A program made the position numbers and the translations under genes. Shown piece after piece: positions 1 to 64,000 of a stretch of DNA of 64,000 nt. The notes under the pieces are model-generated. The model was not told the DNA's origin, searched no databases, and was given only the letters and a program-made list of their open reading frames with translations. Numbering within the stretch: position 1 is the stretch's first letter; every line of letters starts with the position of its first letter. Source of the DNA: Bordetella genomosp. 1 (GTDB lineage: Bacteria > Pseudomonadota > Gammaproteobacteria > Burkholderiales > Burkholderiaceae_B). The stretch lies in assembly GCF_002261335.1 (NCBI RefSeq), contig NZ_NEVL01000002.1, positions 124,001 through 188,000 on the forward strand. Reading direction: 5' to 3'.

Positions 1-779
1 GCTTCCACTACGCGCCGGGCGGCAACGCGACCGACGTCAACACCGGAGGGAATGCCACGCCTCAGATCAGCCCGTATTCCATCTGGGACCTGAATTTCCG
101 GCCTCGCTGCGCCAACGCGCGAGGAATGGTTCTCGTGGCCGATTCCTTCTGGACCGACATCTATCTGCTCGGGGTGGACCACATCGTGAACGGCACCAGC
201 CGAAACGGCGTGGTGATCGCAGATGGCGGCGAGCCCCCCCGCCGGCCGTTGACCTGTGGGGGTAACGGTGTTGCCAAGGCAGCGCTGGACTGGTGGATGG
301 CGAACGAAATCATGATCAGTCACGGCAAGAAGCTCTTGTCGTATGAAGAGGCCTGCACGGCATTCTTTGGCGCGCGGGAAGGGGTGCCACGTGGCAATGA
401 CCCGGTGACCACCGGGCTTGCCACGACCAACACTGCAAGCTATGCGCATGACTACATGATGACGTCCAAATGGGGCGTCATTCAGGCGACAGGCTGTCAA
501 TGGGTATGGGGCCGCGAGCTCGGGTATTCCGTTGGAGCCTCGCCTTATGACGGGTCCCCGCGGACGCCCCAGATCAAGCCGGACTTCTACGCGATGTCGG
601 ATAGCCGCGGCGTTCTGATTCAAGACACGGAGACGGCCACTCGCGGCGCGCTGCTTGGCGGCAAATGGAACGCCTCCGTTGGGCAGCCCGGGTCTCGCTG
701 TCTCGACTGGGCCGACGGCGTTCAACTCACGTCGATATCGATCAGTGCGCGCGGCCGTGCCGACCACTGGATTCGGTAG
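1..779 (+). CDS. Phage tail/receptor-binding protein with DGR-target-like C-type-lectin domain (5' end outside window)
   Basis: The reading frame is open from base 3 with no stop, so the gene begins upstream of the window. About 258 residues are visible. The C-terminus (ALLGGKWNA, GSRCLDW, then ISARGRADHWIR) has the layout of the C-type-lectin/FGE-sulfatase-like variable domain of phage receptor-binding proteins such as the Bordetella phage major tropism determinant: a GG-x-W motif, a GSR-C-x-x-W motif and a terminal ARGRADH motif. The likely role is host-surface binding at the tail tip. A strong terminator follows and lysis genes lie downstream on the same strand, the usual late-gene order. 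No reverse transcriptase, Avd or template repeat is visible in this window. Family assignment rests on motif recognition; exact tail function is inferred. Confidence 0.72.
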   Translation, partial: FHYAPGGNATDVNTGGNATPQISPYSIWDLNFRPRCANARGMVLVADSFWTDIYLLGVDHIVNGTSRNGVVIADGGEPPRRPLTCGGNGVAKAALDWWMANEIMISHGKKLLSYEEACTAFFGAREGVPRGNDPVTTGLATTNTASYAHDYMMTSKWGVIQATGCQWVWGRELGYSVGASPYDGSPRTPQIKPDFYAMSDSRGVLIQDTETATRGALLGGKWNASVGQPGSRCLDWADGVQLTSISISARGRADHWIR

Positions 780-800
780 GCCTGGCGCCCGCCAAGCACA

Positions 801-822
801 GCCCGCTTCGGCGGGTTTTTTT
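801..822 (+). terminator. Rho-independent terminator after tail-protein gene
   Basis: Stem CCCGC/GCGGG closed by a TTCG tetraloop and followed by seven Ts, 22 bases after the tail-protein stop codon. In retroelement-diversified genes a short hairpin at this position can also serve in mutagenic homing; here it is most simply a terminator. Confidence 0.8.
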
Positions 823-861
823 GTCCCTACGTCGGCAATATCCGACTCTCCGGAGATACAG

Positions 862-1188
862 GTGGCAGACGAACACCTCACCGACGCAGTCCTTAAGTCG
901 ATGCATGCGAAGCAATCTTCACTCGAGCTACGCATTGAAGACATCGACACACGCCTTGCTCAGATGGAGCAAAACATGGCAAGCAACACTGACGCGACGA
1001 AACGCAACGCGGACGCCGTCGAGCAGATCCGGCAGAACACCCAGGACATCATCGACACGTTCCAGGCGCTTACCGGCGGCTTCAAGGTGCTGCAGGGGCT
1101 TGGGAACCTGGCCAAGCCGCTGACCTACATCGTGGTCTTTCTCACTGCCGTCTACACGGCATACTCGACGTGGCGGGGGTTCAAATGA
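862..1188 (+). CDS. Small phage membrane protein with coiled coil, probable holin or lysis accessory
   Basis: Encodes 108 residues from a GTG at 862, chosen because CGGAGA lies 5-10 bases upstream; the frame extends further 5' but would overlap the tail gene. The N-terminal two thirds are hydrophilic and look coiled-coil (heptad-like SLELRIEDIDTRLAQMEQN). Near the C-terminus is one hydrophobic segment (about LTYIVVFLTAVYTAY), then a short positively charged tail. The stop codon overlaps the ATG of the lysozyme gene in an ATGA. A single-span protein directly before endolysin and spanins suggests a holin or pinholin-type function, but no family was recognised, so that role is inferred from position. 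Confidence 0.55.
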   Translation: MADEHLTDAVLKSMHAKQSSLELRIEDIDTRLAQMEQNMASNTDATKRNADAVEQIRQNTQDIIDTFQALTGGFKVLQGLGNLAKPLTYIVVFLTAVYTAYSTWRGFK

Positions 1189-1739
1189 AGCTCGGAACCA
1201 AAGTCAAGGGCGGCGCTGCTGCTCTCGTAGCGTCCGGCGCCATCGCGATCTTCTCTGGACCTCTCCAGGAGTTCCTCGGCAAGTGGGAGGGCGACGGGCA
1301 GAACATCGTCTATGCCGACAAGCTCGCCGGCGGGCTGCCCACGGTGTGCAAGGGCATCACGCGACACACCAGCCCTGCCCCGGTCGTCGTCGGCGACTAC
1401 TGGTCGCCCGAGCGCTGCGCTGAAGTCGAACGCATGGTCGTGGGCAAAGACCAGCTGAAGCTGGCCCAGTGCATTAATGTGGCCATCAGCCAGCCGATCT
1501 TCGACGCACTCAGCAGCCACGCCCACAACTTTGGTGTGCCCAGCACCTGCGCGAGCCGCGCCGTAGGCCTCATCAACGCCGGCCGCTTGGCCGAGGGATG
1601 CAATGCTCTGGCGAACGCGCCGGACGGCTCGCCCGTCTGGTCCTTTGTCACTGGGCCGGGTGGGCAGAAGGTTTTCGTGCAAGGCCTGCGCAACCGCAGG
1701 CTCGACGAACGCCGCCTCTGTCTCTCGGGGCTGCAATGA
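1185..1739 (+). CDS. Phage lysozyme (endolysin, GH24 type) with N-terminal signal-anchor segment
   Basis: 184 residues from the ATG overlapping the preceding stop (ATGA); GGGGGT upstream can act as ribosome binding site. The protein hydrolyses the peptidoglycan glycan backbone at host lysis. Residues about 9-24 are a weakly hydrophobic Ala/Gly-rich segment typical of signal-arrest-release endolysins, which sit in the inner membrane until it is depolarised. The catalytic triad of T4-type lysozymes is recognisable as E35 in GKWEGDG, D45 in VYADKL and T53 in LPTVCKGIT. Length fits the family. The gene overlaps the Rz gene at its 3' end (ATGA), giving a compact holin-lysin-spanin cassette. Confidence 0.85.
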   Translation: MKLGTKVKGGAAALVASGAIAIFSGPLQEFLGKWEGDGQNIVYADKLAGGLPTVCKGITRHTSPAPVVVGDYWSPERCAEVERMVVGKDQLKLAQCINVAISQPIFDALSSHAHNFGVPSTCASRAVGLINAGRLAEGCNALANAPDGSPVWSFVTGPGGQKVFVQGLRNRRLDERRLCLSGLQ

Positions 1740-2209
1740 TTCCGCGCGCGGCCTGGCCGTACCTGATCGGTGCCGCCGTGCTGGCGCTGGCGCTGGCCGG
1801 CTGGCGCATCGACCGGCAGCTGTACGGCGCGCGGCAGTATGACGCCGGCGTCGCCACTGAGCGCGCCGCCACGCTCGAGCGCCAGGCGCGCGTCGAGCGC
1901 GCAATGCAGGAGGAACGAGATCGTGCTGATGCCAAATACCGCGGTGCCGTCGTGGCGCGCCAGGATGCTGAAAAGACTGCTGCTGCCCAGCGCGCTCGTA
2001 TTGACGGGCTGCTGCGCGAGCTCGCAGCCGGCCGGCGTGCCGCGGCTGCCGGAGCCAGCGGCGGACCTCATGAAGCCGGCCCCGACTGGATCGGAGTTAT
2101 TGGGGCGTGTGTCGCGGAATATGAGCGACTGGGCGGAGATGCTGCAGAATGGGCCGACCAAGTGAACGGGCTGCAGGGCTACGTGCGTTCGCTCAAGCTG
2201 GCGCCGTAG
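1736..2209 (+). CDS. Rz-like inner-membrane spanin subunit
   Basis: 157 residues from an ATG overlapping the lysozyme stop. One N-terminal transmembrane helix (about residues 5-22, rich in Leu/Ala) is followed by a long charged helix full of Glu, Arg and Ala suited to a periplasmic coiled coil. This is the standard architecture of Rz, the inner-membrane half of the spanin complex that fuses inner and outer membranes in the last step of lysis. A small lipoprotein gene, Rz1, is embedded in another frame inside it, which is the classical nested arrangement and strengthens both calls. Confidence 0.82.
   Translation: MIPRAAWPYLIGAAVLALALAGWRIDRQLYGARQYDAGVATERAATLERQARVERAMQEERDRADAKYRGAVVARQDAEKTAAAQRARIDGLLRELAAGRRAAAAGASGGPHEAGPDWIGVIGACVAEYERLGGDAAEWADQVNGLQGYVRSLKLAP
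1965..2165 (+). CDS. Rz1-like outer-membrane spanin lipoprotein, nested inside the Rz gene
   Basis: 66 residues encoded wholly within the Rz gene in another forward frame. The start MLKRLLLPSALVLTGC is a short lipoprotein signal peptide with the lipobox LTGC. The mature part is small and proline-rich (PAGVPRLPEPAADLMKPAP), as in Rz1 proteins. After lipidation it would sit in the outer membrane and pair with the C-terminus of Rz across the periplasm. The nested frame, lipobox and proline content are seen directly; the spanin role follows from the family. Confidence 0.8.
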   Translation: MLKRLLLPSALVLTGCCASSQPAGVPRLPEPAADLMKPAPTGSELLGRVSRNMSDWAEMLQNGPTK

Positions 2210-2636
2210 CGTCCTCCAGGCCCAGTACCAGATCCTTGCCCACCGCGCGCAGGGCGGCGGCAAGCGTATCGATCTTGGTGGCGTGGCCAAGGTTCACGAT
2301 TCGCGCAACTTCCTGGCGGGGCACGCCCATACGGCGCGAGAGCTCAACCTGGGTGATGCGCTGCCGCACTATCTCGTTGAGCAGCAGCACCTTTGCGTAG
2401 GCGCTCGCTGGCAGGTCCACCATCACCTCGCCGTGCTGCGCGGGCGAGGGCGGCGGGACTGCGCGCTGGTCTTCAAAATAGAACTCCATAGCCGTGAGCA
2501 ACGCGTCCGAGGCCATGGTCTGTGCTTCCTCTTGCGTATCGCCGCAGGTGAGCGCTTCCGGGATGTCGCGGAACGACACCGTAAAGCCGCCGTCGCCGGG
2601 TTCAATCAGTGCAGGGTATCGAGCCATAATGTGCAT
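2193..2636 (-). CDS. hicB: HicB-family antitoxin with C-terminal helix-turn-helix
   Basis: 147 residues from ATG 2636; a second ATG nine bases inside (2627) would give the common MARYPALIE start, and the ribosome binding site does not decide between them. The N-terminal half (residues about 4-65: ARYPALIEPGDGGFTVSFRDIPEA) is the partial RNase H-like HicB fold that binds the toxin. The C-terminal part (about 95-135: QVELSRRMGVPRQEVARI) is a Xre-like helix-turn-helix for autorepression. It lies 46 bases downstream of hicA on the same transcript, the usual toxin-first order. Prophage-borne hicAB modules commonly promote element maintenance or phage defence. Confidence 0.88.
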   Translation of the reverse strand: MHIMARYPALIEPGDGGFTVSFRDIPEALTCGDTQEEAQTMASDALLTAMEFYFEDQRAVPPPSPAQHGEVMVDLPASAYAKVLLLNEIVRQRITQVELSRRMGVPRQEVARIVNLGHATKIDTLAAALRAVGKDLVLGLEDATAPA

Positions 2637-2682
2637 GCGGTGAGGCCTAGCGCGAGTGGGAAGCCCCTTTCGGGGCCTCCCT

Positions 2683-2859
2683 TTACTTCAGTCCTAGTTG
2701 CTTCAGGATTTTCTTCCTCAGCGGCTCCGGAAGCTCTTTGCTTGGGTGCCGGGGAAGGGTGGTCTGTTTTCCCTGGTAGTAGGCTTTCGTGTGGTTTGTG
2801 CCCTCTACGAAAGTCACCCCGTGGGAAGCGAGCCACCGTCTGAACTCGCTTTGCTTCAC
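2683..2859 (-). CDS. hicA: HicA-family mRNA interferase toxin
   Basis: 58 residues from a GTG at 2859, chosen because AAGGAGG sits just upstream at optimal spacing; the longer in-frame version would start inside the promoter. The protein is a double-stranded-RNA-binding-fold ribonuclease that cleaves mRNA and is neutralised by HicB. The catalytic histidine is in GTNHTKAYY (H23), and the basic C-terminus LRKKILKQLGLK is typical. A strong promoter with an overlapping inverted repeat lies directly upstream. Length matches the family's usual 55-85 residues, so the toxin looks intact. Confidence 0.88.
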   Translation of the reverse strand: MKQSEFRRWLASHGVTFVEGTNHTKAYYQGKQTTLPRHPSKELPEPLRKKILKQLGLK

Positions 2860-2879
2860 CGCACCTCCTTGTTTCGTTG

Positions 2880-2919
2880 ACAATGGAATCATTGTACGCA
2901 TAAATGCATACGCCGTCAA
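2880..2919 (-). promoter_or_regulatory. hicAB promoter with overlapping operator palindrome
   Basis: On the minus strand a -35 TTGACG (2914-2919) and a -10 TACAAT (2891-2896) are separated by exactly 17 bases. The -10 is overlapped by ACAATGATTCCATTGT (2880-2895), a perfect inverted repeat with 6-base arms and a 4-base centre. It is well placed for autorepression by the HicB helix-turn-helix; the binding itself is inferred. Confidence 0.75.
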
Positions 2920-2935
2920 CAAAAAAGATGCGTCG

Positions 2936-3250
2936 CTATACGGTCCATTCCAGCCACCAACCTTGGTAGTACCGCTGGTGCATGATCTCCTCCGAGCCCA
3001 CGAACATCATGGCGCGCCGGCTGCTGTCCATGAAGATCAGGCGCGGGTCGAGCAGGTCGGGCACTGCGGACTTCTCGATCGCGCCGAACTTCTGCAGCCG
3101 GTCAAGGGTGAGCCGGTTCTCCATCCTGGACAGCGCCTGGTTGTTCATGGCGATCAGGCGCACTTCGGCCGGGATCGGCTCGGGCCAGCTGGCGCGCTCG
3201 AGCTTCTTTCCAAGGTGGTGGGTGAGGGTGACGGTGCAGGTCCTATGCAT
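2936..3250 (-). CDS. Hypothetical protein, probably prophage-borne
   Basis: 104 residues from ATG 3250 (an upstream ATG at 3259 would add three). No domain was recognised. The protein is basic at the N-terminus (VTLTHHLGKKLERA), lacks a signal peptide or membrane segment, and ends in aromatic-rich MHQRYYQGWWLEWTV. It lies between hicA and the tRNA-Cys gene on the minus strand, so it is the last visible gene of the prophage end. The coding call rests on an uninterrupted frame filling the gap; function is unknown. Confidence 0.5.
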   Translation of the reverse strand: MHRTCTVTLTHHLGKKLERASWPEPIPAEVRLIAMNNQALSRMENRLTLDRLQKFGAIEKSAVPDLLDPRLIFMDSSRRAMMFVGSEEIMHQRYYQGWWLEWTV

Positions 3251-3334
3251 GGCGATCAACTGGATATGCGTCCAGTGTAATGCCTAGACCAGGGATTGTT
3301 ATGGCAGAAAATCCCCACACAGTCGCCAGAATGC

Positions 3335-3357
3335 AAAAAGCCCGCATCGCTGCGGGC
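3335..3357 (-). terminator. Terminator downstream of tRNA-Gly/tRNA-Cys
   Basis: Read on the minus strand, stem GCCCGCA/TGCGGGC with a 4-base loop is followed by five Ts, 11 bases past the CCA end of tRNA-Cys. Confidence 0.8.
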
Positions 3358-3368
3358 CTTGATTTGCT

Positions 3369-3442
3369 TGGAGGCGCAAGCCGGAATCGAACCGACGTAC
3401 ACGGATTTGCAATCCGCTGCATAACCACTCTGCCATTGCGCC
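3369..3442 (-). tRNA. tRNA-Cys (GCA)
   Basis: A 74-base cloverleaf with acceptor stem GGCGCAA/TTGCGCC, anticodon loop TTGCAAA giving anticodon GCA, T-loop GGTTCGATTCC and an encoded CCA end. Its 3' end faces the prophage genes, so it is a plausible integration site. Confidence 0.95.
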
Positions 3443-3501
3443 GGCAGTTCACAAGAAAAAAGGAAGCGCGGCATAAGCCAGTTGCTTCCCTTTTTGATGT
3501 T

Positions 3502-3577
3502 TGGAGCGGGAGACGAGTCTCGAACTCGCGACCTCAACCTTGGCAAGGTTGCGCTCTACCAACTGAGCTACTCCCGC
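3502..3577 (-). tRNA. tRNA-Gly (GCC), copy 1
   Basis: A 76-base tRNA with acceptor stem GCGGGAG/CTCCCGC, anticodon GCC in CTTGCCAAG and an encoded CCA. It is identical over its whole length to the tRNA-Gly at 33920-33995. It is transcribed ahead of tRNA-Cys, 59 bases apart, probably as one precursor. Confidence 0.95.
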
Positions 3578-3726
3578 AGATTTCACTTTTGGATTCGCGC
3601 CTTTGAACTTCCTTGACCCGTTGGTGGGCATGACGTGCATGCTGGGGTCTGGCTCGATGTCCGGATCACGGATTTCTCGTTTCAGTGCCGTTTTTCAGGC
3701 AGCTGCGTGATCAGCGAAGAAAAGAA

Positions 3727-4884
3727 TTATACATGTTTTTTGGATTTGTGCTCAAGTCGCGCGAAAGCCGCATCGATTTCTTCGGCCCCCACATCCCGCA
3801 CGATGAGGATGAGGGCGCCTGCAAGGGCGCCTGCAAGGGCGCCTGATGGGGCACCTGCTGCGGCGTTTGCTCGAGCGCCGGCTGGACCGCCAGCCGGGAT
3901 GCCAGACGGCGCATCAGCAGCGCCGCCGGCCACACCGGCAGCGGGGGGCGTGCCATCTCCCGCTGCGTCGTCCGGCGTGCCCGCCGGCCGGGCCAGCGGC
4001 TCGGGATGCGAGAACACATGATGCACGCCATGCACCGCGCGCACGGTGCCGTCGTTCCAGCGCAGCAGGCCCTTGGCGCGCAGCAGGCGCTCGCCCAGCG
4101 TGCGCTGCATGTGCCGGACCCAGGCGGCGTAGGTCTCCCAGTCCATCGGTTCGGCCGGCTGGCGCCACGCGTACGACACGATGCCATAGCGCAGCACGTG
4201 GGCGATCGGCGTGGCCGGGGCGCCGCCGGCCGGCACGGCGTCGAGATGGCGCGCCTGCAGGTTTTCGAACAGGCGCGGCGCGGCGTCGGCGCGGTTGGCC
4301 GGTGTGATGCACTGCACCGGCGCGGTGGGGTTGCGCGCGGCGAGCGCGTCGCCGATGGCCGCGATCGCGGCGGCGTCGGCCTGGTCGGTCTTGGTCAGCG
4401 CGATGCGGTCGGCGATGGCGATCTGGGTGGCGGCCTCGCGATAGTCGGCCAGCGTGGCCAGGCCATGCAACGCGTCCACCGTGGTGACCGCGCCGTCGAA
4501 GCGGTAGTGGCGCGCGATCAGGGGATCGGCCGCCAGCGTGTTGATGACCGGGCCGGGATCGGCCAGGCCGGAGGTCTCGACCACCACCCGCGCGAACGGC
4601 GGGATCTCGCCGCGCTGGCGGCGGTAGAAGAGCGACTCGAGCGTGTCCTGCAGCGAGCTGCTCGACGCGCAGCACAGGCAGCCCGAGTCGAGCAGCACCA
4701 CGTCGGTGTCGTCGGCCTGGCCCACCAGCACGTGGTCGAGGCCGACTTCGCCGAATTCGTTGATGATGACCGCGGTGTCGGCGAAGGCGGGGCTGCGCAC
4801 CAGCGTGGACAGCAGCGTGGTCTTGCCGCTGCCCAGAAAACCGGTCAGCAGCACCACCGGCAGTGCGTTCGCCGAACCGCTCAT
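3727..4884 (-). CDS. CobW/COG0523-family GTPase, putative metal chaperone
   Basis: 385 residues. The N-terminal G3E GTPase domain has a Walker A GFLGSGKTT (K21), the family's metal-binding GCLCC (C69, C71, C72), ETSGLADP as Walker B and TKTDQ as base recognition. The C-terminal CobW_C domain follows, but after about residue 290 it is interrupted by some 75 residues of Ala/Gly/Pro-rich low complexity before the fold resumes at LILIVRDVGAEEIDAAF. Members deliver zinc, cobalt or other metals to specific enzymes using GTP. It is the last gene of the operon that starts with the aconitase homologue, four bases after the isochorismatase-family gene. That suggests it supplies metal to the cyclic amidohydrolase encoded two genes upstream. 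Client and metal are inferred. Confidence 0.85.
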   Translation of the reverse strand: MSGSANALPVVLLTGFLGSGKTTLLSTLVRSPAFADTAVIINEFGEVGLDHVLVGQADDTDVVLLDSGCLCCASSSSLQDTLESLFYRRQRGEIPPFARVVVETSGLADPGPVINTLAADPLIARHYRFDGAVTTVDALHGLATLADYREAATQIAIADRIALTKTDQADAAAIAAIGDALAARNPTAPVQCITPANRADAAPRLFENLQARHLDAVPAGGAPATPIAHVLRYGIVSYAWRQPAEPMDWETYAAWVRHMQRTLGERLLRAKGLLRWNDGTVRAVHGVHHVFSHPEPLARPAGTPDDAAGDGTPPAAGVAGGAADAPSGIPAGGPAGARANAAAGAPSGALAGALAGALILIVRDVGAEEIDAAFARLEHKSKKHV

Positions 4885-4888
4885 GGCC

Positions 4889-5608
4889 TCAGGCCGCCGG
4901 CGCGGGCAGGCCGCGCAGGTAGTCCTGCACCTCGGCCGACGGGATCACGTCGGCATACTTGCAGTTGAGGTCGAACAGGCTCATGGCGTGGCTGGACTGG
5001 AAGCGGTCGAACGCCGCCTCTTCGGGAATGATGACCTTGAAATTGTACGAATAGGCATCGACCGTCGTGGCGCGCAGGCAGCCCGACGAGGTGCAGCCCA
5101 CCAGGATCAGCGTGTCCACGTCGAGGAAGTTGAGGTGGCTCATGAAGATCGTGCCGAAGAAGCACGAGGGCTTCTGCTTGGTGATGCGGATGTCCTGCGG
5201 ACGCGGCGCCAGCGGCTCCACCGTCTGCGTGGCGTGCGTGTCGGCCAGCACGGTCTTCTCGCCGCCGCGGTGGTTCTTGCCCACCTGCACGCCGCTGTCC
5301 AGCAGGTCCGCGCGGCGGCCGCTCTCGGTGTAGAACACCGGAATGTTCTTGTCGCGCGCCAGTTCCAGCAACGGCACGATGTGCGCGACCGCTTCCCAGG
5401 CCTCGCGGCCGCAGTGCGTGCGGTATTGCTTCAGGCCTTCGAGAATGTCTTCGGGCTTGTCGCCGCAGAAGTTGTACTGCACGTCGATGATGAAGAGGGC
5501 CGGGCGCTTGCCGAAGCCGCCGCGCTTGCCGTAGCCGGCCTGGGCCAGCACCTGCTTGTCGCGCTCGGTCAGAAAGTCGTCCCAGATCCGTTTCTTGGTT
5601 TCGCTCAT
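4889..5608 (-). CDS. Isochorismatase-family amidohydrolase (N-carbamoylsarcosine amidase / maleamate amidase type)
   Basis: 239 residues; the start MSETKKRIWDDF is preceded by an upstream gene ending 17 bases away. The cysteine-hydrolase triad is visible: D42 in LFIIDVQYNF, a lysine in ITKQKPSCF (K144 or K146) and nucleophile C177 in GCTSSGCLRATT. The N-terminal extension (AGYGKRGGFGKRPAL) resembles N-carbamoylsarcosine amidohydrolase and its relatives, which include the maleamate amidase NicF. Enzymes of this group release ammonia from a carbamoyl or amide group. Directly downstream of a cyclic amidohydrolase, it would fit as the second hydrolysis of a ring-opened ureide or half-amide. The substrate is not determined by sequence. 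Confidence 0.82.
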   Translation of the reverse strand: MSETKKRIWDDFLTERDKQVLAQAGYGKRGGFGKRPALFIIDVQYNFCGDKPEDILEGLKQYRTHCGREAWEAVAHIVPLLELARDKNIPVFYTESGRRADLLDSGVQVGKNHRGGEKTVLADTHATQTVEPLAPRPQDIRITKQKPSCFFGTIFMSHLNFLDVDTLILVGCTSSGCLRATTVDAYSYNFKVIIPEEAAFDRFQSSHAMSLFDLNCKYADVIPSAEVQDYLRGLPAPAA

Positions 5609-5625
5609 GTCGGTTCCTGTATGCG

Positions 5626-6987
5626 TCAGAGTCGGTTCAGATAGCGTCCGCCGGGTTGGGCGCGCGCTGCGTCGGTGATGCGGCCATCCTGGGCCACGGT
5701 GCGGCCGCGCACGAAGGTGCGTACCGGCCAGCCCTTGAGGGTCATGCCCTCGTAGGGCGAGTAGTCGGCGTGGGATTCGAGCGTGGCGGGATCCACGGTG
5801 CGTTCCAGGTCGGGATCGACGATGACCAGGTCGGCGTCCTTGCCCACCGTCAGACTGCCCTTGGACGGCATGCGATAGATCTCGGCCGCGTTTTCGCAGG
5901 CCACCTTCACCAGCGTCTCCAGCGGCACGCCGCGGCGGTGATAGCCCTCGTGCAGCAGGATCGGCAGCATCAGGCCGGTGCCGGGAAAGCCATTGCTGGC
6001 GGTCCAGATGTCCTTGTCCTTGGTGACGCGCTTGCGCGGCACGTGATCGGTGCCGATCGTGGTGATCGAGCCGTCGAGCACGCCTTCCCACATCGCCTCG
6101 ACGTCGGCCTGGCCGCGCACCGGCGGATTCACCTTGGCGTAGGTGCCGGCGGGCGACTCGTCGTTCAAGAACAAATAGTGCGGGCAGGTCTCGACATGGA
6201 TCGGCGGCGCGTTGTGGGTGCGGCGGTGGCGGCGCGCCTCGTCGAGCGCCTCGCGGCTGCTCAGGTGCACGATGTTGACGGCAGCGCCGACCTTGTTGGC
6301 GAAGTAGCACACGCGGTGCACGTTCTCCGCTTCGAGGAAGTCGGGGCTCTGCTCGTTCCAGGCCTTCAGGTCGTCGCGGCCGGCGGCGCGCAAGGGATCG
6401 CGCAGCACCGGGATCACTTCGACGTTTTCGCAGTGCACGCCCATGATGGCGCCGGGAATGGCGGCCGTGGCGCGCAGCGCCGAATAGAGCAGGCCGTCGT
6501 CGATGTCGGTGAAGCCCTTCGACAGTCCGGCGGCGCCCTTGTACATCATGTAGAGCTTGTACGAGGTCACGCCAAAGCGGCGCGAGATCTCGGCCAGCGT
6601 GTCCACGTGCAGCTGGCTCGTGATGCCGAAGTGAAAGCCGAAGTCCACGCAGCTCTGCGACAGCGCGCGGGCGTGGGCCGCGTCGAACGATTCGCGGATG
6701 TCGGCCGAGCGATGGAACGACAGCACGGTGGTGGTGCCGCCCAGCGCGGCGAAGCGCGATTCCGTTTCGAAGTCGGTTTCGGGCGAGCCGAAGCCGAAGT
6801 GCACGTGCGGGTCGATCAGGCCGGGCAACACCCAGCGGCCTTCGCAATCGACGGTTTCGCGCGCGGCCAGCGTTTCGCCGTGTGCGGCGATCACGGCGAT
6901 CCGGCCGTCGCGCACGCCGAGCACGCCGTCGGTCAGGCCGTGGCCGGGCAGCATCAATCGGGCATTGGTCAGTACGAGATCCAGCAT
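5626..6987 (-). CDS. Cyclic amidohydrolase (dihydroorotase/hydantoinase/allantoinase superfamily)
   Basis: 453 residues, the full length for the family. The binuclear metal site is complete: H61 and H63 in DPHVHFG, carboxylated lysine K144 in SYKLYMMYKG, H185 in GVHCEN, H241 in HLSSRE and D314 in GTDHVPRKR. Such enzymes hydrolyse cyclic amides, imides or ureides in the cytoplasm. The start ATG at 6987 lies 19 bases from the aconitase-family stop, and the isochorismatase-type amidase follows 17 bases later, so the genes are clearly co-transcribed. Hydantoinase, dihydropyrimidinase, allantoinase and imidase cannot be told apart from motifs; the neighbours favour a ring whose product is a half-amide or carbamoyl acid. 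Confidence 0.88.
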   Translation of the reverse strand: MLDLVLTNARLMLPGHGLTDGVLGVRDGRIAVIAAHGETLAARETVDCEGRWVLPGLIDPHVHFGFGSPETDFETESRFAALGGTTTVLSFHRSADIRESFDAAHARALSQSCVDFGFHFGITSQLHVDTLAEISRRFGVTSYKLYMMYKGAAGLSKGFTDIDDGLLYSALRATAAIPGAIMGVHCENVEVIPVLRDPLRAAGRDDLKAWNEQSPDFLEAENVHRVCYFANKVGAAVNIVHLSSREALDEARRHRRTHNAPPIHVETCPHYLFLNDESPAGTYAKVNPPVRGQADVEAMWEGVLDGSITTIGTDHVPRKRVTKDKDIWTASNGFPGTGLMLPILLHEGYHRRGVPLETLVKVACENAAEIYRMPSKGSLTVGKDADLVIVDPDLERTVDPATLESHADYSPYEGMTLKGWPVRTFVRGRTVAQDGRITDAARAQPGGRYLNRL

Positions 6988-7006
6988 GGCAGTTCCTGCG
7001 TTGGCG

Positions 7007-9691
<2,685 letters not shown>

Positions 9692-9727
9692 GGCGGCGAT
9701 GTTGGGCGAAAATCTCAACTGGCGATC

Positions 9728-9764
9728 ATCTTACGGCTGCACTCCGGATAGTGTCAACACTATC
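9728..9764 (-). promoter_or_regulatory. Promoter and operator of the aconitase-family operon
   Basis: On the minus strand a consensus -35 TTGACA (9752-9757) and a -10 TAAGAT (9728-9733) are 18 bases apart, 37 bases upstream of the ATG. The -35 is embedded in GATAGTGTCAACACTATC (9747-9764), a perfect inverted repeat with 8-base arms and a 2-base centre. Twelve bases of it (TGTCAACACTAT) recur at the GntR gene start, so the divergent regulator is the likely ligand. Confidence 0.75.
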
Positions 9765-9955
9765 GCGGCTTACTGTAGTCGATGGCAGGTTGCCAAGCCG
9801 CCCGAATTGCCGGGCTCCACACCCAAAGTGTCTGCGTTATTGCGTAGGAAATACCTAGGGTTTTCCCAGGGTTATGCGTGGGCGTCCCTGTAATTTCCCC
9901 TCGGATGGTGTGTTTTTCACGCGTCAATCTGTTTTTGCGCTTGTTGGCAAAAGAG

Positions 9956-9996
9956 TTGACACTTTTTTCGATCGTTTGATAGGCTGTCAACACTAT
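9956..9996 (+). promoter_or_regulatory. Promoter and operator of the GntR gene
   Basis: -35 TTGACA at 9956-9961 with a weak -10 around 9978-9984. The 12-mer TGTCAACACTAT (9985-9996) is shared with the palindrome upstream of the divergent operon and covers the transcription start and the first bases of the ATG. This is the layout of negative autoregulation. About 190 bases with no other obvious signal separate it from the other operator. Confidence 0.65.
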
Positions 9997-10717
9997 GAGC
10001 ACTTCCATGCCCACCGAAACCCTCAAAGACGAGCCGTCCGGACCGCTGGCCGACACCGTCTTCGGGCAGGTGCTGGACGCCATTTATCAAGGTCGCCTGG
10101 CGCCGGGCAGTGTCATCAACGAGGTGGCACTGGCCCAGGAATATGGCGTGAGCCGCGGCCCCGTGCGCGAAGCCGTGCGGCGGCTGCAAGGCATTCAACT
10201 CATCACCCGCGAGCCCTACATGAAGGCGCGCGTGGTCACGCTGTCGGCGGCCTCGGCGCTGGAGCTGTTCCAGATGCGGATGGCGCTCGAGGGCGTGGCC
10301 TGCAACCTGGCCACGCGCCGCATGAGCGACCCGGAGATCGCCGACCTGCTCGACGAGCTCGAGCAGGACCGCCAGCAACGCGTGGCGAGCAAGCAGGGCG
10401 AGGCGGCAGCGCCGCGCGTGTTCGACTTCCACGAGCGCATCGTTCGCGCCTGCGGCAACCAACGCATCATCAACAGCCTCTGCGGCGACCTCTATCACCT
10501 GTTGCGCGTCTATCGCCGCCACTCGGGCACCGTGCTCGAGCGCAAGGACGACGCCTACGCCGAGCACTGGCAGATCGCGCGCGCCATCCGGGCGCGCGAC
10601 GCCGAACTCGCCGAATCGCTGATGCGCTCGCACATCGAGCGCGCGGCCCAGCATCTTTTCGAACACCTGGCCGGAGGTGCGCCCGCGATCGCGGGGCAGC
10701 ACGTCCCGGTCACCTGA
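9995..10717 (+). CDS. GntR-family transcriptional regulator, FCD subfamily
   Basis: 240 residues from ATG 9995, which lies within the operator repeat, so the transcript has a very short or no leader; an in-frame ATG at 10007 is an alternative. The winged helix spans about residues 20-85 (VFGQVLDAIYQGRLAPGSVINEVALAQEYGVSRGPVREAVRRLQ, the typical GntR signature). The helical FCD effector domain follows, with metal/ligand-binding candidates in DFHERIV and the C-terminal MRSHIERA. FCD regulators usually repress carboxylate catabolism and are released by the substrate. It probably controls both divergent arms and itself. Confidence 0.88.
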   Translation: MSTSMPTETLKDEPSGPLADTVFGQVLDAIYQGRLAPGSVINEVALAQEYGVSRGPVREAVRRLQGIQLITREPYMKARVVTLSAASALELFQMRMALEGVACNLATRRMSDPEIADLLDELEQDRQQRVASKQGEAAAPRVFDFHERIVRACGNQRIINSLCGDLYHLLRVYRRHSGTVLERKDDAYAEHWQIARAIRARDAELAESLMRSHIERAAQHLFEHLAGGAPAIAGQHVPVT

Positions 10718-10740
10718 CGTTTCTCTTGGAGCAGCAAGTC

Positions 10741-11637
10741 ATGAGCAATCCCCGCCACCAGTTCCGGCAACTCTTGAAGAACGAGCCCTTCCTCGTTTCG
10801 CCGGGCGTCTACGACGGCTACAGCATCCGCCTGGTCGAGGCGGCGGGATTCAAGACGGCCTGCACCAGCGGCGCCGCGCTCTCGAATGCGCTGCTCGGCA
10901 TCGCCGACATCGGCGTGATGGGCCTGTCGGAGAACGTGGCGCATTGCCGCAACCTGGCGCGCTCGGTCTCGATCCCCATGACGGCCGATGCCGACACCGG
11001 CTACGGCAATCCGGTCAACGTCTTTCACACCGTGCGGATGTTCGAGGAGGCCGGCGTCGCGGGCATCAACCTCGAAGACCAGGTCAGCCCCAAGCGCTGC
11101 GGCCACATGCCCGGCAAGGACGTGGTGAGCGAAGCCGAGATGGTCAAGAAGATCGAGGCCGCCTGCCTGGCCCGCCGCGACGATGACTTCGTCATCATCG
11201 CCCGCACCGATGCGATCGCCGTCGAGGGCATCGAGGGGGCGGTCAAGCGCGCCCGCGCCTACGGCCAGGCCGGCGCCGACATGATCTTCCCGGATGCCGT
11301 GCGCACCGAAGACGACATCAAGCGCCTGGTCGACGCGGCCGGCGTGCCGCTCACCATCAACATGGGCTTCGGCATCCGGGCTCGCCCGACCACCCCGCTG
11401 ATCCCGCTGCCGCGCCTGAAGGAAATCGGCGTCAAGCGCATCAGCCTGCCGCGCATGCTGCCGGCCGCCGCGATCTTCGGCATGCGCCAGGCGCTCGAGG
11501 TGATGCAGGGCGTGGTCAAGACCGGCGAGCCGGCCGACCGTCCCGACCTGCTGGTGGGCATCGAAGACATCATGGCGCTGATGGGCTACGAGGAAATGCG
11601 CGCCCTCGAAAAGCGCCTCACCACGCTCGACGCCTGA
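10741..11637 (+). CDS. Isocitrate lyase / PEP mutase-family lyase
   Basis: 298 residues; ATG 10741 has TTGGAG upstream. It is a TIM-barrel enzyme with metal-binding DADTGYGN (D83, D85), E112/D113 and the catalytic-loop signature KRCGH (K118-H122) typical of C-C bond-cleaving members (isocitrate, 2-methylisocitrate and 2,3-dimethylmalate lyases). It is shorter than isocitrate lyase proper and close in size to methylisocitrate/dimethylmalate lyases. Such an enzyme splits a substituted malate into pyruvate or glyoxylate plus an acid. Encoded 23 bases after the regulator and opposite an aconitase-family hydratase, the two probably act in sequence. The exact substrate is open. Confidence 0.85.
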   Translation: MSNPRHQFRQLLKNEPFLVSPGVYDGYSIRLVEAAGFKTACTSGAALSNALLGIADIGVMGLSENVAHCRNLARSVSIPMTADADTGYGNPVNVFHTVRMFEEAGVAGINLEDQVSPKRCGHMPGKDVVSEAEMVKKIEAACLARRDDDFVIIARTDAIAVEGIEGAVKRARAYGQAGADMIFPDAVRTEDDIKRLVDAAGVPLTINMGFGIRARPTTPLIPLPRLKEIGVKRISLPRMLPAAAIFGMRQALEVMQGVVKTGEPADRPDLLVGIEDIMALMGYEEMRALEKRLTTLDA

Positions 11638-11651
11638 GCGGAGCCGCCGTC

Positions 11652-12364
<713 letters not shown>

Positions 12365-12368
<4 letters not shown>

Positions 12369-13147
12369 ATACGACGTTGCCGGCAATGCGCGCGCAGCCG
12401 ATCGACCTCGCCGGCCAGGTGGTGGTGATCACCGGCGCAGCGGGGGATCTGGGCTGGGCCATCTCCCAGGCCTGCCGCGCCGCGGGCGCGCGGGTCGCGC
12501 TGTGCGACCACGACGCGGGCGCACTCGCCGAACGCGGCGTGGCCGGCTGCGCCGACGTGCTCGCGTTCGATTTCGATCTCGCCGATGCCGCCGCCGCCGA
12601 AGCGGCCGTGGGCCGGGTCGAGGCCGCGTGGGGCCGTGTCGACGTGCTGGTGAACAACGCCGCCGTCGTCACGCCCGGCGCGAAGGTCTGCGACCTCGAT
12701 CTTGCGCAGTGGCGCGCAGCGCTCGACATCAATCTCACCGGCGCGTGGCTGATGAGCCGCGCCGTGTTGCCGGGCATGCGGCGCGCGCGGCGCGGCCTCG
12801 TGCTCAACGTCGCCTCGCAGCTGGGCAGTGTGGCCGCGCCCGGACGGGGCGCCTACGGCTCGAGCAAGGCCGGGCTGATCGCGCTGGCGCGCGCCATCGC
12901 GGTGGACTACGCCGACGAAGGCATCCGCGCATTGAGCCTGTCGCCCGGCGCGGTGCTGACGAGCCGCGTGTTGCGCCGCTACGGCAGCGCCGAGGCGGCC
13001 ACCGCGGCCCTTGCGCCGCGCTATCCGGCCGGCCGGCTGGGCGACGTCGACGAAGTTGCGCAGACCGCCCTGTTCCTGATGAGCGGGGCGGCTGGCTTTA
13101 TCACGGGCACGGATTTGCGCGTGGATGGGGGTTACACCGCGATATAG
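12365..13147 (+). CDS. Short-chain dehydrogenase/reductase 2
   Basis: 260 residues from the ATG that overlaps the previous stop. It has the glycine-rich TGAAGDLG motif (an unusual D in the place of the common S/I), acidic residues after strand 2 (LCDHDAG) pointing to NAD, NNAA, catalytic Ser in NVASQ and Y-x-x-x-K as YGSSK. The C-terminus GFITGTDLRVDGGYTAI is the standard SDR ending. It belongs to the GntR-controlled transcription unit and probably oxidises or reduces an intermediate handled by its neighbour; substrate unknown. Confidence 0.83.
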
Positions 13148-13192
13148 CGGCGGACCCGTTTTGTTCGTTTCAAAAGCACAGAGGAACAGAAG

Positions 13193-14209
13193 ATGAAGCA
13201 GGGGAATTGCAGCAGGTTCATGGCCCGACGCCGCTGGCTCGGAGGCGCCGCCGCGGCGCTGGCAATGGTGGTCGCACCGCTGGCCGCACAGGCGCAGGAA
13301 ACCGCCGCCAACTTTCCGACGCGGCCGATCAACATCGTGGTGCCGTTCCCCGCGGGGGGCGCCACCGACATCACGGCGCGGCTGGTGGCCGAGGGTCTGT
13401 CGAAGAAGTGGGGGCAGTCGGTCGTGGTGGAAAACCGCCCGGGCGCGGGGGGCAACCTCGGCTCCGAATACGTGGCACGCGCCACGCCGGATGGCCACAC
13501 CATCGTGCTCGGCGTGACCGGTTCGCACGGCATCAACATCTCGCTCTACAAGAACATGCGCTATGACCCGCGCACCGACTTCGAGCCGCTGACCCAGGCC
13601 ACGCTCTATCCCAACGCCATCGTGGTCAACAAGGACGTGCCGGCCAACAACCTGCAGGAACTGATCGCGCTGCTGAAGAAGGGCGGCGTGCAGTATGCCT
13701 ACGGCTCCGACGGCAACGGCACCGCGTCGCACCTGGGCATGGAGCTGCTGAAGAACCGCGGCGGCTTCGAGCTGCCGCACGTGCCGTATCGCGGCAGCGC
13801 CCCGATGGTCACCGACCTGCTCGGCGGCCAGATCCAGGTGGGCATCACCGGCCTGCCGGCGGTGCAGGCGTATGCCAAGAGCGGCAAGCTCAAGGTGATC
13901 GCGCTCACCACCGGCGAACGCTTCGCCAGCGCGCCCGACTACCCGACGGTGGCCGAACAGGGCTTCCCGGGCTTCGTCGCGCCGCCGTGGTCCGGCTTCT
14001 TCGCACCGAAGGGCACGCCCAAGCCGATCGTCGACAAACTCTCGGCAGCGATGCGCGAGGTGATGGCCGACCCGGTGTTGAAGGAAAAGATGGTCGCGGC
14101 CGGCAGCGAATTCACGCCGTCCACGCCCGAAGCATTCAAGGCCTTCATCGACAGCGAAATCGCCAAGTGGGCCGAGGCCGTGAAGATCTCGGGCGCCCGC
14201 GTCGACTGA
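13193..14209 (+). CDS. Bug/TctC-family periplasmic solute-binding protein
   Basis: 338 residues with an N-terminal export signal (basic start, hydrophobic GGAAAALAMVVAPLAAQAQ, cleavage after AQA). The mature protein begins with the classical Bug motif FPTRPINIVVPFPAGGATDI and continues with RPGAGGNLGS and PVPYRGS-like segments lining the carboxylate pocket. Bug receptors are greatly expanded in Bordetella-type bacteria and bind carboxylated solutes, sometimes with a tripartite tricarboxylate transporter. No TctA/TctB genes are nearby, so it would use a transporter encoded elsewhere or act as a sensor. Its place at the end of this operon suggests it captures the pathway substrate. Confidence 0.88.
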   Translation: MKQGNCSRFMARRRWLGGAAAALAMVVAPLAAQAQETAANFPTRPINIVVPFPAGGATDITARLVAEGLSKKWGQSVVVENRPGAGGNLGSEYVARATPDGHTIVLGVTGSHGINISLYKNMRYDPRTDFEPLTQATLYPNAIVVNKDVPANNLQELIALLKKGGVQYAYGSDGNGTASHLGMELLKNRGGFELPHVPYRGSAPMVTDLLGGQIQVGITGLPAVQAYAKSGKLKVIALTTGERFASAPDYPTVAEQGFPGFVAPPWSGFFAPKGTPKPIVDKLSAAMREVMADPVLKEKMVAAGSEFTPSTPEAFKAFIDSEIAKWAEAVKISGARVD

Positions 14210-14367
14210 GTTCACGGGTTTGTTCGGGCGGCGCCGCGCGGCGCCTCGTCGTACCGGTGCGCGGCCCGCGAGGGCGCGCGCACCACACCGTGCAGTGGGG
14301 CCTTTGGCCCGGGGCGACGCGCCGCAGGCCGTCAATCGCCGGTACGGCCGGCGCGCCGTCATTCATG

Positions 14368-14403
14368 CCAAATCCGCCCGTAAGGGGATTTGGCTCTTTT
14401 TTT
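14368..14403 (+). terminator. Rho-independent terminator after the GntR-lyase-SDR-Bug operon
   Basis: Stem CCAAATCC/GGATTTGG with a 10-base loop followed by CTCTTTTTTTT. It lies in the 311-base gap 14210-14520, which otherwise holds only the promoter element of the next gene. Confidence 0.85.
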
Positions 14404-14456
14404 TGCCGCGCACTCTGGCGCCCGACCCGCCCCGATGGGCCCCGGGATAGCCATGA

Positions 14457-14482
14457 TTGCATACAATTTTTGAGTACATTAA
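14457..14482 (+). promoter_or_regulatory. Promoter element shared with the allantoate-amidohydrolase gene
   Basis: TTGCATACAAT (14457-14467) followed by TTTTGAG, TA and CATTAA. The same string, differing by a few mostly C/T changes and a two-base gap, occurs in the opposite orientation upstream of the gene ending at 19404. It can be read as -35 TTGCAT and -10 TAAAGT with 17-base spacing, with the inverted repeat ATTGCATACAAT over the -35. This resembles operators of FCD-type GntR repressors. The regulator is not identified. Confidence 0.55.
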
Positions 14483-14520
14483 AGTGTGATCTTTCCCCTG
14501 GACCCTGCGCGGAGATGCTC

Positions 14521-15798
14521 ATGTCCACCCCCCTGGCCGGCCCGGCCCTGGATGCCCTGATCGGCCGCTTCCTCGAAGAACAGCACCCGGCGCAGATCGC
14601 CTTTCTGCGCGAGCTCGTGCGCGTGCCCTCCGACAATCCGCCCGGCGACTGCGCGCCCCATGGCGCCCGCGCCCAGGCGCTGCTCACCGAGCTCGGCCTG
14701 ACCGTGCACGCCCACCCGGTACCCGCCGACCGGGTGCACGCCAACGGCATGCGCTCGGCCACCAACCTGATCGTGCGCAAGACCTTCGGCCAGGGCGGCC
14801 CGGTGATCGCGCTCAACGCGCATGGCGACGTAGTGCCCCCCGGCGACGGCTGGACCCACGATCCCTATGGCGGCGAGGTCGTGGACGACCCGCACCACGG
14901 GCCGGTGATGTTCGGGCGCGGCGTGGCGGTGTCCAAATCGGATTTCGCCACCTACACCTGGGCGCTGCTGGCCTTGCAGCACGCGCAGGCGCATGGCGCG
15001 GACCTGCACGGCGCGCTCGAGCTGCACTTCACCTATGACGAAGAGGCGGGCGGCGAGATCGGGCCCGGGCTGATCATGGCGCAGGGCCTGAGCAAGCCCG
15101 ATTACGTGATCTCGGCGGGCTTTGGCTACGGCATCACTTCGGCGCACAACGGCTGTCTGCACGTGGAGGTGACGGTGCGCGGCAAGCAGGCCCACGCGGC
15201 CATGCCGCACACCGGCGTCGACGCGCTGGAGGCCGCCACCCACATCCTGCGTGCGCTCTACGACCACCGCGCGGTGCTGGCGCGCAAGCACTCGGCGGTG
15301 CCCGGCATCGACACCCCGGGCCTCACGGTGGGCCTGATCGCGGGCGGCATCAATACCAACGTGGTGCCCGACCGCGTCACGTTCCGCGTCGACCGCCGCA
15401 TGATTCCCGAGGAGTCCGGCTTCGACGCCGAGGGCGAGCTGCGCGCCCTCGTGCAGGCCGCGGCCGCGGCGCGCCCGGGCATCGAGGTCGACGTGCGCCG
15501 GATCATGCAGGCCGAGCCGCTGGCCGAGCTGCCCGGCGTCGAGGCGCTGATCGCGCCCTTCGCGGCGCGCGCCCAAAGCGTGTTCGGCGTCGAGATCCCC
15601 GTGCATGGCGTGCCGCTCTACACCGACGCGCGCCACTACACCCACCATGGCGTGCCGACCGTGCTCTACGGCGCCGGTCCGCGCACCCTGATGGACGCGC
15701 GCGGCCACAACACCGACGAAAACCTGCGCCTCAACGACCTGCTGAAGGCGACCCAGGTGGTGGCGCTGGCGGTGTCGGATATGCTGCGGGCGCGCTGA
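14521..15798 (+). CDS. M20-family metallohydrolase (ArgE/DapE-like)
   Basis: 425 residues; the second ATG (14521) is chosen because GGAG precedes it at six bases. Two-domain M20 architecture: a catalytic domain with H101/D103 in NAHGDVVPPG and the E174-E175 pair in TYDEEAGGEIGPG, a dimerisation lid around residues 215-330, and C-terminal histidine in a GHNTDENL context. In the FGRGVAVSKSD segment the bridging aspartate expected three residues after GRG is V137, with an Asp four residues later. The family hydrolyses N-acyl or peptide amide bonds. It shares a promoter element with allantoate amidohydrolase, so it may belong to the same ureide response. Substrate unknown. Confidence 0.82.
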   Translation: MSTPLAGPALDALIGRFLEEQHPAQIAFLRELVRVPSDNPPGDCAPHGARAQALLTELGLTVHAHPVPADRVHANGMRSATNLIVRKTFGQGGPVIALNAHGDVVPPGDGWTHDPYGGEVVDDPHHGPVMFGRGVAVSKSDFATYTWALLALQHAQAHGADLHGALELHFTYDEEAGGEIGPGLIMAQGLSKPDYVISAGFGYGITSAHNGCLHVEVTVRGKQAHAAMPHTGVDALEAATHILRALYDHRAVLARKHSAVPGIDTPGLTVGLIAGGINTNVVPDRVTFRVDRRMIPEESGFDAEGELRALVQAAAAARPGIEVDVRRIMQAEPLAELPGVEALIAPFAARAQSVFGVEIPVHGVPLYTDARHYTHHGVPTVLYGAGPRTLMDARGHNTDENLRLNDLLKATQVVALAVSDMLRAR

Positions 15799-15853
15799 CC
15801 GCCGCTCGTCGCACACCGCTTGCCGCGCGCCGCCCGCGGCACACCGATTCCGG

Positions 15854-15902
15854 CCCCTGACGCACGAGGCCGCGCGATCCGCGCGGCGTTGTGCGTCAGG
15901 GG
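15854..15902. terminator. Large hairpin between convergent genes
   Basis: Arms CCCCTGACGCAC/GTGCGTCAGGGG (12 perfect pairs) enclose a second stem, CCGCGCG/CGCGCGG-like. It lies between the M20 gene and the racemase gene, which converge here. There is no T-tract on either strand, so termination is inferred from position and stability only. Confidence 0.5.
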
Positions 15903-15909
15903 TCGGTGT

Positions 15910-16659
15910 TCAGGGCTGCGGCGCCGGCAGCAGGGCGTAGCGCGCCAGGTCGCCGTCGTAGCGCTTGGGCAAGGGGCGGGCGAAGTCGCCGAGCTTGCTC
16001 GTGGCCAGCCGCAGCGCCACCAGCGACTCCACCAGCTTCACGCCCGCCGTCACACCCTCGACCACGGGCGCGCCGATCTCCGCGGAGATCTGGGCGCACA
16101 GGTCGGCCATGCCGGCGCAGCCCAGCACGATCACGTCGCTCCGGTCTTCATGCAAGGCGCGGCGGCACGCTTCGGTGATGACGCGGCGTGCGTCGGAGCG
16201 CGGATCCTCCAGCGCCAGCACGGCGAGCTCGCTGGCGCGCACGTTGCGGCAAAAACGCGCGAGCCCGTAGCGCTCGGCCAGGTGCCAGGCCATGCCGCAG
16301 GTGCGCGACAGCGTGGTGACCACCGAAAAGCCCGTGCCGATGAGGCTGGCGCAATGCATGGCCGCCTCGGCGATGCCCACCACCGGCCCGCGCGCCAGCT
16401 CGCGCGCGGCATACAGGCCAGGGTCGCCGAAGCAGGCGATGACGTAGCCGTCGCATCCCTCGTCTTCTCCCTTGCGTATCTCGTCGAGCAGGCCCGGCAC
16501 GGCGAGCGCATCGTCGTAATGGCTCTCGATCGACGCCGGCCCCATCGCGGGGCTGACGGCCACCACCTCGGTGCCGGCGGCGGCCACCTGGCGTGCGCAG
16601 GCCGCCATCTTGTCGGTCATGCTCCAGGTGGTATTCGGGTTGATGAGCTTGATCTTCAT
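15910..16659 (-). CDS. Asp/Glu/hydantoin racemase family, probable allantoin or hydantoin racemase
   Basis: 249 residues. The two active-site cysteines of the family are present: C76 in YVIACFGDPGL and C181 in VIVLGCAGMADL. The N-terminal MKIKLINPNTTWSMTD is the typical hydantoin/allantoin racemase opening. These enzymes invert the chiral carbon of 5-substituted hydantoins or allantoin so that a stereospecific ring-opening enzyme can use both forms. It lies 30 bases after an NCS1 permease gene and in a cluster with a PuuE-type allantoinase and an allantoate amidohydrolase, so allantoin is the likeliest substrate. That choice is from context. Confidence 0.85.
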   Translation of the reverse strand: MKIKLINPNTTWSMTDKMAACARQVAAAGTEVVAVSPAMGPASIESHYDDALAVPGLLDEIRKGEDEGCDGYVIACFGDPGLYAARELARGPVVGIAEAAMHCASLIGTGFSVVTTLSRTCGMAWHLAERYGLARFCRNVRASELAVLALEDPRSDARRVITEACRRALHEDRSDVIVLGCAGMADLCAQISAEIGAPVVEGVTAGVKLVESLVALRLATSKLGDFARPLPKRYDGDLARYALLPAPQP

Positions 16660-16689
16660 GGGCGTCTCGAATGAGGGAGGGGGGGGGCG

Positions 16690-18192
16690 TCACGGGCGGG
16701 CGGGCCGTTTGCAGAACACCGAATACAGCACCAGCGCCGTGCCCATGCCGATGAACCACGCATAGTTCGCCAGCGGATGCAGCGCAGTGATGAACACGCA
16801 CGCCATGGGCAGCAGCACCGACGGAATCAGGACGGCGATGGCGGTGCGGTTGTAGCCCTTGTGGTACCAGTAGCGGCCGCCGGGCGTCATCGTGAACAGC
16901 TCGTCCACGTCCACCTGCTGGCGCCGCACGATGTAGTAGTCGGCGATCAGGATGCCGAACAGCGGGCCGATGAAACTGCCCAGCACGTCCAGCGTGTAGT
17001 GGATCATCTCCGGGTTGTGATAGAGATTCCACGGCGTGATGAAGATCGAGCCCACCGCCGCGATCATGCCGCCGGCGCGCCAGCTGATGCGTTGCGGCGC
17101 CACGTTGGAGAAATCGAAGGCGGGCGACACGAAGTTGGCCACGATGTTGATGCCGATGGTGGCGATCATGAAAGTGAGCGCGCCCAGCACCGCAGCAAAG
17201 GCGTTGTCGATGCGGCCCACGGTCTCGACGGGATCGTGGATCATCTGGCCGAACACCGGCTGCGTGGCCGAGATGGTGATGACGGTCAGCAGCGAGAAGC
17301 CCAGGAAGTTGACCGGCAGGCCCCAGAAGTTGCCGCGCCTGACCGCCTTGAACGACTCGCCGTAGCGCGAGAAATCGCCGAAGTTGAGCATGGGCCCCGA
17401 AAAGTACGACACCACGAGCGCGATGGCGCTGAGCGTGACGCCGACAGCGGCCCAGCCCTCGTATTTCACTTCGCTCAAGGTGAAGCTGATGTTGTTCCAG
17501 CCCGCCTTGTAGACCAGCCAGCCGGCCAGCATGAACATCACGACGTACACCGCCGGCCCGGCCCAGTCGATGAACCTGCGGATCGATTCCATGCCGTGCC
17601 AGAACACGGCGGCCTGCGCCACCCACAACACCATGAAGCTGAGCCAGCCCAGCGCCGACAGCCCGGCGAAGCCGTGCAGCGTGACGTCGGCATAGGGCGC
17701 CAGCGTGGGAAAGAATTTCAGCACCACGATCAGGAAGGCGCCCGACGCCAGGTAGGTCTGGATGCCATACCAGGCCACGGCGATCAGGCCGCGGATGACG
17801 GCGGGGATGTTGGCGCCTTTCACGCCGAACGCGACGCGGCAGATCACCGGATAGGGCGTGCTGGTGACCTGGCTCGGCTTGGCCACCAGGTTGCAGAAGA
17901 ACTGCACGATGAGAATGCCCACGATCAGCGCCAGCAGGACCTGCCAGCTCGTCAGGCCGAGCGCGAACAGGCTGCCGGCCGTGATGTAGCCGCCCACGCT
18001 GTGCACGTCCGACATCCAGAACGCGAAGATGTTGTATGAGGTCCAGGTTTGTTTTTTCAGCGGCGCCAGGTCGTCGTTCACGAGGTCCGGGTCGTAGCCC
18101 GGCTTGATGGCGGCATTGTCGGCATGGGGCGAGGTGTGCGCCATGCCGGCGGCAGGTGTGACGGGGTTCAGCGCTTTCAGTTCGGCATCCAT
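16690..18192 (-). CDS. NCS1-family nucleobase/ureide:cation symporter
   Basis: 500 residues with about twelve hydrophobic helices, the NCS1 length and layout of the Mhp1 hydantoin transporter. The cytoplasmic N-terminus is followed by TWTSYNIFAFWMSDVHSVGGY, the conserved helix-1 substrate/sodium site. LNFGDFSRY and NLYHNPEMIHY are further family motifs. It would import allantoin, hydantoin, uracil or a relative with sodium or protons. It sits between the racemase and the allantoinase genes, all on the minus strand, fitting uptake of the ureide degraded by the cluster. Substrate is by context. Confidence 0.9.
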   Translation of the reverse strand: MDAELKALNPVTPAAGMAHTSPHADNAAIKPGYDPDLVNDDLAPLKKQTWTSYNIFAFWMSDVHSVGGYITAGSLFALGLTSWQVLLALIVGILIVQFFCNLVAKPSQVTSTPYPVICRVAFGVKGANIPAVIRGLIAVAWYGIQTYLASGAFLIVVLKFFPTLAPYADVTLHGFAGLSALGWLSFMVLWVAQAAVFWHGMESIRRFIDWAGPAVYVVMFMLAGWLVYKAGWNNISFTLSEVKYEGWAAVGVTLSAIALVVSYFSGPMLNFGDFSRYGESFKAVRRGNFWGLPVNFLGFSLLTVITISATQPVFGQMIHDPVETVGRIDNAFAAVLGALTFMIATIGINIVANFVSPAFDFSNVAPQRISWRAGGMIAAVGSIFITPWNLYHNPEMIHYTLDVLGSFIGPLFGILIADYYIVRRQQVDVDELFTMTPGGRYWYHKGYNRTAIAVLIPSVLLPMACVFITALHPLANYAWFIGMGTALVLYSVFCKRPARP

Positions 18193-18372
18193 GAGGCGGG
18201 ACTCCAGAAGTGCCGGTGCGGGCAGGGCTGCGCGCGTCGGCGAGTCAGTGGCTTACAGCTTCGGATCGACTACGGAACGGCGATGATGCGAATAGGTGGT
18301 GCTGCGGCCAGGCGGCGCCTGCGGTCTGGAAAAGGGTGGGGTCCGGCGGGGCGCGTACGCGTCCCGCTCAGG

Positions 18373-19317
18373 TCAGGTCGTCGGGGGATGGGCCGCGCGC
18401 CAGTGGCGGGCGATGTCGATGCGGCGCGCCACCCAGACCCGCTCGTGCTTTTCCACGTGATCGAGAAAGCGGATCAGGCCGGCCATGCGTCCCGGCCTGC
18501 CGAGCAGGCGGCAGTGCATGCCGATCGACATCATGCGCGGCGTCTCGGCGCCCTCGGCGTAGAGCACGTCGAAACAGTCGCGCAGGTACTCGTAGAAATG
18601 CTGGGCCGTGTTGAAGCCTTGCGGCGTGGCGAAGCGCATGTCGTTGGTGTCGAGCGTGTACGGCACGATGAGATGCTGCCGCAGGACGCCGTCGGCGTCG
18701 CGCAGCGCGGTCCAGAAAGGCAGATCGTCGCCGTAGTAGTCGCTGTCGTATTCATAGCCGCCGTGCTCCACCAGCAGGCGCCGCGTGTTGGGGCTGTCGC
18801 GGCCGGTGTACCAGCCCAGCGGCCACTGGCCCGCGGTGAGGTCGCGCACGATCTGCGTGCCCAGCCGCATGTGTTCGCGCTCGGTGGCCTCGTCGACATT
18901 CTGGTAGTGGATCCAGCGCAGGCCGTGGCACGCGATCTCGTGGCCGAGCTCGAGGCAGGCGCGCACCACGTCGGGATGGCGCTGCAGCGCCATCGACACG
19001 CCGAACACGGTGAGCGGCAGGCCGCGCTTCTCGAACTCGCGCAGGATGCGCCAGACGCCGACGCGCGAGCCGTACTCGTAGACCGACTCCATGCTCAGGT
19101 GGCGCGCCGGATAGGCGTCGGCGCCCACGATCTCCGACAGAAAGCGCTCCGAGGCCGGGTCGCCATGCAGCACGCAGTTCTCGCCGCCTTCCTCGTAATT
19201 GAGCACGAACTGCAACGCCACGCGCGCATTGCCGGGCCAGGCGGCATGGGGCGGCCGGCGGCCGTAGCCGATCAGGTCGCGCGGATAGTCGGCATTGGAC
19301 ACGGGCTGAGACGTCAC
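18373..19317 (-). CDS. puuE: PuuE-type allantoinase (polysaccharide-deacetylase fold)
   Basis: 314 residues from GTG 19317, with GGGAG upstream; no ATG lies nearby. The start region YPRDLIGYG, the segment NYEEGGENCVLHGD and the later HEIACHGLRW, NTRRLLVEHGGYEYDSDYYGDDLPFW and YTLDTNDMRF are typical of PuuE, the metal-independent allantoinase of pseudomonads that shares the NodB fold but has lost the deacetylase metal triad. It opens the hydantoin ring of allantoin to allantoate. The downstream permease and racemase and the upstream allantoate amidohydrolase give a consistent pathway. Similar cyclic-ureide substrates cannot be excluded. Confidence 0.85.
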   Translation of the reverse strand: MTSQPVSNADYPRDLIGYGRRPPHAAWPGNARVALQFVLNYEEGGENCVLHGDPASERFLSEIVGADAYPARHLSMESVYEYGSRVGVWRILREFEKRGLPLTVFGVSMALQRHPDVVRACLELGHEIACHGLRWIHYQNVDEATEREHMRLGTQIVRDLTAGQWPLGWYTGRDSPNTRRLLVEHGGYEYDSDYYGDDLPFWTALRDADGVLRQHLIVPYTLDTNDMRFATPQGFNTAQHFYEYLRDCFDVLYAEGAETPRMMSIGMHCRLLGRPGRMAGLIRFLDHVEKHERVWVARRIDIARHWRAAHPPTT

Positions 19318-19403
19318 GATGGCGAACTCCCATTCTGCTGCGGGGCCGCTGCGGTGGTGCGCGTGCACGCCCGGCGTCGGCCTGGATGCGTTGATCGATG
19401 CGG

Positions 19404-20708
19404 CTAGGGTCGTGCGAGGGATGCGCCCAGCGCATCCAGAAAGGCCGCCACCGCGATGCCGGCCAGCTGGGCGTCTTCCGCGGTCATGGTTTCGAGCGGG
19501 TTGTGGCTGATGCCGCCGTTGCCGCAACGCACGAACAACATGCTCATGGGCACGCGGCGACCGATCAGCATGGCGTCGTGGCCGGCGCCCGAGGGCAACT
19601 CCAGAATCGGGATGTCGTGCTTCGCAAGCGCGGTGCGCCACAGCGCCATGTGGGCCGCGTCGCACGGCGTGGCGGCGGCGCGCAGCAGCTCCTCGCTCTC
19701 GGCCTGCACGCCACGACGCGCGCAGATTTCGGCGATGCGCGCGTCGATGTCGGCCAGCGCGGCGTCGCGCAGGGCATCGCTGCCCGCGCGCACGTCCAGC
19801 GTCAGCAGGCAGGCGCCGGGGATGACGTTGATCGATCCGCCCGGCACCTCGAGCACGCCCACCGTGCCCACCAGACCGGGCTCCTGGCTGCAGCGCGATT
19901 CCACGTACAGCGCGATCTCGGCGGCTGCGCAGGCGGCGTCGCGGCGCATGCCCATCGGCGTGGTGCCGGCATGGCCGGCCAGGCCGGTGAGCCTGAGCCT
20001 GCGCCGCACGCTGCCGGCGATGGCCGTGACCACGCCGAGCGGCAGCCCGCGGCCGCACAGCACCGGGCCCTGTTCGATGTGCACCTCGAAGTAATGCTGC
20101 GGCACTCCCGCCGCAGGCCCCGCGTGCGCGATCGCGGCCGGATCGTGGCCGGCGGCCTCGATGGCCTCGCGCATGCTCACGCCATCGGCATCGCGCAGCT
20201 CGAGCTGCGCCATGTCGAACATGCCGATGTAGGCCGACGAGCCCAGGAAGGTGCTGCCGTAGCGCACGCCTTCCTCTTCGGCGAAACCCACCACCTCGAA
20301 GTCGAACGGCAGCCGTTGCCCGCGCGCATGCAGATCCGCCACCACCGCGATGGGCAGCAGGATGCCCAGCCGGCCGTCGTACTTGCCGCCGTTGCGCACC
20401 GTGTCGAAGTGGCTGCCGGTGCTGACGCGCTGGGGCTGGCCCACGCCGGGCGCGGCGCGATAGCGGCCCACCACATTGCCTGCCGCGTCCTGGTGCACCT
20501 CGTCGAAACCGGCCTCGCGCATCCAGGCCTGCAACTGCAGCGCCGTGGCCTGGTGCGCCGGCGTCATGTAGGTGCAGGTGAGGTGCTCGGGGTGATCCGA
20601 CCACCGGGCCAGGAAGTCGGCCTGGTTCATCACCCGCGCGCCCAGGTCCGGCCGCACGGCCTCATCGGAGGGCAGGGGCTGGGCGGCGGCGGCTGCGTTC
20701 GGTGTCAT
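19404..20708 (-). CDS. Allantoate amidohydrolase / N-carbamoyl-L-amino-acid hydrolase (M20 family)
   Basis: 434 residues from ATG 20708. The di-metal site is intact: H100/D102 in TGSHFDTV, D111 in GGKYDGRLG, E145-E146 in GFAEEEGVRYGSTFLGS, with HIEQGP, GHAGTTPM and the final GNGGISHNPLE. The family includes allantoate amidohydrolase (AllC), ureidoglycolate amidohydrolase and carbamoylases. Next to a PuuE allantoinase, allantoate is the natural substrate, giving ureidoglycine/ureidoglycolate with ammonia and CO2. It is the first gene of the minus-strand ureide operon and its promoter carries the element shared with the M20 gene at 14521. Confidence 0.85.
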   Translation of the reverse strand: MTPNAAAAAQPLPSDEAVRPDLGARVMNQADFLARWSDHPEHLTCTYMTPAHQATALQLQAWMREAGFDEVHQDAAGNVVGRYRAAPGVGQPQRVSTGSHFDTVRNGGKYDGRLGILLPIAVVADLHARGQRLPFDFEVVGFAEEEGVRYGSTFLGSSAYIGMFDMAQLELRDADGVSMREAIEAAGHDPAAIAHAGPAAGVPQHYFEVHIEQGPVLCGRGLPLGVVTAIAGSVRRRLRLTGLAGHAGTTPMGMRRDAACAAAEIALYVESRCSQEPGLVGTVGVLEVPGGSINVIPGACLLTLDVRAGSDALRDAALADIDARIAEICARRGVQAESEELLRAAATPCDAAHMALWRTALAKHDIPILELPSGAGHDAMLIGRRVPMSMLFVRCGNGGISHNPLETMTAEDAQLAGIAVAAFLDALGASLARP

Positions 20709-20772
20709 GAAGAGGGCCTGGAGAGTCGGAAGGGAAGGCCAGGATAGCGCGGGGCTGATGGTGTATTTAATC

Positions 20773-20796
20773 TTAATGCACAAAGATTGTGTACAA
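20773..20796 (-). promoter_or_regulatory. Promoter element of the ureide operon, shared with the M20 gene at 14521
   Basis: Minus strand: TTGTACACAAT, then CTTTGTG, then CATTAA. It matches the element at 14457-14482 apart from a few mostly C/T changes and a two-base gap. TTGT/ACAA forms an inverted repeat around two central bases, as in FCD-GntR operators. It lies 65-90 bases upstream of the ATG. Confidence 0.55.
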
Positions 20797-21014
20797 AATT
20801 GGCTAATGGATTTCCCCTAACCCCCGTGGCGCGATCTCGTCCGCGCCGGCAGCGCCGCGCCCGTCGCCCGCACGCAACGTGTGCCGGCGTTTCGGACGGA
20901 TGCGAATGGCCCATGCCCGCACCCGCGCGCAGCATCCCTTCGAAGGGCGCGCCGCAGGGGCCGCCCGATACGCCGTGGTGGCGTTGCTCGCGATGCCGGC
21001 GGGTGTCCTGGCGC

Positions 21015-21050
21015 AAAAAAAAGCCCGGACCGCGCAAGCGTATCCGGGCT
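21015..21050 (-). terminator. Terminator after the coiled-coil membrane-protein gene
   Basis: Minus-strand stem AGCCCGGA/TCCGGGCT with a 13-base loop followed by a run of eight Ts, 18 bases past the stop codon at 21068. Confidence 0.85.
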
Positions 21051-21067
21051 CTCGGGGAAGGGTGGGC

Positions 21068-21679
21068 TCAGCCGCCGCGCAACCAGTGCTGATACGGCTC
21101 GCGCGTCACGTCGGAGACCGAGGCCAGCACCTTCTGGTGGTTGACCTGATGGCGCAGCATCAGGCGCGCGTCGGCGACCGCGCGCGACTTGCAGAACCAA
21201 TGACAGCTGTGCTGCAGCAGATAGAGCTCGGCCGACAGGTGATAGGCGCGTGCCTTGGAATCCCAGCCCGCTTCATTGTCGACCACGTACGTCATGCCGT
21301 CGGCGTGGATCTGCACCAGCGTACGGAAGTCGCGCAGCATGGCGTTGGGCAGGAAGCGCTCGGCAAACGGCACGCACAGCGACAGCGTGGTCATGCTGGT
21401 GGCATTGGCGGACTCATCGGCCAGGCTCTTGGCCAACGCGCGCACTTGCCCCGCCATCGCGCGCTCGGATTGGGCAAACGTCTCCAGCACCTGCAACTGA
21501 CGCGACTCGTCCGTCTCGCGGATCGCGCGGGCATAACCCTGCGTCAGCGTCTCCATGTGCCGCTCGAGCTGCAGATTGGCCAGGTGGCGGCCGAGCAGGC
21601 CGATGCGCGAACGCTGGTACTGCACGCGCAGAAACTGCCATACGGCGAACATCAGCAGGAGGGAGAGTGCAATATCCAT
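21068..21679 (-). CDS. Uncharacterised membrane-anchored coiled-coil protein
   Basis: 203 residues from ATG 21679 (MDIALSLLLMFAVWQFLRV), giving one N-terminal membrane helix with the rest cytoplasmic or periplasmic. A long charged helical region (about residues 25-95, HLANLQLERHMETLTQGYARAIRETDESRQLQV) looks like coiled coil. The C-terminal half has scattered cysteines, histidines and tryptophans (YLLQHSCHWFCKS) but no motif I recognise. It is bounded by a hairpin upstream and a terminator downstream, so it is a single-gene unit. GC content is like the surrounding chromosome rather than the CDI array next to it. Function unknown. Confidence 0.65.
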   Translation of the reverse strand: MDIALSLLLMFAVWQFLRVQYQRSRIGLLGRHLANLQLERHMETLTQGYARAIRETDESRQLQVLETFAQSERAMAGQVRALAKSLADESANATSMTTLSLCVPFAERFLPNAMLRDFRTLVQIHADGMTYVVDNEAGWDSKARAYHLSAELYLLQHSCHWFCKSRAVADARLMLRHQVNHQKVLASVSDVTREPYQHWLRGG

Positions 21680-22119
21680 CGAAAACCTTTGAGACGAGCC
21701 AGGGTGCTGCGGGCCGATCGAAGCGCAATATAAAAGGCCCAGACTTCGCAAAGTTTGGGCCTTTTGGAAATCCGAGCGGGGCGCAAATATCGTCGTGCGC
21801 TGGGTCTTGATCCCCTGGAACCGTGTTCCTTCAGGAGAACCAAGGCGGCCTCGGATTGTAGCCGCATTTCCCACGTCGCCCGTGTCGGGTACAGGGAAGA
21901 GGAATTCGCCGTCATCGCGTCCAGGCAAGCTGCCGCAGGCGGGGCTGCGGCCTGCCACGCAATCACGCGTCTTCAAATGAATCAGGTCGCGTAATCGAGA
22001 GGGCGATGACTGGGCGCGGCCGTCGAACGGTAAGCGAAGGCGAGTTATCTTAGGTACGAACCAGGTAAAGCGTTCTCGCGGACCTATCAGGGCAGTGGTT
22101 GAGAATCAACCGGTGCGCA
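21680..22119. other. Gene-free stretch flanking the lipoprotein array
   Basis: It holds the hairpin at 21732-21765. At about 22045-22125 is a copy of the sequence that follows other members of the lipoprotein array (core GGTTGAGAATC; compare about 23145-23215 and 23683-23750), marking the outer edge of the repeat region. No gene is supported here. Confidence 0.5.
21732..21765 (-). terminator. Strong hairpin, terminator-like, upstream of the coiled-coil gene
   Basis: AAAAGGCCCAGACTT pairs with AAGTTTGGGCCTTTT around CGCA, with only one mismatch. A/T runs form both stem ends, so it could stop transcription on either strand. It separates the lipoprotein array, transcribed towards it, from the next gene. 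Confidence 0.6.
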
Positions 22120-22530
22120 TCACTTTTTTGCTGTTCTACACGCGGGGTACTGGCTAGCTATTTCTCCCTCGCAAGTGCCAGTGTAGTGATATCCCTTCTT
22201 CATCATGCAGTACTGCAGATCATCAAACTTGCTATCGAAGACCTCCCTTGCCGTTCTGCCATTTAGTTCATCCTCGGAAACTCCGTATTCGCCAATATAG
22301 GATCCACCACAGTCCATCCAATCCTTGCGCCGAAGATCAACATTTGCCGATTCCTTCTCCCATTCATCTCTTGTGGGAGTTGGATACAGAAGTTTTTGAT
22401 AGGCTTCTCGATCGCAATAGGCCAATGGTGTCTGGGGGCCACAAATTGTTCCATTGCCAATGGCGCAACCCGAAAGCACGACAATCAAGACAGCCCCTGG
22501 CACAAAGGTTCTGATCGTGAGTGAATTCAT
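22120..22530 (-). CDS. Lipoprotein, candidate CDI immunity protein (array member 5)
   Basis: 136 residues. Signal peptide with lipobox LSGC, +2 residue Ala (outer-membrane sorting expected), then conserved IGNGTICGP, YCDREAYQKL, KDWMDCGG and CMMKKGYHYTGTC. Six cysteines follow the lipidated one, which suits disulfide bonding in the periplasm. It is the duplicate of array member 2 (23759-24169), exactly 1639 bases away, but has diverged most among the five in the middle of the protein. Its start codon overlaps the stop of a cdiA-tail remnant. Immunity function is inferred from that linkage; no family name is known to me. Confidence 0.7.
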   Translation of the reverse strand: MNSLTIRTFVPGAVLIVVLSGCAIGNGTICGPQTPLAYCDREAYQKLLYPTPTRDEWEKESANVDLRRKDWMDCGGSYIGEYGVSEDELNGRTAREVFDSKFDDLQYCMMKKGYHYTGTCEGEIASQYPACRTAKK

Positions 22531-22643
22531 CCTGATGCCTCGATGAGTGCAGCGATCGCTTGCCAGACTTCAGGTGGCAGAGCTTCCGACATCGCAAAGG
22601 GCGCTGCGGGAGCTATCGCGATAACGGGCCATGTATTTTGTGC
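22527..22643 (-). pseudogene. Displaced cdiA 3'-end remnant before lipoprotein 5
   Basis: 39 codons, in frame and ending in a stop that overlaps the next ATG, translate to a peptide containing APAAPFAMSEALP, then PEVWQAI and a final IEASG. This is a close copy of the C-terminus of the full-length CdiA (APAAPFAMSEALP, SEVWEAISILIEASK). A TAA in the same frame lies immediately before it, and there is no start. It is the scar of a former toxin gene whose immunity gene was kept. Confidence 0.85.
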
Positions 22644-22673
22644 TTATCCACCTGCTAAAAATCAAACGGCCCG

Positions 22674-23084
22674 TCACCTGTTCCTCGCCTTGCACGCAGG
22701 AAACTGGCTGGCGATCTCTCCCTCGCAACTGCTTGTGTAGCGATATCCCTTCTTCATCATGCAGACCTGCATCTCATCAAACTTGATGCCCGCGGCCTCC
22801 AGGATTTCCCTGCCGTTAAGTTCGCTGTCCGAAATCGAGTACCCGCCGTCAAGGTCTCCCCTGCAATCGATCCAATCCTTCTTCCGTTCATCACTATTTG
22901 CCGACGCTTTCTCCCATTCATCCCTGATCGGAGTCGGATGTACCAGCTTTTGATAGGCCTCTCGATCGCAATATGCCGGTGATGTTAGCGGGCCGCAAAT
23001 TCTGCCATTGCCGATGGTGCAACCCGAAAGCGTAACGATCAGGGCAGCTCCCGGAACAAAGGCTTTGATGGTAAGGATGTTCAT
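22674..23084 (-). CDS. Lipoprotein, candidate CDI immunity protein (array member 4)
   Basis: 136 residues, almost identical to array member 1 (24313-24723), which overlaps the intact cdiA; the differences are a handful of residues such as VHP for LYP and DEW for DKW. Lipobox LSGC with Thr at +2, six further cysteines, and the central segment DGGYSISDSELNGREILEAAGIKF identical to member 1. It should therefore neutralise the same toxin as member 1. Its start overlaps the stop of a short cdiA-like remnant. It is part of the 1639-base duplication. Confidence 0.72.
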   Translation of the reverse strand: MNILTIKAFVPGAALIVTLSGCTIGNGRICGPLTSPAYCDREAYQKLVHPTPIRDEWEKASANSDERKKDWIDCRGDLDGGYSISDSELNGREILEAAGIKFDEMQVCMMKKGYRYTSSCEGEIASQFPACKARNR

Positions 23085-23116
23085 CTTGATGCCTCTATGA
23101 GGACGGAGATGGCCTG
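23081..23116 (-). pseudogene. Short cdiA-tail remnant before lipoprotein 4
   Basis: The last twelve codons including the stop read QAISVLIEASR, matching the CdiA terminus EAISILIEASK. The homology ends abruptly upstream, so only the extreme 3' tip was retained. The TGA overlaps the lipoprotein ATG. Confidence 0.65.
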
Positions 23117-23182
23117 CCCTGTCAGAACGTGACGCGGTTATTGTCAGAGGTGCGAACCCACCAAGGCGTTTTCGCAGACCTA

Positions 23183-23626
23183 TCAGGGCAGAGGTTGAGA
23201 ATCAACCGGCGCCCGTAACCTGTTTCTCGCCTTGCACGCCGGAAACTGGCTGGCAATCTCTCCCTTGCAACTGCTTGTGTAGCGATATCCCTTCTTCATC
23301 ATGCAGCGCTGAATGTCATAGAACTTGATTCGGGAAGCCTCTTCAATTGACCTGCCGTCCATATCCTTTTCCGAAATTCCGTAGTCCCCGTTAACACTCC
23401 CGCCACAGTCCATCCAATCCTTCTTCCGTTCATCACTATTTGCCGATGCCTGCTCCCATTCATCCCTGATCGGGGTCGGATGTACCAGCTTTTGATAGGC
23501 CTCTCGATCGCAATACGCCGGTGATGTTAGCGGGCCGCAAATTCTGCCATTGCCGATGGTGCAACCCGAAAGCGTAACGATCAGGGCAGCTCCCGGAACA
23601 AAGGCTTTGATGGTAAGGATGTTCAT
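23183..23626 (-). CDS. Lipoprotein, candidate CDI immunity protein (array member 3, mosaic)
   Basis: 147 residues. The N-terminal 65 residues and the C-terminal segment from CMMKKGYRYTSSC are essentially those of members 1 and 4. The centre (GGSVNGDYGISEKDMDGRSIEEASRIKFYDIQ) is different and closer to members 2 and 5, as expected from recombination within the array. The stop codon of its relatives is lost, adding eleven residues (LRAPVDSQPLP). Lipobox LSGC and the six extra cysteines are kept. The swapped central part may set toxin specificity; that is inference. Confidence 0.7.
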   Translation of the reverse strand: MNILTIKAFVPGAALIVTLSGCTIGNGRICGPLTSPAYCDREAYQKLVHPTPIRDEWEQASANSDERKKDWMDCGGSVNGDYGISEKDMDGRSIEEASRIKFYDIQRCMMKKGYRYTSSCKGEIASQFPACKARNRLRAPVDSQPLP

Positions 23627-23658
23627 CTTGATGCCTCTATGAGGACGGAGATGGCCTG
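23623..23658 (-). pseudogene. Short cdiA-tail remnant before lipoprotein 3
   Basis: The same twelve-codon tip as before lipoprotein 4 (QAISVLIEASR then TGA overlapping the ATG), with nearly identical flanking bases. It indicates that members 3 and 4 were copied together with this junction. Confidence 0.62.
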
Positions 23659-23758
23659 CCCTGTCAGAAGGTGATGCGATGATTGTCGGAGGTGCGAACC
23701 CGCCAAAGCGTTCTCGCAGACCTGTCAGGGCCAGAGGTTGAGAATCCGACGGCGCTCG

Positions 23759-24169
23759 TCACCTGTTTCCCGATTTACACCCAGGGTGTTGGCGGGCAAT
23801 TTCTCCCTGGCAAGGGCCGGTGTAGTGATATCCCTTCTTCATCATGCAGACCTGCATGTCATCAAATTTGATTCGGGCAGCCTCTAGTCCTGTCCTGCCA
23901 TTCATTTCTTTTTCGGAGATCCCATATTCACCACCCAGATTCCCGCCGCAGTCCATCCAATCCTTGCGGCGGTCATCACTAGTTGCTGACGCCATCTCCC
24001 AGTAATCCCTTGTCGGAGTTGGATGTACCAGTTTTTGATAGGCCTCTCGATCGCAGTACGCTAATGGTGTCTGGGGACCACAAATTGTCCCGTTGCCGAT
24101 GACGCAACCAGAAAGCATCGCGGCGAGGGCAACTCCTGGCACAGAGGTTCTGATAGTGATTGAATTCAT
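23759..24169 (-). CDS. Lipoprotein, candidate CDI immunity protein (array member 2)
   Basis: 136 residues with lipobox LSGC (Val at +2) and the shared framework IGNGTICGPQTPLAYCDREAYQKL. The central region (GGNLGGEYGISEKEMNGRTGLEAARIKF) is distinct from member 1, and the C-terminus GEIARQHPGCKSGNR also differs. Six cysteines follow the lipid-modified one. It starts within the stop codon of a 39-codon cdiA-tail remnant and has a duplicate in member 5. It most likely protects against a toxin variant once encoded here. Confidence 0.7.
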   Translation of the reverse strand: MNSITIRTSVPGVALAAMLSGCVIGNGTICGPQTPLAYCDREAYQKLVHPTPTRDYWEMASATSDDRRKDWMDCGGNLGGEYGISEKEMNGRTGLEAARIKFDDMQVCMMKKGYHYTGPCQGEIARQHPGCKSGNR

Positions 24170-24282
24170 CTTGATGCCCCGATGAGTGCAGAGATCGCTT
24201 GCCAGACTTCAGGTGGCAAAGCTTCTGACATCGCAAAGGGCGCTGCTGGAGCTATCGCGATAACGGGCCATGTATTTTGTGC
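24166..24282 (-). pseudogene. Displaced cdiA 3'-end remnant before lipoprotein 2
   Basis: 39 codons ending APAAPFAMSEALP, PEVWQAISALIGASR and a stop overlapping the lipoprotein-2 ATG, homologous to the last 38 residues of the intact CdiA. An in-frame TAA precedes it. The remnant and its lipoprotein together form an orphan toxin-tail/immunity pair. Confidence 0.85.
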
Positions 24283-24312
24283 TTATCCACCCGCTAAAAA
24301 TCAAACGGCCCG

Positions 24313-24723
24313 TCACCTGTTCCTCGCCTTGCACGCAGGAAACTGGCTGGCAATCTCTCCCTTGCAACTGCTTGTGTAGCGATATCCCTTCTTCATCATG
24401 CAGACCTGCATCTCATCAAACTTGATGCCCGCGGCCTCCAGGATTTCCCTGCCGTTAAGTTCGCTGTCCGAAATTGAGTACCCGCCGTCAGGGTCTCCCC
24501 TGCAGTCGATCCAATCCTTCTTCCGTTCATCACTATTTGCCGATGCCTTCTCCCATTTATCCCTGATTGGAGTCGGATACAGCAGCTTTTGATAGGCCTC
24601 TCGATCGCAATATGCCGGTGATGTTAGCGGGCCGCAAATTCTGCCATTGCCGATGGTGCAACCCGAAAGCGTAACGATCAGGGCAGCCCCCGGCACAAAG
24701 GCTTTGATGGTAAGGATGTTCAT
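24313..24723 (-). CDS. Lipoprotein, probable cognate CDI immunity protein (array member 1)
   Basis: 136 residues; its ATG overlaps the cdiA stop codon by four bases, so translation is coupled to the toxin gene, exactly where cdiI lies in cdiBAI loci. The signal peptide ends in LSGC with Thr at +2, predicting an outer-membrane lipoprotein. Conserved motifs are IGNGRICGP, YCDREAYQKL, KKDWIDC, QVCMMKKGYRYTSSC and FPAC. Six cysteines in an exported protein suggest three disulfides. Known CDI immunity proteins are usually cytoplasmic or inner-membrane proteins, so an exported immunity lipoprotein would imply a toxin acting at or intercepted in the periplasm. No DUF could be named. Confidence 0.75.
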   Translation of the reverse strand: MNILTIKAFVPGAALIVTLSGCTIGNGRICGPLTSPAYCDREAYQKLLYPTPIRDKWEKASANSDERKKDWIDCRGDPDGGYSISDSELNGREILEAAGIKFDEMQVCMMKKGYRYTSSCKGEIASQFPACKARNR

Positions 24724-27700
24724 TTTGATGCCTCTATGAGGATGGAGATGGCCTCCCAGACTTCCGATGGCAGAGCTTCCGACATCGCGAAGGGCGCTGC
24801 TGGAGCAAGTGCAATGAGCGACCATGCATCTTGTGCGTTGGAAATAAACTTCGAACGGCCACGGCGGGCATTTCCTTCCTTGTCGTAAAGTCCGCTCAAT
24901 TTCCCGCCGATCATGTCGTGTGGCCCGGCGAATGCCTCGACGATCTTGTCCGCCAGACTTCCTGCGACATACTGAATCCCGAACAATGTTCCCTTCGCTC
25001 CCTGAATTCCACCGGTGGCTCCGATTGCTCTTTTTCCTTCGTCGCTTTCTAGGAACTGTTCCAAGGTCATTTCCAGCGACTTGGAATCAAATTTGACGAT
25101 ATTGTTTCTGTCGCGCTGCAGCGATCCATCCGAGTTCGCAACGCATCGCTCATTCTCCACGCCGCAAACAATATCCAGATCAATTCGAGTGCCCCCCAGC
25201 TTCTTCCCGTCGCCATCGACACCCTCGCTGACTCCCGAGATGTTGCTCAACGGGACATTGCTGCCGTCGGTGATGCCGGCAAACTTCTTCGAGTCCTCTA
25301 TCATCAGCCTGCGCATTTCGCTGGCTGCCGCGGAGAGGGATTCTTTGGTGACGGCCGAGGCGCCTGATCCTGTCACCGCGCCGATCAGGACGTTGAGTGC
25401 GCGCTCTTGCAGCTTGAGGTCTCGAAGCTCGGCTTCGACTGCCGCCTTCGCTTGCGGATCCTTTTCCGCGGCCTTGAGTTTTTCCTGAAGCCCGGCGCGC
25501 TCGCGCTGCGCATACTGGTGCACCTGCGAATACGCCTGCTGCGAGAATGCCGCCGCGATTTCGGCCTGGGCCTTCACCTGGGCGGCGAGCTTCTCCGGGT
25601 CCCAGTTCCGGGTCAGCCCATGGGCGCTGTCGCCGGTGCGCACCTCGCGGTCCAGGCTGGACACGGCTTGTTCGGCGGTCTTGCCGGTTTCGGCATGCTG
25701 GGCGGTGTGATCGCGGATCTCGGTGACGCCAGCGCTGATGCCGCTGCGGGTGGTGCTGTGCTCGCTGCCGTGCTTCTTGACGTAGCCGGGGGCGCCGGCG
25801 TTTGCGCCGGTGCCGAAGTTCTGCCACGACCATTCGCTGCCTTGGCCTGCCACGTTGCTGGCGGGCGCGGCGTCGGATGTCCCGGCCGCGCCCTCGCTCT
25901 GGGGACTGGCGTCCGCCTTCCTGTCGCCCGCGCCCATGCCGAAGCCCCCGGACACGCTCGCGCCCGTCGCCCGGTAGGCGCTGCGGTTCTCGAGGTCGCC
26001 CGCGGTCAGGGTGCGGGTGCTGAGGCGGTTCAGGCCGTCTTGCACGGCTTTGTCCGTGCTGGCGATCACGGCGCCTTTGAGGCGGGTGTCGCCGTCGACC
26101 TCGACGTCGAAGCCGCCGTCGCCCGCCTGGATGCCGCTTTGCTCGCGCACGCTGGCGAAGTCGCCATCGACCTTGGACTTGCCGTAGCTGGCACTGGCCG
26201 CAAAGCCGACGCCGGCGGTGACGCTGCCGCCGATATTGCTGTCCTTGCTCTTGAAACGGCTGGTGTCCTGCAGGCTTTCGATATCGAGATTGCCTCCGAC
26301 GTCCGCCGCCACCTGCCTGCCGCGCGCGACGGCGCCGCGCAGATGGGTGTCGCCACCGGATTCCAGGGTGAGCGTGTCGCCCGCATCGACGTGGGTGTGG
26401 GTCCAGGTGACATCCTGGCCTTTGCCGCTGCCCTTGCCGCGGCTGGCGTTGGCGGTGACGCCAAAGCCGACGCCGTTGGCGCCCACCGAGATCGCCACAC
26501 CGACACCGCCGCTGGACTGGCTGCTGTCGCGTCTGGTCTCGACCGTGTTGCGGGCGGCCAGCAGATCGATGTCGCCGTCCGCCCTCAGGCGGGCGCTGCC
26601 GCCCGCGCGCAGCGTGCTGCCACGCACCGTCAGGTTGGCATCGTCGCCCGCGCCGGTGGCGCTGATGCGCATGTTGCGGCCGGCCACCACGGTGGAGCCG
26701 GCCGCCGTGTCGTAGTGCGTGCTGGACTGGCTGTCGTTTTTGCTGGCGCCGGCCGTGATGGAGATGCTGATGCCGCCGGCAGTGTCGGGGCTGGCCTGGA
26801 CGGCGGTGATGGCGTTCATGGCGCTCATGCCGGTCGTGGCGGCCGCCAGCGCCTTCATGCGGGTATCGGCGGCGTCGTCGGCGGCCCGCTTCATCTGCTG
26901 GCCGGTCTGCACCGCCGATATCACCGGCGCGGTCAGGGCGACCGTCAGGCCGGACTGGCGGAATTTGCTTTGCTGGGCGCTGGTGCCGGTTTCCCGGGCC
27001 TCGACGATGTCGGCCTTCCTGGCGCGGATGTCGACGTCGCCCTTGGGCGCGACGACATGGCTGCCGGTCTGCTGGTAGTGGTCGCCCGCGACCAGCGCCA
27101 CGTCGCCGCCGGTCGCGCCGACGGTCGAGGCCGCGGCACGGGTGCTCGCGCTGTTGCGGTCGCCGCTCTGTGTCCGGTTGCCCAGGGTGACGGCGAGCCC
27201 ACCGTCGTAGAGAAAGCCGCTCTTGCGCGATTCCTTGAAATGGCTCTCCTTGCGGGTCTCGGTGGCGGCCTGGAGGGTCAGGTCGCGCTTTGCCACGACG
27301 ACCGTGCGAGCGTCCGAGACCACATTGCTGCCGGTGATCGTGACGTCCCGCCCCTGGACCGCCACGGTGTTGCCGCTGAAGGTGGTGGACACCGCCCGGG
27401 TTTCCGCCAGGCTCTCGCGGGTGGTCCGCCGGCTGGCGCCCAGCAGGCCCTTGAACGTGTGTTGCCGGCCCTCGCTCCAGTCGTTGCCGGCTTGGCCGGC
27501 CCGGATGTCCACGTCGCGCCGGGCCACCGTCACCACGGCGCCGCGCTCGCTGTTGACGTGGGCGGCGGTGGCGCTCAGGTCGCGGCCGGCTTGCAGGCGC
27601 ACGTCGCCGGCCGTCTCGATGCGGGTGCCGACCTCGCGCCGCTCGCCCTGCCTGAGATAGTTGCTGGCATTGCGCACATTGCTTTCGTGCTCGGCAACCG

Positions 27701-30700
27701 TGACGGTGCCGAGGCTCAGATCGCGCCCGGCGACGATGGCGGTCTGCCCGTGCTCGCCGCGGTTCACGACCCGGGCCGCGGCCAGCGTGGTGTCGCGGCC
27801 CGCCGTCACCAGCAGGCGCCCGCCGGGCCGGCTCACGTACAGGCCTGCGACGCGATCGAGATGGGTCCGGCTGAAGTCGCTGAGGCCTGCCCGCCTGGCG
27901 TCGCTGCGGGTGGTGCTGCGCACCTCGAGGTCGCGGCCGGCATGGAGCAGGAGCGCCGAATCGGCCTTCATGGTGCCGCCGATGTTGTCGATGTCCGTCC
28001 TGGCGTCGAGCGCCACGGCATCGCCCGTGATGCGGCCACCGAGGTTGCGCAGGTTATCCGCGGTGAGCTTTACCGCGGTGCGTCCGGCCACCGTGCCCGA
28101 GTTGAGCAGATCGCCTTGGAGGTGCAGGTCGATGGCATTGGCGGCCATCAGCGTGCCGTTGGCGTCCAGGTCGCCCGGCTGCATGCGGACATACACCTGC
28201 GGGACCAGCGCACGCGTGGTGCTGCCGTCGGCCAGGGTGACGACGCGCTCCACGAGCCAGACGATATCGCTCGTGAGCTGGGCCATCTGTGCCGCGCTGA
28301 GCGCGATGCCGGGACGCAGTTTCCATGCCCTCGCATAGGTGGCGCCTGCGTCCAGCAGCGCGCGGTACTGCGCCTCGTCGTTGGCGTAGCCGGCGAGGAA
28401 GCGGCGGCCGGTCAGCTGGTCTATCTGGTCGCGCACCAGTTGCTGCTCGTAGTAGCCGTCGCCCAGGCGCTTGTGTGTGGTGGTCGGGTCGTAGCCCAGC
28501 TGGGACAGCAGGTAGTCGGAACTGAGCCAGTTGCGATAGTTGGTGAATCGCGGGTCGGTTTCGATGAGGTAGCCCGCGGCCGCGGGGCCCGCGCGAAACA
28601 GGCTGTTGGCAGGGACTTCGGTGTCCACCCGCACCGTGCGTATGACGGCGGGCGCGTTGCCCTGGGCGTTCTCGACGGACTCGGCCGTGCCGGCGCCGGA
28701 TGGGCCGCCGGCGCTGCTCTGGCCGGTGTGGCGGCCGTCCACGGTAAAGCCGCTGCCGCTGCCGGCCGCGTTCTGCGCGATCTTCGAGACGTCGAGCGCA
28801 ATGGTCTGCACGATGTCGGCGGGCGTGTAGGCGATCCGGTCATCCCATTTGCGCTGGTGGTAGCGTCGGGTGCCGCCGCGCCACTTGCTGTACGTGAACT
28901 GGCTGGTGCCCACCTCGCGGATGATGTGCTCCCCGAAGGCGGCCTCGTTGTGCAGGTTAAGCAGGTCGCCCTGCAAGGTGCCGCCAGCGAGGATCCGGCT
29001 TTTGTCGTTGACCAGATCGTCCCCGCGCAGGCGCATGTCTGCGCCGGCGCGAATCATCGACGGCGCGCTTTCGGTGACGTGGGTTTCGTACTCGGTGCGC
29101 GTGACGTCGTATTGCGTCCAACTGTCGACCTCGGCGCCGGTGGTCTTGTGCCGGTAGCGCCCGGCGCGGCTCCAGTGCTCCCAGCGGTATTCACCGATGT
29201 CGTGCTTGTCCGGGGCGCTTTCGGGCTGGATGAGCATGCTGCGGGTGGGGCCGCCGACCAGGGCCGACACCGTGCTGAAGTGCAGGTTGCGATTGAGCAG
29301 GCGGCGGGTGTCGATGGTCAGGCCGCCCAACGATTCGATGATGGCGCTGGCGTTGCGCACCAGGCCGGCGCGGCCGGTCGCGTGATGGTCCGCGTCCAGC
29401 GCGCCGCCGATGTTGAGCGCGTCGCTGCCGCGACCGGCGCTGAAGATGAGGGCCTGTTCCCGGTTGTCGAGGGCGCCGGCACCGATGTCCAGGCGCTGGC
29501 GCGCCGCGATGGTCGGGGCGTGGCCCGCTTCGTCGCGGTTGTCGAGCGTGCCGGCCTGGATGGCCAGGTGATCGCCGTAGATTCGCCCGGTGCCGACGTT
29601 GTCCAGGGTGCCGGCGTCGATGCGGGTCTGGCCGCCGTCGATGAGGCCGCGGTTGCTCAGCGTGTCGCGCGCAATCACGGTGCTGCGGTTGCCGCTCATT
29701 TCGCCGGTGGCGGCGTTGTCGATGTTGGTACCGCGCAGTTCGAGGTCGCCGGCCTGCACTACGCCGCGGTTGCTCAGCAGGCCCGCGGTACCGATGACCG
29801 CACGCCCATTGGCCCTGATCTCCTCGAGGTTGGTGAAATCCTGCCGGAGGATGAGGCTCAGGTCGCCCCTGGACAGCAGGCTGCCGTCGCCGCCCAGGCT
29901 GCCGGCGCTCACGCCCAGGGATCGGCCGGCGAGCAGCGTGCCGCGCTGGTTGATGACGCGATCGGCGGCGACCTCGATGCGGCCGTCCGAAAGGATGTTG
30001 CCGCGGGCATTGACGAGCGTTCCGGCGCGAATGTCGAAGCCGGCATGGCTCGCCAGGGTGCCGTCGCCATTGTCCAGCTGCGCCCTGGCCTCGATGCGGC
30101 CTGCGGCCTCGCCGCTGTGCAGAACGGTGCCGGCGCGGTTGGAGACGTCCTGCGCGACCAACGAGAAGGCGCCCGCCACCTGCAGCTGGCCGGCGTCGTT
30201 GTCGAGTCGGCCGACCGCGATGCGGGCATCGGCTGCGACCTTGATCTCGCCTTTGTGGTTGCCGAGGTCGCCGCCGCTCACGTGGAGCCGGCGCAGGCCG
30301 AGGTGGCCGCCGTCGTTGTCGATGCCTGCGGTGGCCGCCACGTCGATACCGCCGCCGGCCATGATGCGGCCGTCCTCGTTATCCAGCGTGGCGGCGATGA
30401 CCAGCTCGCCGTCGGCCAGCGACGCACCATGCGTGTGGGACGGACGAACCGCTCCGCCGGCGGCGTCGTCACCCCGCGCGCCGTGGGTTTGCCCCGAGGT
30501 GCCCGGCGCTGCGGTGTCGCCCGGGTTTCGGGCGTTGTCCGGAGGCGTGGCGGCGTCGGCCGCCGCCAGACCGATGCGGCCGCCGGCACGGTTGGCGAGG
30601 AGGGCGGTGCGCAGCGTCAGGCCCTGGCTGCCGGTCTGCTCGATGGCGCCGCCGCGGTTCGTCAGCGATCGGGCATGGGCTGCGACGCGGCGCGCGTTCA

Positions 30701-31820
30701 GCGTGCCCCGGTCGTTGTCGATACTCCCGGGTGTGGACACCGCCAGGGTGCGGCCCGCGCTGATCGTGCCGGTATTGGTGATGCCGCCGCTCGCATCGAT
30801 ACGGACATCGGCCTGCGCCTGCATCGTGCCGCTGTTCTCGAGGCGGCCATCGGCGGTGACGACGAGCTGACCGATTTGCGCGCCCAGGGCGCCGGCGTTG
30901 CGCATGCCGACACCGTGCTCGGTGCCGACCAGCACGATCTTGCGGCTGTACATGCCGCCCAGCGCGCCGACATCCAGCGCGAACGCGGGGGCATCGCCGT
31001 CGGATGCGATCGTTCGTACCTCGGCGTGGTCGGCGTCGAGCGCGTTGGCGCCGGTGGTGACCTGCAGTCGCTGCGCCCAGATGCCGGCGTTCACCGCCAC
31101 GGCTCGGGCGATCAGGTCGGCATACTGGGTATCGCGCGCGTCCATGCCTTGGCCCGAGATCCGGATGGTGCCCCCTTCGACGCGGTAGGCCTCCAGGCTC
31201 CCGCCGTTGAAGACCGGTGTGCCGGTGGTGAGGGTGGCGCGCTCGGCGTTGATGAAGCCGCAGCCGTCGCAGGAGATGCCGGTGGGATTCGCGATCACGA
31301 GCTGGGCGCGCTCGCCCGCGACCTCGACGTAGCCCCGCAGCAGGCTCGGGTTGCTGGAATTCACTTCGTTCAGGATCACGCGCGCGGCGCCTGTGGCCAA
31401 CCAGGGATTGCCTTGCACCCAGCCACCCAGTTGCGTGCGGGTATTGGTGCGGGAGTTGTTGAGCACCGCGCCGGGGTGGTCGACGTCGAATTGCCGGTAC
31501 GTGTTGCGCGAAACGCCGGCGGCGCTGGGCGTCTGGATGTTCACCAGGAGCACGCCGTTGGCGGCGCGCAGCACGGTCGGGCGCTGCTGTGCGGGCGCGT
31601 CGGGATCCGCGACGATCTGTGCGCCGGCCATCGGCACGACGAGCGCCTGGCCCAGCGCGATCGCCAGGGCGAAGCGCAAGGGCAGGAGGGCGGCCAGGAC
31701 TCGGCGACGCGCCGCCGCGGCTCCGGATGCGCCGGGACGCTTGCGGCGCGCCGTTTCTGCGACGACCTGCAACACGCCCAACGCGCGGTTGAAGACGATG
31801 CGGTGGAGGTTCCTGTTCAT
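24720..31820 (-). CDS. cdiA: CdiA-type contact-dependent inhibition exoprotein (two-partner secretion)
   Basis: 2366 residues. Extended signal peptide region (MNRNLHRIVFNRALGVLQV, then a hydrophobic stretch to about residue 68), TPS secretion domain (about 75-320, with VIANPTGISCDGCGFINAERATLTTG), and long filamentous-haemagglutinin repeats to about 1950. Then comes a pretoxin region with STTRSGISAGV and a coiled, charged segment. The C-terminal module begins near residue 2170 (MRRLMIEDSKKFAG, KLGGTRIDLDIVCG) and ends APAAPFAMSEALPSEVWEA. No VENN motif and no nuclease signature is seen. AAGGAGAT precedes the ATG, 27 bases after cdiB. The last 800 bases are lower in GC, as expected of an exchanged toxin module. 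The toxin's activity is unknown. Confidence 0.88.
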   Translation of the reverse strand: MNRNLHRIVFNRALGVLQVVAETARRKRPGASGAAAARRRVLAALLPLRFALAIALGQALVVPMAGAQIVADPDAPAQQRPTVLRAANGVLLVNIQTPSAAGVSRNTYRQFDVDHPGAVLNNSRTNTRTQLGGWVQGNPWLATGAARVILNEVNSSNPSLLRGYVEVAGERAQLVIANPTGISCDGCGFINAERATLTTGTPVFNGGSLEAYRVEGGTIRISGQGMDARDTQYADLIARAVAVNAGIWAQRLQVTTGANALDADHAEVRTIASDGDAPAFALDVGALGGMYSRKIVLVGTEHGVGMRNAGALGAQIGQLVVTADGRLENSGTMQAQADVRIDASGGITNTGTISAGRTLAVSTPGSIDNDRGTLNARRVAAHARSLTNRGGAIEQTGSQGLTLRTALLANRAGGRIGLAAADAATPPDNARNPGDTAAPGTSGQTHGARGDDAAGGAVRPSHTHGASLADGELVIAATLDNEDGRIMAGGGIDVAATAGIDNDGGHLGLRRLHVSGGDLGNHKGEIKVAADARIAVGRLDNDAGQLQVAGAFSLVAQDVSNRAGTVLHSGEAAGRIEARAQLDNGDGTLASHAGFDIRAGTLVNARGNILSDGRIEVAADRVINQRGTLLAGRSLGVSAGSLGGDGSLLSRGDLSLILRQDFTNLEEIRANGRAVIGTAGLLSNRGVVQAGDLELRGTNIDNAATGEMSGNRSTVIARDTLSNRGLIDGGQTRIDAGTLDNVGTGRIYGDHLAIQAGTLDNRDEAGHAPTIAARQRLDIGAGALDNREQALIFSAGRGSDALNIGGALDADHHATGRAGLVRNASAIIESLGGLTIDTRRLLNRNLHFSTVSALVGGPTRSMLIQPESAPDKHDIGEYRWEHWSRAGRYRHKTTGAEVDSWTQYDVTRTEYETHVTESAPSMIRAGADMRLRGDDLVNDKSRILAGGTLQGDLLNLHNEAAFGEHIIREVGTSQFTYSKWRGGTRRYHQRKWDDRIAYTPADIVQTIALDVSKIAQNAAGSGSGFTVDGRHTGQSSAGGPSGAGTAESVENAQGNAPAVIRTVRVDTEVPANSLFRAGPAAAGYLIETDPRFTNYRNWLSSDYLLSQLGYDPTTTHKRLGDGYYEQQLVRDQIDQLTGRRFLAGYANDEAQYRALLDAGATYARAWKLRPGIALSAAQMAQLTSDIVWLVERVVTLADGSTTRALVPQVYVRMQPGDLDANGTLMAANAIDLHLQGDLLNSGTVAGRTAVKLTADNLRNLGGRITGDAVALDARTDIDNIGGTMKADSALLLHAGRDLEVRSTTRSDARRAGLSDFSRTHLDRVAGLYVSRPGGRLLVTAGRDTTLAAARVVNRGEHGQTAIVAGRDLSLGTVTVAEHESNVRNASNYLRQGERREVGTRIETAGDVRLQAGRDLSATAAHVNSERGAVVTVARRDVDIRAGQAGNDWSEGRQHTFKGLLGASRRTTRESLAETRAVSTTFSGNTVAVQGRDVTITGSNVVSDARTVVVAKRDLTLQAATETRKESHFKESRKSGFLYDGGLAVTLGNRTQSGDRNSASTRAAASTVGATGGDVALVAGDHYQQTGSHVVAPKGDVDIRARKADIVEARETGTSAQQSKFRQSGLTVALTAPVISAVQTGQQMKRAADDAADTRMKALAAATTGMSAMNAITAVQASPDTAGGISISITAGASKNDSQSSTHYDTAAGSTVVAGRNMRISATGAGDDANLTVRGSTLRAGGSARLRADGDIDLLAARNTVETRRDSSQSSGGVGVAISVGANGVGFGVTANASRGKGSGKGQDVTWTHTHVDAGDTLTLESGGDTHLRGAVARGRQVAADVGGNLDIESLQDTSRFKSKDSNIGGSVTAGVGFAASASYGKSKVDGDFASVREQSGIQAGDGGFDVEVDGDTRLKGAVIASTDKAVQDGLNRLSTRTLTAGDLENRSAYRATGASVSGGFGMGAGDRKADASPQSEGAAGTSDAAPASNVAGQGSEWSWQNFGTGANAGAPGYVKKHGSEHSTTRSGISAGVTEIRDHTAQHAETGKTAEQAVSSLDREVRTGDSAHGLTRNWDPEKLAAQVKAQAEIAAAFSQQAYSQVHQYAQRERAGLQEKLKAAEKDPQAKAAVEAELRDLKLQERALNVLIGAVTGSGASAVTKESLSAAASEMRRLMIEDSKKFAGITDGSNVPLSNISGVSEGVDGDGKKLGGTRIDLDIVCGVENERCVANSDGSLQRDRNNIVKFDSKSLEMTLEQFLESDEGKRAIGATGGIQGAKGTLFGIQYVAGSLADKIVEAFAGPHDMIGGKLSGLYDKEGNARRGRSKFISNAQDAWSLIALAPAAPFAMSEALPSEVWEAISILIEASK

Positions 31821-31847
31821 GCCATCTCCTTTATTGCGTGCGCAACT

Positions 31848-33554
31848 TCAGAGGGACCAGCTGAGGCTGAAGCCCGTCGTGAATGCGTCGGTCCTGAAAC
31901 CCCCGGGCCGGAACAGCGGGGTGCCGGCAAACAGGTCCCAGTGGAAGCCCTTGACGCCACCTCGCAGGCCGATGACGGCCCCGGCCAGGTCGCGCCCGGG
32001 GAGCCAGCGCGTGGATGGGCCACCGACATGCCCGTAGTCGGCGCCGACGTAGAGCTCCTGGCCCGCGCCGAGCAGCAGGCCGAGTTCGTTGCGCCATACC
32101 CAGCCGCGGTCGCCCATCAGGGTCAGCTCGCCGCTGAAGCCGCGCACGGTGTAGCGCCCGCCGATGGAGAAGCGGTCCTGCGGCACCAGCGGTGTGCGAT
32201 TCCATTGCGCGCGCCAACTGCCGATGTAGCGGACGTGTTGCGTTCCGAGCCTCAAGGGAAGCGTCAATTGGGCGTCTGCGGAGATCACCTGCATGCGAGA
32301 GGTGCCTTCCCCGAACGCTTCCTCGGGCGCGGTCATCGCGTGGAAGGCGCCGGTGCCGCGCCGGTAGGAGAGGCTCGCATCGAGCGTGCTTGCGCCCAGG
32401 TACTCGCGGTGCGTGAGCCCCAGTTCCCAGCCGCCGCTGCGGCGACGCTGGACCGCGATTTCCGTGTCGTCGATGAAGTTGCTCGACGTGCGCATCCAGG
32501 CGCGCAGGTAGAGGGCCGTCTTGCGCGTGGCATCGCGATGGATGAGCCGCGACAGCCGCACTTCGGCGTTGCTGCTGGTGCCGCTGTAGCGATAGCGCTG
32601 GCTGTAGCCGGCCACGGTCTGCCGGTAGTCGTAGGCGCTGGCGGTGGCGCCGAGCGTCCAGTAGCCGTAAGGCACGCTGTAATGGGCGGTGTAGGCCCGG
32701 GTGCCTTTGCCCTTACCGTTGAAGACGTCGTGGTTGACGTAGGCGTAGAACAGGTCGTTCCACATGAGCAGGTCATCGAGCGAGAGCGTGAGCCCGCCCT
32801 GCAGCCTGCCCGTGGCTTTGCTGCCGGCGTCGTCCAGGAAGACGGACAGCCTGACCGGCGGGGAGCGCTGGCGCCAGGCGATGACCAGATCGCTTTCGCC
32901 GGGCCCGGCGTCCTCGCCCTCGGCCGGTACGATCCGGATGTCTGCCTCCACCGTGGGCACGCGCTTGAAGTTCTCGAGCGCCTGTTCGATGTCACGCAGG
33001 TCGAGCAGGTCGCCGCGCCTGGCCGGCACGGCGTTCCATGCGGTGGCCTTGCGCGAGGTGCCGGCGGCATAGCGGATGGCACGAATGCGGCCGGGCACGA
33101 GGGTCAGCGTCAGGACGCCGGCATTCAGATCCTGCGGTGCCGCCAGCACGCGGGTGGTGACGAAGCCGCGGGCGACGATGGCATTCTGCACCCGGGCCAT
33201 CACCCCGTTGATGCCGCGAGCGCCGAGACAGCGGCCGGTGGCGGGATCGTCTGTCGGATCTGCTGCCTTCAGTGCCCAGGCAAAGCGCGCGGCGTACTCG
33301 CCGTCCAGTCGAATCCGGGTAATGCGCAAGCACGGCGTGTCATCCGTCGGCAATCGCCCCGGCGGCGGCGCCTGCGACGGCGGCAAGCGCACGTCCGGCG
33401 CGGCTTCCTGCTGCTCGCGCAGCACCCGCTCGCGTTCCTGCTGGCGGAGATGCTCTTGTGCGGCGGCGTCGGGCAGGGGTTGTGGCAAGGCCGGAACGAC
33501 GGGCGCCAGCGAGAGCAACAAGGCCCAAGGCATTCGCAGAATCCGAGTCCCCAT
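31848..33554 (-). CDS. cdiB: CdiB-type two-partner secretion outer-membrane transporter
   Basis: 568 residues from ATG 33554 (GAGG upstream; an in-frame GTG at 33566 is an alternative). Signal peptide with ALLLSLAPVVPALPQ, a Gln/Arg-rich helix and linker, POTRA domains (about residues 75-225, with ITRIRLDG and VPGRIRAIRYA), then a 16-strand barrel. The secretion-motif strand reads RFSIGGRYTVRGF, and the C-terminus FSLSWSL ends in Leu with aromatic alternation. It binds the TPS domain of CdiA in the periplasm and threads it to the surface. The two genes form an operon in the order B-A-I. Confidence 0.9.
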   Translation of the reverse strand: MGTRILRMPWALLLSLAPVVPALPQPLPDAAAQEHLRQQERERVLREQQEAAPDVRLPPSQAPPPGRLPTDDTPCLRITRIRLDGEYAARFAWALKAADPTDDPATGRCLGARGINGVMARVQNAIVARGFVTTRVLAAPQDLNAGVLTLTLVPGRIRAIRYAAGTSRKATAWNAVPARRGDLLDLRDIEQALENFKRVPTVEADIRIVPAEGEDAGPGESDLVIAWRQRSPPVRLSVFLDDAGSKATGRLQGGLTLSLDDLLMWNDLFYAYVNHDVFNGKGKGTRAYTAHYSVPYGYWTLGATASAYDYRQTVAGYSQRYRYSGTSSNAEVRLSRLIHRDATRKTALYLRAWMRTSSNFIDDTEIAVQRRRSGGWELGLTHREYLGASTLDASLSYRRGTGAFHAMTAPEEAFGEGTSRMQVISADAQLTLPLRLGTQHVRYIGSWRAQWNRTPLVPQDRFSIGGRYTVRGFSGELTLMGDRGWVWRNELGLLLGAGQELYVGADYGHVGGPSTRWLPGRDLAGAVIGLRGGVKGFHWDLFAGTPLFRPGGFRTDAFTTGFSLSWSL

Positions 33555-33919
33555 TGCGGTCCTCACCCATGTCCGTTTGCGTCGCGTGCAAAAGCAGTCC
33601 CGCGCGGAAAGCGTGGCGCTCGACGTTGCTGGTCAGTCAGCGGTGAGGATAGATTTCGATTTGAATAAAGCGAACGCGAGAACGGTCCGAGTATTGATGG
33701 GGCGGTGACTTGGCGACGGGGGCTTCCCGACGCGCGGGAGGCACTGCGCCCCACCGGGGGAGGGTGGGGCGATTCGGACAGGGGTGTGGGAATCTTGTCG
33801 CACCCTGCCGGATCGAGGGGACGCTGGCCTGTGCTGGCGCGGGACGAAAAAAAAGGCCAAAACCGAGTTTTGGCCTTTCTTCGGTCATTCGTGGACTTGG
33901 GCGTCCAGGAACGAAAATT
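33555..33919. other. Gene-free stretch between cdiB and tRNA-Gly
   Basis: It holds the upstream region of cdiB (an AT-richer patch around 33640-33680 is the likely promoter area, without convincing boxes) and the terminator at 33846-33878 for the minus-strand tRNA. Nothing else is seen. Confidence 0.5.
33846..33878 (-). terminator. Terminator downstream of tRNA-Gly copy 2
   Basis: Minus-strand stem AAAGGCCAAAA/TTTTGGCCTTT with a 5-base loop followed by a T-run, about 40 bases past the tRNA 3' end. Confidence 0.82.
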
Positions 33920-33995
33920 TGGAGCGGGAGACGAGTCTCGAACTCGCGACCTCAACCTTGGCAAGGTTGCGCTCTACCAACTGAGCTACTCCCGC
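33920..33995 (-). tRNA. tRNA-Gly (GCC), copy 2
   Basis: A 76-base tRNA with CCA encoded, identical to the copy at 3502-3577 and in the same orientation. The two copies bracket about 30 kb of accessory genes. Confidence 0.95.
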
Positions 33996-34305
33996 ATGGA
34001 GTGGTACTGCCGTACTGCTTGATGCCGGTCTGATCGTCTAAACGCTGCAGTTTTTTTGCAATATCGTTTCAACGACAGGCGCGCATTCTACATGGTTTTT
34101 TCGGTTTTGCAAACTTGCCTGGAAATTTTCATTTCGCTGTACTTGCTTGCCCCGCCTGCCTGCGTATGCCCCACCGAGAGCAGGATCCGCAGTTCCATGC
34201 AGCTTTGCTCTTGCCCGATCCGAAATCAGCCGGTGATCGAAGTCACCGTGGTCGAATCGAGTAATATGAGCGAAGACCAAGACTATAGCATAACCAATCG
34301 TATCG
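33996..34305. other. Gene-free stretch between tRNA-Gly and murB
   Basis: AT-richer divergent upstream region carrying the promoters for the minus-strand tRNA and plus-strand murB. TAATAT at 34262-34267 could be a -10 for murB, but no good -35 accompanies it. No coding sequence is supported. Confidence 0.45.
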
Positions 34306-35373
34306 ATGTCAATCTCCGCAGTGCCCGATCTCGAAAAATCCCTGCACCCTGCCGCGCAGGACCTGACCGCGCTCAATACGCTGGGGCTGGAATGCGCCGC
34401 GCGTGCCTGCGTCACGCTCGATGACGTGGCGCAATTGCCGGCGCTGTCGCAGCTGGCGCAACGCTACCGCTCCGTGCTGGTGCTGGGCGGGGGCAGCAAT
34501 ATGGTGCTGCCGCGAGACGTCGACGGCCTGGTGCTGCGGGTGGCCTTGCGCGGCGTGCGGTTGCTGGAGGCGCGGACCGACGCCTGGATCGTCGAGGCCG
34601 CCGCGGGCGAGGTCTGGCACGGATTCGTGACCGAGACGCTCGCGCGCGGCTGGGACGGGCTGGAGAACCTGGCGCTGATCCCCGGCACCGTGGGCGCCAG
34701 CCCGGTGCAGAACATCGGCGCCTACGGGGTGGAGCTGGCGGACCGGTTCGAGAGCCTGCTCGCCTGGGATCTGGCGCAAGGCCGCATGGTCGAGATGAAT
34801 GCCGCCGAGTGCGGCTTCGCCTATCGCGACAGCTTCTTCAAGCACCAGCCGGCCGGGCGCTGGGTCATCACGGCCGTGCGCTTCCGGCTGCCGCGTCCGT
34901 GGCGTGCGGTGCTGGGCTATCCCGACCTGCAGCGCCACGCCGGCCTCGCCGCCGCGATGGCGCAGGCGGCCGGCCCGACGGCGCGCATGATCTTCGATGC
35001 GGTCTGCGAAATCCGGCACGCCAAGCTGCCCGATCCGGCGCGTATCGGCAATGCCGGCAGTTTCTTCAAGAATCCGCTGGTCTCGCCGGAGCAGCGGGAG
35101 GCGCTGCTCGCGGCGCATCCCGGCCTGGTCTCGTATGCGCAGGCCGATGGCCGCTACAAGCTCGCGGCCGGCTGGCTGATCGATCAGTGCGGCTGGAAGG
35201 GGCGCGCACTGGGCGCCGCCGGCGTGCACGAACGGCAGGCGCTGGTGCTGGTCAATCGCGGCGGCGCGCGGGCCGACGACATCATGGCGCTGGCGGCCGC
35301 GATCCAGGCCGACGTGCAGGCGCGCTTCGGCGTGTTGCTGGAGCCCGAGCCGGTGGTGGTGGCCGGCGCCTGA
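34306..35373 (+). CDS. murB: UDP-N-acetylenolpyruvoylglucosamine reductase
   Basis: 355 residues. This flavoenzyme reduces UDP-GlcNAc-enolpyruvate to UDP-MurNAc with NADPH in the cytoplasm, the second committed step of peptidoglycan synthesis. The FAD-binding motif [11 protein letters not shown], the central [18 protein letters not shown] and YRDSFFK, and the catalytic-serine segment [12 protein letters not shown] are all present. The length suits the type I (E. coli-like) enzyme. It is a single-gene unit with its own terminator, convergent with dapB. Confidence 0.95.
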
Positions 35374-35394
35374 TCGTTGCGCGCGCAAATGAAT

Positions 35395-35424
35395 AAAGCG
35401 GCCCGGAAGGCCGCTTTATTTTTT
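35395..35424 (+). terminator. Terminator of murB
   Basis: Stem AAAGCGGCC/GGCCGCTTT around a 5-base loop, followed by ATTTTTT. It lies between murB and the convergent dapB and could also serve dapB, since the A-run before the stem is present. Confidence 0.85.
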
Positions 35425-35438
35425 GGCATGCGCCGGGT

Positions 35439-36230
35439 TTACTCGCCCAGCACGGCCTGCATGTCGTACAGGCCGTTGTGCTTGCCTTCGAGGAAACGCG
35501 CCGCGCGCAGGGCGCCCTGCGCGTAGGTCACGCGGCTGCTGGAGCGGTGCGTGATCTCGATGCGTTCGCCGGGGCCGCAGAAATACACGGTGTGGTCGCC
35601 GACGATGTCGCCGCCGCGCACCACCGAGAAGCCGATGGTGCCGGGTTTGCGCACGCCGGTGTCGCCGTGACGCGTCCAGGTGGCGACGTCGGGCAGGGCG
35701 ACGTCCCAGGCCGAGGCCACCACTTCGCCCATCTTGAGCGCCGTGCCCGACGGCGCGTCGATCTTGTTGCGATGGTGGGCTTCGAACACCTCGACGTCGT
35801 AGCCGCTGTTGAGCAGGCGCGCGGCCAGGTCGAGCAGCTTGAACGTGGCGTTCACGCCCACGCTCATGTTGGGCGCCGACACCACGGCGATCTTCTGGGC
35901 GGCGACCTCGATCGCGGCGCGGCCGTTGTCATCGAAACCGGTGGTGCCGATCACGATGTTGGTGCCGTGCTTGATGCAGGCCTCGAGGTGGACCAGCGTG
36001 CCCTCGGGGCGCGTGAAGTCGATCAGGCAGTCGGCCTGGGCGAGCGCGTCGAGGTCGTCGGTGAGCAGCACGCCGGTGCTGCGGCCGACCGAGGCGCCGG
36101 CGTCCTGGCCGAGGCTGGGCGAGCCGGCACGGTCGAGCGCCACGGTCAGTTGCAGGCCTTCGGTGGCGAGCACGCCCTCGATCAGCATCTGTCCCATCCG
36201 GCCGCTGGCGCCGGCAATAGCAATACGCAT
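35439..36230 (-). CDS. dapB: 4-hydroxy-tetrahydrodipicolinate reductase
   Basis: 263 residues from ATG 36230 ([14 protein letters not shown], the canonical start); longer in-frame extensions upstream overlap bamE. The N-terminal Rossmann motif GASGRMG binds NAD(P)H, DFTRPEGT and GTTGF are conserved, and the substrate/catalytic segment [16 protein letters not shown] contains the active-site histidines and lysine. It acts in the diaminopimelate/lysine pathway. The gene follows bamE by 13 bases, so the two are co-transcribed, as in Bordetella relatives. Confidence 0.96.
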
Positions 36231-36243
36231 GGTGTTCCTTGGA

Positions 36244-36786
36244 TTACCTGATGGGCTCGGGCGAGGAGCCCGGCGCGCCCGGATACTGCGTGGCCGGGTT
36301 GGCGGGGGCGTTGATCTGCGGACGCGGGGCTTTCTCTTCGCTCTCGTCACGCTTTTCTTCGCGCGCCTCTTCCTTGTCGGTGCGCTTGAGCGCGGCGGCA
36401 TCGGGCTTGTTGATCTGGAAGGGCTGCAGCTCGGGCTGCTCGTCGCCGCTCCAGCGGGTCAGGCGGTCGTTTTCGAACCAGACCGTGAACTGGCGCTCTT
36501 CGGCCTTGCCGTAGCCCGGCTTGAAGTAGTAGGGGTAGTCCCAGCGATCGCCGTGCAGCACGCTGGTGAGCGTGGGGCTGCCCAGCGCGAAGCGCACTTG
36601 CTCGCGCGTCATGCCTTGTTGGAGCAGGGCCACCTGCTCGCTGGTGATCCAGTTGCCTTGCTGGATGTCGGCCTTGTACGGGAAACCCCATTTGCCGCCG
36701 GAGCATGCGGTCAGGGCAGCCGCCAGGGCCACGGTCACCAGCACCGTCTTGACGGGCCGGAAGGGAATACGTGCAATCATGGACAC
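36244..36786 (-). CDS. bamE: Outer-membrane assembly lipoprotein BamE (OmlA)
   Basis: 180 residues from GTG 36786, supported by AGGGG six bases upstream; an ATG two codons inside (36780) is the alternative. Signal peptide with lipobox LTAC. The SmpA/OmlA domain runs from about residue 38 to 115 ([47 protein letters not shown]). It is a component of the Bam complex that folds outer-membrane proteins. A charged and proline-rich tail of about 60 residues follows. It is divergent from fur, the usual pairing in proteobacteria. Confidence 0.92.
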
Positions 36787-37051
36787 TACGCGCCCCTATT
36801 ATTGGAAACGAACAAAACCGTTATCATAAAGGTTTAATAACGAGTTCCGCAGCGCAGTGGGCATCTGGAAGCGCTGGCTTGCGGCCGGCTCGGTAACAAA
36901 TCGGGGGTCAAGACCCGATCGGTTGCCCGTTCCGGACCAACTCGCAGCCGGTAGGTAGCGCGACGGCAGCCATGTCTGGCCGGCCGATGCGCACCGGATG
37001 CAGGGTAATTCCACCCAGCCCATGCCACCGCGGACGGAGAGCGATTACACC

Positions 37052-37471
37052 ATGAGCGACCAAAGCGAATTGAAAAACATGGGTTTGAAGGCGACGTTCC
37101 CGCGCCTGAAGATTCTCGACATTTTCCGCAAGTCCGATCACCGCCACCTCAGCGCCGAAGACGTCTATCGCGCCCTGATCGGCGAGAGCGTCGAGATCGG
37201 TCTGGCCACCGTGTATCGCGTGCTGACCCAGTTCGAGCAGGCCGGCATCCTGAGCCGCAGCCAGTTCGACACGGGCAAGGCCGTGTTCGAGCTCAACGAC
37301 GGCGACCACCACGATCACCTGATCTGCACCAACTGCGGCGCCGTGGTCGAATTCACGGATCCCGACATCGAGAAGCGCCAGCACAAGATCGCCAAGGACA
37401 ACGGCTTCCTGCTCGAAAGCCATGCCATGGTGCTCTACGGCATCTGCGGCAACTGCCAGAAGTCGCGCTGA
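37052..37471 (+). CDS. fur: Ferric uptake regulator
   Basis: 139 residues from ATG 37052 ([21 protein letters not shown]); an earlier ATG adds a non-conserved extension. The winged helix in residues about 1-82 ([34 protein letters not shown]) is followed by the [10 protein letters not shown] and GICGNC motifs with metal-binding His and Cys. Fe2+-bound Fur represses iron-uptake genes. The upstream 36787-37051 is AT-richer near bamE, but I see no convincing Fur box. A bidirectional terminator follows. Confidence 0.96.
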
Positions 37472-37515
37472 TCCCCGCTTCGGGCCGCGCTTGCGCGGTC
37501 CGGCCTCGATCACAC

Positions 37516-37557
37516 GAAAAAGCCCCCGGCGCGCTATGCGTGCCGGGGGCTTTTTTT
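37516..37557. terminator. Bidirectional terminator between fur and recN
   Basis: GCCCCCGGC/GCCGGGGGC stem, with AAAAA before and TTTTTTT after, serving fur (+) and recN (-) which converge here. Confidence 0.9.
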
Positions 37558-37582
37558 GGCTTGCGGGCCACCCGCCTCGGAA

Positions 37583-39250
37583 TCAGGCCGAGGCGAGCGG
37601 GCGCGTCATGGCGTCGAGCATTTCGCGCGCGTGTTCGCGCGTGGTGGCGGTGATCTGGATGCCGCCCAGCATGCGCGCCACTTCCTCGACGCGTTCGTCG
37701 TCGGAGAGCTCGGCGATGCGCGAGCGCGTGGTGCCGCCGGATTCGCTCTTGCTGACCCGGAACTGGGTGTTGCCGCAGGCCGCGACCTGGGGCAGGTGGG
37801 TGACGCACAGCACCTGATGGCGCGCGCCCAGCTCGCGCAGCAGCTTGCCCACCACCTCGGCGACCGCGCCGCCCACGCCGCTGTCGACTTCGTCGAAGAT
37901 CAGCGTGGGCACGCGCGCGGCTCGGCTCGCGATGACCGACAGCGCCAGCGAGATGCGTGACAGCTCGCCGCCCGAAGCCACCTTGGCGAGCGGGCGCGGG
38001 GTGGTGCCGGCATGGCCGGCCACGAGAAAGTCGACCTGCTCGTTGCCGTGGGCGCTGGGCGCCGCGTAGGTGAGGGCGGCCTCGAAGCGGCCGCCGGCCA
38101 TCGACAGGGTCTGCATGGCCTGGCTCACGAGCTTGCCGAGCTCCTTGGCGATCTTGCGGCGCGCGGTGGAGAGGCGGCCGGCGGCGGCGTCGTAGCGGGC
38201 CTGCGCAGCGTCGGTCCGGGCCTGCAGCGCCGCAACGTCGCCGGCGGCCGAGAGCTCGGCCAGGCGCGCGCTGCGCTCGGCCAGCAGGCCGGGCAGGGCC
38301 TCGGGCTCGCACTTGAACTTGCGGGCGGTCTCGAACACCGCGGACAGGCGGGCCTCGACGTCGGCGAGCCGCTGCGGATCGAGCTCGACGCGGCTGACGT
38401 AGTTGTTGAGGTCGGAGACGGCCTCGTCCATCGCGATGCGGGCGGACTCCAGCGCTTCGCCGATGCTGGCGAGGCCGGGGTCGTGGCGCTGCATCTGCGC
38501 CAGGCGGCTGCTGGCGCCGTTCAGACGGTGCAGCGCGGAATCCTCTTCGCCGTCGAGCGCTTCGATGATGAGGTTGGCGCCGTCGAGCAGGCTCTGCGCG
38601 TGCGCGAGCCGCGTGTGCTCGACCTGCAGGGCCTCCCATTCGCCGTCGCGCAGCCCGAGCTTCTCGAGCTCGTCGGCTTCCCATTGCAGCCGTTCGCGCT
38701 CGGCGGCGAGGGCGGCGGCATCCTGGGTGGCGGTTTCGAGCTGGCGCATCAGCGTGCGCCATTGCTTGAAGGCCTGGGCGACTTCCTGGCGTTGCTCGGC
38801 GTGGCCGCCGTGCGCGTCGAGCAGGTCGCGCTGGGCGTCGGGGCGCATCAGGCTCTGGTGCGCGTGCTGGCCGTGGATGTCGACCAGGTGTTCGCCGAGC
38901 TCGCGCAGCTGCGTGAGCGTGGCCGGCACGCCGTTGATGTAGGCGCGGCTGCGGCCCTGGGCGTCGATCACGCGGCGCAGCGTGAGCTCTTCGGCGGGCT
39001 CGAGCTCGCGTTCGGTGAGCCAGGCCTTGAGATGGGCCGGGCTGTCGAAGATGGCGCTGATGTCGGCGCGGCTCGCGCCTTCGCGCAGCACGGACGCGTC
39101 GCCGCGTTCGCCCAGCGCGAGCGCCAGGGCGTCGATCAGGATCGATTTGCCGGCGCCCGTTTCGCCGGAAAAGACGGTGAAGCCGGCGCCGAAATGGATC
39201 TCGGTGTGCTCGACGATGACGAAGTCACGGATGTGCAGGGTGCGCAACAT
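37583..39250 (-). CDS. recN: DNA repair protein RecN
   Basis: 555 residues. SMC-like ATPase of double-strand-break repair: N-terminal Walker A GETGAGKSILIDALALALGERGD (about residues 30-52), a central coiled coil (about 160-370), then the ABC signature LAKVASGGELSRISLALSV and Walker B TLIFDEVDSGVGG. Full length. It is transcribed with nadK, 19 bases upstream, a pairing common in this group. Confidence 0.96.
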   Translation of the reverse strand: MLRTLHIRDFVIVEHTEIHFGAGFTVFSGETGAGKSILIDALALALGERGDASVLREGASRADISAIFDSPAHLKAWLTERELEPAEELTLRRVIDAQGRSRAYINGVPATLTQLRELGEHLVDIHGQHAHQSLMRPDAQRDLLDAHGGHAEQRQEVAQAFKQWRTLMRQLETATQDAAALAAERERLQWEADELEKLGLRDGEWEALQVEHTRLAHAQSLLDGANLIIEALDGEEDSALHRLNGASSRLAQMQRHDPGLASIGEALESARIAMDEAVSDLNNYVSRVELDPQRLADVEARLSAVFETARKFKCEPEALPGLLAERSARLAELSAAGDVAALQARTDAAQARYDAAAGRLSTARRKIAKELGKLVSQAMQTLSMAGGRFEAALTYAAPSAHGNEQVDFLVAGHAGTTPRPLAKVASGGELSRISLALSVIASRAARVPTLIFDEVDSGVGGAVAEVVGKLLRELGARHQVLCVTHLPQVAACGNTQFRVSKSESGGTTRSRIAELSDDERVEEVARMLGGIQITATTREHAREMLDAMTRPLASA

Positions 39251-39269
39251 GGCGAGCGCTGATGAAAGC

Positions 39270-40166
39270 CTATTCGTTGTCAGTGGCCTGCGGCATCTGA
39301 TTCCAGTGCAGTTTGCGGCGCAGGGTGGAGAGGAAGCTGTAGCCCTGCGGGTGCACGAAACGCACGGTGTGCGGTGCCCGCTGGACGGTGATGCGGTCGC
39401 CCGGTTGGAGGTCCGACCAGGTCTGCATGTCGAAGTGGACGCTGGCGCCGACCTCGACGCGGCCCATGGCGGTGAGTGTCATGCTGAGCACGCCGCTGCC
39501 GGGGATCACGATCGGGCGGTTCGACAGGCTCTGCGGCGCGACCGGCACCAGCACCATGGCATCGAGGCCGGGGTGCAGGATGGGGCCGTTGGCCGACAGG
39601 GCGTAGGCGGTGGAACCGGTGGGCGTGGCGATGATCAGGCCATCGGCACGCTGCGTGTACATGTAGGCGTCGTCGAGCTCGACGCGCATCTCGATCATGC
39701 CGCCGCGGCCCGCGCGGTTGAGCACGACGTCGTTCAGGGCCGAGGCGGAGAACATCTCCTGCTCGCCGCGCCAGACGCTGCCTTGCAGCAGCGTGCGGTC
39801 TTCGATCTGGTAGTCGCCTTCGAGCACCCGGGCCAGCGCGCTTTGCGAATCGTGCAGCGCGATGTCGGTGATGAAGCCGAGCCGGCCGTGGTTGATGCCG
39901 ACCAGCGGCACCCCGTAGGGCGCCAGGTAGCGCGCGACGCCCAGCACGGTGCCGTCGCCGCCCATCACCACGGCGAGCGCGGCGGCCCGCCCGATCTGCT
40001 CGAGCGTGGCCTCGGGATATTCGTGCACCCCGGTGTTGCGCGCCGTGTCGGCCTCGACCATGACCTGGCGGCCGGCCTGCGTCAGCATGTGTGCCAGCGC
40101 GCGCAGCGGTGCATCCAGGCCGGTGTCCTGGTAGCGGCCGATCAGGGCGACGGTGGGGAAGTGCAT
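39270..40166 (-). CDS. nadK: NAD kinase
   Basis: 298 residues. It phosphorylates NAD to NADP in the cytoplasm. The GGDGT motif (VVMGGDGTVLGVAR), the NHGRLGF segment, the ALNDVVLNR motif and TPTGSTAYALSANGP are complete. It starts 116 bases from the divergent hrcA, and recN follows on the same strand. Confidence 0.96.
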   Translation of the reverse strand: MHFPTVALIGRYQDTGLDAPLRALAHMLTQAGRQVMVEADTARNTGVHEYPEATLEQIGRAAALAVVMGGDGTVLGVARYLAPYGVPLVGINHGRLGFITDIALHDSQSALARVLEGDYQIEDRTLLQGSVWRGEQEMFSASALNDVVLNRAGRGGMIEMRVELDDAYMYTQRADGLIIATPTGSTAYALSANGPILHPGLDAMVLVPVAPQSLSNRPIVIPGSGVLSMTLTAMGRVEVGASVHFDMQTWSDLQPGDRITVQRAPHTVRFVHPQGYSFLSTLRRKLHWNQMPQATDNE

Positions 40167-40282
40167 AGTGGCGCCGTAGGGAAGGGGAATCTGGTGTAGC
40201 TTATCAGGGCATTATATGGGGCCGCATATTGTGATGGCGGACAAAAATCGCCTAGCGCACAACTTTTCCCTAAAATACGCTC

Positions 40283-41287
40283 ATGGATGACCGCGCACGT
40301 GCATTGCTCAAAGCGTTGATCGAACGCTACATCGCCGACGGGCAACCCGTAGGCTCGCGTACGCTTTCCAGGGTGTTCGATCTCTCCCCGGCCACGATCC
40401 GCAACGTGATGGCCGACCTCGAGGAGCTCGGGCTGATCCACAGTCCGCACACCTCGGCCGGCCGCATCCCCACGCCGCGCGGCTACCGCATGTTCGTCGA
40501 TTCGCTGCTGGCGGTGCGGCCCTACCAGTTCGAGCCCGCCAACATCAGCGAGATGCTGCCGGTGGCCGAGCCGAGCCGGGCGGTCAACGCGGCCGCGGCC
40601 CTGCTGTCGAACCTCACCCAGTTCGCGGGGGTGGTGCTCACGCCCAAGCGGGCCCAGGTGTTCCGCCAGATCGAATTCATCCGGCTCTCCGACAAGCGCG
40701 TGCTGCTCATCATCGTCACGCCCGACGGCGACGTGCAGAACCGCATCATGTCGGTGCAGCGCGACTACGCCGACACCGAGCTGATCGAGGCCGGCAATTT
40801 CTTCAATGTGCATTTCTCGGGCAAGTCGTTCGACGCGGTGCGGCGCACGCTGGCCACCGAGCTGGCGCAGTTGCGCGAAGACATCTCCCGGCTGATGCAG
40901 GCCGCGGTCGAGGCCTCGGCCGAGGCCGCCGAAGATGGCGATGCGGTGGTGATCTCGGGCGAGCGCAAGCTGCTCGACGTGTCCGACATCGCCTCCGACA
41001 TGGACCGGCTGCGCAAGATGTTCTCGCTGTTCGAGAAGAAGACCGACCTGCTGCAGCTGCTCGACGTGTCGAGCCGGGCGCAGGGCGTGCAGATCTACAT
41101 CGGCGGCGATTCGCAGCTGGTGCCGATGGAAGAGGTGTCCGTCATCACCGCGCCCTACGGCGTCGATGGCAAGGTGGTGGGCACGCTGGGCGTGATCGGC
41201 CCGACCCGGATGGCATACGAGCGCGTGATCCCGATCGTGGACATCACCGCGCGTCTGCTCTCCAATGCCTTGAGCCACAATCAATAA
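40283..41287 (+). CDS. hrcA: Heat-inducible transcription repressor HrcA
   Basis: 334 residues. N-terminal winged helix (residues about 1-75: [50 protein letters not shown]), then the GAF-like domain and the C-terminal [25 protein letters not shown] typical of HrcA. It represses chaperone genes at CIRCE elements. No CIRCE (TTAGCACTC-N9-GAGTGCTAA) is visible at hrcA, grpE or dnaK here, so its target is probably groESL elsewhere. The AT-rich leader has TAAAAT just before the start as a possible -10. Confidence 0.95.
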
Positions 41288-41351
41288 CCATAACCGGGGC
41301 CTGTCGTCCGCCTCTCGCGGGGAGGATGCACGGCCCGCCGAGAGGTGTTTC

Positions 41352-42440
41352 GTGTTTCTGCGCACGTTCAAGTATCTCTGGCCCGAGCGCTACCTGCCCG
41401 AGCCGCCGCAAGACGATCCTTTCAACGAAGATCCCGCGCCCAGCGGGCCGGGCCGCGTCGGCGTGCTGCTGGTGAACCTCGGCACGCCCGATACGCCCGC
41501 GCCGCGCGACATCCGCAAATACCTGGCCGAGTTCCTGTCGGATCCGCGCGTGATCGAGATCCCGCGCTACCTCTGGAAGCCCATCCTGCACGGCATCGTG
41601 CTGCGCGCGCGCCCCAAGAAGCTCGAGCCGCGCTATCGCGGCATCTGGCTCGAGGGCGGTTCGCCGCTGCTGGTCTACAGTCAGCGACAGGCCGAGGGCG
41701 TGGCGCGCACGCTGGCCGAGCGCGGCTACGACGTCGAGGTGGAGCTGGCCATGCGCTACGGCAACCCCTCGATTCCCGATGCCATCGCGCGGCTGCGGGC
41801 GCGTGGCTGCGATCACATCCTGACCGTGCCGCTCTATCCGCAGTATGCGGCGTCTACCTCGGCCACCGTGACGGACGCGGTCACGCGTTACGTGGGGCGC
41901 CTGCGCGACCAGCCCGCGCTGCGTTTCGTGAAGCGTTTCCACACCGACCCGGGCTGGCTCGATGCCCAGGCCGCCCGCATCCGCGACTTCTGGGAGACCC
42001 GCGGCCGGCCGCAGAAGCTGGTCATGAGCTTTCATGGCCTGCCGCGCTATTCGATCGAACTGGGCGACCCCTACTACCGCGATTGCCTCGAGTCGGCGCG
42101 CCTGCTGCGCGAGCGGCTCGATTTCCCGGCCGAGCATATCGAGGTCACGTTCCAGAGCCGGTTCGGTTCGGCGCGCTGGCTCGAGCCCTACACCGAGCCC
42201 ACGCTCAAGGCCCTGGCCGAGGCGGGGGTGACGGAGGTGGACGTGGTCTGCCCAGGCTTCGTGGCCGACTGCCTGGAGACCCTCGAGGAAATCAGCGAGG
42301 AGTGCCGCGACGCTTTCCTGGCCTCCGGCGGCAAGCAGTTTCGTTACATCCCGGCGCTCAACGACGACGCGCGGTGGGTGGCGGGATTGACCGGCCTCGT
42401 GGAAAATCAATTGCAGGGATGGCCCGTGCGGCGAGCCTGA
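41352..42440 (+). CDS. hemH: Ferrochelatase
   Basis: 362 residues from GTG 41352 (AGAGG upstream). It inserts Fe2+ into protoporphyrin IX, the last step of heme synthesis. VGVLLVNLGTPDTP near residue 37, PLYPQYAASTSATV, the catalytic histidine in LVMSFHGLPRYSIELGDPY and VVCPGFVADCLETLEEI are all conserved. The N-terminal 35 residues form an extension common in beta-proteobacterial enzymes. Confidence 0.95.
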   Translation: MFLRTFKYLWPERYLPEPPQDDPFNEDPAPSGPGRVGVLLVNLGTPDTPAPRDIRKYLAEFLSDPRVIEIPRYLWKPILHGIVLRARPKKLEPRYRGIWLEGGSPLLVYSQRQAEGVARTLAERGYDVEVELAMRYGNPSIPDAIARLRARGCDHILTVPLYPQYAASTSATVTDAVTRYVGRLRDQPALRFVKRFHTDPGWLDAQAARIRDFWETRGRPQKLVMSFHGLPRYSIELGDPYYRDCLESARLLRERLDFPAEHIEVTFQSRFGSARWLEPYTEPTLKALAEAGVTEVDVVCPGFVADCLETLEEISEECRDAFLASGGKQFRYIPALNDDARWVAGLTGLVENQLQGWPVRRA

Positions 42441-42521
42441 GGCCGCGCCCCGGCGCGGGCAAGGTACTTGCTGTATATCCTGACCCCTCTGCAAGTCTTT
42501 GATTTTGAAGGAGACCGCGAT

Positions 42522-42770
42522 ATGAATGCACCTACCCGCCCGCGCGTCGGCACGTCCGGCGAACCCGGTCACGACAACCTCAAGGAAGACGCGGTCGAGC
42601 GCGATCTCGACGAGGCCCTGCTCGAAACCTTCCCGGCGAGCGACCCCATCGCGATCCGCTCCGAAGACGACGATCGCGACGAAAAGCGCGACGAAGCGGT
42701 CGACCAGGCCCTGGACGACAGCTTTCCGGCCAGCGATCCGCCGGCGCCGACGCAGCCCGGCAAGCGCTGA
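42522..42770 (+). CDS. Small acidic protein with duplicated FPASDP motif
   Basis: 82 residues from ATG 42522, with AAGGAG eight bases upstream. Highly charged, Asp/Glu/Arg-rich, without hydrophobic segments. It consists of two copies of a short element: LDEALLETFPASDPIA (about 28-43) and VDQALDDSFPASDPPAP (about 60-76). Such FPASDP proteins occur widely in proteobacteria, but I know of no function. Its own ribosome binding site and terminator support expression as an independent unit between hemH and the grpE heat-shock promoter. Confidence 0.75.
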   Translation: MNAPTRPRVGTSGEPGHDNLKEDAVERDLDEALLETFPASDPIAIRSEDDDRDEKRDEAVDQALDDSFPASDPPAPTQPGKR

Positions 42771-42782
42771 CCCGCTGTCCCC

Positions 42783-42810
42783 GACCCGCCCTCAGGCGGG
42801 TCTTCTTTTT
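42783..42810 (+). terminator. Terminator after the FPASDP gene
   Basis: GACCCGCC/GGCGGGTC stem with a CTCA loop followed by TTCTTTTT. Confidence 0.85.
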
Positions 42811-42838
42811 GGGCGCGCAAATATTTCGCATGACCCGT

Positions 42839-42866
42839 CTTGAAACGTGGGTATTGGCCCCCATAG
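42839..42866 (+). promoter_or_regulatory. Sigma-32 heat-shock promoter of grpE
   Basis: CTTGAAA (42839-42845), a 13-base spacer and CCCCATAG (42859-42866) match the RpoH consensus almost perfectly. The grpE ATG follows 38 bases later with GGAGG. Confidence 0.9.
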
Positions 42867-42903
42867 AGAGGGCTTGAGTCGAATCACTTTCCGGAGGACC
42901 CCC

Positions 42904-43443
42904 ATGTCGGCACCCCACGAGCCGCTCGATTCCGTGCCCACGCCCGAGACGGGCGACGCCATCAGCCAGCAAGACGAAGTGGCTGCGCTGCGCGCGGAGC
43001 TCGAAGCCGCCCAGGCCACCATCCAGGCCCAGCAGGACCAGGTTCTGCGCGCCGTGGCTGAAGGCGAGAATGTGCGCCGTCGCGCCCAGGAAGACGTGTC
43101 CAAGGCCCGCAAGTTCGGCATCGAATCGTTTGCCGAAAGCCTCGTGCCCGTGAAGGACAGCCTGGAGGCCGCGCTGGCCCAGCCCGAACAGACGGTCGAG
43201 ACCCTGCGCGAAGGCGTCGAAATGACCCTCAAGCAGCTGAGCGCCGCGTTCGAGCGCAACCAGCTCAAGGACATCAACCCCGCGCAGGGCGACAAGTTCG
43301 ACCCGCATCAGCACCAGGCGATCTCGTCGGTGCCGGCGCCGCAACCCGCCAACACGGTGGTGCAGGTGCTGCAGAAGGGCTATGTGATCGCCGACCGCAC
43401 GCTGCGTCCGGCCCTGGTGATCGTGTCCGCTGGCGAAGGCTGA
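42904..43443 (+). CDS. grpE: Nucleotide exchange factor GrpE
   Basis: 179 residues from ATG 42904. Long N-terminal coiled coil ([36 protein letters not shown], about 28-65) and the C-terminal beta-domain with [26 protein letters not shown] that contacts DnaK. It releases ADP from DnaK. It leads the grpE-trx-dnaK-dnaJ heat-shock cluster. Confidence 0.95.
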
Positions 43444-43446
43444 ACG

Positions 43447-43830
43447 ATGTCTTCTGGCCCCGATTTTGATCCCAGCCAGGTCTTCGAGACGTTCTCGATG
43501 CGCCCGGTCGACAACGCCGGCTTCGATGCCGCGGTCGTCCAGGCGCCGGGCGACGACCTGCGCTGCGTCTTCCTCTGGGGCCAGGACTGCTACAACTGCA
43601 ATATCTTCAAGCAGACGGCGCTGTTGCATCGCGACGCCCTGCTGGGCCTGGGGCTGTCGTGGTTCCAGGCCGATGTGTACGCCGACGAGGCGCTGGGCCG
43701 CCGGTTTTCGCTGCATGGCGTCCCGACATTCGTGTTGTACCGGGCCGGCAAGCGCCTGGGCCGCATCACCGGATGGCCCGGGTTGCCGCAGTTTTCGGCC
43801 GCGATCCAGCGATTGCAGTCGGGCTCTTGA
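43447..43830 (+). CDS. Thioredoxin-family protein
   Basis: 127 residues, starting four bases after grpE. A single thioredoxin fold without signal peptide. The redox motif is C48-Y-N-C51 in GQDCYNCNIFK, where classical thioredoxin has CGPC. The cis-proline is in GVPTFVLYRAGKRLGRITGW. A cytoplasmic disulfide reductase between grpE and dnaK is typical of Bordetella-type genomes and probably assists protein quality control. The dnaK promoter overlaps its last codons. Confidence 0.85.
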   Translation: MSSGPDFDPSQVFETFSMRPVDNAGFDAAVVQAPGDDLRCVFLWGQDCYNCNIFKQTALLHRDALLGLGLSWFQADVYADEALGRRFSLHGVPTFVLYRAGKRLGRITGWPGLPQFSAAIQRLQSGS

Positions 43831-43854
43831 AAAACCCCGAGCCCGACCCCAGTT
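43826..43854 (+). promoter_or_regulatory. Sigma-32 heat-shock promoter of dnaK
   Basis: CTTGAAA (43826-43832), a 14-base spacer and CCCCAGTT (43847-43854). The -35 box overlaps the stop codon of the thioredoxin-like gene. Confidence 0.82.
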
Positions 43855-43910
43855 AGGCTGGGACTGAGTTTTTCTTATCTAAATCACTGTTTTCACTAGG
43901 TATTCATACC

Positions 43911-45845
<1,935 letters not shown>

Positions 45846-45956
45846 TGTCCGGTCTATGATGTTCGATTCCCGCCCGGTGGCCGGTTTTTCCGGCTCCCGG
45901 GCGGAGTCGTTGAAAGTTCCACGAATTTCGGCTCTTTCCGGAGCCCCGTAACCACC

Positions 45957-47084
45957 ATGGCAAAACGCGATTACTACGAAGTCCTCGGCGTGGCGAAAAA
46001 CGCCTCGGACGACGAGCTCAAGAAGGCCTACCGGAAGCTGGCCATGAAGTACCATCCGGACCGCAATCCGGACAACAAGGAAGCCGAAGAAAAGTTCAAG
46101 GAAGCCAAGGAGGCCTACGAGGTCCTGGGCGATGAACAGAAGCGCGGCGCCTACGACCGCTACGGTCACGCCGGCGTCGACCCCAATGCCGCCGGCATGG
46201 GCGGCGCGGGCATGGGCGGCGGCTTTGCGGATGCGTTCGGCGACATCTTCGGCGAGATCTTCGGCGCGGGTCGCCGGGGTGGCGGCGGCGGACCCCAGGT
46301 CTATCGCGGCGCCGACCTGAAGTACGCGCTCGAGATCACGCTGGAGCAGGCCGCGGCCGGCTTCGACACCGAGATCCGCGTGCCGAGCTGGGAAAACTGC
46401 GACACCTGCCACGGCTCGGGCGCCAAGCCCGGCACCACGCCCAAGACCTGCCGCACCTGCGGCGGCTCGGGCGCCGTGCGCATGCAGCAGGGCTTTTTCA
46501 GCGTGCAGCAGACCTGCCCGACCTGCCACGGCAACGGCAAGGAAATCACCGATCCCTGCCCGTCGTGCGACGGCGTGGGCCGCACCCGCCGCAACAAGAC
46601 CCTCCAGGTCAAGATTCCGGCCGGTATCGACGACGGCATGCGCATCCGCTCCAGCGGCAACGGCGAGCCGGGCGTCAACGGCGGTCCTCCGGGCGATCTG
46701 TATGTGGAAATCCACATCAAGCAGCACCGGATCTTCCAGCGCGACGGCGACGACCTGCACTGCGAACTCACGATTCCGTTCACCACCGCTGCGCTCGGGG
46801 GCGACCTGCAGGTGCCCACGCTGGGCGGCAAGGCGGAGATCGCGATTCCCGAGGGCACGCAGTCGGGCAAGACCTTCCGCCTGCGCGGCAAGGGCATCCG
46901 CGGCGTGCGCGCGAGCTATCCCGGCGACCTCTATTGCCACGTCGTGGTCGAGACGCCGGTGCGCCTGAGCGACGAGCAGAAGAGCATCCTGCGCCAGTTC
47001 GAGGCCTCGCTCAACGACGGGGGCGACCGCCACTCGCCGCAGAGCAAGTCCTGGACGGATCGCGTGAAGGAATTCTTCAGCTGA
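45957..47084 (+). CDS. dnaJ: Chaperone DnaJ
   Basis: 375 residues. J-domain with the HPD motif in [10 protein letters not shown], a Gly/Phe-Met-rich linker (about 75-110, [11 protein letters not shown]), four CxxCxGxG-type zinc motifs ([32 protein letters not shown]), and C-terminal substrate domains. It delivers substrates to DnaK. The 111-base gap after dnaK contains a GC-rich hairpin (CCGCCCGG/CCGGGCGG-type), perhaps an attenuator or mRNA processing site. Confidence 0.98.
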
Positions 47085-47124
47085 TCGGCGCTGGCGCCGC
47101 GCTCCTGGCGCGGCATGCATGACA

Positions 47125-47155
47125 AAACCCGGATGGCGCGCCATCCGGGTTTTTC
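47125..47155 (+). terminator. Terminator after dnaJ
   Basis: AAACCCGGATGG/CCATCCGGGTTT around CGCG with a T-run following. Confidence 0.9.
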
Positions 47156-47265
47156 TTTGTGCCGCGCATGAAAAACGCCCGCCGCCACGGAGTGGGACGA
47201 CGGGCGCTGGGCCAGGGCGGGGCGGCGTTGCTCGCTTGCGCCGCGCCCCGCCTGGATCGGGGGGC

Positions 47266-47688
47266 TTACATCGGCGTGCGTTCGGGCGGGTAGTCCAGAT
47301 TGCCGCGCGACACCAGGCCCTGTTCACGCGCCTGTTGCAGTTCGGCCTGGACCTGCTGGCGCGATTCGCTGCCGACCTTGCTGTCGAGCGACGCCTGCAC
47401 CGGGTAGTCGAGCTGGCTCTCGGGCAGCATGCCGGCGGTGCGCGCGGCGTCCAGCTCCTCACGCACTTCGGCGCGCGTCAGCGGCGCTTCGGTCTGCACC
47501 ATGGGGGGCGGGTAATCGAGGTTGCCGTAGGTCACGCGGCCCTGGTCGCGCGCCTGATCCAGCTCCGCGCGCACTTCGGCGCGGGTCGGCTCTCCTTGCG
47601 AGGTCATCGCGGATTCCGCAGCGGCGGTACCGGCGAAAGCGAACGTGGCGATGAGCGTTGCGGCCAGCGTCTTGTTCTTGAGCTTCAT
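47266..47688 (-). CDS. Periplasmic DUF4148-type repeat protein
   Basis: 140 residues from ATG 47688 (GAGGAC upstream). Signal peptide MKLKNKTLAATLIATFAFAGTAAAES. The mature protein is three copies of a roughly 35-residue unit of the form TRAEVRAELDQARDQG followed by x-YGNLDYPP, the second slightly diverged (ESQLDYP). DUF4148 proteins are abundant, secreted and typical of Burkholderiales; function unknown. It appears to be a single-gene unit. Confidence 0.82.
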   Translation of the reverse strand: MKLKNKTLAATLIATFAFAGTAAAESAMTSQGEPTRAEVRAELDQARDQGRVTYGNLDYPPPMVQTEAPLTRAEVREELDAARTAGMLPESQLDYPVQASLDSKVGSESRQQVQAELQQAREQGLVSRGNLDYPPERTPM

Positions 47689-47921
47689 GATGATGTCCTC
47701 CTGGGTTGAGTCAGTCGGGCAAGATGAACCTTGCACGATTCCAGTGTGGCCATCCGGATTGCGGCGGGCAAGCCGCGAATGTGAGTCGATCTTTCCGCTT
47801 TGCCGCACGCCCTGGGGCCGCGGTTTTCCAAGGCTTGCGCCGTGTAGCGTTTTCTCACGGGCATGCAAAGGGATCCGACAGAGGTCGCGCCGGATTTTTC
47901 GCGACGTGAAATCCACGCGCG

Positions 47922-47953
47922 AAAAAAAGCCCGCCCTCGGGTCGAAGGCGGGC
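47922..47953 (-). terminator. Terminator after the M16 protease gene
   Basis: Minus-strand stem GCCCGCC/GGCGGGC with an 11-base loop followed by seven Ts, about 25 bases past the stop. Confidence 0.87.
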
Positions 47954-47979
47954 GTGGCGCCAGCGCCGGTGCGGCAGGC

Positions 47980-50844
<2,865 letters not shown>

Positions 50845-51209
50845 GGTGAGGAATTCCCGTGATAGCGAAACGTTTTGGAGTGTATCCGTTGCCATAGGTT
50901 CCGCCCACACGACTGTTCAACAGACCGTATCAGAATGGATCACTGTTGCACTGGGAGCAACGATCAATCAGCGCGATTTGAATCCGTCCGAGGGTCGGGA
51001 GTACCATGGTTTCGTGGCTGCGCGCCACCCGGAAGCCCGCCCACGGCGGGCCTCCGCCACGGGATGCGCGAGCGCTCCGGCCCCGTCCGAGAGTTGTCCC
51101 GTCCTGCGTCATGCCTGCCCCGATCCGCCCGGATCGCCGCCCTGACGCCTGTTCGCCCGCCTTCGACGCCGGCCTCCTGCCGGCGTACCTAACCGGAGGA
51201 ACGTTCCCC
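50845..51209. other. Gene-free stretch between divergent genes
   Basis: Upstream regions of the M16 protease (-) and the small protein at 51210 (+). Several short antisense frames run through it but none has a convincing start or composition; no clear promoter boxes were found. Confidence 0.45.
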
Positions 51210-51566
51210 ATGCTGACTGATACCGTCTCCCGCGCCCTGTCTCACCTGTTGGGCCGCCCGCTGCCCGAGAACCGCATCAAGGGCCATTTCCGCTACGCCT
51301 ACGCCAGTGACGATGGACGCTATGTGGCCATCTACGGCCACGACACCACGACCTATGTGGTGGACGTGCAGGATGGCCGCTACTGCGCCGAGCGCGGCGT
51401 GCAACCCTGCGGCTTTGCCGGCCACGTGCTCGAGGTCGAGGATCCGCGCCGCCACCCGGTTGCGAGCGCACACAATCAATTCGACCTGGATCTGGACGCC
51501 GGCGAGATCCATTGGCGCGGCTGCCCCGGCCCGGGTCATCTGCTGGACCAGCAACGCGCCGCCTGA
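51210..51566 (+). CDS. Hypothetical small protein
   Basis: 118 residues from ATG 51210, with GGAGGA nine bases upstream deciding the start. No signal peptide or membrane segment. It has an alternating beta-like pattern (HFRYAYASDDGRYVAIYGHDTTTYVVDVQDGRY) and three cysteines, and reads like a small soluble beta-rich domain. No family recognised. It precedes the GNAT gene on the same strand by about 40 bases. Confidence 0.65.
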   Translation: MLTDTVSRALSHLLGRPLPENRIKGHFRYAYASDDGRYVAIYGHDTTTYVVDVQDGRYCAERGVQPCGFAGHVLEVEDPRRHPVASAHNQFDLDLDAGEIHWRGCPGPGHLLDQQRAA

Positions 51567-51606
51567 GGCGCGACAACGCACCGGGGCGCTCGCTACAATG
51601 CGCCGC

Positions 51607-52182
51607 ATGACGCCAGCCGCCCCGCACTCCGCCTCCCCGACCTTCGCATTGCCACCGGGCGCCCGCCTGGTGGCGTGCACCCATGCGCGCCATGCGCAGG
51701 CCATTCTCGACATCCTCAACGACGCGATCCTCAACACCACCGCGCTCTACGACTACCAGCCGCGTCCGCTGGCGGCGATGGCGCCCTGGTTCGCGCTGAA
51801 GGAGCAGCACGGCTTTCCGGTGGCCGGGCTCGAAGACGAGGCAGGACGGCTGATGGGGTTTGCCAGCTACGGCACCTTCCGCAACTTTCCCGCCTTCAAG
51901 TATTCGGTGGAGCACTCGATCTACGTGGCGCCGGACTTTCGCGGCCGCGGCCTGGGCGAGGTGCTGCTGCGCCTGTTGATCGAGCAGGCGCGCGCCAACC
52001 AGGTGCATCTGGTGATCGGCGCGATCGACGCAACCAATGCGGCCAGCATCGCGCTGCATCGCAAGCTCGGATTCGTGCAGAGCGGCCTCATCACGCAGGC
52101 CGGCTTCAAGTTCGGCCGCTGGCTCGACCTGGCCTTCTACCAGCTCACGCTGGAGACGCCGGCCGAGCCGGTCGACGGCTGA
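51607..52182 (+). CDS. GNAT-family N-acetyltransferase (phosphinothricin acetyltransferase-like)
   Basis: 191 residues from ATG 51607; an ATG nine bases earlier is in frame, and neither has a ribosome binding site. TACAAT at 51594-51599 looks like a -10 box placing transcription start at or next to the ATG, so the mRNA may be leaderless. The acetyl-CoA motif FRGRGLGEVLLRLLIEQA (R/Q-x-x-G-x-G/A) and the late NAASIALHRKLGFVQSGL are typical of the PAT/Bar branch (ILNDAILNTTALYDYQPR at the N-terminus). It likely acetylates an amino group of a small amino-acid analogue. Confidence 0.85.
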   Translation: MTPAAPHSASPTFALPPGARLVACTHARHAQAILDILNDAILNTTALYDYQPRPLAAMAPWFALKEQHGFPVAGLEDEAGRLMGFASYGTFRNFPAFKYSVEHSIYVAPDFRGRGLGEVLLRLLIEQARANQVHLVIGAIDATNAASIALHRKLGFVQSGLITQAGFKFGRWLDLAFYQLTLETPAEPVDG

Positions 52183-52198
52183 GCGGCCGGCACGCGCC

Positions 52199-53371
52199 TC
52201 ATTTCGCGAGCAGGCGCATCGCCTGCTCGAGCCCCGCCACCGTGACGGGGAACATGCGGTCCTGCATGATGTCGCGCATCAGCGCGATCGACTGGCGGTA
52301 CTGCCAGTAGGCCGAGGGCTCGGGGTTGAGCCAGACCGCCTTGGGCCAGGCGTCGAGCAGGCGCCGCATCCACACCGCGCCGGTTTCCTTGTTGTAGTGT
52401 TCGACCGAGCCGCCCGGGTGCAGGATCTCGTACGGGCTCATCGTGGCGTCGCCGACGATGATGAGGCGCCAGTCGGGATTGAAGCGGCGCAGCACGTCCC
52501 AGGTGTCGAAACGCTCCTCGCGGCGGCGCCGGTTGTTCTGCCACAGGCTCTCGTAGGGGCAGTTGTGGAAGTAGAACACCTCGAGGTGGCGGAACTCGCT
52601 GCGCGCCGCCGAAAACAGCTCTTCGACGCGCGCGATGTGGTCGTCCATGCTGCCGCCCACGTCGAGCAGCATGAGCACCTTCACCGTGTTGCGGCGTTCC
52701 GGCACCATGCGCAGGTCGAGGTGGCCGGCGTTGCGCGCGGTGCTGGTGATGGTGTCGTCGAGATCGAGTTCCATGTCGGCGCCCTGGCGCGCGAAGCGCC
52801 GCAGCCGCCGCAACGCCACCTTGAAGTTGCGCGTGCCGAGCTCGACCTGGTCGTCGTAGTCGCGGAACTGCCGCATGTCCCAGACCTTCACGCCGGTGCG
52901 GTGGCCGGCCGATTCGCCGCCCACCCGGATGCCTTCGGGGTGATAGCCGCCGTTGCCGAAGGCCGAGGTGCCGCCGGTGCCGATCCATTTGTTGCCGCCG
53001 GCGTGGCGGTCTTTCTGCTCTTCGAGGCGCTGCTTGAAGAGCTCCATCAGCTTGTCCCACCCGTGCGCCTGGATCGCGGCCTTCTCCTCCTCGCTCAGGG
53101 TCTTCTCGAACTCCTTGATGAGCCAGTCGAGCGGCAGCTCCTTGCCCTCGGGTAGTTGCACCTGCAACTGCTTGTAGTAGGCCCCGAAGGCCTGGTCGTA
53201 GCGGTCGTAGAGGCTTTCGTCCTTGACCAGCGTGGCGCGCGCGAGGAAGTAGAAGTCGTCGAGCGTGGGCGGCATGATCTGCGCGCGCAGCGCCTGCAGC
53301 AGGGTCAGGTATTCGTTGACCGAGACCGGCAGCCGGTGCGCCCGCAGATGGTAGAAGAAGCCCGTGAGCAT
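52199..53371 (-). CDS. VWA-domain protein (CoxE-like), partner of the MoxR ATPase
   Basis: 390 residues. The C-terminal von Willebrand A domain (about 205-380) has the MIDAS motif DVGGSMD (D-x-G-x-S, G in place of the usual S) and VGDATMSPYEI. The N-terminal part is helical (LPLDWLIKEFEKTLSEEEKAAIQ), with a Gly-rich stretch around 130-155. It is encoded nine bases after a MoxR-type ATPase gene. Such pairs act as chaperone complexes for metal-cofactor insertion or complex assembly; the client here is unknown. Confidence 0.87.
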   Translation of the reverse strand: MLTGFFYHLRAHRLPVSVNEYLTLLQALRAQIMPPTLDDFYFLARATLVKDESLYDRYDQAFGAYYKQLQVQLPEGKELPLDWLIKEFEKTLSEEEKAAIQAHGWDKLMELFKQRLEEQKDRHAGGNKWIGTGGTSAFGNGGYHPEGIRVGGESAGHRTGVKVWDMRQFRDYDDQVELGTRNFKVALRRLRRFARQGADMELDLDDTITSTARNAGHLDLRMVPERRNTVKVLMLLDVGGSMDDHIARVEELFSAARSEFRHLEVFYFHNCPYESLWQNNRRRREERFDTWDVLRRFNPDWRLIIVGDATMSPYEILHPGGSVEHYNKETGAVWMRRLLDAWPKAVWLNPEPSAYWQYRQSIALMRDIMQDRMFPVTVAGLEQAMRLLAK

Positions 53372-53380
53372 GGCGCCGCC

Positions 53381-54253
53381 TCAGCGCTTGGTGCGCGTCA
53401 TGGAGGCCAGGCGTTCGAGCAGGTGCACGTCCTGCTCGTTTTTCAGCAGGGCGCCGGCGAGGATGGGCACGGCGGTGGCGGCATGCGCCTCGATCTGCGC
53501 GGCGGAGATGTCTTCGGCCAGCAGCAGGCGCAGCCAGTCGAGCAGCTCGGAGGTGGAGGGCTTCTTCTTCAGGCCGGGCGCCTCGCGCAGCGCGAAGAAC
53601 GTGTCGAGCGCGGCGCGCAGCACGTCGGCGCGCAGCTCGGGGAAGTGCACGCCGACGATGTCGCGCATCGTCTCGCGCTCGGGAAAGCGGATGTAGTGGA
53701 AGAAGCAGCGGCGCAGGAAGGCGTCGGGCAGGTCTTTTTCGTTGTTGGAGGTGATGATGACCAGCGGGCGATGGCGCGCGGTGATGGTCTCGCGGGTCTC
53801 GTACACATGGAACTCCATGCGGTCGAGCTCGCGCAGCAGGTCGTTGGGGAATTCGATGTCGGCCTTGTCGATCTCGTCGATCAGCAGCACCACCGGCTCG
53901 TCGCTGTCGAAGGCCTGCCAGAGCGTGCCCTGGACGATGTAGTTGCGGATGTCGCGTACTTTTTCGTCGCCGAGCTGCGAGTCGCGCAGGCGCGACACGG
54001 CATCGTATTCATACAGGCCCTGGTGGGCCTTGGTGGTGGACTTGATGTGCCATTGCAGCAGCGGGCGGCCGAGCGCGCGCGCCACTTCTTCGGCGAGCAT
54101 GGTCTTGCCGGTGCCGGGCTCGCCCTTGATGAGCAGCGGCCGCTGCAGCGTGAGGGCGGCGTTCACCGCGAGCTTGAGATCGTCGGTCGCGACGTAGCGA
54201 TCGGTGCCTTCGAAACGGGCGGGCTGGCGTTCGGCTTGCGTGGAAAGAGACAT
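53381..54253 (-). CDS. MoxR-family AAA+ ATPase
   Basis: 290 residues from ATG 54253. Walker A LLIKGEPGTGKTMLAEEVA, Walker B VVLLIDEIDKADIEFPNDLL, sensor 1 in VIITSNNEKDLPDAFLRRCFFHYI with arginine finger. A compact AAA+ domain plus a C-terminal helical lid. It works with the downstream VWA protein, probably remodelling a metalloenzyme. Its 5' side lies opposite the cytochrome genes. Confidence 0.9.
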   Translation of the reverse strand: MSLSTQAERQPARFEGTDRYVATDDLKLAVNAALTLQRPLLIKGEPGTGKTMLAEEVARALGRPLLQWHIKSTTKAHQGLYEYDAVSRLRDSQLGDEKVRDIRNYIVQGTLWQAFDSDEPVVLLIDEIDKADIEFPNDLLRELDRMEFHVYETRETITARHRPLVIITSNNEKDLPDAFLRRCFFHYIRFPERETMRDIVGVHFPELRADVLRAALDTFFALREAPGLKKKPSTSELLDWLRLLLAEDISAAQIEAHAATAVPILAGALLKNEQDVHLLERLASMTRTKR

Positions 54254-54429
54254 AAGCAACCTGTGGCGTGCGCCCGCGGCGGGGCGCGATTCTCGGGGTC
54301 ATTGCGTCCGCAGTGCAGCATAACGGCGGGCTTGCTTCCTGAGCAATTATCGTACAATCGATTGGTTTTGCGGCCGGGCCTGGCCCGATGCCATCCACAG
54401 CGTCGTTTCAGCCAACAAGAGTCACTCCA

Positions 54430-54789
54430 ATGAAGTTTAATAACTCGATGAAGTGCAAGCTGTATGTGCTGTTGTCCCTTCTGGCCTCCTGTTCGATCAG
54501 CGGCCAGGCACTGGCCGCCGATGCCGCCGCGACTGCCGGCAGCGCCGAAAACGCCAGAGACAAGGTCTCCATGTGCATCGGGTGCCACGGCATCCCGGGC
54601 TACAAGGCCTCGTTCCCCGAGCTCTACCACGTGCCCATGATCGCGGGCCAGAACGCGAAATACATCGAAGCCGCGCTCACCGAGTACAAGAAAGGCAGCC
54701 GCAGCCATCCCACGATGGACGCCATCGCCGGCAGCCTCTCCGACCAGGATATCGCCGACCTGGCCGCGTACTACAGCAATCTCAAATGA
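54430..54789 (+). CDS. Small periplasmic c-type cytochrome 1
   Basis: 119 residues from ATG 54430 (a second ATG at 54448 is possible; no clear ribosome binding site). Signal peptide with CKLYVLLSLLASCSISGQALAAD. One heme-binding motif CIGCH at about residue 47 and a distal methionine candidate in HPTMDAIAGSLSDQDIADLAAYY. It resembles one half of a cytochrome c4. The next gene encodes a second cytochrome, overlapping or 14 bases downstream, so the pair probably passes electrons together to a terminal oxidase. Confidence 0.85.
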   Translation: MKFNNSMKCKLYVLLSLLASCSISGQALAADAAATAGSAENARDKVSMCIGCHGIPGYKASFPELYHVPMIAGQNAKYIEAALTEYKKGSRSHPTMDAIAGSLSDQDIADLAAYYSNLK

Positions 54790-54803
54790 GCCGGGGGCAC
54801 ACC

Positions 54804-55163
54804 ATGAAGCGTTCGATGCTGGCCCTCGCGGGCCTCACCCTGATGCTGGGCGCCACCGCCCAGGCCCAGGACATAGCGGCCGGCAAGGCCGTGTTCGACA
54901 AACTCAACTGCGCGTCGTGCCATGGCGCCGACGCCAAGACCTCGGTGCAGCCCGAGTATCCGGTGCTGGCCGGCCAGCACGCGGATTACCTGGCCCACGC
55001 GCTGCGGGCCTACAAGCGCGGCGCCACTGGCAGCCCGGCCACGGCCAATGTGCGCAAGAACCCCATCATGGGTGCCTTCGCCGCACAGCTGTCCGACCAG
55101 GACATCGCCAACGTCGCGGCCTGGCTGGCGGCACAGCCGAGCAGCCTGGGCACGCGCAAGTAG
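54804..55163 (+). CDS. Small periplasmic c-type cytochrome 2
   Basis: 119 residues from ATG 54804 (GGGGG upstream); an in-frame ATG at 54786 overlaps the previous gene. Signal peptide MKRSMLALAGLTLMLGATAQAQ, heme motif CASCH (about residue 35), YPVLAGQHADYLAHALRAYKRG and axial methionine in NPIMGAFAAQLSDQDIANVAAWLA. Same cytochrome c4-half type as its neighbour, but not a recent duplicate. Confidence 0.87.
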   Translation: MKRSMLALAGLTLMLGATAQAQDIAAGKAVFDKLNCASCHGADAKTSVQPEYPVLAGQHADYLAHALRAYKRGATGSPATANVRKNPIMGAFAAQLSDQDIANVAAWLAAQPSSLGTRK

Positions 55164-55372
55164 CGCCTGGGCGGCGGCGGGCGCAGCCCGCCGCGCGGTC
55201 CGCGCCCCGACCCCGCAAAGCATGGCCCGTGCCAGGTCACGGGCGGTTGCACGCGCGCGCGCGCCGCAGGCGGTTTCTTTCGCCCGCCTGCGCGCACTTC
55301 CCTCTAGAATTCAGTGAATGAGGTTTCCCGGCCCGCATGGGCCGTCGTGCTTTTCGCTGGAGATGGACCCGG

Positions 55373-57493
55373 ATGGTCGCAAGCGCTACGCCGTCGCAGG
55401 AGGCACCGTTGCGTGATGAGGTCGCGCGCCGGCTCGGCGCGCCTTCCAATCTGTATGCGAGCGAGGCGTCGGGGCTGTGGGCCTACGCGCAGGCCGCCTG
55501 GCTCGACAACCCGCTGCCGGCGCTGCTCAAGGAACGGCTGATCGTTCACCTGTCGCGCAGTTGCCCGGCCCGCTACTGTCTCGTGCGGCACGTCGGTTTT
55601 CTGCTGGGCGAGGGCCTGCTGGCGGGCGACGCCACGGCCACCGCGCTCGACCTTCCCGAGGTGTTGCGGCTGCTGCGCCGGCCCGCGCCCGACGCCGACA
55701 CGCTCGATGAGATCGTGGCACGGCTGGCCCAGGAGCCCGAGGCCCGGGCGCTGCCGCCCTCCGGCAGCGAGGCCGAGGCCGAGCTGCTCGACGTGCTGGC
55801 CGCGATGTTTCTCGCGCCTTCGCGTTCGGCGCGGCTCGGCGCCGCCGTCCGGCAGGCGTACGGCGCGCAGCGCTTCGACCAGCTCACCCAACTGATGGCC
55901 TTCGTGCGCGCGGCGCATCACTGGACCGAGCTGCACGCCGGCATCGACATCGAGCCCGACATGCTGGCGCGGATGAGCGCCCATCCCGAGCTGGAGGCGC
56001 TGCTGCGCGACTCGCGCGGCGCCATCGACGCCGCGGAAAACATGCAGCTGCGCCAGGCCCTGCACGAGCTCGAGCGCGCGGGCGGCGCGGTCCAGGAGAC
56101 CGAGGCGGCCGTGGGCCTGGTGGCCGGCATCGCGCAGGCGACCTGGGAGGCCAACAGCGCCGGCCGGCCCGTGTCCGATAGCCCGAGCTGGCGCGCCTAC
56201 ACCGGGCAGTCGCGCGAAGAATGGCTCGCCAGCGGCGGGCTGGGCGCCATCCATCCGGACGATCGCGAACAGGCCGACCAGGCCTGGCGCGAGGCGGTGG
56301 CGCGGGGCAGCGGCATGAATGCCGAGTTCAGGCTCTGGCACGCCGCCAGCCGCAGCTACCGCTGGACCAACGTGCGCGCCGCGCCGGTGCGGCTCGAAGA
56401 CGGCCAGATCACCAAATGGCTGGGCATGAACCTGGACATCCACGAGCGCCGCGAGGCCGAGACCCGGCTGCGCGAACGCGAGGCCGACCTGGCGCGGGTG
56501 CAACGCATCGGCGAGGTGGGCGGCGTGGACATCGACGTGGCGGGCGGCATGCGCAGCAGCCGTTCGCCGGAATACCTGCGCCTGCACGGCCTGACGGAGA
56601 AAAACCGCGAAGAGACCCACGACCAGTGGGTGGCGCGCCTGCATCCCGACGACCGCGACCGTGCACAGCGCATCCTGATGCAGGCGCTGGCCGGCCCGGG
56701 CAACAGCTATGACAGCGAATATCGCATCGTGCGCCCCTCCGACGGCAAGGTGCGCTGGATCCATGCGCGTGCCGACGTCGAGCGCGATGCGCAGGGGCGC
56801 GCGGTGCGGCTGGTCGGCGCGCACCTCGACGTGACCGAGCGGCGCGAGTTCGAGGACCGCCAGCGCGTGCTGGTGGCGGAGTTGCAGCACCGCACGCGCA
56901 ACCTGCTGGGCGTGGTGCGCGCGATGGCCGACAAGACCGTGCGTTCCAGCGTGAGCCTGAAGGATTTCCGCCACCGCTTCAGCGACCGGCTCGATGCGCT
57001 GGGCCGGGTGCAAGGGCTGCTGTCGCGCCTGAACGAGCACGACCGCGTGGCCTTCGACGAATTGATCCGCACCGAGCTGTCGGCCATGGCCGGGCTCACG
57101 TCGCGCGTGGTGCTGGAAGGGCCCGCGGGCGTGCGGCTGCGTTCATCCACGGTGCAGATGCTGGCCATGGGCCTGCACGAGCTGGCCACCAACGCGGTGA
57201 AGTACGGCGCGCTCGGGCAGCCGGCGGCGCGGCTCGTGATTCGCTGGACCTTCGAGGCAGAGGGCGAGCAGGGCAAGCCCTGGCTGCACATCGATTGGCG
57301 CGAGAGCCGGGTGGTGATGCCCGCGCCGGGCGAGGCGCCGCGCGGAACCGGCCAGGGTCGCGAACTGGTCGAGCGCGCGCTGCCGTATCAACTCAACGCG
57401 CGCACCAGCTTCGTTCTGGGCGAGGACGGCCTGCATTGCCGCATCTCGCTGCCGGTGTCGGAAACGCTGCCCGACGGCGCCGAGGCGCCCTGA
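55373..57493 (+). CDS. HWE-family sensor histidine kinase with two PAS domains and a helical N-terminal domain
   Basis: 706 residues from ATG 55373 (GGAG ten bases upstream; ATG 55337 is an alternative). No membrane segments. The N-terminal 200 residues are helical with SRSCPARYCLVRHVGFLLGEG, reminiscent of AhpD/carboxymuconolactone-decarboxylase-like domains. Then come two PAS/PAC units (about 250-360 and 375-500, ending GMNLDIHERR and GAHLDVTERR). The HWE kinase core follows: phospho-acceptor histidine in VAELQHRTRNLLGVVRAMA and ATP site MGLHELATNAVKYGAL. It likely senses a cytoplasmic redox or light/oxygen cue and phosphorylates the receiver encoded convergently next to it. Ligand unknown. 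Confidence 0.87.
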   Translation: MVASATPSQEAPLRDEVARRLGAPSNLYASEASGLWAYAQAAWLDNPLPALLKERLIVHLSRSCPARYCLVRHVGFLLGEGLLAGDATATALDLPEVLRLLRRPAPDADTLDEIVARLAQEPEARALPPSGSEAEAELLDVLAAMFLAPSRSARLGAAVRQAYGAQRFDQLTQLMAFVRAAHHWTELHAGIDIEPDMLARMSAHPELEALLRDSRGAIDAAENMQLRQALHELERAGGAVQETEAAVGLVAGIAQATWEANSAGRPVSDSPSWRAYTGQSREEWLASGGLGAIHPDDREQADQAWREAVARGSGMNAEFRLWHAASRSYRWTNVRAAPVRLEDGQITKWLGMNLDIHERREAETRLREREADLARVQRIGEVGGVDIDVAGGMRSSRSPEYLRLHGLTEKNREETHDQWVARLHPDDRDRAQRILMQALAGPGNSYDSEYRIVRPSDGKVRWIHARADVERDAQGRAVRLVGAHLDVTERREFEDRQRVLVAELQHRTRNLLGVVRAMADKTVRSSVSLKDFRHRFSDRLDALGRVQGLLSRLNEHDRVAFDELIRTELSAMAGLTSRVVLEGPAGVRLRSSTVQMLAMGLHELATNAVKYGALGQPAARLVIRWTFEAEGEQGKPWLHIDWRESRVVMPAPGEAPRGTGQGRELVERALPYQLNARTSFVLGEDGLHCRISLPVSETLPDGAEAP

Positions 57494-57505
57494 GCGCTGA
57501 CGGCG

Positions 57506-57883
57506 TCAGGGGTGCTGGTCGATGACCTGGCAGATGCCGCCCAGCATGACGGCGGTGTTGTAGGGCTTGACGAACCGGGCCACCTGGCCGAACCGGGGCG
57601 GGATCGACGTGGCGTCGTAGCCGGTCGTGAACACGAACGGCACGCCCCGCTCCATCAGCCGGTCGGCCAGCGGGAACACCGGCTGGCCGCCGAGGTTCAC
57701 GTCGAGGATGGCGGCGTCGAGCACCTCGGCGTCCTGCACGAATTTCAGGGCTTCGTCGACATTGCCCACCATGCCGGCCACCGTGGCGCCGGCGTCTTCG
57801 AGCTCATATTGCAGAAACTCGGCGATCATGTACTCATCTTCGACGATCAGTATGCGGCGTCCGCGCAGACTGCCTTCAGTCAT
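57506..57883 (-). CDS. Single-domain response regulator
   Basis: 125 residues from ATG 57883. CheY-like receiver only: acidic pocket VEDEYM, phospho-acceptor aspartate in AAILDVNLGG, TTGYD and the conserved lysine in RFVKPYN. No output domain. The type matches the stand-alone receivers that pair with HWE kinases. The gene ends 12 bases from the kinase stop, converging with it, so the pair is linked by position but not co-transcribed. Confidence 0.9.
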   Translation of the reverse strand: MTEGSLRGRRILIVEDEYMIAEFLQYELEDAGATVAGMVGNVDEALKFVQDAEVLDAAILDVNLGGQPVFPLADRLMERGVPFVFTTGYDATSIPPRFGQVARFVKPYNTAVMLGGICQVIDQHP

Positions 57884-57981
57884 CTTCGCCTCCCGAGTGG
57901 TCTTGTTTTGATGTTCTGGATTGGGATGCCGTGCGCAAAAAGCGTGCCGCAGCCCGCCCCAGTATGACAGCGACAGCGATG

Positions 57982-58407
57982 TCAGCGCGAGGCGCGCTGA
58001 CGGATCAGGTCGATATAGACGTCGCTGTCGAGCGGGGTACCCAGGCGCTGGGCCTCCCAGACCACCTGGCCCAGGCATTCCATGATCTCGTGCGCGGCCT
58101 GGTGCGCATCGCCGCGGCCCACCAGGCGCTGATAGGCATCCCGGATGCCGCGCGGGTGGTCGATCGAGAGCTGCTCGGCGATCGCCAGGTGCATCGACAG
58201 GTGCAGGAACGGGTTGGTGCGGCCTTTCTCGACCGGGTACTCGGCCGTCATGGCGTCGGGGCTTTCGAGGTCTTCGTGGTACTCGGGATGCTCCAGCATC
58301 CAGTCGAGGGCCATCAGCTCGAGCGGGGTCATCACCTCATTGGCGCGGTGTTTGCGCCAGGCGGCGATGAAGAATTCGCGGACTTGGTCGCGTGAGGGGT
58401 TGAACAT
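57982..58407 (-). CDS. DUF1841 family protein
   Basis: 141 residues, start MFNPSRDQVREFFIAAWRKH. Entirely helical with many histidines and acidic residues (EHPEYHEDL, NPFLHLSMHLAIAEQLSIDHPRGI), as in DUF1841 proteins conserved in beta- and gammaproteobacteria. The HxxxH-like spacing might bind metal, but function is unknown. Single gene, divergent from icd. Confidence 0.85.
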   Translation of the reverse strand: MFNPSRDQVREFFIAAWRKHRANEVMTPLELMALDWMLEHPEYHEDLESPDAMTAEYPVEKGRTNPFLHLSMHLAIAEQLSIDHPRGIRDAYQRLVGRGDAHQAAHEIMECLGQVVWEAQRLGTPLDSDVYIDLIRQRASR

Positions 58408-58618
58408 GCGGGTGTGCCAGAAAGCAGCTCAAAGGCATATTTTACCGCTGTGTGCAGGGACTTCCGCCGGATGACCCTGGGGGCGGGATAGAATGGGTTG
58501 TATCCGGCCCCCAAAGGGCCGCCGCCGGAAACGGGCCGCGCCACAGCGGTGTCTTTCCCGGTGCGACACAGGAAAAAGGCCACGCGCCACGAATCCCTCG
58601 GAGCCTCCCGGAGCAGTC

Positions 58619-59875
58619 ATGTCCTACCAACACATCAAGGTGCCCGCCGCGGGCGAAAAGATCACGGTCAACGCCGATAACACCCTGAACGTGCCCGATC
58701 AGGTGGTGATTCCCTATATCGAGGGTGACGGCACCGGCGCCGATATCACCCCGGTGATGATCAAGGTCGTGGACGCGGCGGTGGCCAAGGCCTACGGCGG
58801 CCAGCGCAAGATCCACTGGATGGAGGTGTATGGCGGCGAGAAGGCCACCCGGGTCTATGGCCCCGACGTGTGGCTGCCCGACGAAACGCTCGAGGTGGTG
58901 AAAGACTACGTGGTGTCGATCAAGGGCCCCATGACCACCCCGGTGGGCGGCGGCATGCGCTCGCTCAACGTGGCGCTGCGCCAGAAGCTCGACCTGTATG
59001 TCTGTCTGCGCCCGGTGCGCTACTTCAAGGGCGTGCCCTCGCCGGTGCGCGAGCCCGAAAAGACCGACATGGTGATCTTCCGCGAAAACTCCGAAGACAT
59101 CTACGCCGGCATCGAGTACCCGGCCGAGTCGCCCGAGGCGCGCGAGCTGATCGAGTTCCTGCAGCAGAAGCTCGGCGTCAACAAGATCCGCTTCCCCAAC
59201 ACCACCGCGATCGGCATCAAGCCGGTGTCGCGCGAGGGCACCGAGCGCCTGGTGCGCAAGGCCCTGCAATACGCCATCGACAACGACCGTTCCTCGGTCA
59301 CGCTGGTGCACAAGGGCAACATCATGAAGTTCACCGAAGGCGGTTTCCGCGACTGGGGCTATGCCCTGGCGCGCAACGAATTCGGCGCGACCCAGATCGA
59401 CGGCGGCCCGTGGTGCAAGATCAAGAACCCGCGCACCGGCCGTGACATCGTCATCAAGGATTCCATCGCCGATGCGTTCCTGCAGCAGGTGCTGCTGCGT
59501 CCGGCCGAATACGACGTGATCGCCACGCTCAACCTCAACGGCGACTACATCTCCGACGCCGTGTCGGCGCAGGTCGGCGGCATCGGCATCGCGCCGGGCG
59601 GCAACATCTCCGATTCGGTCGCGATGTTCGAGGCCACGCACGGTTCGGCGCCCAAGTACGCGGGCAAGGACTACGTCAACCCGGGCTCCGAGATCCTGTC
59701 GGCCGAAATGATGCTGCGTCACATGGGCTGGCTCGAGGCGGCCGACCTGATCGTGGCCAGCATGGAGAAGTCGATCCAGTCCAAGAAGGTCACCTACGAT
59801 TTCGCCCGCATGCTGCCCGGCGCGGAGCAGGTGTCGTGCTCGGGCTTTGGCCAGGTCATGATCGACAACATGTAG
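58619..59875 (+). CDS. icd: NADP-dependent isocitrate dehydrogenase
   Basis: 418 residues from ATG 58619. It oxidises isocitrate to 2-oxoglutarate and CO2 in the TCA cycle. [15 protein letters not shown], the substrate arginines in [36 protein letters not shown], the phosphorylatable serine region [13 protein letters not shown], and NADP-site [25 protein letters not shown] are conserved. Typical E. coli-type homodimeric enzyme. Confidence 0.97.
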
Positions 59876-59897
59876 GCAGGCGGCGACGCCCCGACCA

Positions 59898-59923
59898 ACC
59901 GGCCCGCTGGGCCGGTTTTTTTT
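59898..59923 (+). terminator. Terminator after icd
   Basis: ACCGGCCC/GGGCCGGT stem with a GCT loop followed by TTTTTTTT. Confidence 0.9.
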
Positions 59924-60081
59924 CGTCAGACGAATGCTTGATCTCGATCAAGCGCCGCGCTCGCGCATCTGTGTGCGGCTCACCGCGACCCGATACGCTA
60001 CCCATACAAAAAGAAACATCGAGTCATTGTTGGAAGCGTGCGGCGTGGCCGTGCCTTCCGGTTCCTGCGAAAGAGGTGCTT

Positions 60082-61623
60082 GTGAATCTGTCGAGTCTGC
60101 GTACGCAGCTGTGGTTGTTCGTGGTGGCAACGGGCGTGGTGTTGCTGGCGTTGGGAGGATGGGACGCGGCGATGCGCCGCGCCGACCTGGTGGAGGAGCG
60201 CAAGGCGGCGTTGCAGCACGCGTTGCAGCTGGCCGAGGGCATCGTGGCGCGCGCCCGGGCCGACGTGGCGGCGGGCAGGCCGGTGGACAAGGCGCGCCAG
60301 GATGCGGCGACCCGCCTGTCGGCCCTGCGCTATGGCGAAGATGGCTACATCGGCGTGATGGATGACCGCTACGTGGTCCAGGCCCATCCCGATCCCAAGC
60401 TGGTGGGGCGGCGCGTCGGCGACGTGACCGATGCCGATGGCGTGAAGATCTTCGAGGTGCTGCTGCGCGCGGGCAAGGCGGGCGGCGGTGCGGTCGAGTA
60501 CCGGTTTCCGCGCCCGGGCAGCGACGAGGCGCTGGCCAAGCTCAGCTACGCGGTCTACGACCCGCAATGGAACTGGCTGCTCTACACCGGCCTCTACATG
60601 GACGACGTGAACCAGGCGTTCTTCGCCACGCTGCTGCGCCAGGCGCTGGTGGCGGGCGGGCTGCTGCTGGTGCTGGCCGTCGGCGCGCTGACCTTTTTCC
60701 ATCGCCGCATCCTCAAGCCCATCGACGAGGTGATCGGGGTCTGCGAACGCGTGGCCGAGGGCGACCTGAGCGTGGTGATTCCGCCCGGCCAGGGGGGCGA
60801 GGTCGGGCATCTGTTCGAGGCGATGGAGCGCATGCGCCAGCGCCTGGAGCAGGCCGTGGGCGGCATCGTGGCGGCCACCGGCGCCATCGCCGCGGCCGCG
60901 CGCCAGATCGCGGCCGGCAGCATCGACCTGTCGGATCGCACCGAGAAGCAGGCCGCGGCGCTGGAGCAGACCGCCGCCAGCGTCGAACAGATCGCCGCCA
61001 CGGTGAAGGAAAGCGCCGAGTCGGTGGCCGAGGTCAGCCGGCTGGCGAGCGACGCGGCGCAACTGGCGTCGGCCGGCGGCGCGCAGGCCGGGCAGGCCAT
61101 GGACGCCATGCGCGACATCGCGGCCGGCTCGCGCCGCATCACCGAGATCACCACGTTGATCGACGCGATCGCGTTCCAGACCAACATCCTGGCGCTCAAC
61201 GCCGCCGTGGAGGCGGCCCGCGCCGGCGAACAGGGCCGCGGCTTCGCGGTGGTGGCCGGCGAGGTGCGGGCCCTGGCGCAGCGTTCCGCGCACGCGGCAC
61301 GCGAGATCACGCAGCTCATCGAGGTCACCACGACCTCGATCGACACCGGCCGTTCGCGGGTCGAGCAGGCCAGCGGCACGATGGCGCAGGTCTCCGAATC
61401 GGCCGGCACCAGCGCGCCGCTGATGGGCGAGATCGCCACCGCCTCGGCCGAACAGAGCCAGGGCATCGAGCAGATCAACCGGGCGGTCACGCACCTCGAC
61501 GGCGTCACGCAGCAGAACGCCGCGCTGGTCGAGGAGTTCGCCGCCAGCGCCGGCATGCTGCAGCAGCAGGCCGAGACGCTGGCCCGGCTGGTGTCGGCCT
61601 TCAGGCTGCGGGGCGCAATCTAG
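60082..61623 (+). CDS. Methyl-accepting chemotaxis protein with single-Cache sensor domain
   Basis: 513 residues from GTG 60082 (AGAGG upstream). Membrane helix 1 at about 10-28, a periplasmic single-Cache domain (about 35-185, with [28 protein letters not shown] and [16 protein letters not shown]), helix 2 at about 190-212, HAMP, then the signalling domain with the hairpin tip [54 protein letters not shown]. No C-terminal NWETF-type tether is seen. Its 3' end overlaps the convergent aldolase gene by 23 bases. Confidence 0.93.
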
Positions 61624-62527
61624 GGTGCGGTTGCAGCGCCTGCAGTGCGCGGCGCAGCCGCTCGGCGAGCTCGGCGGCGCCCGCCATCATCGGCGCCCGC
61701 AGCTCGTCGCACAGCAGCCCCTGCAGCGCGAGCGCCTTCTTGATGCCGGCCGGATTGGGTTCGCTGTAGAGCAGCCGGATGAGCGGGCGCAGCGCGTCGA
61801 AGCGCGCACGCGCCTCGTCGTGGCGGCCGGTGCGCACGCACTCGAACAGGTCCACGTAGCGCTCGGGCAGCACGTGGGCGCAGGCCGGAATCGCGCCACG
61901 GCCGCCCGCCAGCAGGTGATCGAGCAGGGCACCGTCCTCGCCGCACAACGCCGGCAGCGTGCCGCGCGCCTGCAGCACCGACAGCGCGACGGGATCGCAT
62001 TCCTTGATGGCGACCACGTTGGCGAGCTGCGCCAGCGCCTCCACCGACTCGACCGTCAGCGCGCAGCCGGTGCGCCGGGGCACGTTGTAGAGCACGATCG
62101 GCGTGCGGGTGGCCCAGCTCAGCTGGCGATAGTGCCAGAGCATGCCGGCCTGGCTCGGGCACAGGTAGTACGGCGGCGGTGCCAGCCAGGCGACCGGCGC
62201 GAGCCGGTCGAGCCGGCGCATCGTCGCGATCACGCCGCGCGTGTCCACGCCGCCCACGCCGAACACCAGCGGCAGGGCATGCGGATCGGCGCGGATGGCG
62301 TCGACCATCTCGGTCTTCTCGCTCACGCTCAGCAGATTGCCTTCGCCGGTGGAGCCGAACAGCACCAGTCCGCGGATGCCGGCATCGCGGTAGTAGCGCG
62401 CCAGCGACTGCGCGGCGAGCAGGTCGACGCGGCCTTGCCGCATCGGCGTGACCAGCGGCAGCCAGATGCCTTCGAACAGGGCGCCGGCGGCGTGGGGGCG
62501 GGGACGGTCGGGCAGGGAAAGAGGCAT
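61601..62527 (-). CDS. DapA-family aldolase/dehydratase
   Basis: 308 residues. TIM-barrel N-acetylneuraminate lyase superfamily: [10 protein letters not shown] at the start, the carboxylate-binding [14 protein letters not shown], catalytic tyrosine in [11 protein letters not shown] and Schiff-base lysine in VVAIKECDP. Could be a 4-hydroxy-tetrahydrodipicolinate synthase paralogue or a sugar-acid/2-oxo-acid aldolase. The divergent sequence and its position outside any lysine operon favour a catabolic paralogue. A small gene precedes it by 16 bases. Confidence 0.83.
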
Positions 62528-62543
62528 GAGGAATCTCCGCGGC

Positions 62544-62828
62544 TCAGGAAATCAGCACGCTGCGCGCGCCATGGGCCGGGCCGAACTCGGCGCGCGGCAG
62601 GGTGCTCATCAACAGGTCCATGGCGCGGGCCAGCTCGGTGCTGGCGCCGTGCAGCGTCACGCCGCATTCGCGGCCGGCGCGGGTGCGGCAGGCGATGGCC
62701 AGGCGCACGGCCGGGATGGCCCGGCGCAGGGCGGCGCGCATCGGGGCCAGCTGGGCGGTGTCGATGCGCACGAACAGGCTGTCGGGAGCGGGGCGGTGGC
62801 GTTGCGCAGAAGCGGGGCGAGGATTCAT
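62544..62828 (-). CDS. Hypothetical small protein upstream of the aldolase gene
   Basis: 94 residues, basic (PRPASAQRHRPAP at the N-terminus), with a compact alpha/beta-like core (FVRIDTAQLAPMRAALRRAIPAVRLAIACRTRAG). No recognised family, signal or membrane segment. The close spacing to the aldolase gene suggests one transcript. Coding status rests on that spacing and on composition. Confidence 0.55.
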   Translation of the reverse strand: MNPRPASAQRHRPAPDSLFVRIDTAQLAPMRAALRRAIPAVRLAIACRTRAGRECGVTLHGASTELARAMDLLMSTLPRAEFGPAHGARSVLIS

Positions 62829-62941
62829 GGTGTCGGTGCCGGACGGCGGTGGTGAATGACGCCTTCACTATAGGAACGCGGCCGTAAATGCCGCGCAGAT
62901 AAACCGCCGCCCCGCATAAAAATCGCGTCAACGGCGGGCGC

Positions 62942-63712
62942 TCAGATCGTGCGCGTGAGGCTGGCCAGCGCGGTGCCGCGGCCCATGTCGCGGCCGTCGG
63001 CATTGGTGTAGGCGCGGCGGTCGGCGTTGGTGTCGATGTAGGCCAGCGAGGCGCTCCAGCCGGCGCCGAAGTCCTTGGTGAGCCCGGCCTTCCAGTCCCA
63101 GTAGGAGGCATGATCGACGTTGCGCACGTACTGGTAGCCCGCGTGCAGGTTCAGCGTGAGGCCCCAGACGCCGGTGTCGAAGTTGCCGCTCAGGTCGTAG
63201 TACTGGCTGTTGCGGCTGCGGGCGAAGCCGAACAGATTGGTGAGGCTGTGCGACACCTTGAACGTCACGGGGCCGGCGCCCAGGCCGGCGTAGAGTTCGG
63301 TGGTGTAGGGGCGGGTGTAGCCCGAGGGATAGTCGCCCGGGTAGTAGTACTGCAGCACGCCCACGTCGAGATCGAGCGTCTCGCCGAGCTTGCCCTTGTA
63401 GCCGCCGTAGAAGTCCATTTCGAGCGGCGCCGAGACCGCGTCGTTGCCGTCTCCCAGCCAGCTGATGGTCGAGTTCCAGTTGCCGGCATAGAAGCCGCTG
63501 GGATGGCTGTAGTCGAAGCCGCCTTGCAGCGCGGGCTTGTTGTTGGTCTGCATCAGGCCGCGATAGCGGTATTGGCTCGCCACCGACAGATTGGCCGTGA
63601 GGCTGCCGTCGGCGTCGGCTGCGGCGTGGACGGCAGGCGCGGTGAAGGCCGCGAGCGTGGCGGAAAGGGCGGCGGCCGACAGAAGGCGGGGGGTGTTGCG
63701 CGTGGGTTTCAT
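62942..63712 (-). CDS. TorF-family putative outer-membrane porin
   Basis: 256 residues from ATG 63712. Signal peptide ending AVHAAADAD, then alternating beta strands rich in Tyr and Gly (LTANLSVASQYRYRGLMQT, the family's start signature; FYAGNWNST; YYYPGDYP). It ends in an aromatic-poor ASLTRTI. The family (TIGR02001) is widespread in proteobacteria and thought to form outer-membrane beta barrels of uncertain substrate. Directly upstream of the kdp regulator end, but a transcriptional link is not evident. Confidence 0.83.
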   Translation of the reverse strand: MKPTRNTPRLLSAAALSATLAAFTAPAVHAAADADGSLTANLSVASQYRYRGLMQTNNKPALQGGFDYSHPSGFYAGNWNSTISWLGDGNDAVSAPLEMDFYGGYKGKLGETLDLDVGVLQYYYPGDYPSGYTRPYTTELYAGLGAGPVTFKVSHSLTNLFGFARSRNSQYYDLSGNFDTGVWGLTLNLHAGYQYVRNVDHASYWDWKAGLTKDFGAGWSASLAYIDTNADRRAYTNADGRDMGRGTALASLTRTI

Positions 63713-63819
63713 GGTGCTCCATAGGGGTGTGTACCGGGAGCGCCAAGATAGGGGTTGCGGCATAAGCGCCGCATAAATACTCGGACCGCGCACGTAAAGC
63801 CCGCGCAAAAAAAGCGGGT

Positions 63820-64000
63820 TCAGCCGGCGAAGCGATAGCCCACGCCGACCTCGGTGAGCAGGAACACCGGCTGCGCGGGATCGGCCTCGAGCTTCTGGCG
63901 CAGGTGGCCCATGTAGATGCGCAGGTAGTGATTGCTCTCCACGTGGGAGGGGCCCCAGACCTCTCGCAGCAGCTCGCGATGCGTCATCACCTTGCCGCGC
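63820..64000 (-). CDS. kdpE: KdpE response regulator, C-terminal end (5' part outside window)
   Basis: The last 59 codons and stop of an OmpR/PhoB-type winged helix: GKVMTHRELLREVWGP, HYLRIYMGHLRQKLEADP and TEVGVGYRFAG. This sequence is distinctive for KdpE, the regulator of the KdpFABC potassium ATPase, suggesting the kdp operon lies just beyond the right edge. Confidence 0.85.
   Translation of the reverse strand, partial: RGKVMTHRELLREVWGPSHVESNHYLRIYMGHLRQKLEADPAQPVFLLTEVGVGYRFAG

Follow-up and report, generated by a model that had tools for sequence, protein, structure and literature searches.

The closest described counterparts of the locus studied here are the orphan cdiA-CT/cdiI modules of CDI loci, which consist of displaced cdiA 3' ends downstream of cdiA, each followed by an immunity gene; they are reviewed in PMC9086364, where their first description is credited to Poole et al. 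2011. As the relevant passages of that review describe them, orphan CTs typically start at a VENN-type motif and are toxic when expressed (PMC9086364). The silent mafB-CT cassettes of Neisseria are similarly C-terminal cassettes without an initiation codon, followed by mafI immunity genes, although they belong to another exoprotein family and, in the pertinent passages of PMC4287609, encode varied C-terminal toxin domains. Lipoproteins appear in the accounts of two further systems: Imm65, the partner of Tox-JAB-1, is the sole apparent lipoprotein named among immunity proteins in the relevant passages of the 2012 polymorphic-toxin survey (PMC3482391), a likeness by description only; and BcpO, encoded in the CDI operon bcpAIOB of Burkholderia, is a small lipoprotein predicted to sit in the outer membrane. 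It is required for full CDI, its gene lies on the 5' side of bcpB, the operon has an immunity gene besides, and the mature protein hardly varies within the main BcpO family (all in the passages of PMC3415462 that treat it). Candidates in the cdi regions of H. parasuis D74 can be likened to the proteins described below by description only, and are not called lipoproteins in the passages of PMC6211672 concerned. The phrase 'immunity lipoprotein' occurred in none of the matches listed from the open-access literature.

In the window, by which we mean the whole 64,000-nucleotide stretch of Bordetella genomosp. 1 DNA that was analyzed, a cdiB/TpsB transporter gene (31848..33566, minus strand; 572 aa; Pfam ShlB at 1.2e-105, POTRA_2 and POTRA_3) lies upstream of a two-partner-secretion cdiA/TpsA exoprotein gene (24720..31820, minus strand; 2366 aa; Pfam TPS, ESPR and Fil_haemagg_2). 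Such a transporter adjoining a TPS exoprotein with FHA repeats is, by Pfam, the arrangement of CDI (CdiBAI) loci, and the cdiA product is a long surface protein that probably serves to poison neighbouring bacteria. The five paralogous lipoprotein genes that the original prediction had placed behind cdiA are real, all of them open and on the minus strand (22120-24723), and the ATG of the first overlaps the cdiA stop as ATGA at 24720-24723, just as had been claimed; relatives have a small gene in the same kind of overlap with cdiA. L1 (24313..24723), the putative cognate immunity gene, is followed by L2 (23759..24169), L3 (23183..23626), L4 (22674..23084) and L5 (22120..22530). L3 is a mosaic: its first 90 bases are 100% identical to L4, its middle is diverged, and its end is L1-like with a C-terminal extension of 11 residues.

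Each of L1-L5 has a signal peptide, an LSGC lipobox and six further cysteines, and none had a match in Pfam or NCBIfam. Among the 57 of 61 modules from which a lipoprotein with a recognisable start could be surveyed at residue +2, Asp was absent from that position in every case (57/57), so that by the +2 rule these proteins are predicted to be of outer-membrane type, as is BcpO. Pairwise dN/dS among the five window copies is 0.14-0.43; being below 1, it gives no arms-race signature in the window lipoproteins.

Before L2 (24166..24282, minus strand) and L5 (22527..22643, minus strand) stand displaced cdiA 3' ends, identified by profile match and homology, each sitting after an in-frame TAA. These stumps had been described as 39 codons long; their presence holds, and their length is 38 sense codons, 39 being reached only with the stop. 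They are 92% identical to each other as protein and 74% identical over 38 aa to the present C-terminus, and when the C-terminus profile was run against the whole of its own genome they were recovered at E 7e-12 and 3e-11, the sole matches at E<=0.01 besides cdiA. Before L3 (23623..23658, minus strand) and L4 (23081..23116, minus strand), the remnants of eleven residues that had been predicted were confirmed by sequence resemblance: likeness to cdiA is limited to the last 11 codons, encoding QAISVLIEASR, and the stop, while the frame is open further by happenstance, for 33 and 18 codons, through unrelated spacer. A second spacer type (23627..23758, minus strand) has a copy at 23085-23182 and a partial copy just after L5, and its matches in its own genome are confined to the array, except that the final 33 bases also match the end of cdiA. 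A 300-nt repeat recurs in five copies, 68-83% identical to the reference copy, at a spacing of 542-554 nt, and the array is therefore not due to chance. Displaced cdiA 3' ends downstream of cdiA, each followed by a small gene, are what define orphan modules; the window differs from those described in that its stumps comprise only 38 or 11 codons, which we judge too short for a toxin domain, share the C-terminal type of the present cdiA, and have a lipoprotein partner.

Inside cdiA, GC3 drops sharply from 0.90 to 0.63 at a change point near 25490, so that the last 257 or so codons resemble the array in their low GC. This C-terminal module (24720..25490, minus strand), delimited by the change point, alignments and a structure model, is foreign in composition, and alignments reveal a conserved motif in it, xHDMIGGxxSGLYDxxGN..PFAMSE.LP..W.AIS. 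The structure model of the last 225 residues of CdiA has a mean pLDDT of 78.8, and a PDB search with the C-terminus returned no match. In contrast to textbook CDI, there is no VENN domain and no known toxin domain: Pfam found neither PT-VENN nor, at E up to 1, a toxin domain in the window CdiA, and among the 10 relatives scanned PT-VENN was absent from the last 635-720 aa of all 10 and no known toxin domain was found in their C-termini. The hallmark polymorphism of CDI toxins is also missing, as the C-terminus is conserved between families, with 45-77% identity to that of the window in 19 relatives; the lipoproteins of relatives vary more (16-40% identity to L1). A second subtype of the C-terminus exists. 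A match to the C-terminus was found in 28/140 genomes of one family. A pore-forming action, conceivable for this C-terminus, was considered and set aside; the hydrophobicity of the conserved tail is only moderate (Kyte-Doolittle about 1.0-1.7 over 19 residues).

The association of the two genes extends well beyond the window. Homologous lipoprotein genes were not found mostly away from cdiA ends, a result that would have told against the original prediction; in 13/16 other genomes with a lipoprotein match, the gene lies within 120 bases behind this C-terminus or a displaced end of it, a placement that supports the view that these lipoproteins look like CDI immunity genes. Loci retrieved by the C-terminus alone had the lipoprotein in 18 of 21 cases. 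Of the C-termini in 40 regions taken from 38 genomes, 32/37 host-type and 29/37 displaced ones have a lipoprotein gene immediately behind them, these two labels having been assigned automatically. Nearly all displaced ends (35/37) extend to at least position 104 of the profile (of 109-110), their 5' limit ranges from 2 to 92, and displaced ends of widely differing length turn up repeatedly in other families. There are departures in both directions: a Cupriavidus locus (L028) has a full C-terminus without such a lipoprotein behind it, and a further locus (L021) has a lipoprotein and no C-terminus in the 3.3 kb examined. Some orphans are broken (the third lipoprotein gene of Achromobacter dolens; L017/L037), and retention is therefore not strict.

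From this anatomy we think it likely that the locus is a CDI system in which the CdiA C-terminus acts in the target envelope and periplasm-facing outer-membrane lipoproteins confer immunity, with L1 as the cognate and L2-L5 as orphans. The immunity reading is well supported by the placement of the genes, and the five lipoproteins are most likely spare antidotes; toxicity and its place of action we infer. Telling against the proposal are the conservation of the C-terminus and the absence of a known toxin domain or PDB match for it, together with the dN/dS below 1 and the modest co-variation given below. On this view, CdiA would end in a conserved domain of about 220-260 residues. L1, with its start codon overlapping the cdiA stop, would bind that domain on delivery by a sibling and also in the producing cell, whose CdiA C-termini are held in the periplasm; L2-L5 would counter further alleles of the domain. 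The combination of a VENN-less C-terminus with outer-membrane-type six-cysteine lipoproteins suggests an envelope-acting class of CDI. We give an even chance to the broader proposal that this is an unrecognised class in Beta- and Gammaproteobacteria, in which a conserved VENN-less C-terminus would act in the periplasm or membrane without entering the cytoplasm and be neutralised by strongly varying lipoproteins, the contest being over allelic variants of one toxin instead of unrelated toxins replacing each other, and the final cdiA codons serving as recombination handle and antidote translation start. A contest over allelic variants of one toxin is also found among the colicin E types.

If this is true, a function can be assigned to a recurrent unnamed family of small lipoproteins, and the CdiA C-terminus, conserved though it matches no known domain, is a candidate for a toxin acting in the envelope; the growth of immunity arrays would be explained as well, by stumps of the exoprotein gene kept for the translation start of the antidote. 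Since the relevant passages of the 2012 survey name a single apparent lipoprotein among immunity proteins (PMC3482391), CDI immunity conferred by lipoproteins would be noteworthy.

It seems rather unlikely that the lipoprotein is instead an accessory that helps the CdiA of its own locus to be secreted or to mature, with the array as redundancy. BcpO provides a precedent for an outer-membrane lipoprotein in a TPS operon (in the passages of PMC3415462 cited above), and a partner that is itself conserved would fit the conserved C-terminus, but the lipoprotein genes here lie after cdiA, in the place of cdiI and not 5' to the TpsB gene, vary widely and are arrayed. Moreover, lipoprotein genes persist at full length in three genomes (G1604, G1580 and G1594) in which no full copy of the C-terminus was found at E<=1e-4, although these three do have other TPS proteins. 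In two of the three the genes sit among other toxin/immunity orphans: G1594 (L153) has them in an array of orphans that follows a cdiA of the VENN type and contains Ntox21, Endonuclea_NS_2 and PT-VENN pieces, and in G1604 (L154) their neighbours are Colicin-DNase/WHH and SUKH genes.

As to how the array of putative immunity genes was built, the original prediction saw the footprint of repeated toxin/immunity replacement, a claim that divides in two. Displacement by inserted genes is borne out in A. dolens, whose third, displaced lipoprotein is 66-69% identical as protein and 83% as DNA to the single one of two relatives, while its first two are only 42-46% identical to it; newer genes thus entered between cdiA and the old lipoprotein gene. 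Four independent events in the window were rejected, as spacers 1-2 and 4-5, which carry the long stumps, are 95% identical, spacers 2-3 and 3-4, with the short ones, are 91% identical, and L1/L4 are 97% (DNA) and L2/L5 76% identical. These identities indicate that duplication and mosaic exchange built much of the array; one old displaced end with duplication, unequal exchange and mosaicism (L3) would need fewer events, and since the stumps are of the present C-terminal type, the window gives no sign of a swap to an unrelated toxin. The route we infer has two stages. A new segment, comprising a cdiA 3' end and a lipoprotein gene, would enter by recombination in the conserved 3' end, so that the previous lipoprotein gene stays behind it, headed by a stump of the former cdiA end; tandem duplication and unequal exchange would then reshape the array. 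The 3' end would be the surviving part of each stump because the last cdiA codons contain the likely ribosome-binding site of the lipoprotein gene and the overlap.

Plain tandem duplication, in which the stumps are merely a 5' flank copied with the ribosome-binding site and none of the copies serves a particular function, would account for the spacer and L1/L4 identities and for the even repeat spacing. We regard it as unlikely: it leaves unexplained the A. dolens insertion, the very different lengths of displaced ends in other families, and the divergence of L2 and L5 behind spacers that are 95% alike, and the fact that all five copies stay open argues against copies without a role.

Co-variation between the sequences of the lipoproteins and those of the C-termini is modest. 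Across 49 of the 61 modules (those of a single profile type with 30 or more residues and free of stops), remnant and lipoprotein distances correlated at r 0.445, against 0.300 after within-genome shuffling (p 0.019). Direct binding predicts such within-genome tracking and a mask need not produce it, which makes it very improbable that the lipoproteins, for all their predicted outer-membrane location, work by exclusion, covering a receptor or entry site on the target cell. In a first set of 17 host pairs, the Mantel correlation of C-terminus with lipoprotein was weak (r 0.18-0.33, p 0.005-0.049), with relatedness uncontrolled. In a second set (17/23 pairs, six with a frame <430 aa being left out), in which the upstream control region itself correlated with the lipoproteins (0.53), two segments gave partial Mantel correlations of 0.45 (p 0.003) and 0.41 (p 0.02), but others gave 0.32 (p 0.053), 0.23 (p 0.096) and 0.19 (p 0.138).

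On the minus strand of the window, cdiB (31848-33566) is followed by cdiA (24720-31820) and, 3' of cdiA, by five paralogous lipoprotein genes, L1 to L5 (22120-24723). The ATG of L1 overlaps the cdiA stop. L2 and L5 are each preceded by a stump of the cdiA 3' end (38 codons), upstream of L3 and L4 the likeness to the cdiA end is confined to the last 11 residues, and every stump, from L2 to L5 alike, ends in an ATGA overlap. The gene calls, stumps and overlaps agree with the coordinates and array of the original prediction. A profile of the C-terminus, run against the whole genome, had no matches besides cdiA and the two 38-codon stumps. All five lipoproteins carry a lipobox and six further cysteines, and none has Asp at +2. 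A 2753-aa open frame on the plus strand (25407-33668), antisense to cdiA and cdiB, is most likely a product of high GC content.

Searches with the lipoprotein were positive in 8 of 268 genomes at the family level, 9 of 399 at the order level and 3 of 369 at the class level (own genome counted each time). The expectation that homologs sit at cdiA ends held: in 13 of the 16 other genomes with a match, no more than 120 bases separate the gene from the conserved C-terminus before it, or from a displaced end of that C-terminus. Of the other three, G303 is probably a false match, G337 has a decayed array and G555 a single isolated gene. Searching with the C-terminus only gave 21 loci in named genomes, including Bordetella, Achromobacter, Polaromonas, Methylotenera, Methylophaga and Vogesella; a lipoprotein follows within 120 bases in 18 of them (L024 and L025 probably duplicate each other, and the L037 copy is divided between two frames), and none was found within that distance in L028 (Cupriavidus), L041 (where a displaced end is accompanied by a truncated lipoprotein-like frame) and L044 (decayed). 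L037 and L041 are two scaffolds of one genome, Neisseriaceae TC5R-5, with the C-terminus and broken lipoprotein gene on one, and the displaced end and truncated frame on the other. Further C-terminus searches were positive in 5 of 299 and 2 of 61 genomes, in 9 of 150 from the family of Methylotenera (so assigned because locus L063 is the L027 locus), and in 28 of 140 from another family, presumably Pasteurellaceae, a count that takes in displaced and partial ends too.

Forty regions of 38 genomes were fetched around C-terminus matches, and therefore cannot reveal lipoproteins elsewhere. Host-type C-termini, with a long frame before them, have a lipoprotein start at -15 to +45 bases in 32 of 37 cases; the other five are L120 (frameshifted, its 3' part having a lipoprotein gene behind), L130 (a 5' fragment), and L144, L146 and L148 (a second subtype). 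Displaced ends also number 37 (34 truncated, three full length in a short frame): 35 extend to at least profile position 104 and 29 have a lipoprotein directly behind; the host and displaced labels behind these counts are automatic and rough. L150 and L151 each have a long-frame second-subtype end that was counted as displaced, L113 has a ~173-aa frame that was counted as host, and in L141 a single broken end was counted twice. A further 18 lipoprotein matches have no C-terminus directly before them. The second subtype, with the motif ..HDxLNS.. (HDMLNS in L146, L150 and L151), occurs in five regions: in those three an unrelated lipoprotein family, CPxLSGxY, comes next after the C-terminus, and in L144 and L148 no lipoprotein was seen behind it. 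In L151 a displaced end precedes a second CPxLSGxY copy. Region L128 has five more lipoprotein matches behind the first, with no cdiA stumps detectable between them; they amount to four genes, the last being divided between two frames.

The proposal that the lipoproteins are CDI immunity proteins is probable on their association with the C-terminus, on the company they keep in orphan arrays, and on pairing within genomes. In G1594 an array 3' of a VENN-type cdiA holds lipoproteins and displaced ends alongside Endonuclea_NS_2, Ntox21 and PT-VENN pieces; in G1604 their neighbours are Colicin-DNase/WHH and SUKH (SMI1_KNR4) genes. TPS proteins are present in both genomes and in G1580, and the C-terminus search found no full copy of the window-type C-terminus in any of the three. 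Retention of lipoprotein genes in the absence of the matching exoprotein is easier to reconcile with immunity than with an accessory role. Moreover, stump and lipoprotein of one genome belong together more than shuffled pairs (49 of 61 modules, 28 genomes, shuffling within genomes): r was 0.445 over the last 60 columns, against 0.300 +- 0.069 when shuffled (p 0.019), and 0.364 against 0.253 over the last 33 (p 0.035).

The four stumps had been taken as the footprint of repeated toxin/immunity replacement, a count too high for the window. L1 and L4 share 97% DNA identity and the spacers behind them 95%, although identity drops to 76% between the genes that follow, L2 and L5. Identity is 91% between the spacers upstream of L3 and L4. 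L3 itself has a mosaic structure (first 90 bases equal to L4, middle 60-63% like L1 and L4, end L1-like). The stumps are therefore largely copies of one another, and one old displaced end with tandem duplication and exchange would account for the array with fewer steps than four separate replacements. Compared over 38 residues, the stumps, the B. trematum end and the current cdiA end lie at roughly the same distance from one another (71-74%). Within its own genome the second spacer type is confined to the array, leaving aside the final 33 bases, where it matches the cdiA end.

Displacement itself is visible in Achromobacter dolens (L035 and G009 denote one and the same locus), where the first two of three lipoprotein genes after cdiA most likely entered between cdiA and an older third. 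The third, preceded by a displaced cdiA end of ~66 codons plus a piece in another frame, shares 66-69% identity (83% in DNA) with the single lipoprotein of congeners G012 and G041, against 42-46% for the first two, and the shared flank (92-93% identity) picks up again after another ~1.6 kb. The contrast narrows in the comparison with A. pulmonis (49%, versus 43% and 40%). The third gene is frameshifted; therefore not every orphan remains functional.

Stumps may survive because translation of the lipoprotein needs a Shine-Dalgarno-like stretch in the last cdiA codons, which a copied or left-behind gene would have to retain: such a triplet occurs in 56 of 57 modules within a 13-base stretch that ends four bases before the lipoprotein ATG and is made up mostly of the last cdiA codons, and in 34% of random 13-mers from the same loci. 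Composition suggests a module border: at codon ~2110 (~25490) the GC3 of cdiA drops from 0.90 to 0.63 and low GC continues throughout the array, which gives the lipoproteins and the final ~257 codons of cdiA the look of a single acquired module; PMC11893273 reports low-GC cdiA-CT/cdiI modules in Stenotrophomonas. CdiA C-termini, as described in PMC9086364, wait in the producer's periplasm and pass into the target's periplasm on contact. The toxin here may act in the periplasm or on membranes, which a periplasm-facing outer-membrane lipoprotein would suit.

Unlike textbook CDI, with VENN and a known toxin domain, neither was found in the window CdiA or in the ends of all 10 relatives scanned. 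Across families the C-terminus is conserved and the lipoproteins are divergent. With an upstream region controlled for (itself correlating at 0.53), C-terminus and lipoprotein distances correlate around the HD..GN motif (0.45, p 0.003) and just before it (0.41, p 0.02), and not significantly over the last 60 columns (0.32, p 0.053), after GN (0.23, p 0.096) or in the middle (0.19, p 0.138). Confidence is therefore lower in the toxin reading than in that of an immunity array. Orphan CDI immunity arrays are an already known kind of locus; the lipoprotein family and conserved C-terminus are new as far as our searches show.

Displaced pieces with an AHSRG motif, which we take to be lipase-like, occur in L153 (6442-7439), L155 (minus strand) and L027 (10409-11071); Pfam gave a sub-threshold Abhydrolase_6 in L027 and nothing in L153 or L155. 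Other small lipoproteins (CSFGGFxPPxP..ACGMD..GWY) follow the pieces in L153 and L155, and the pieces may represent a CdiA C-terminus of lipase type whose immunity protein is a lipoprotein.
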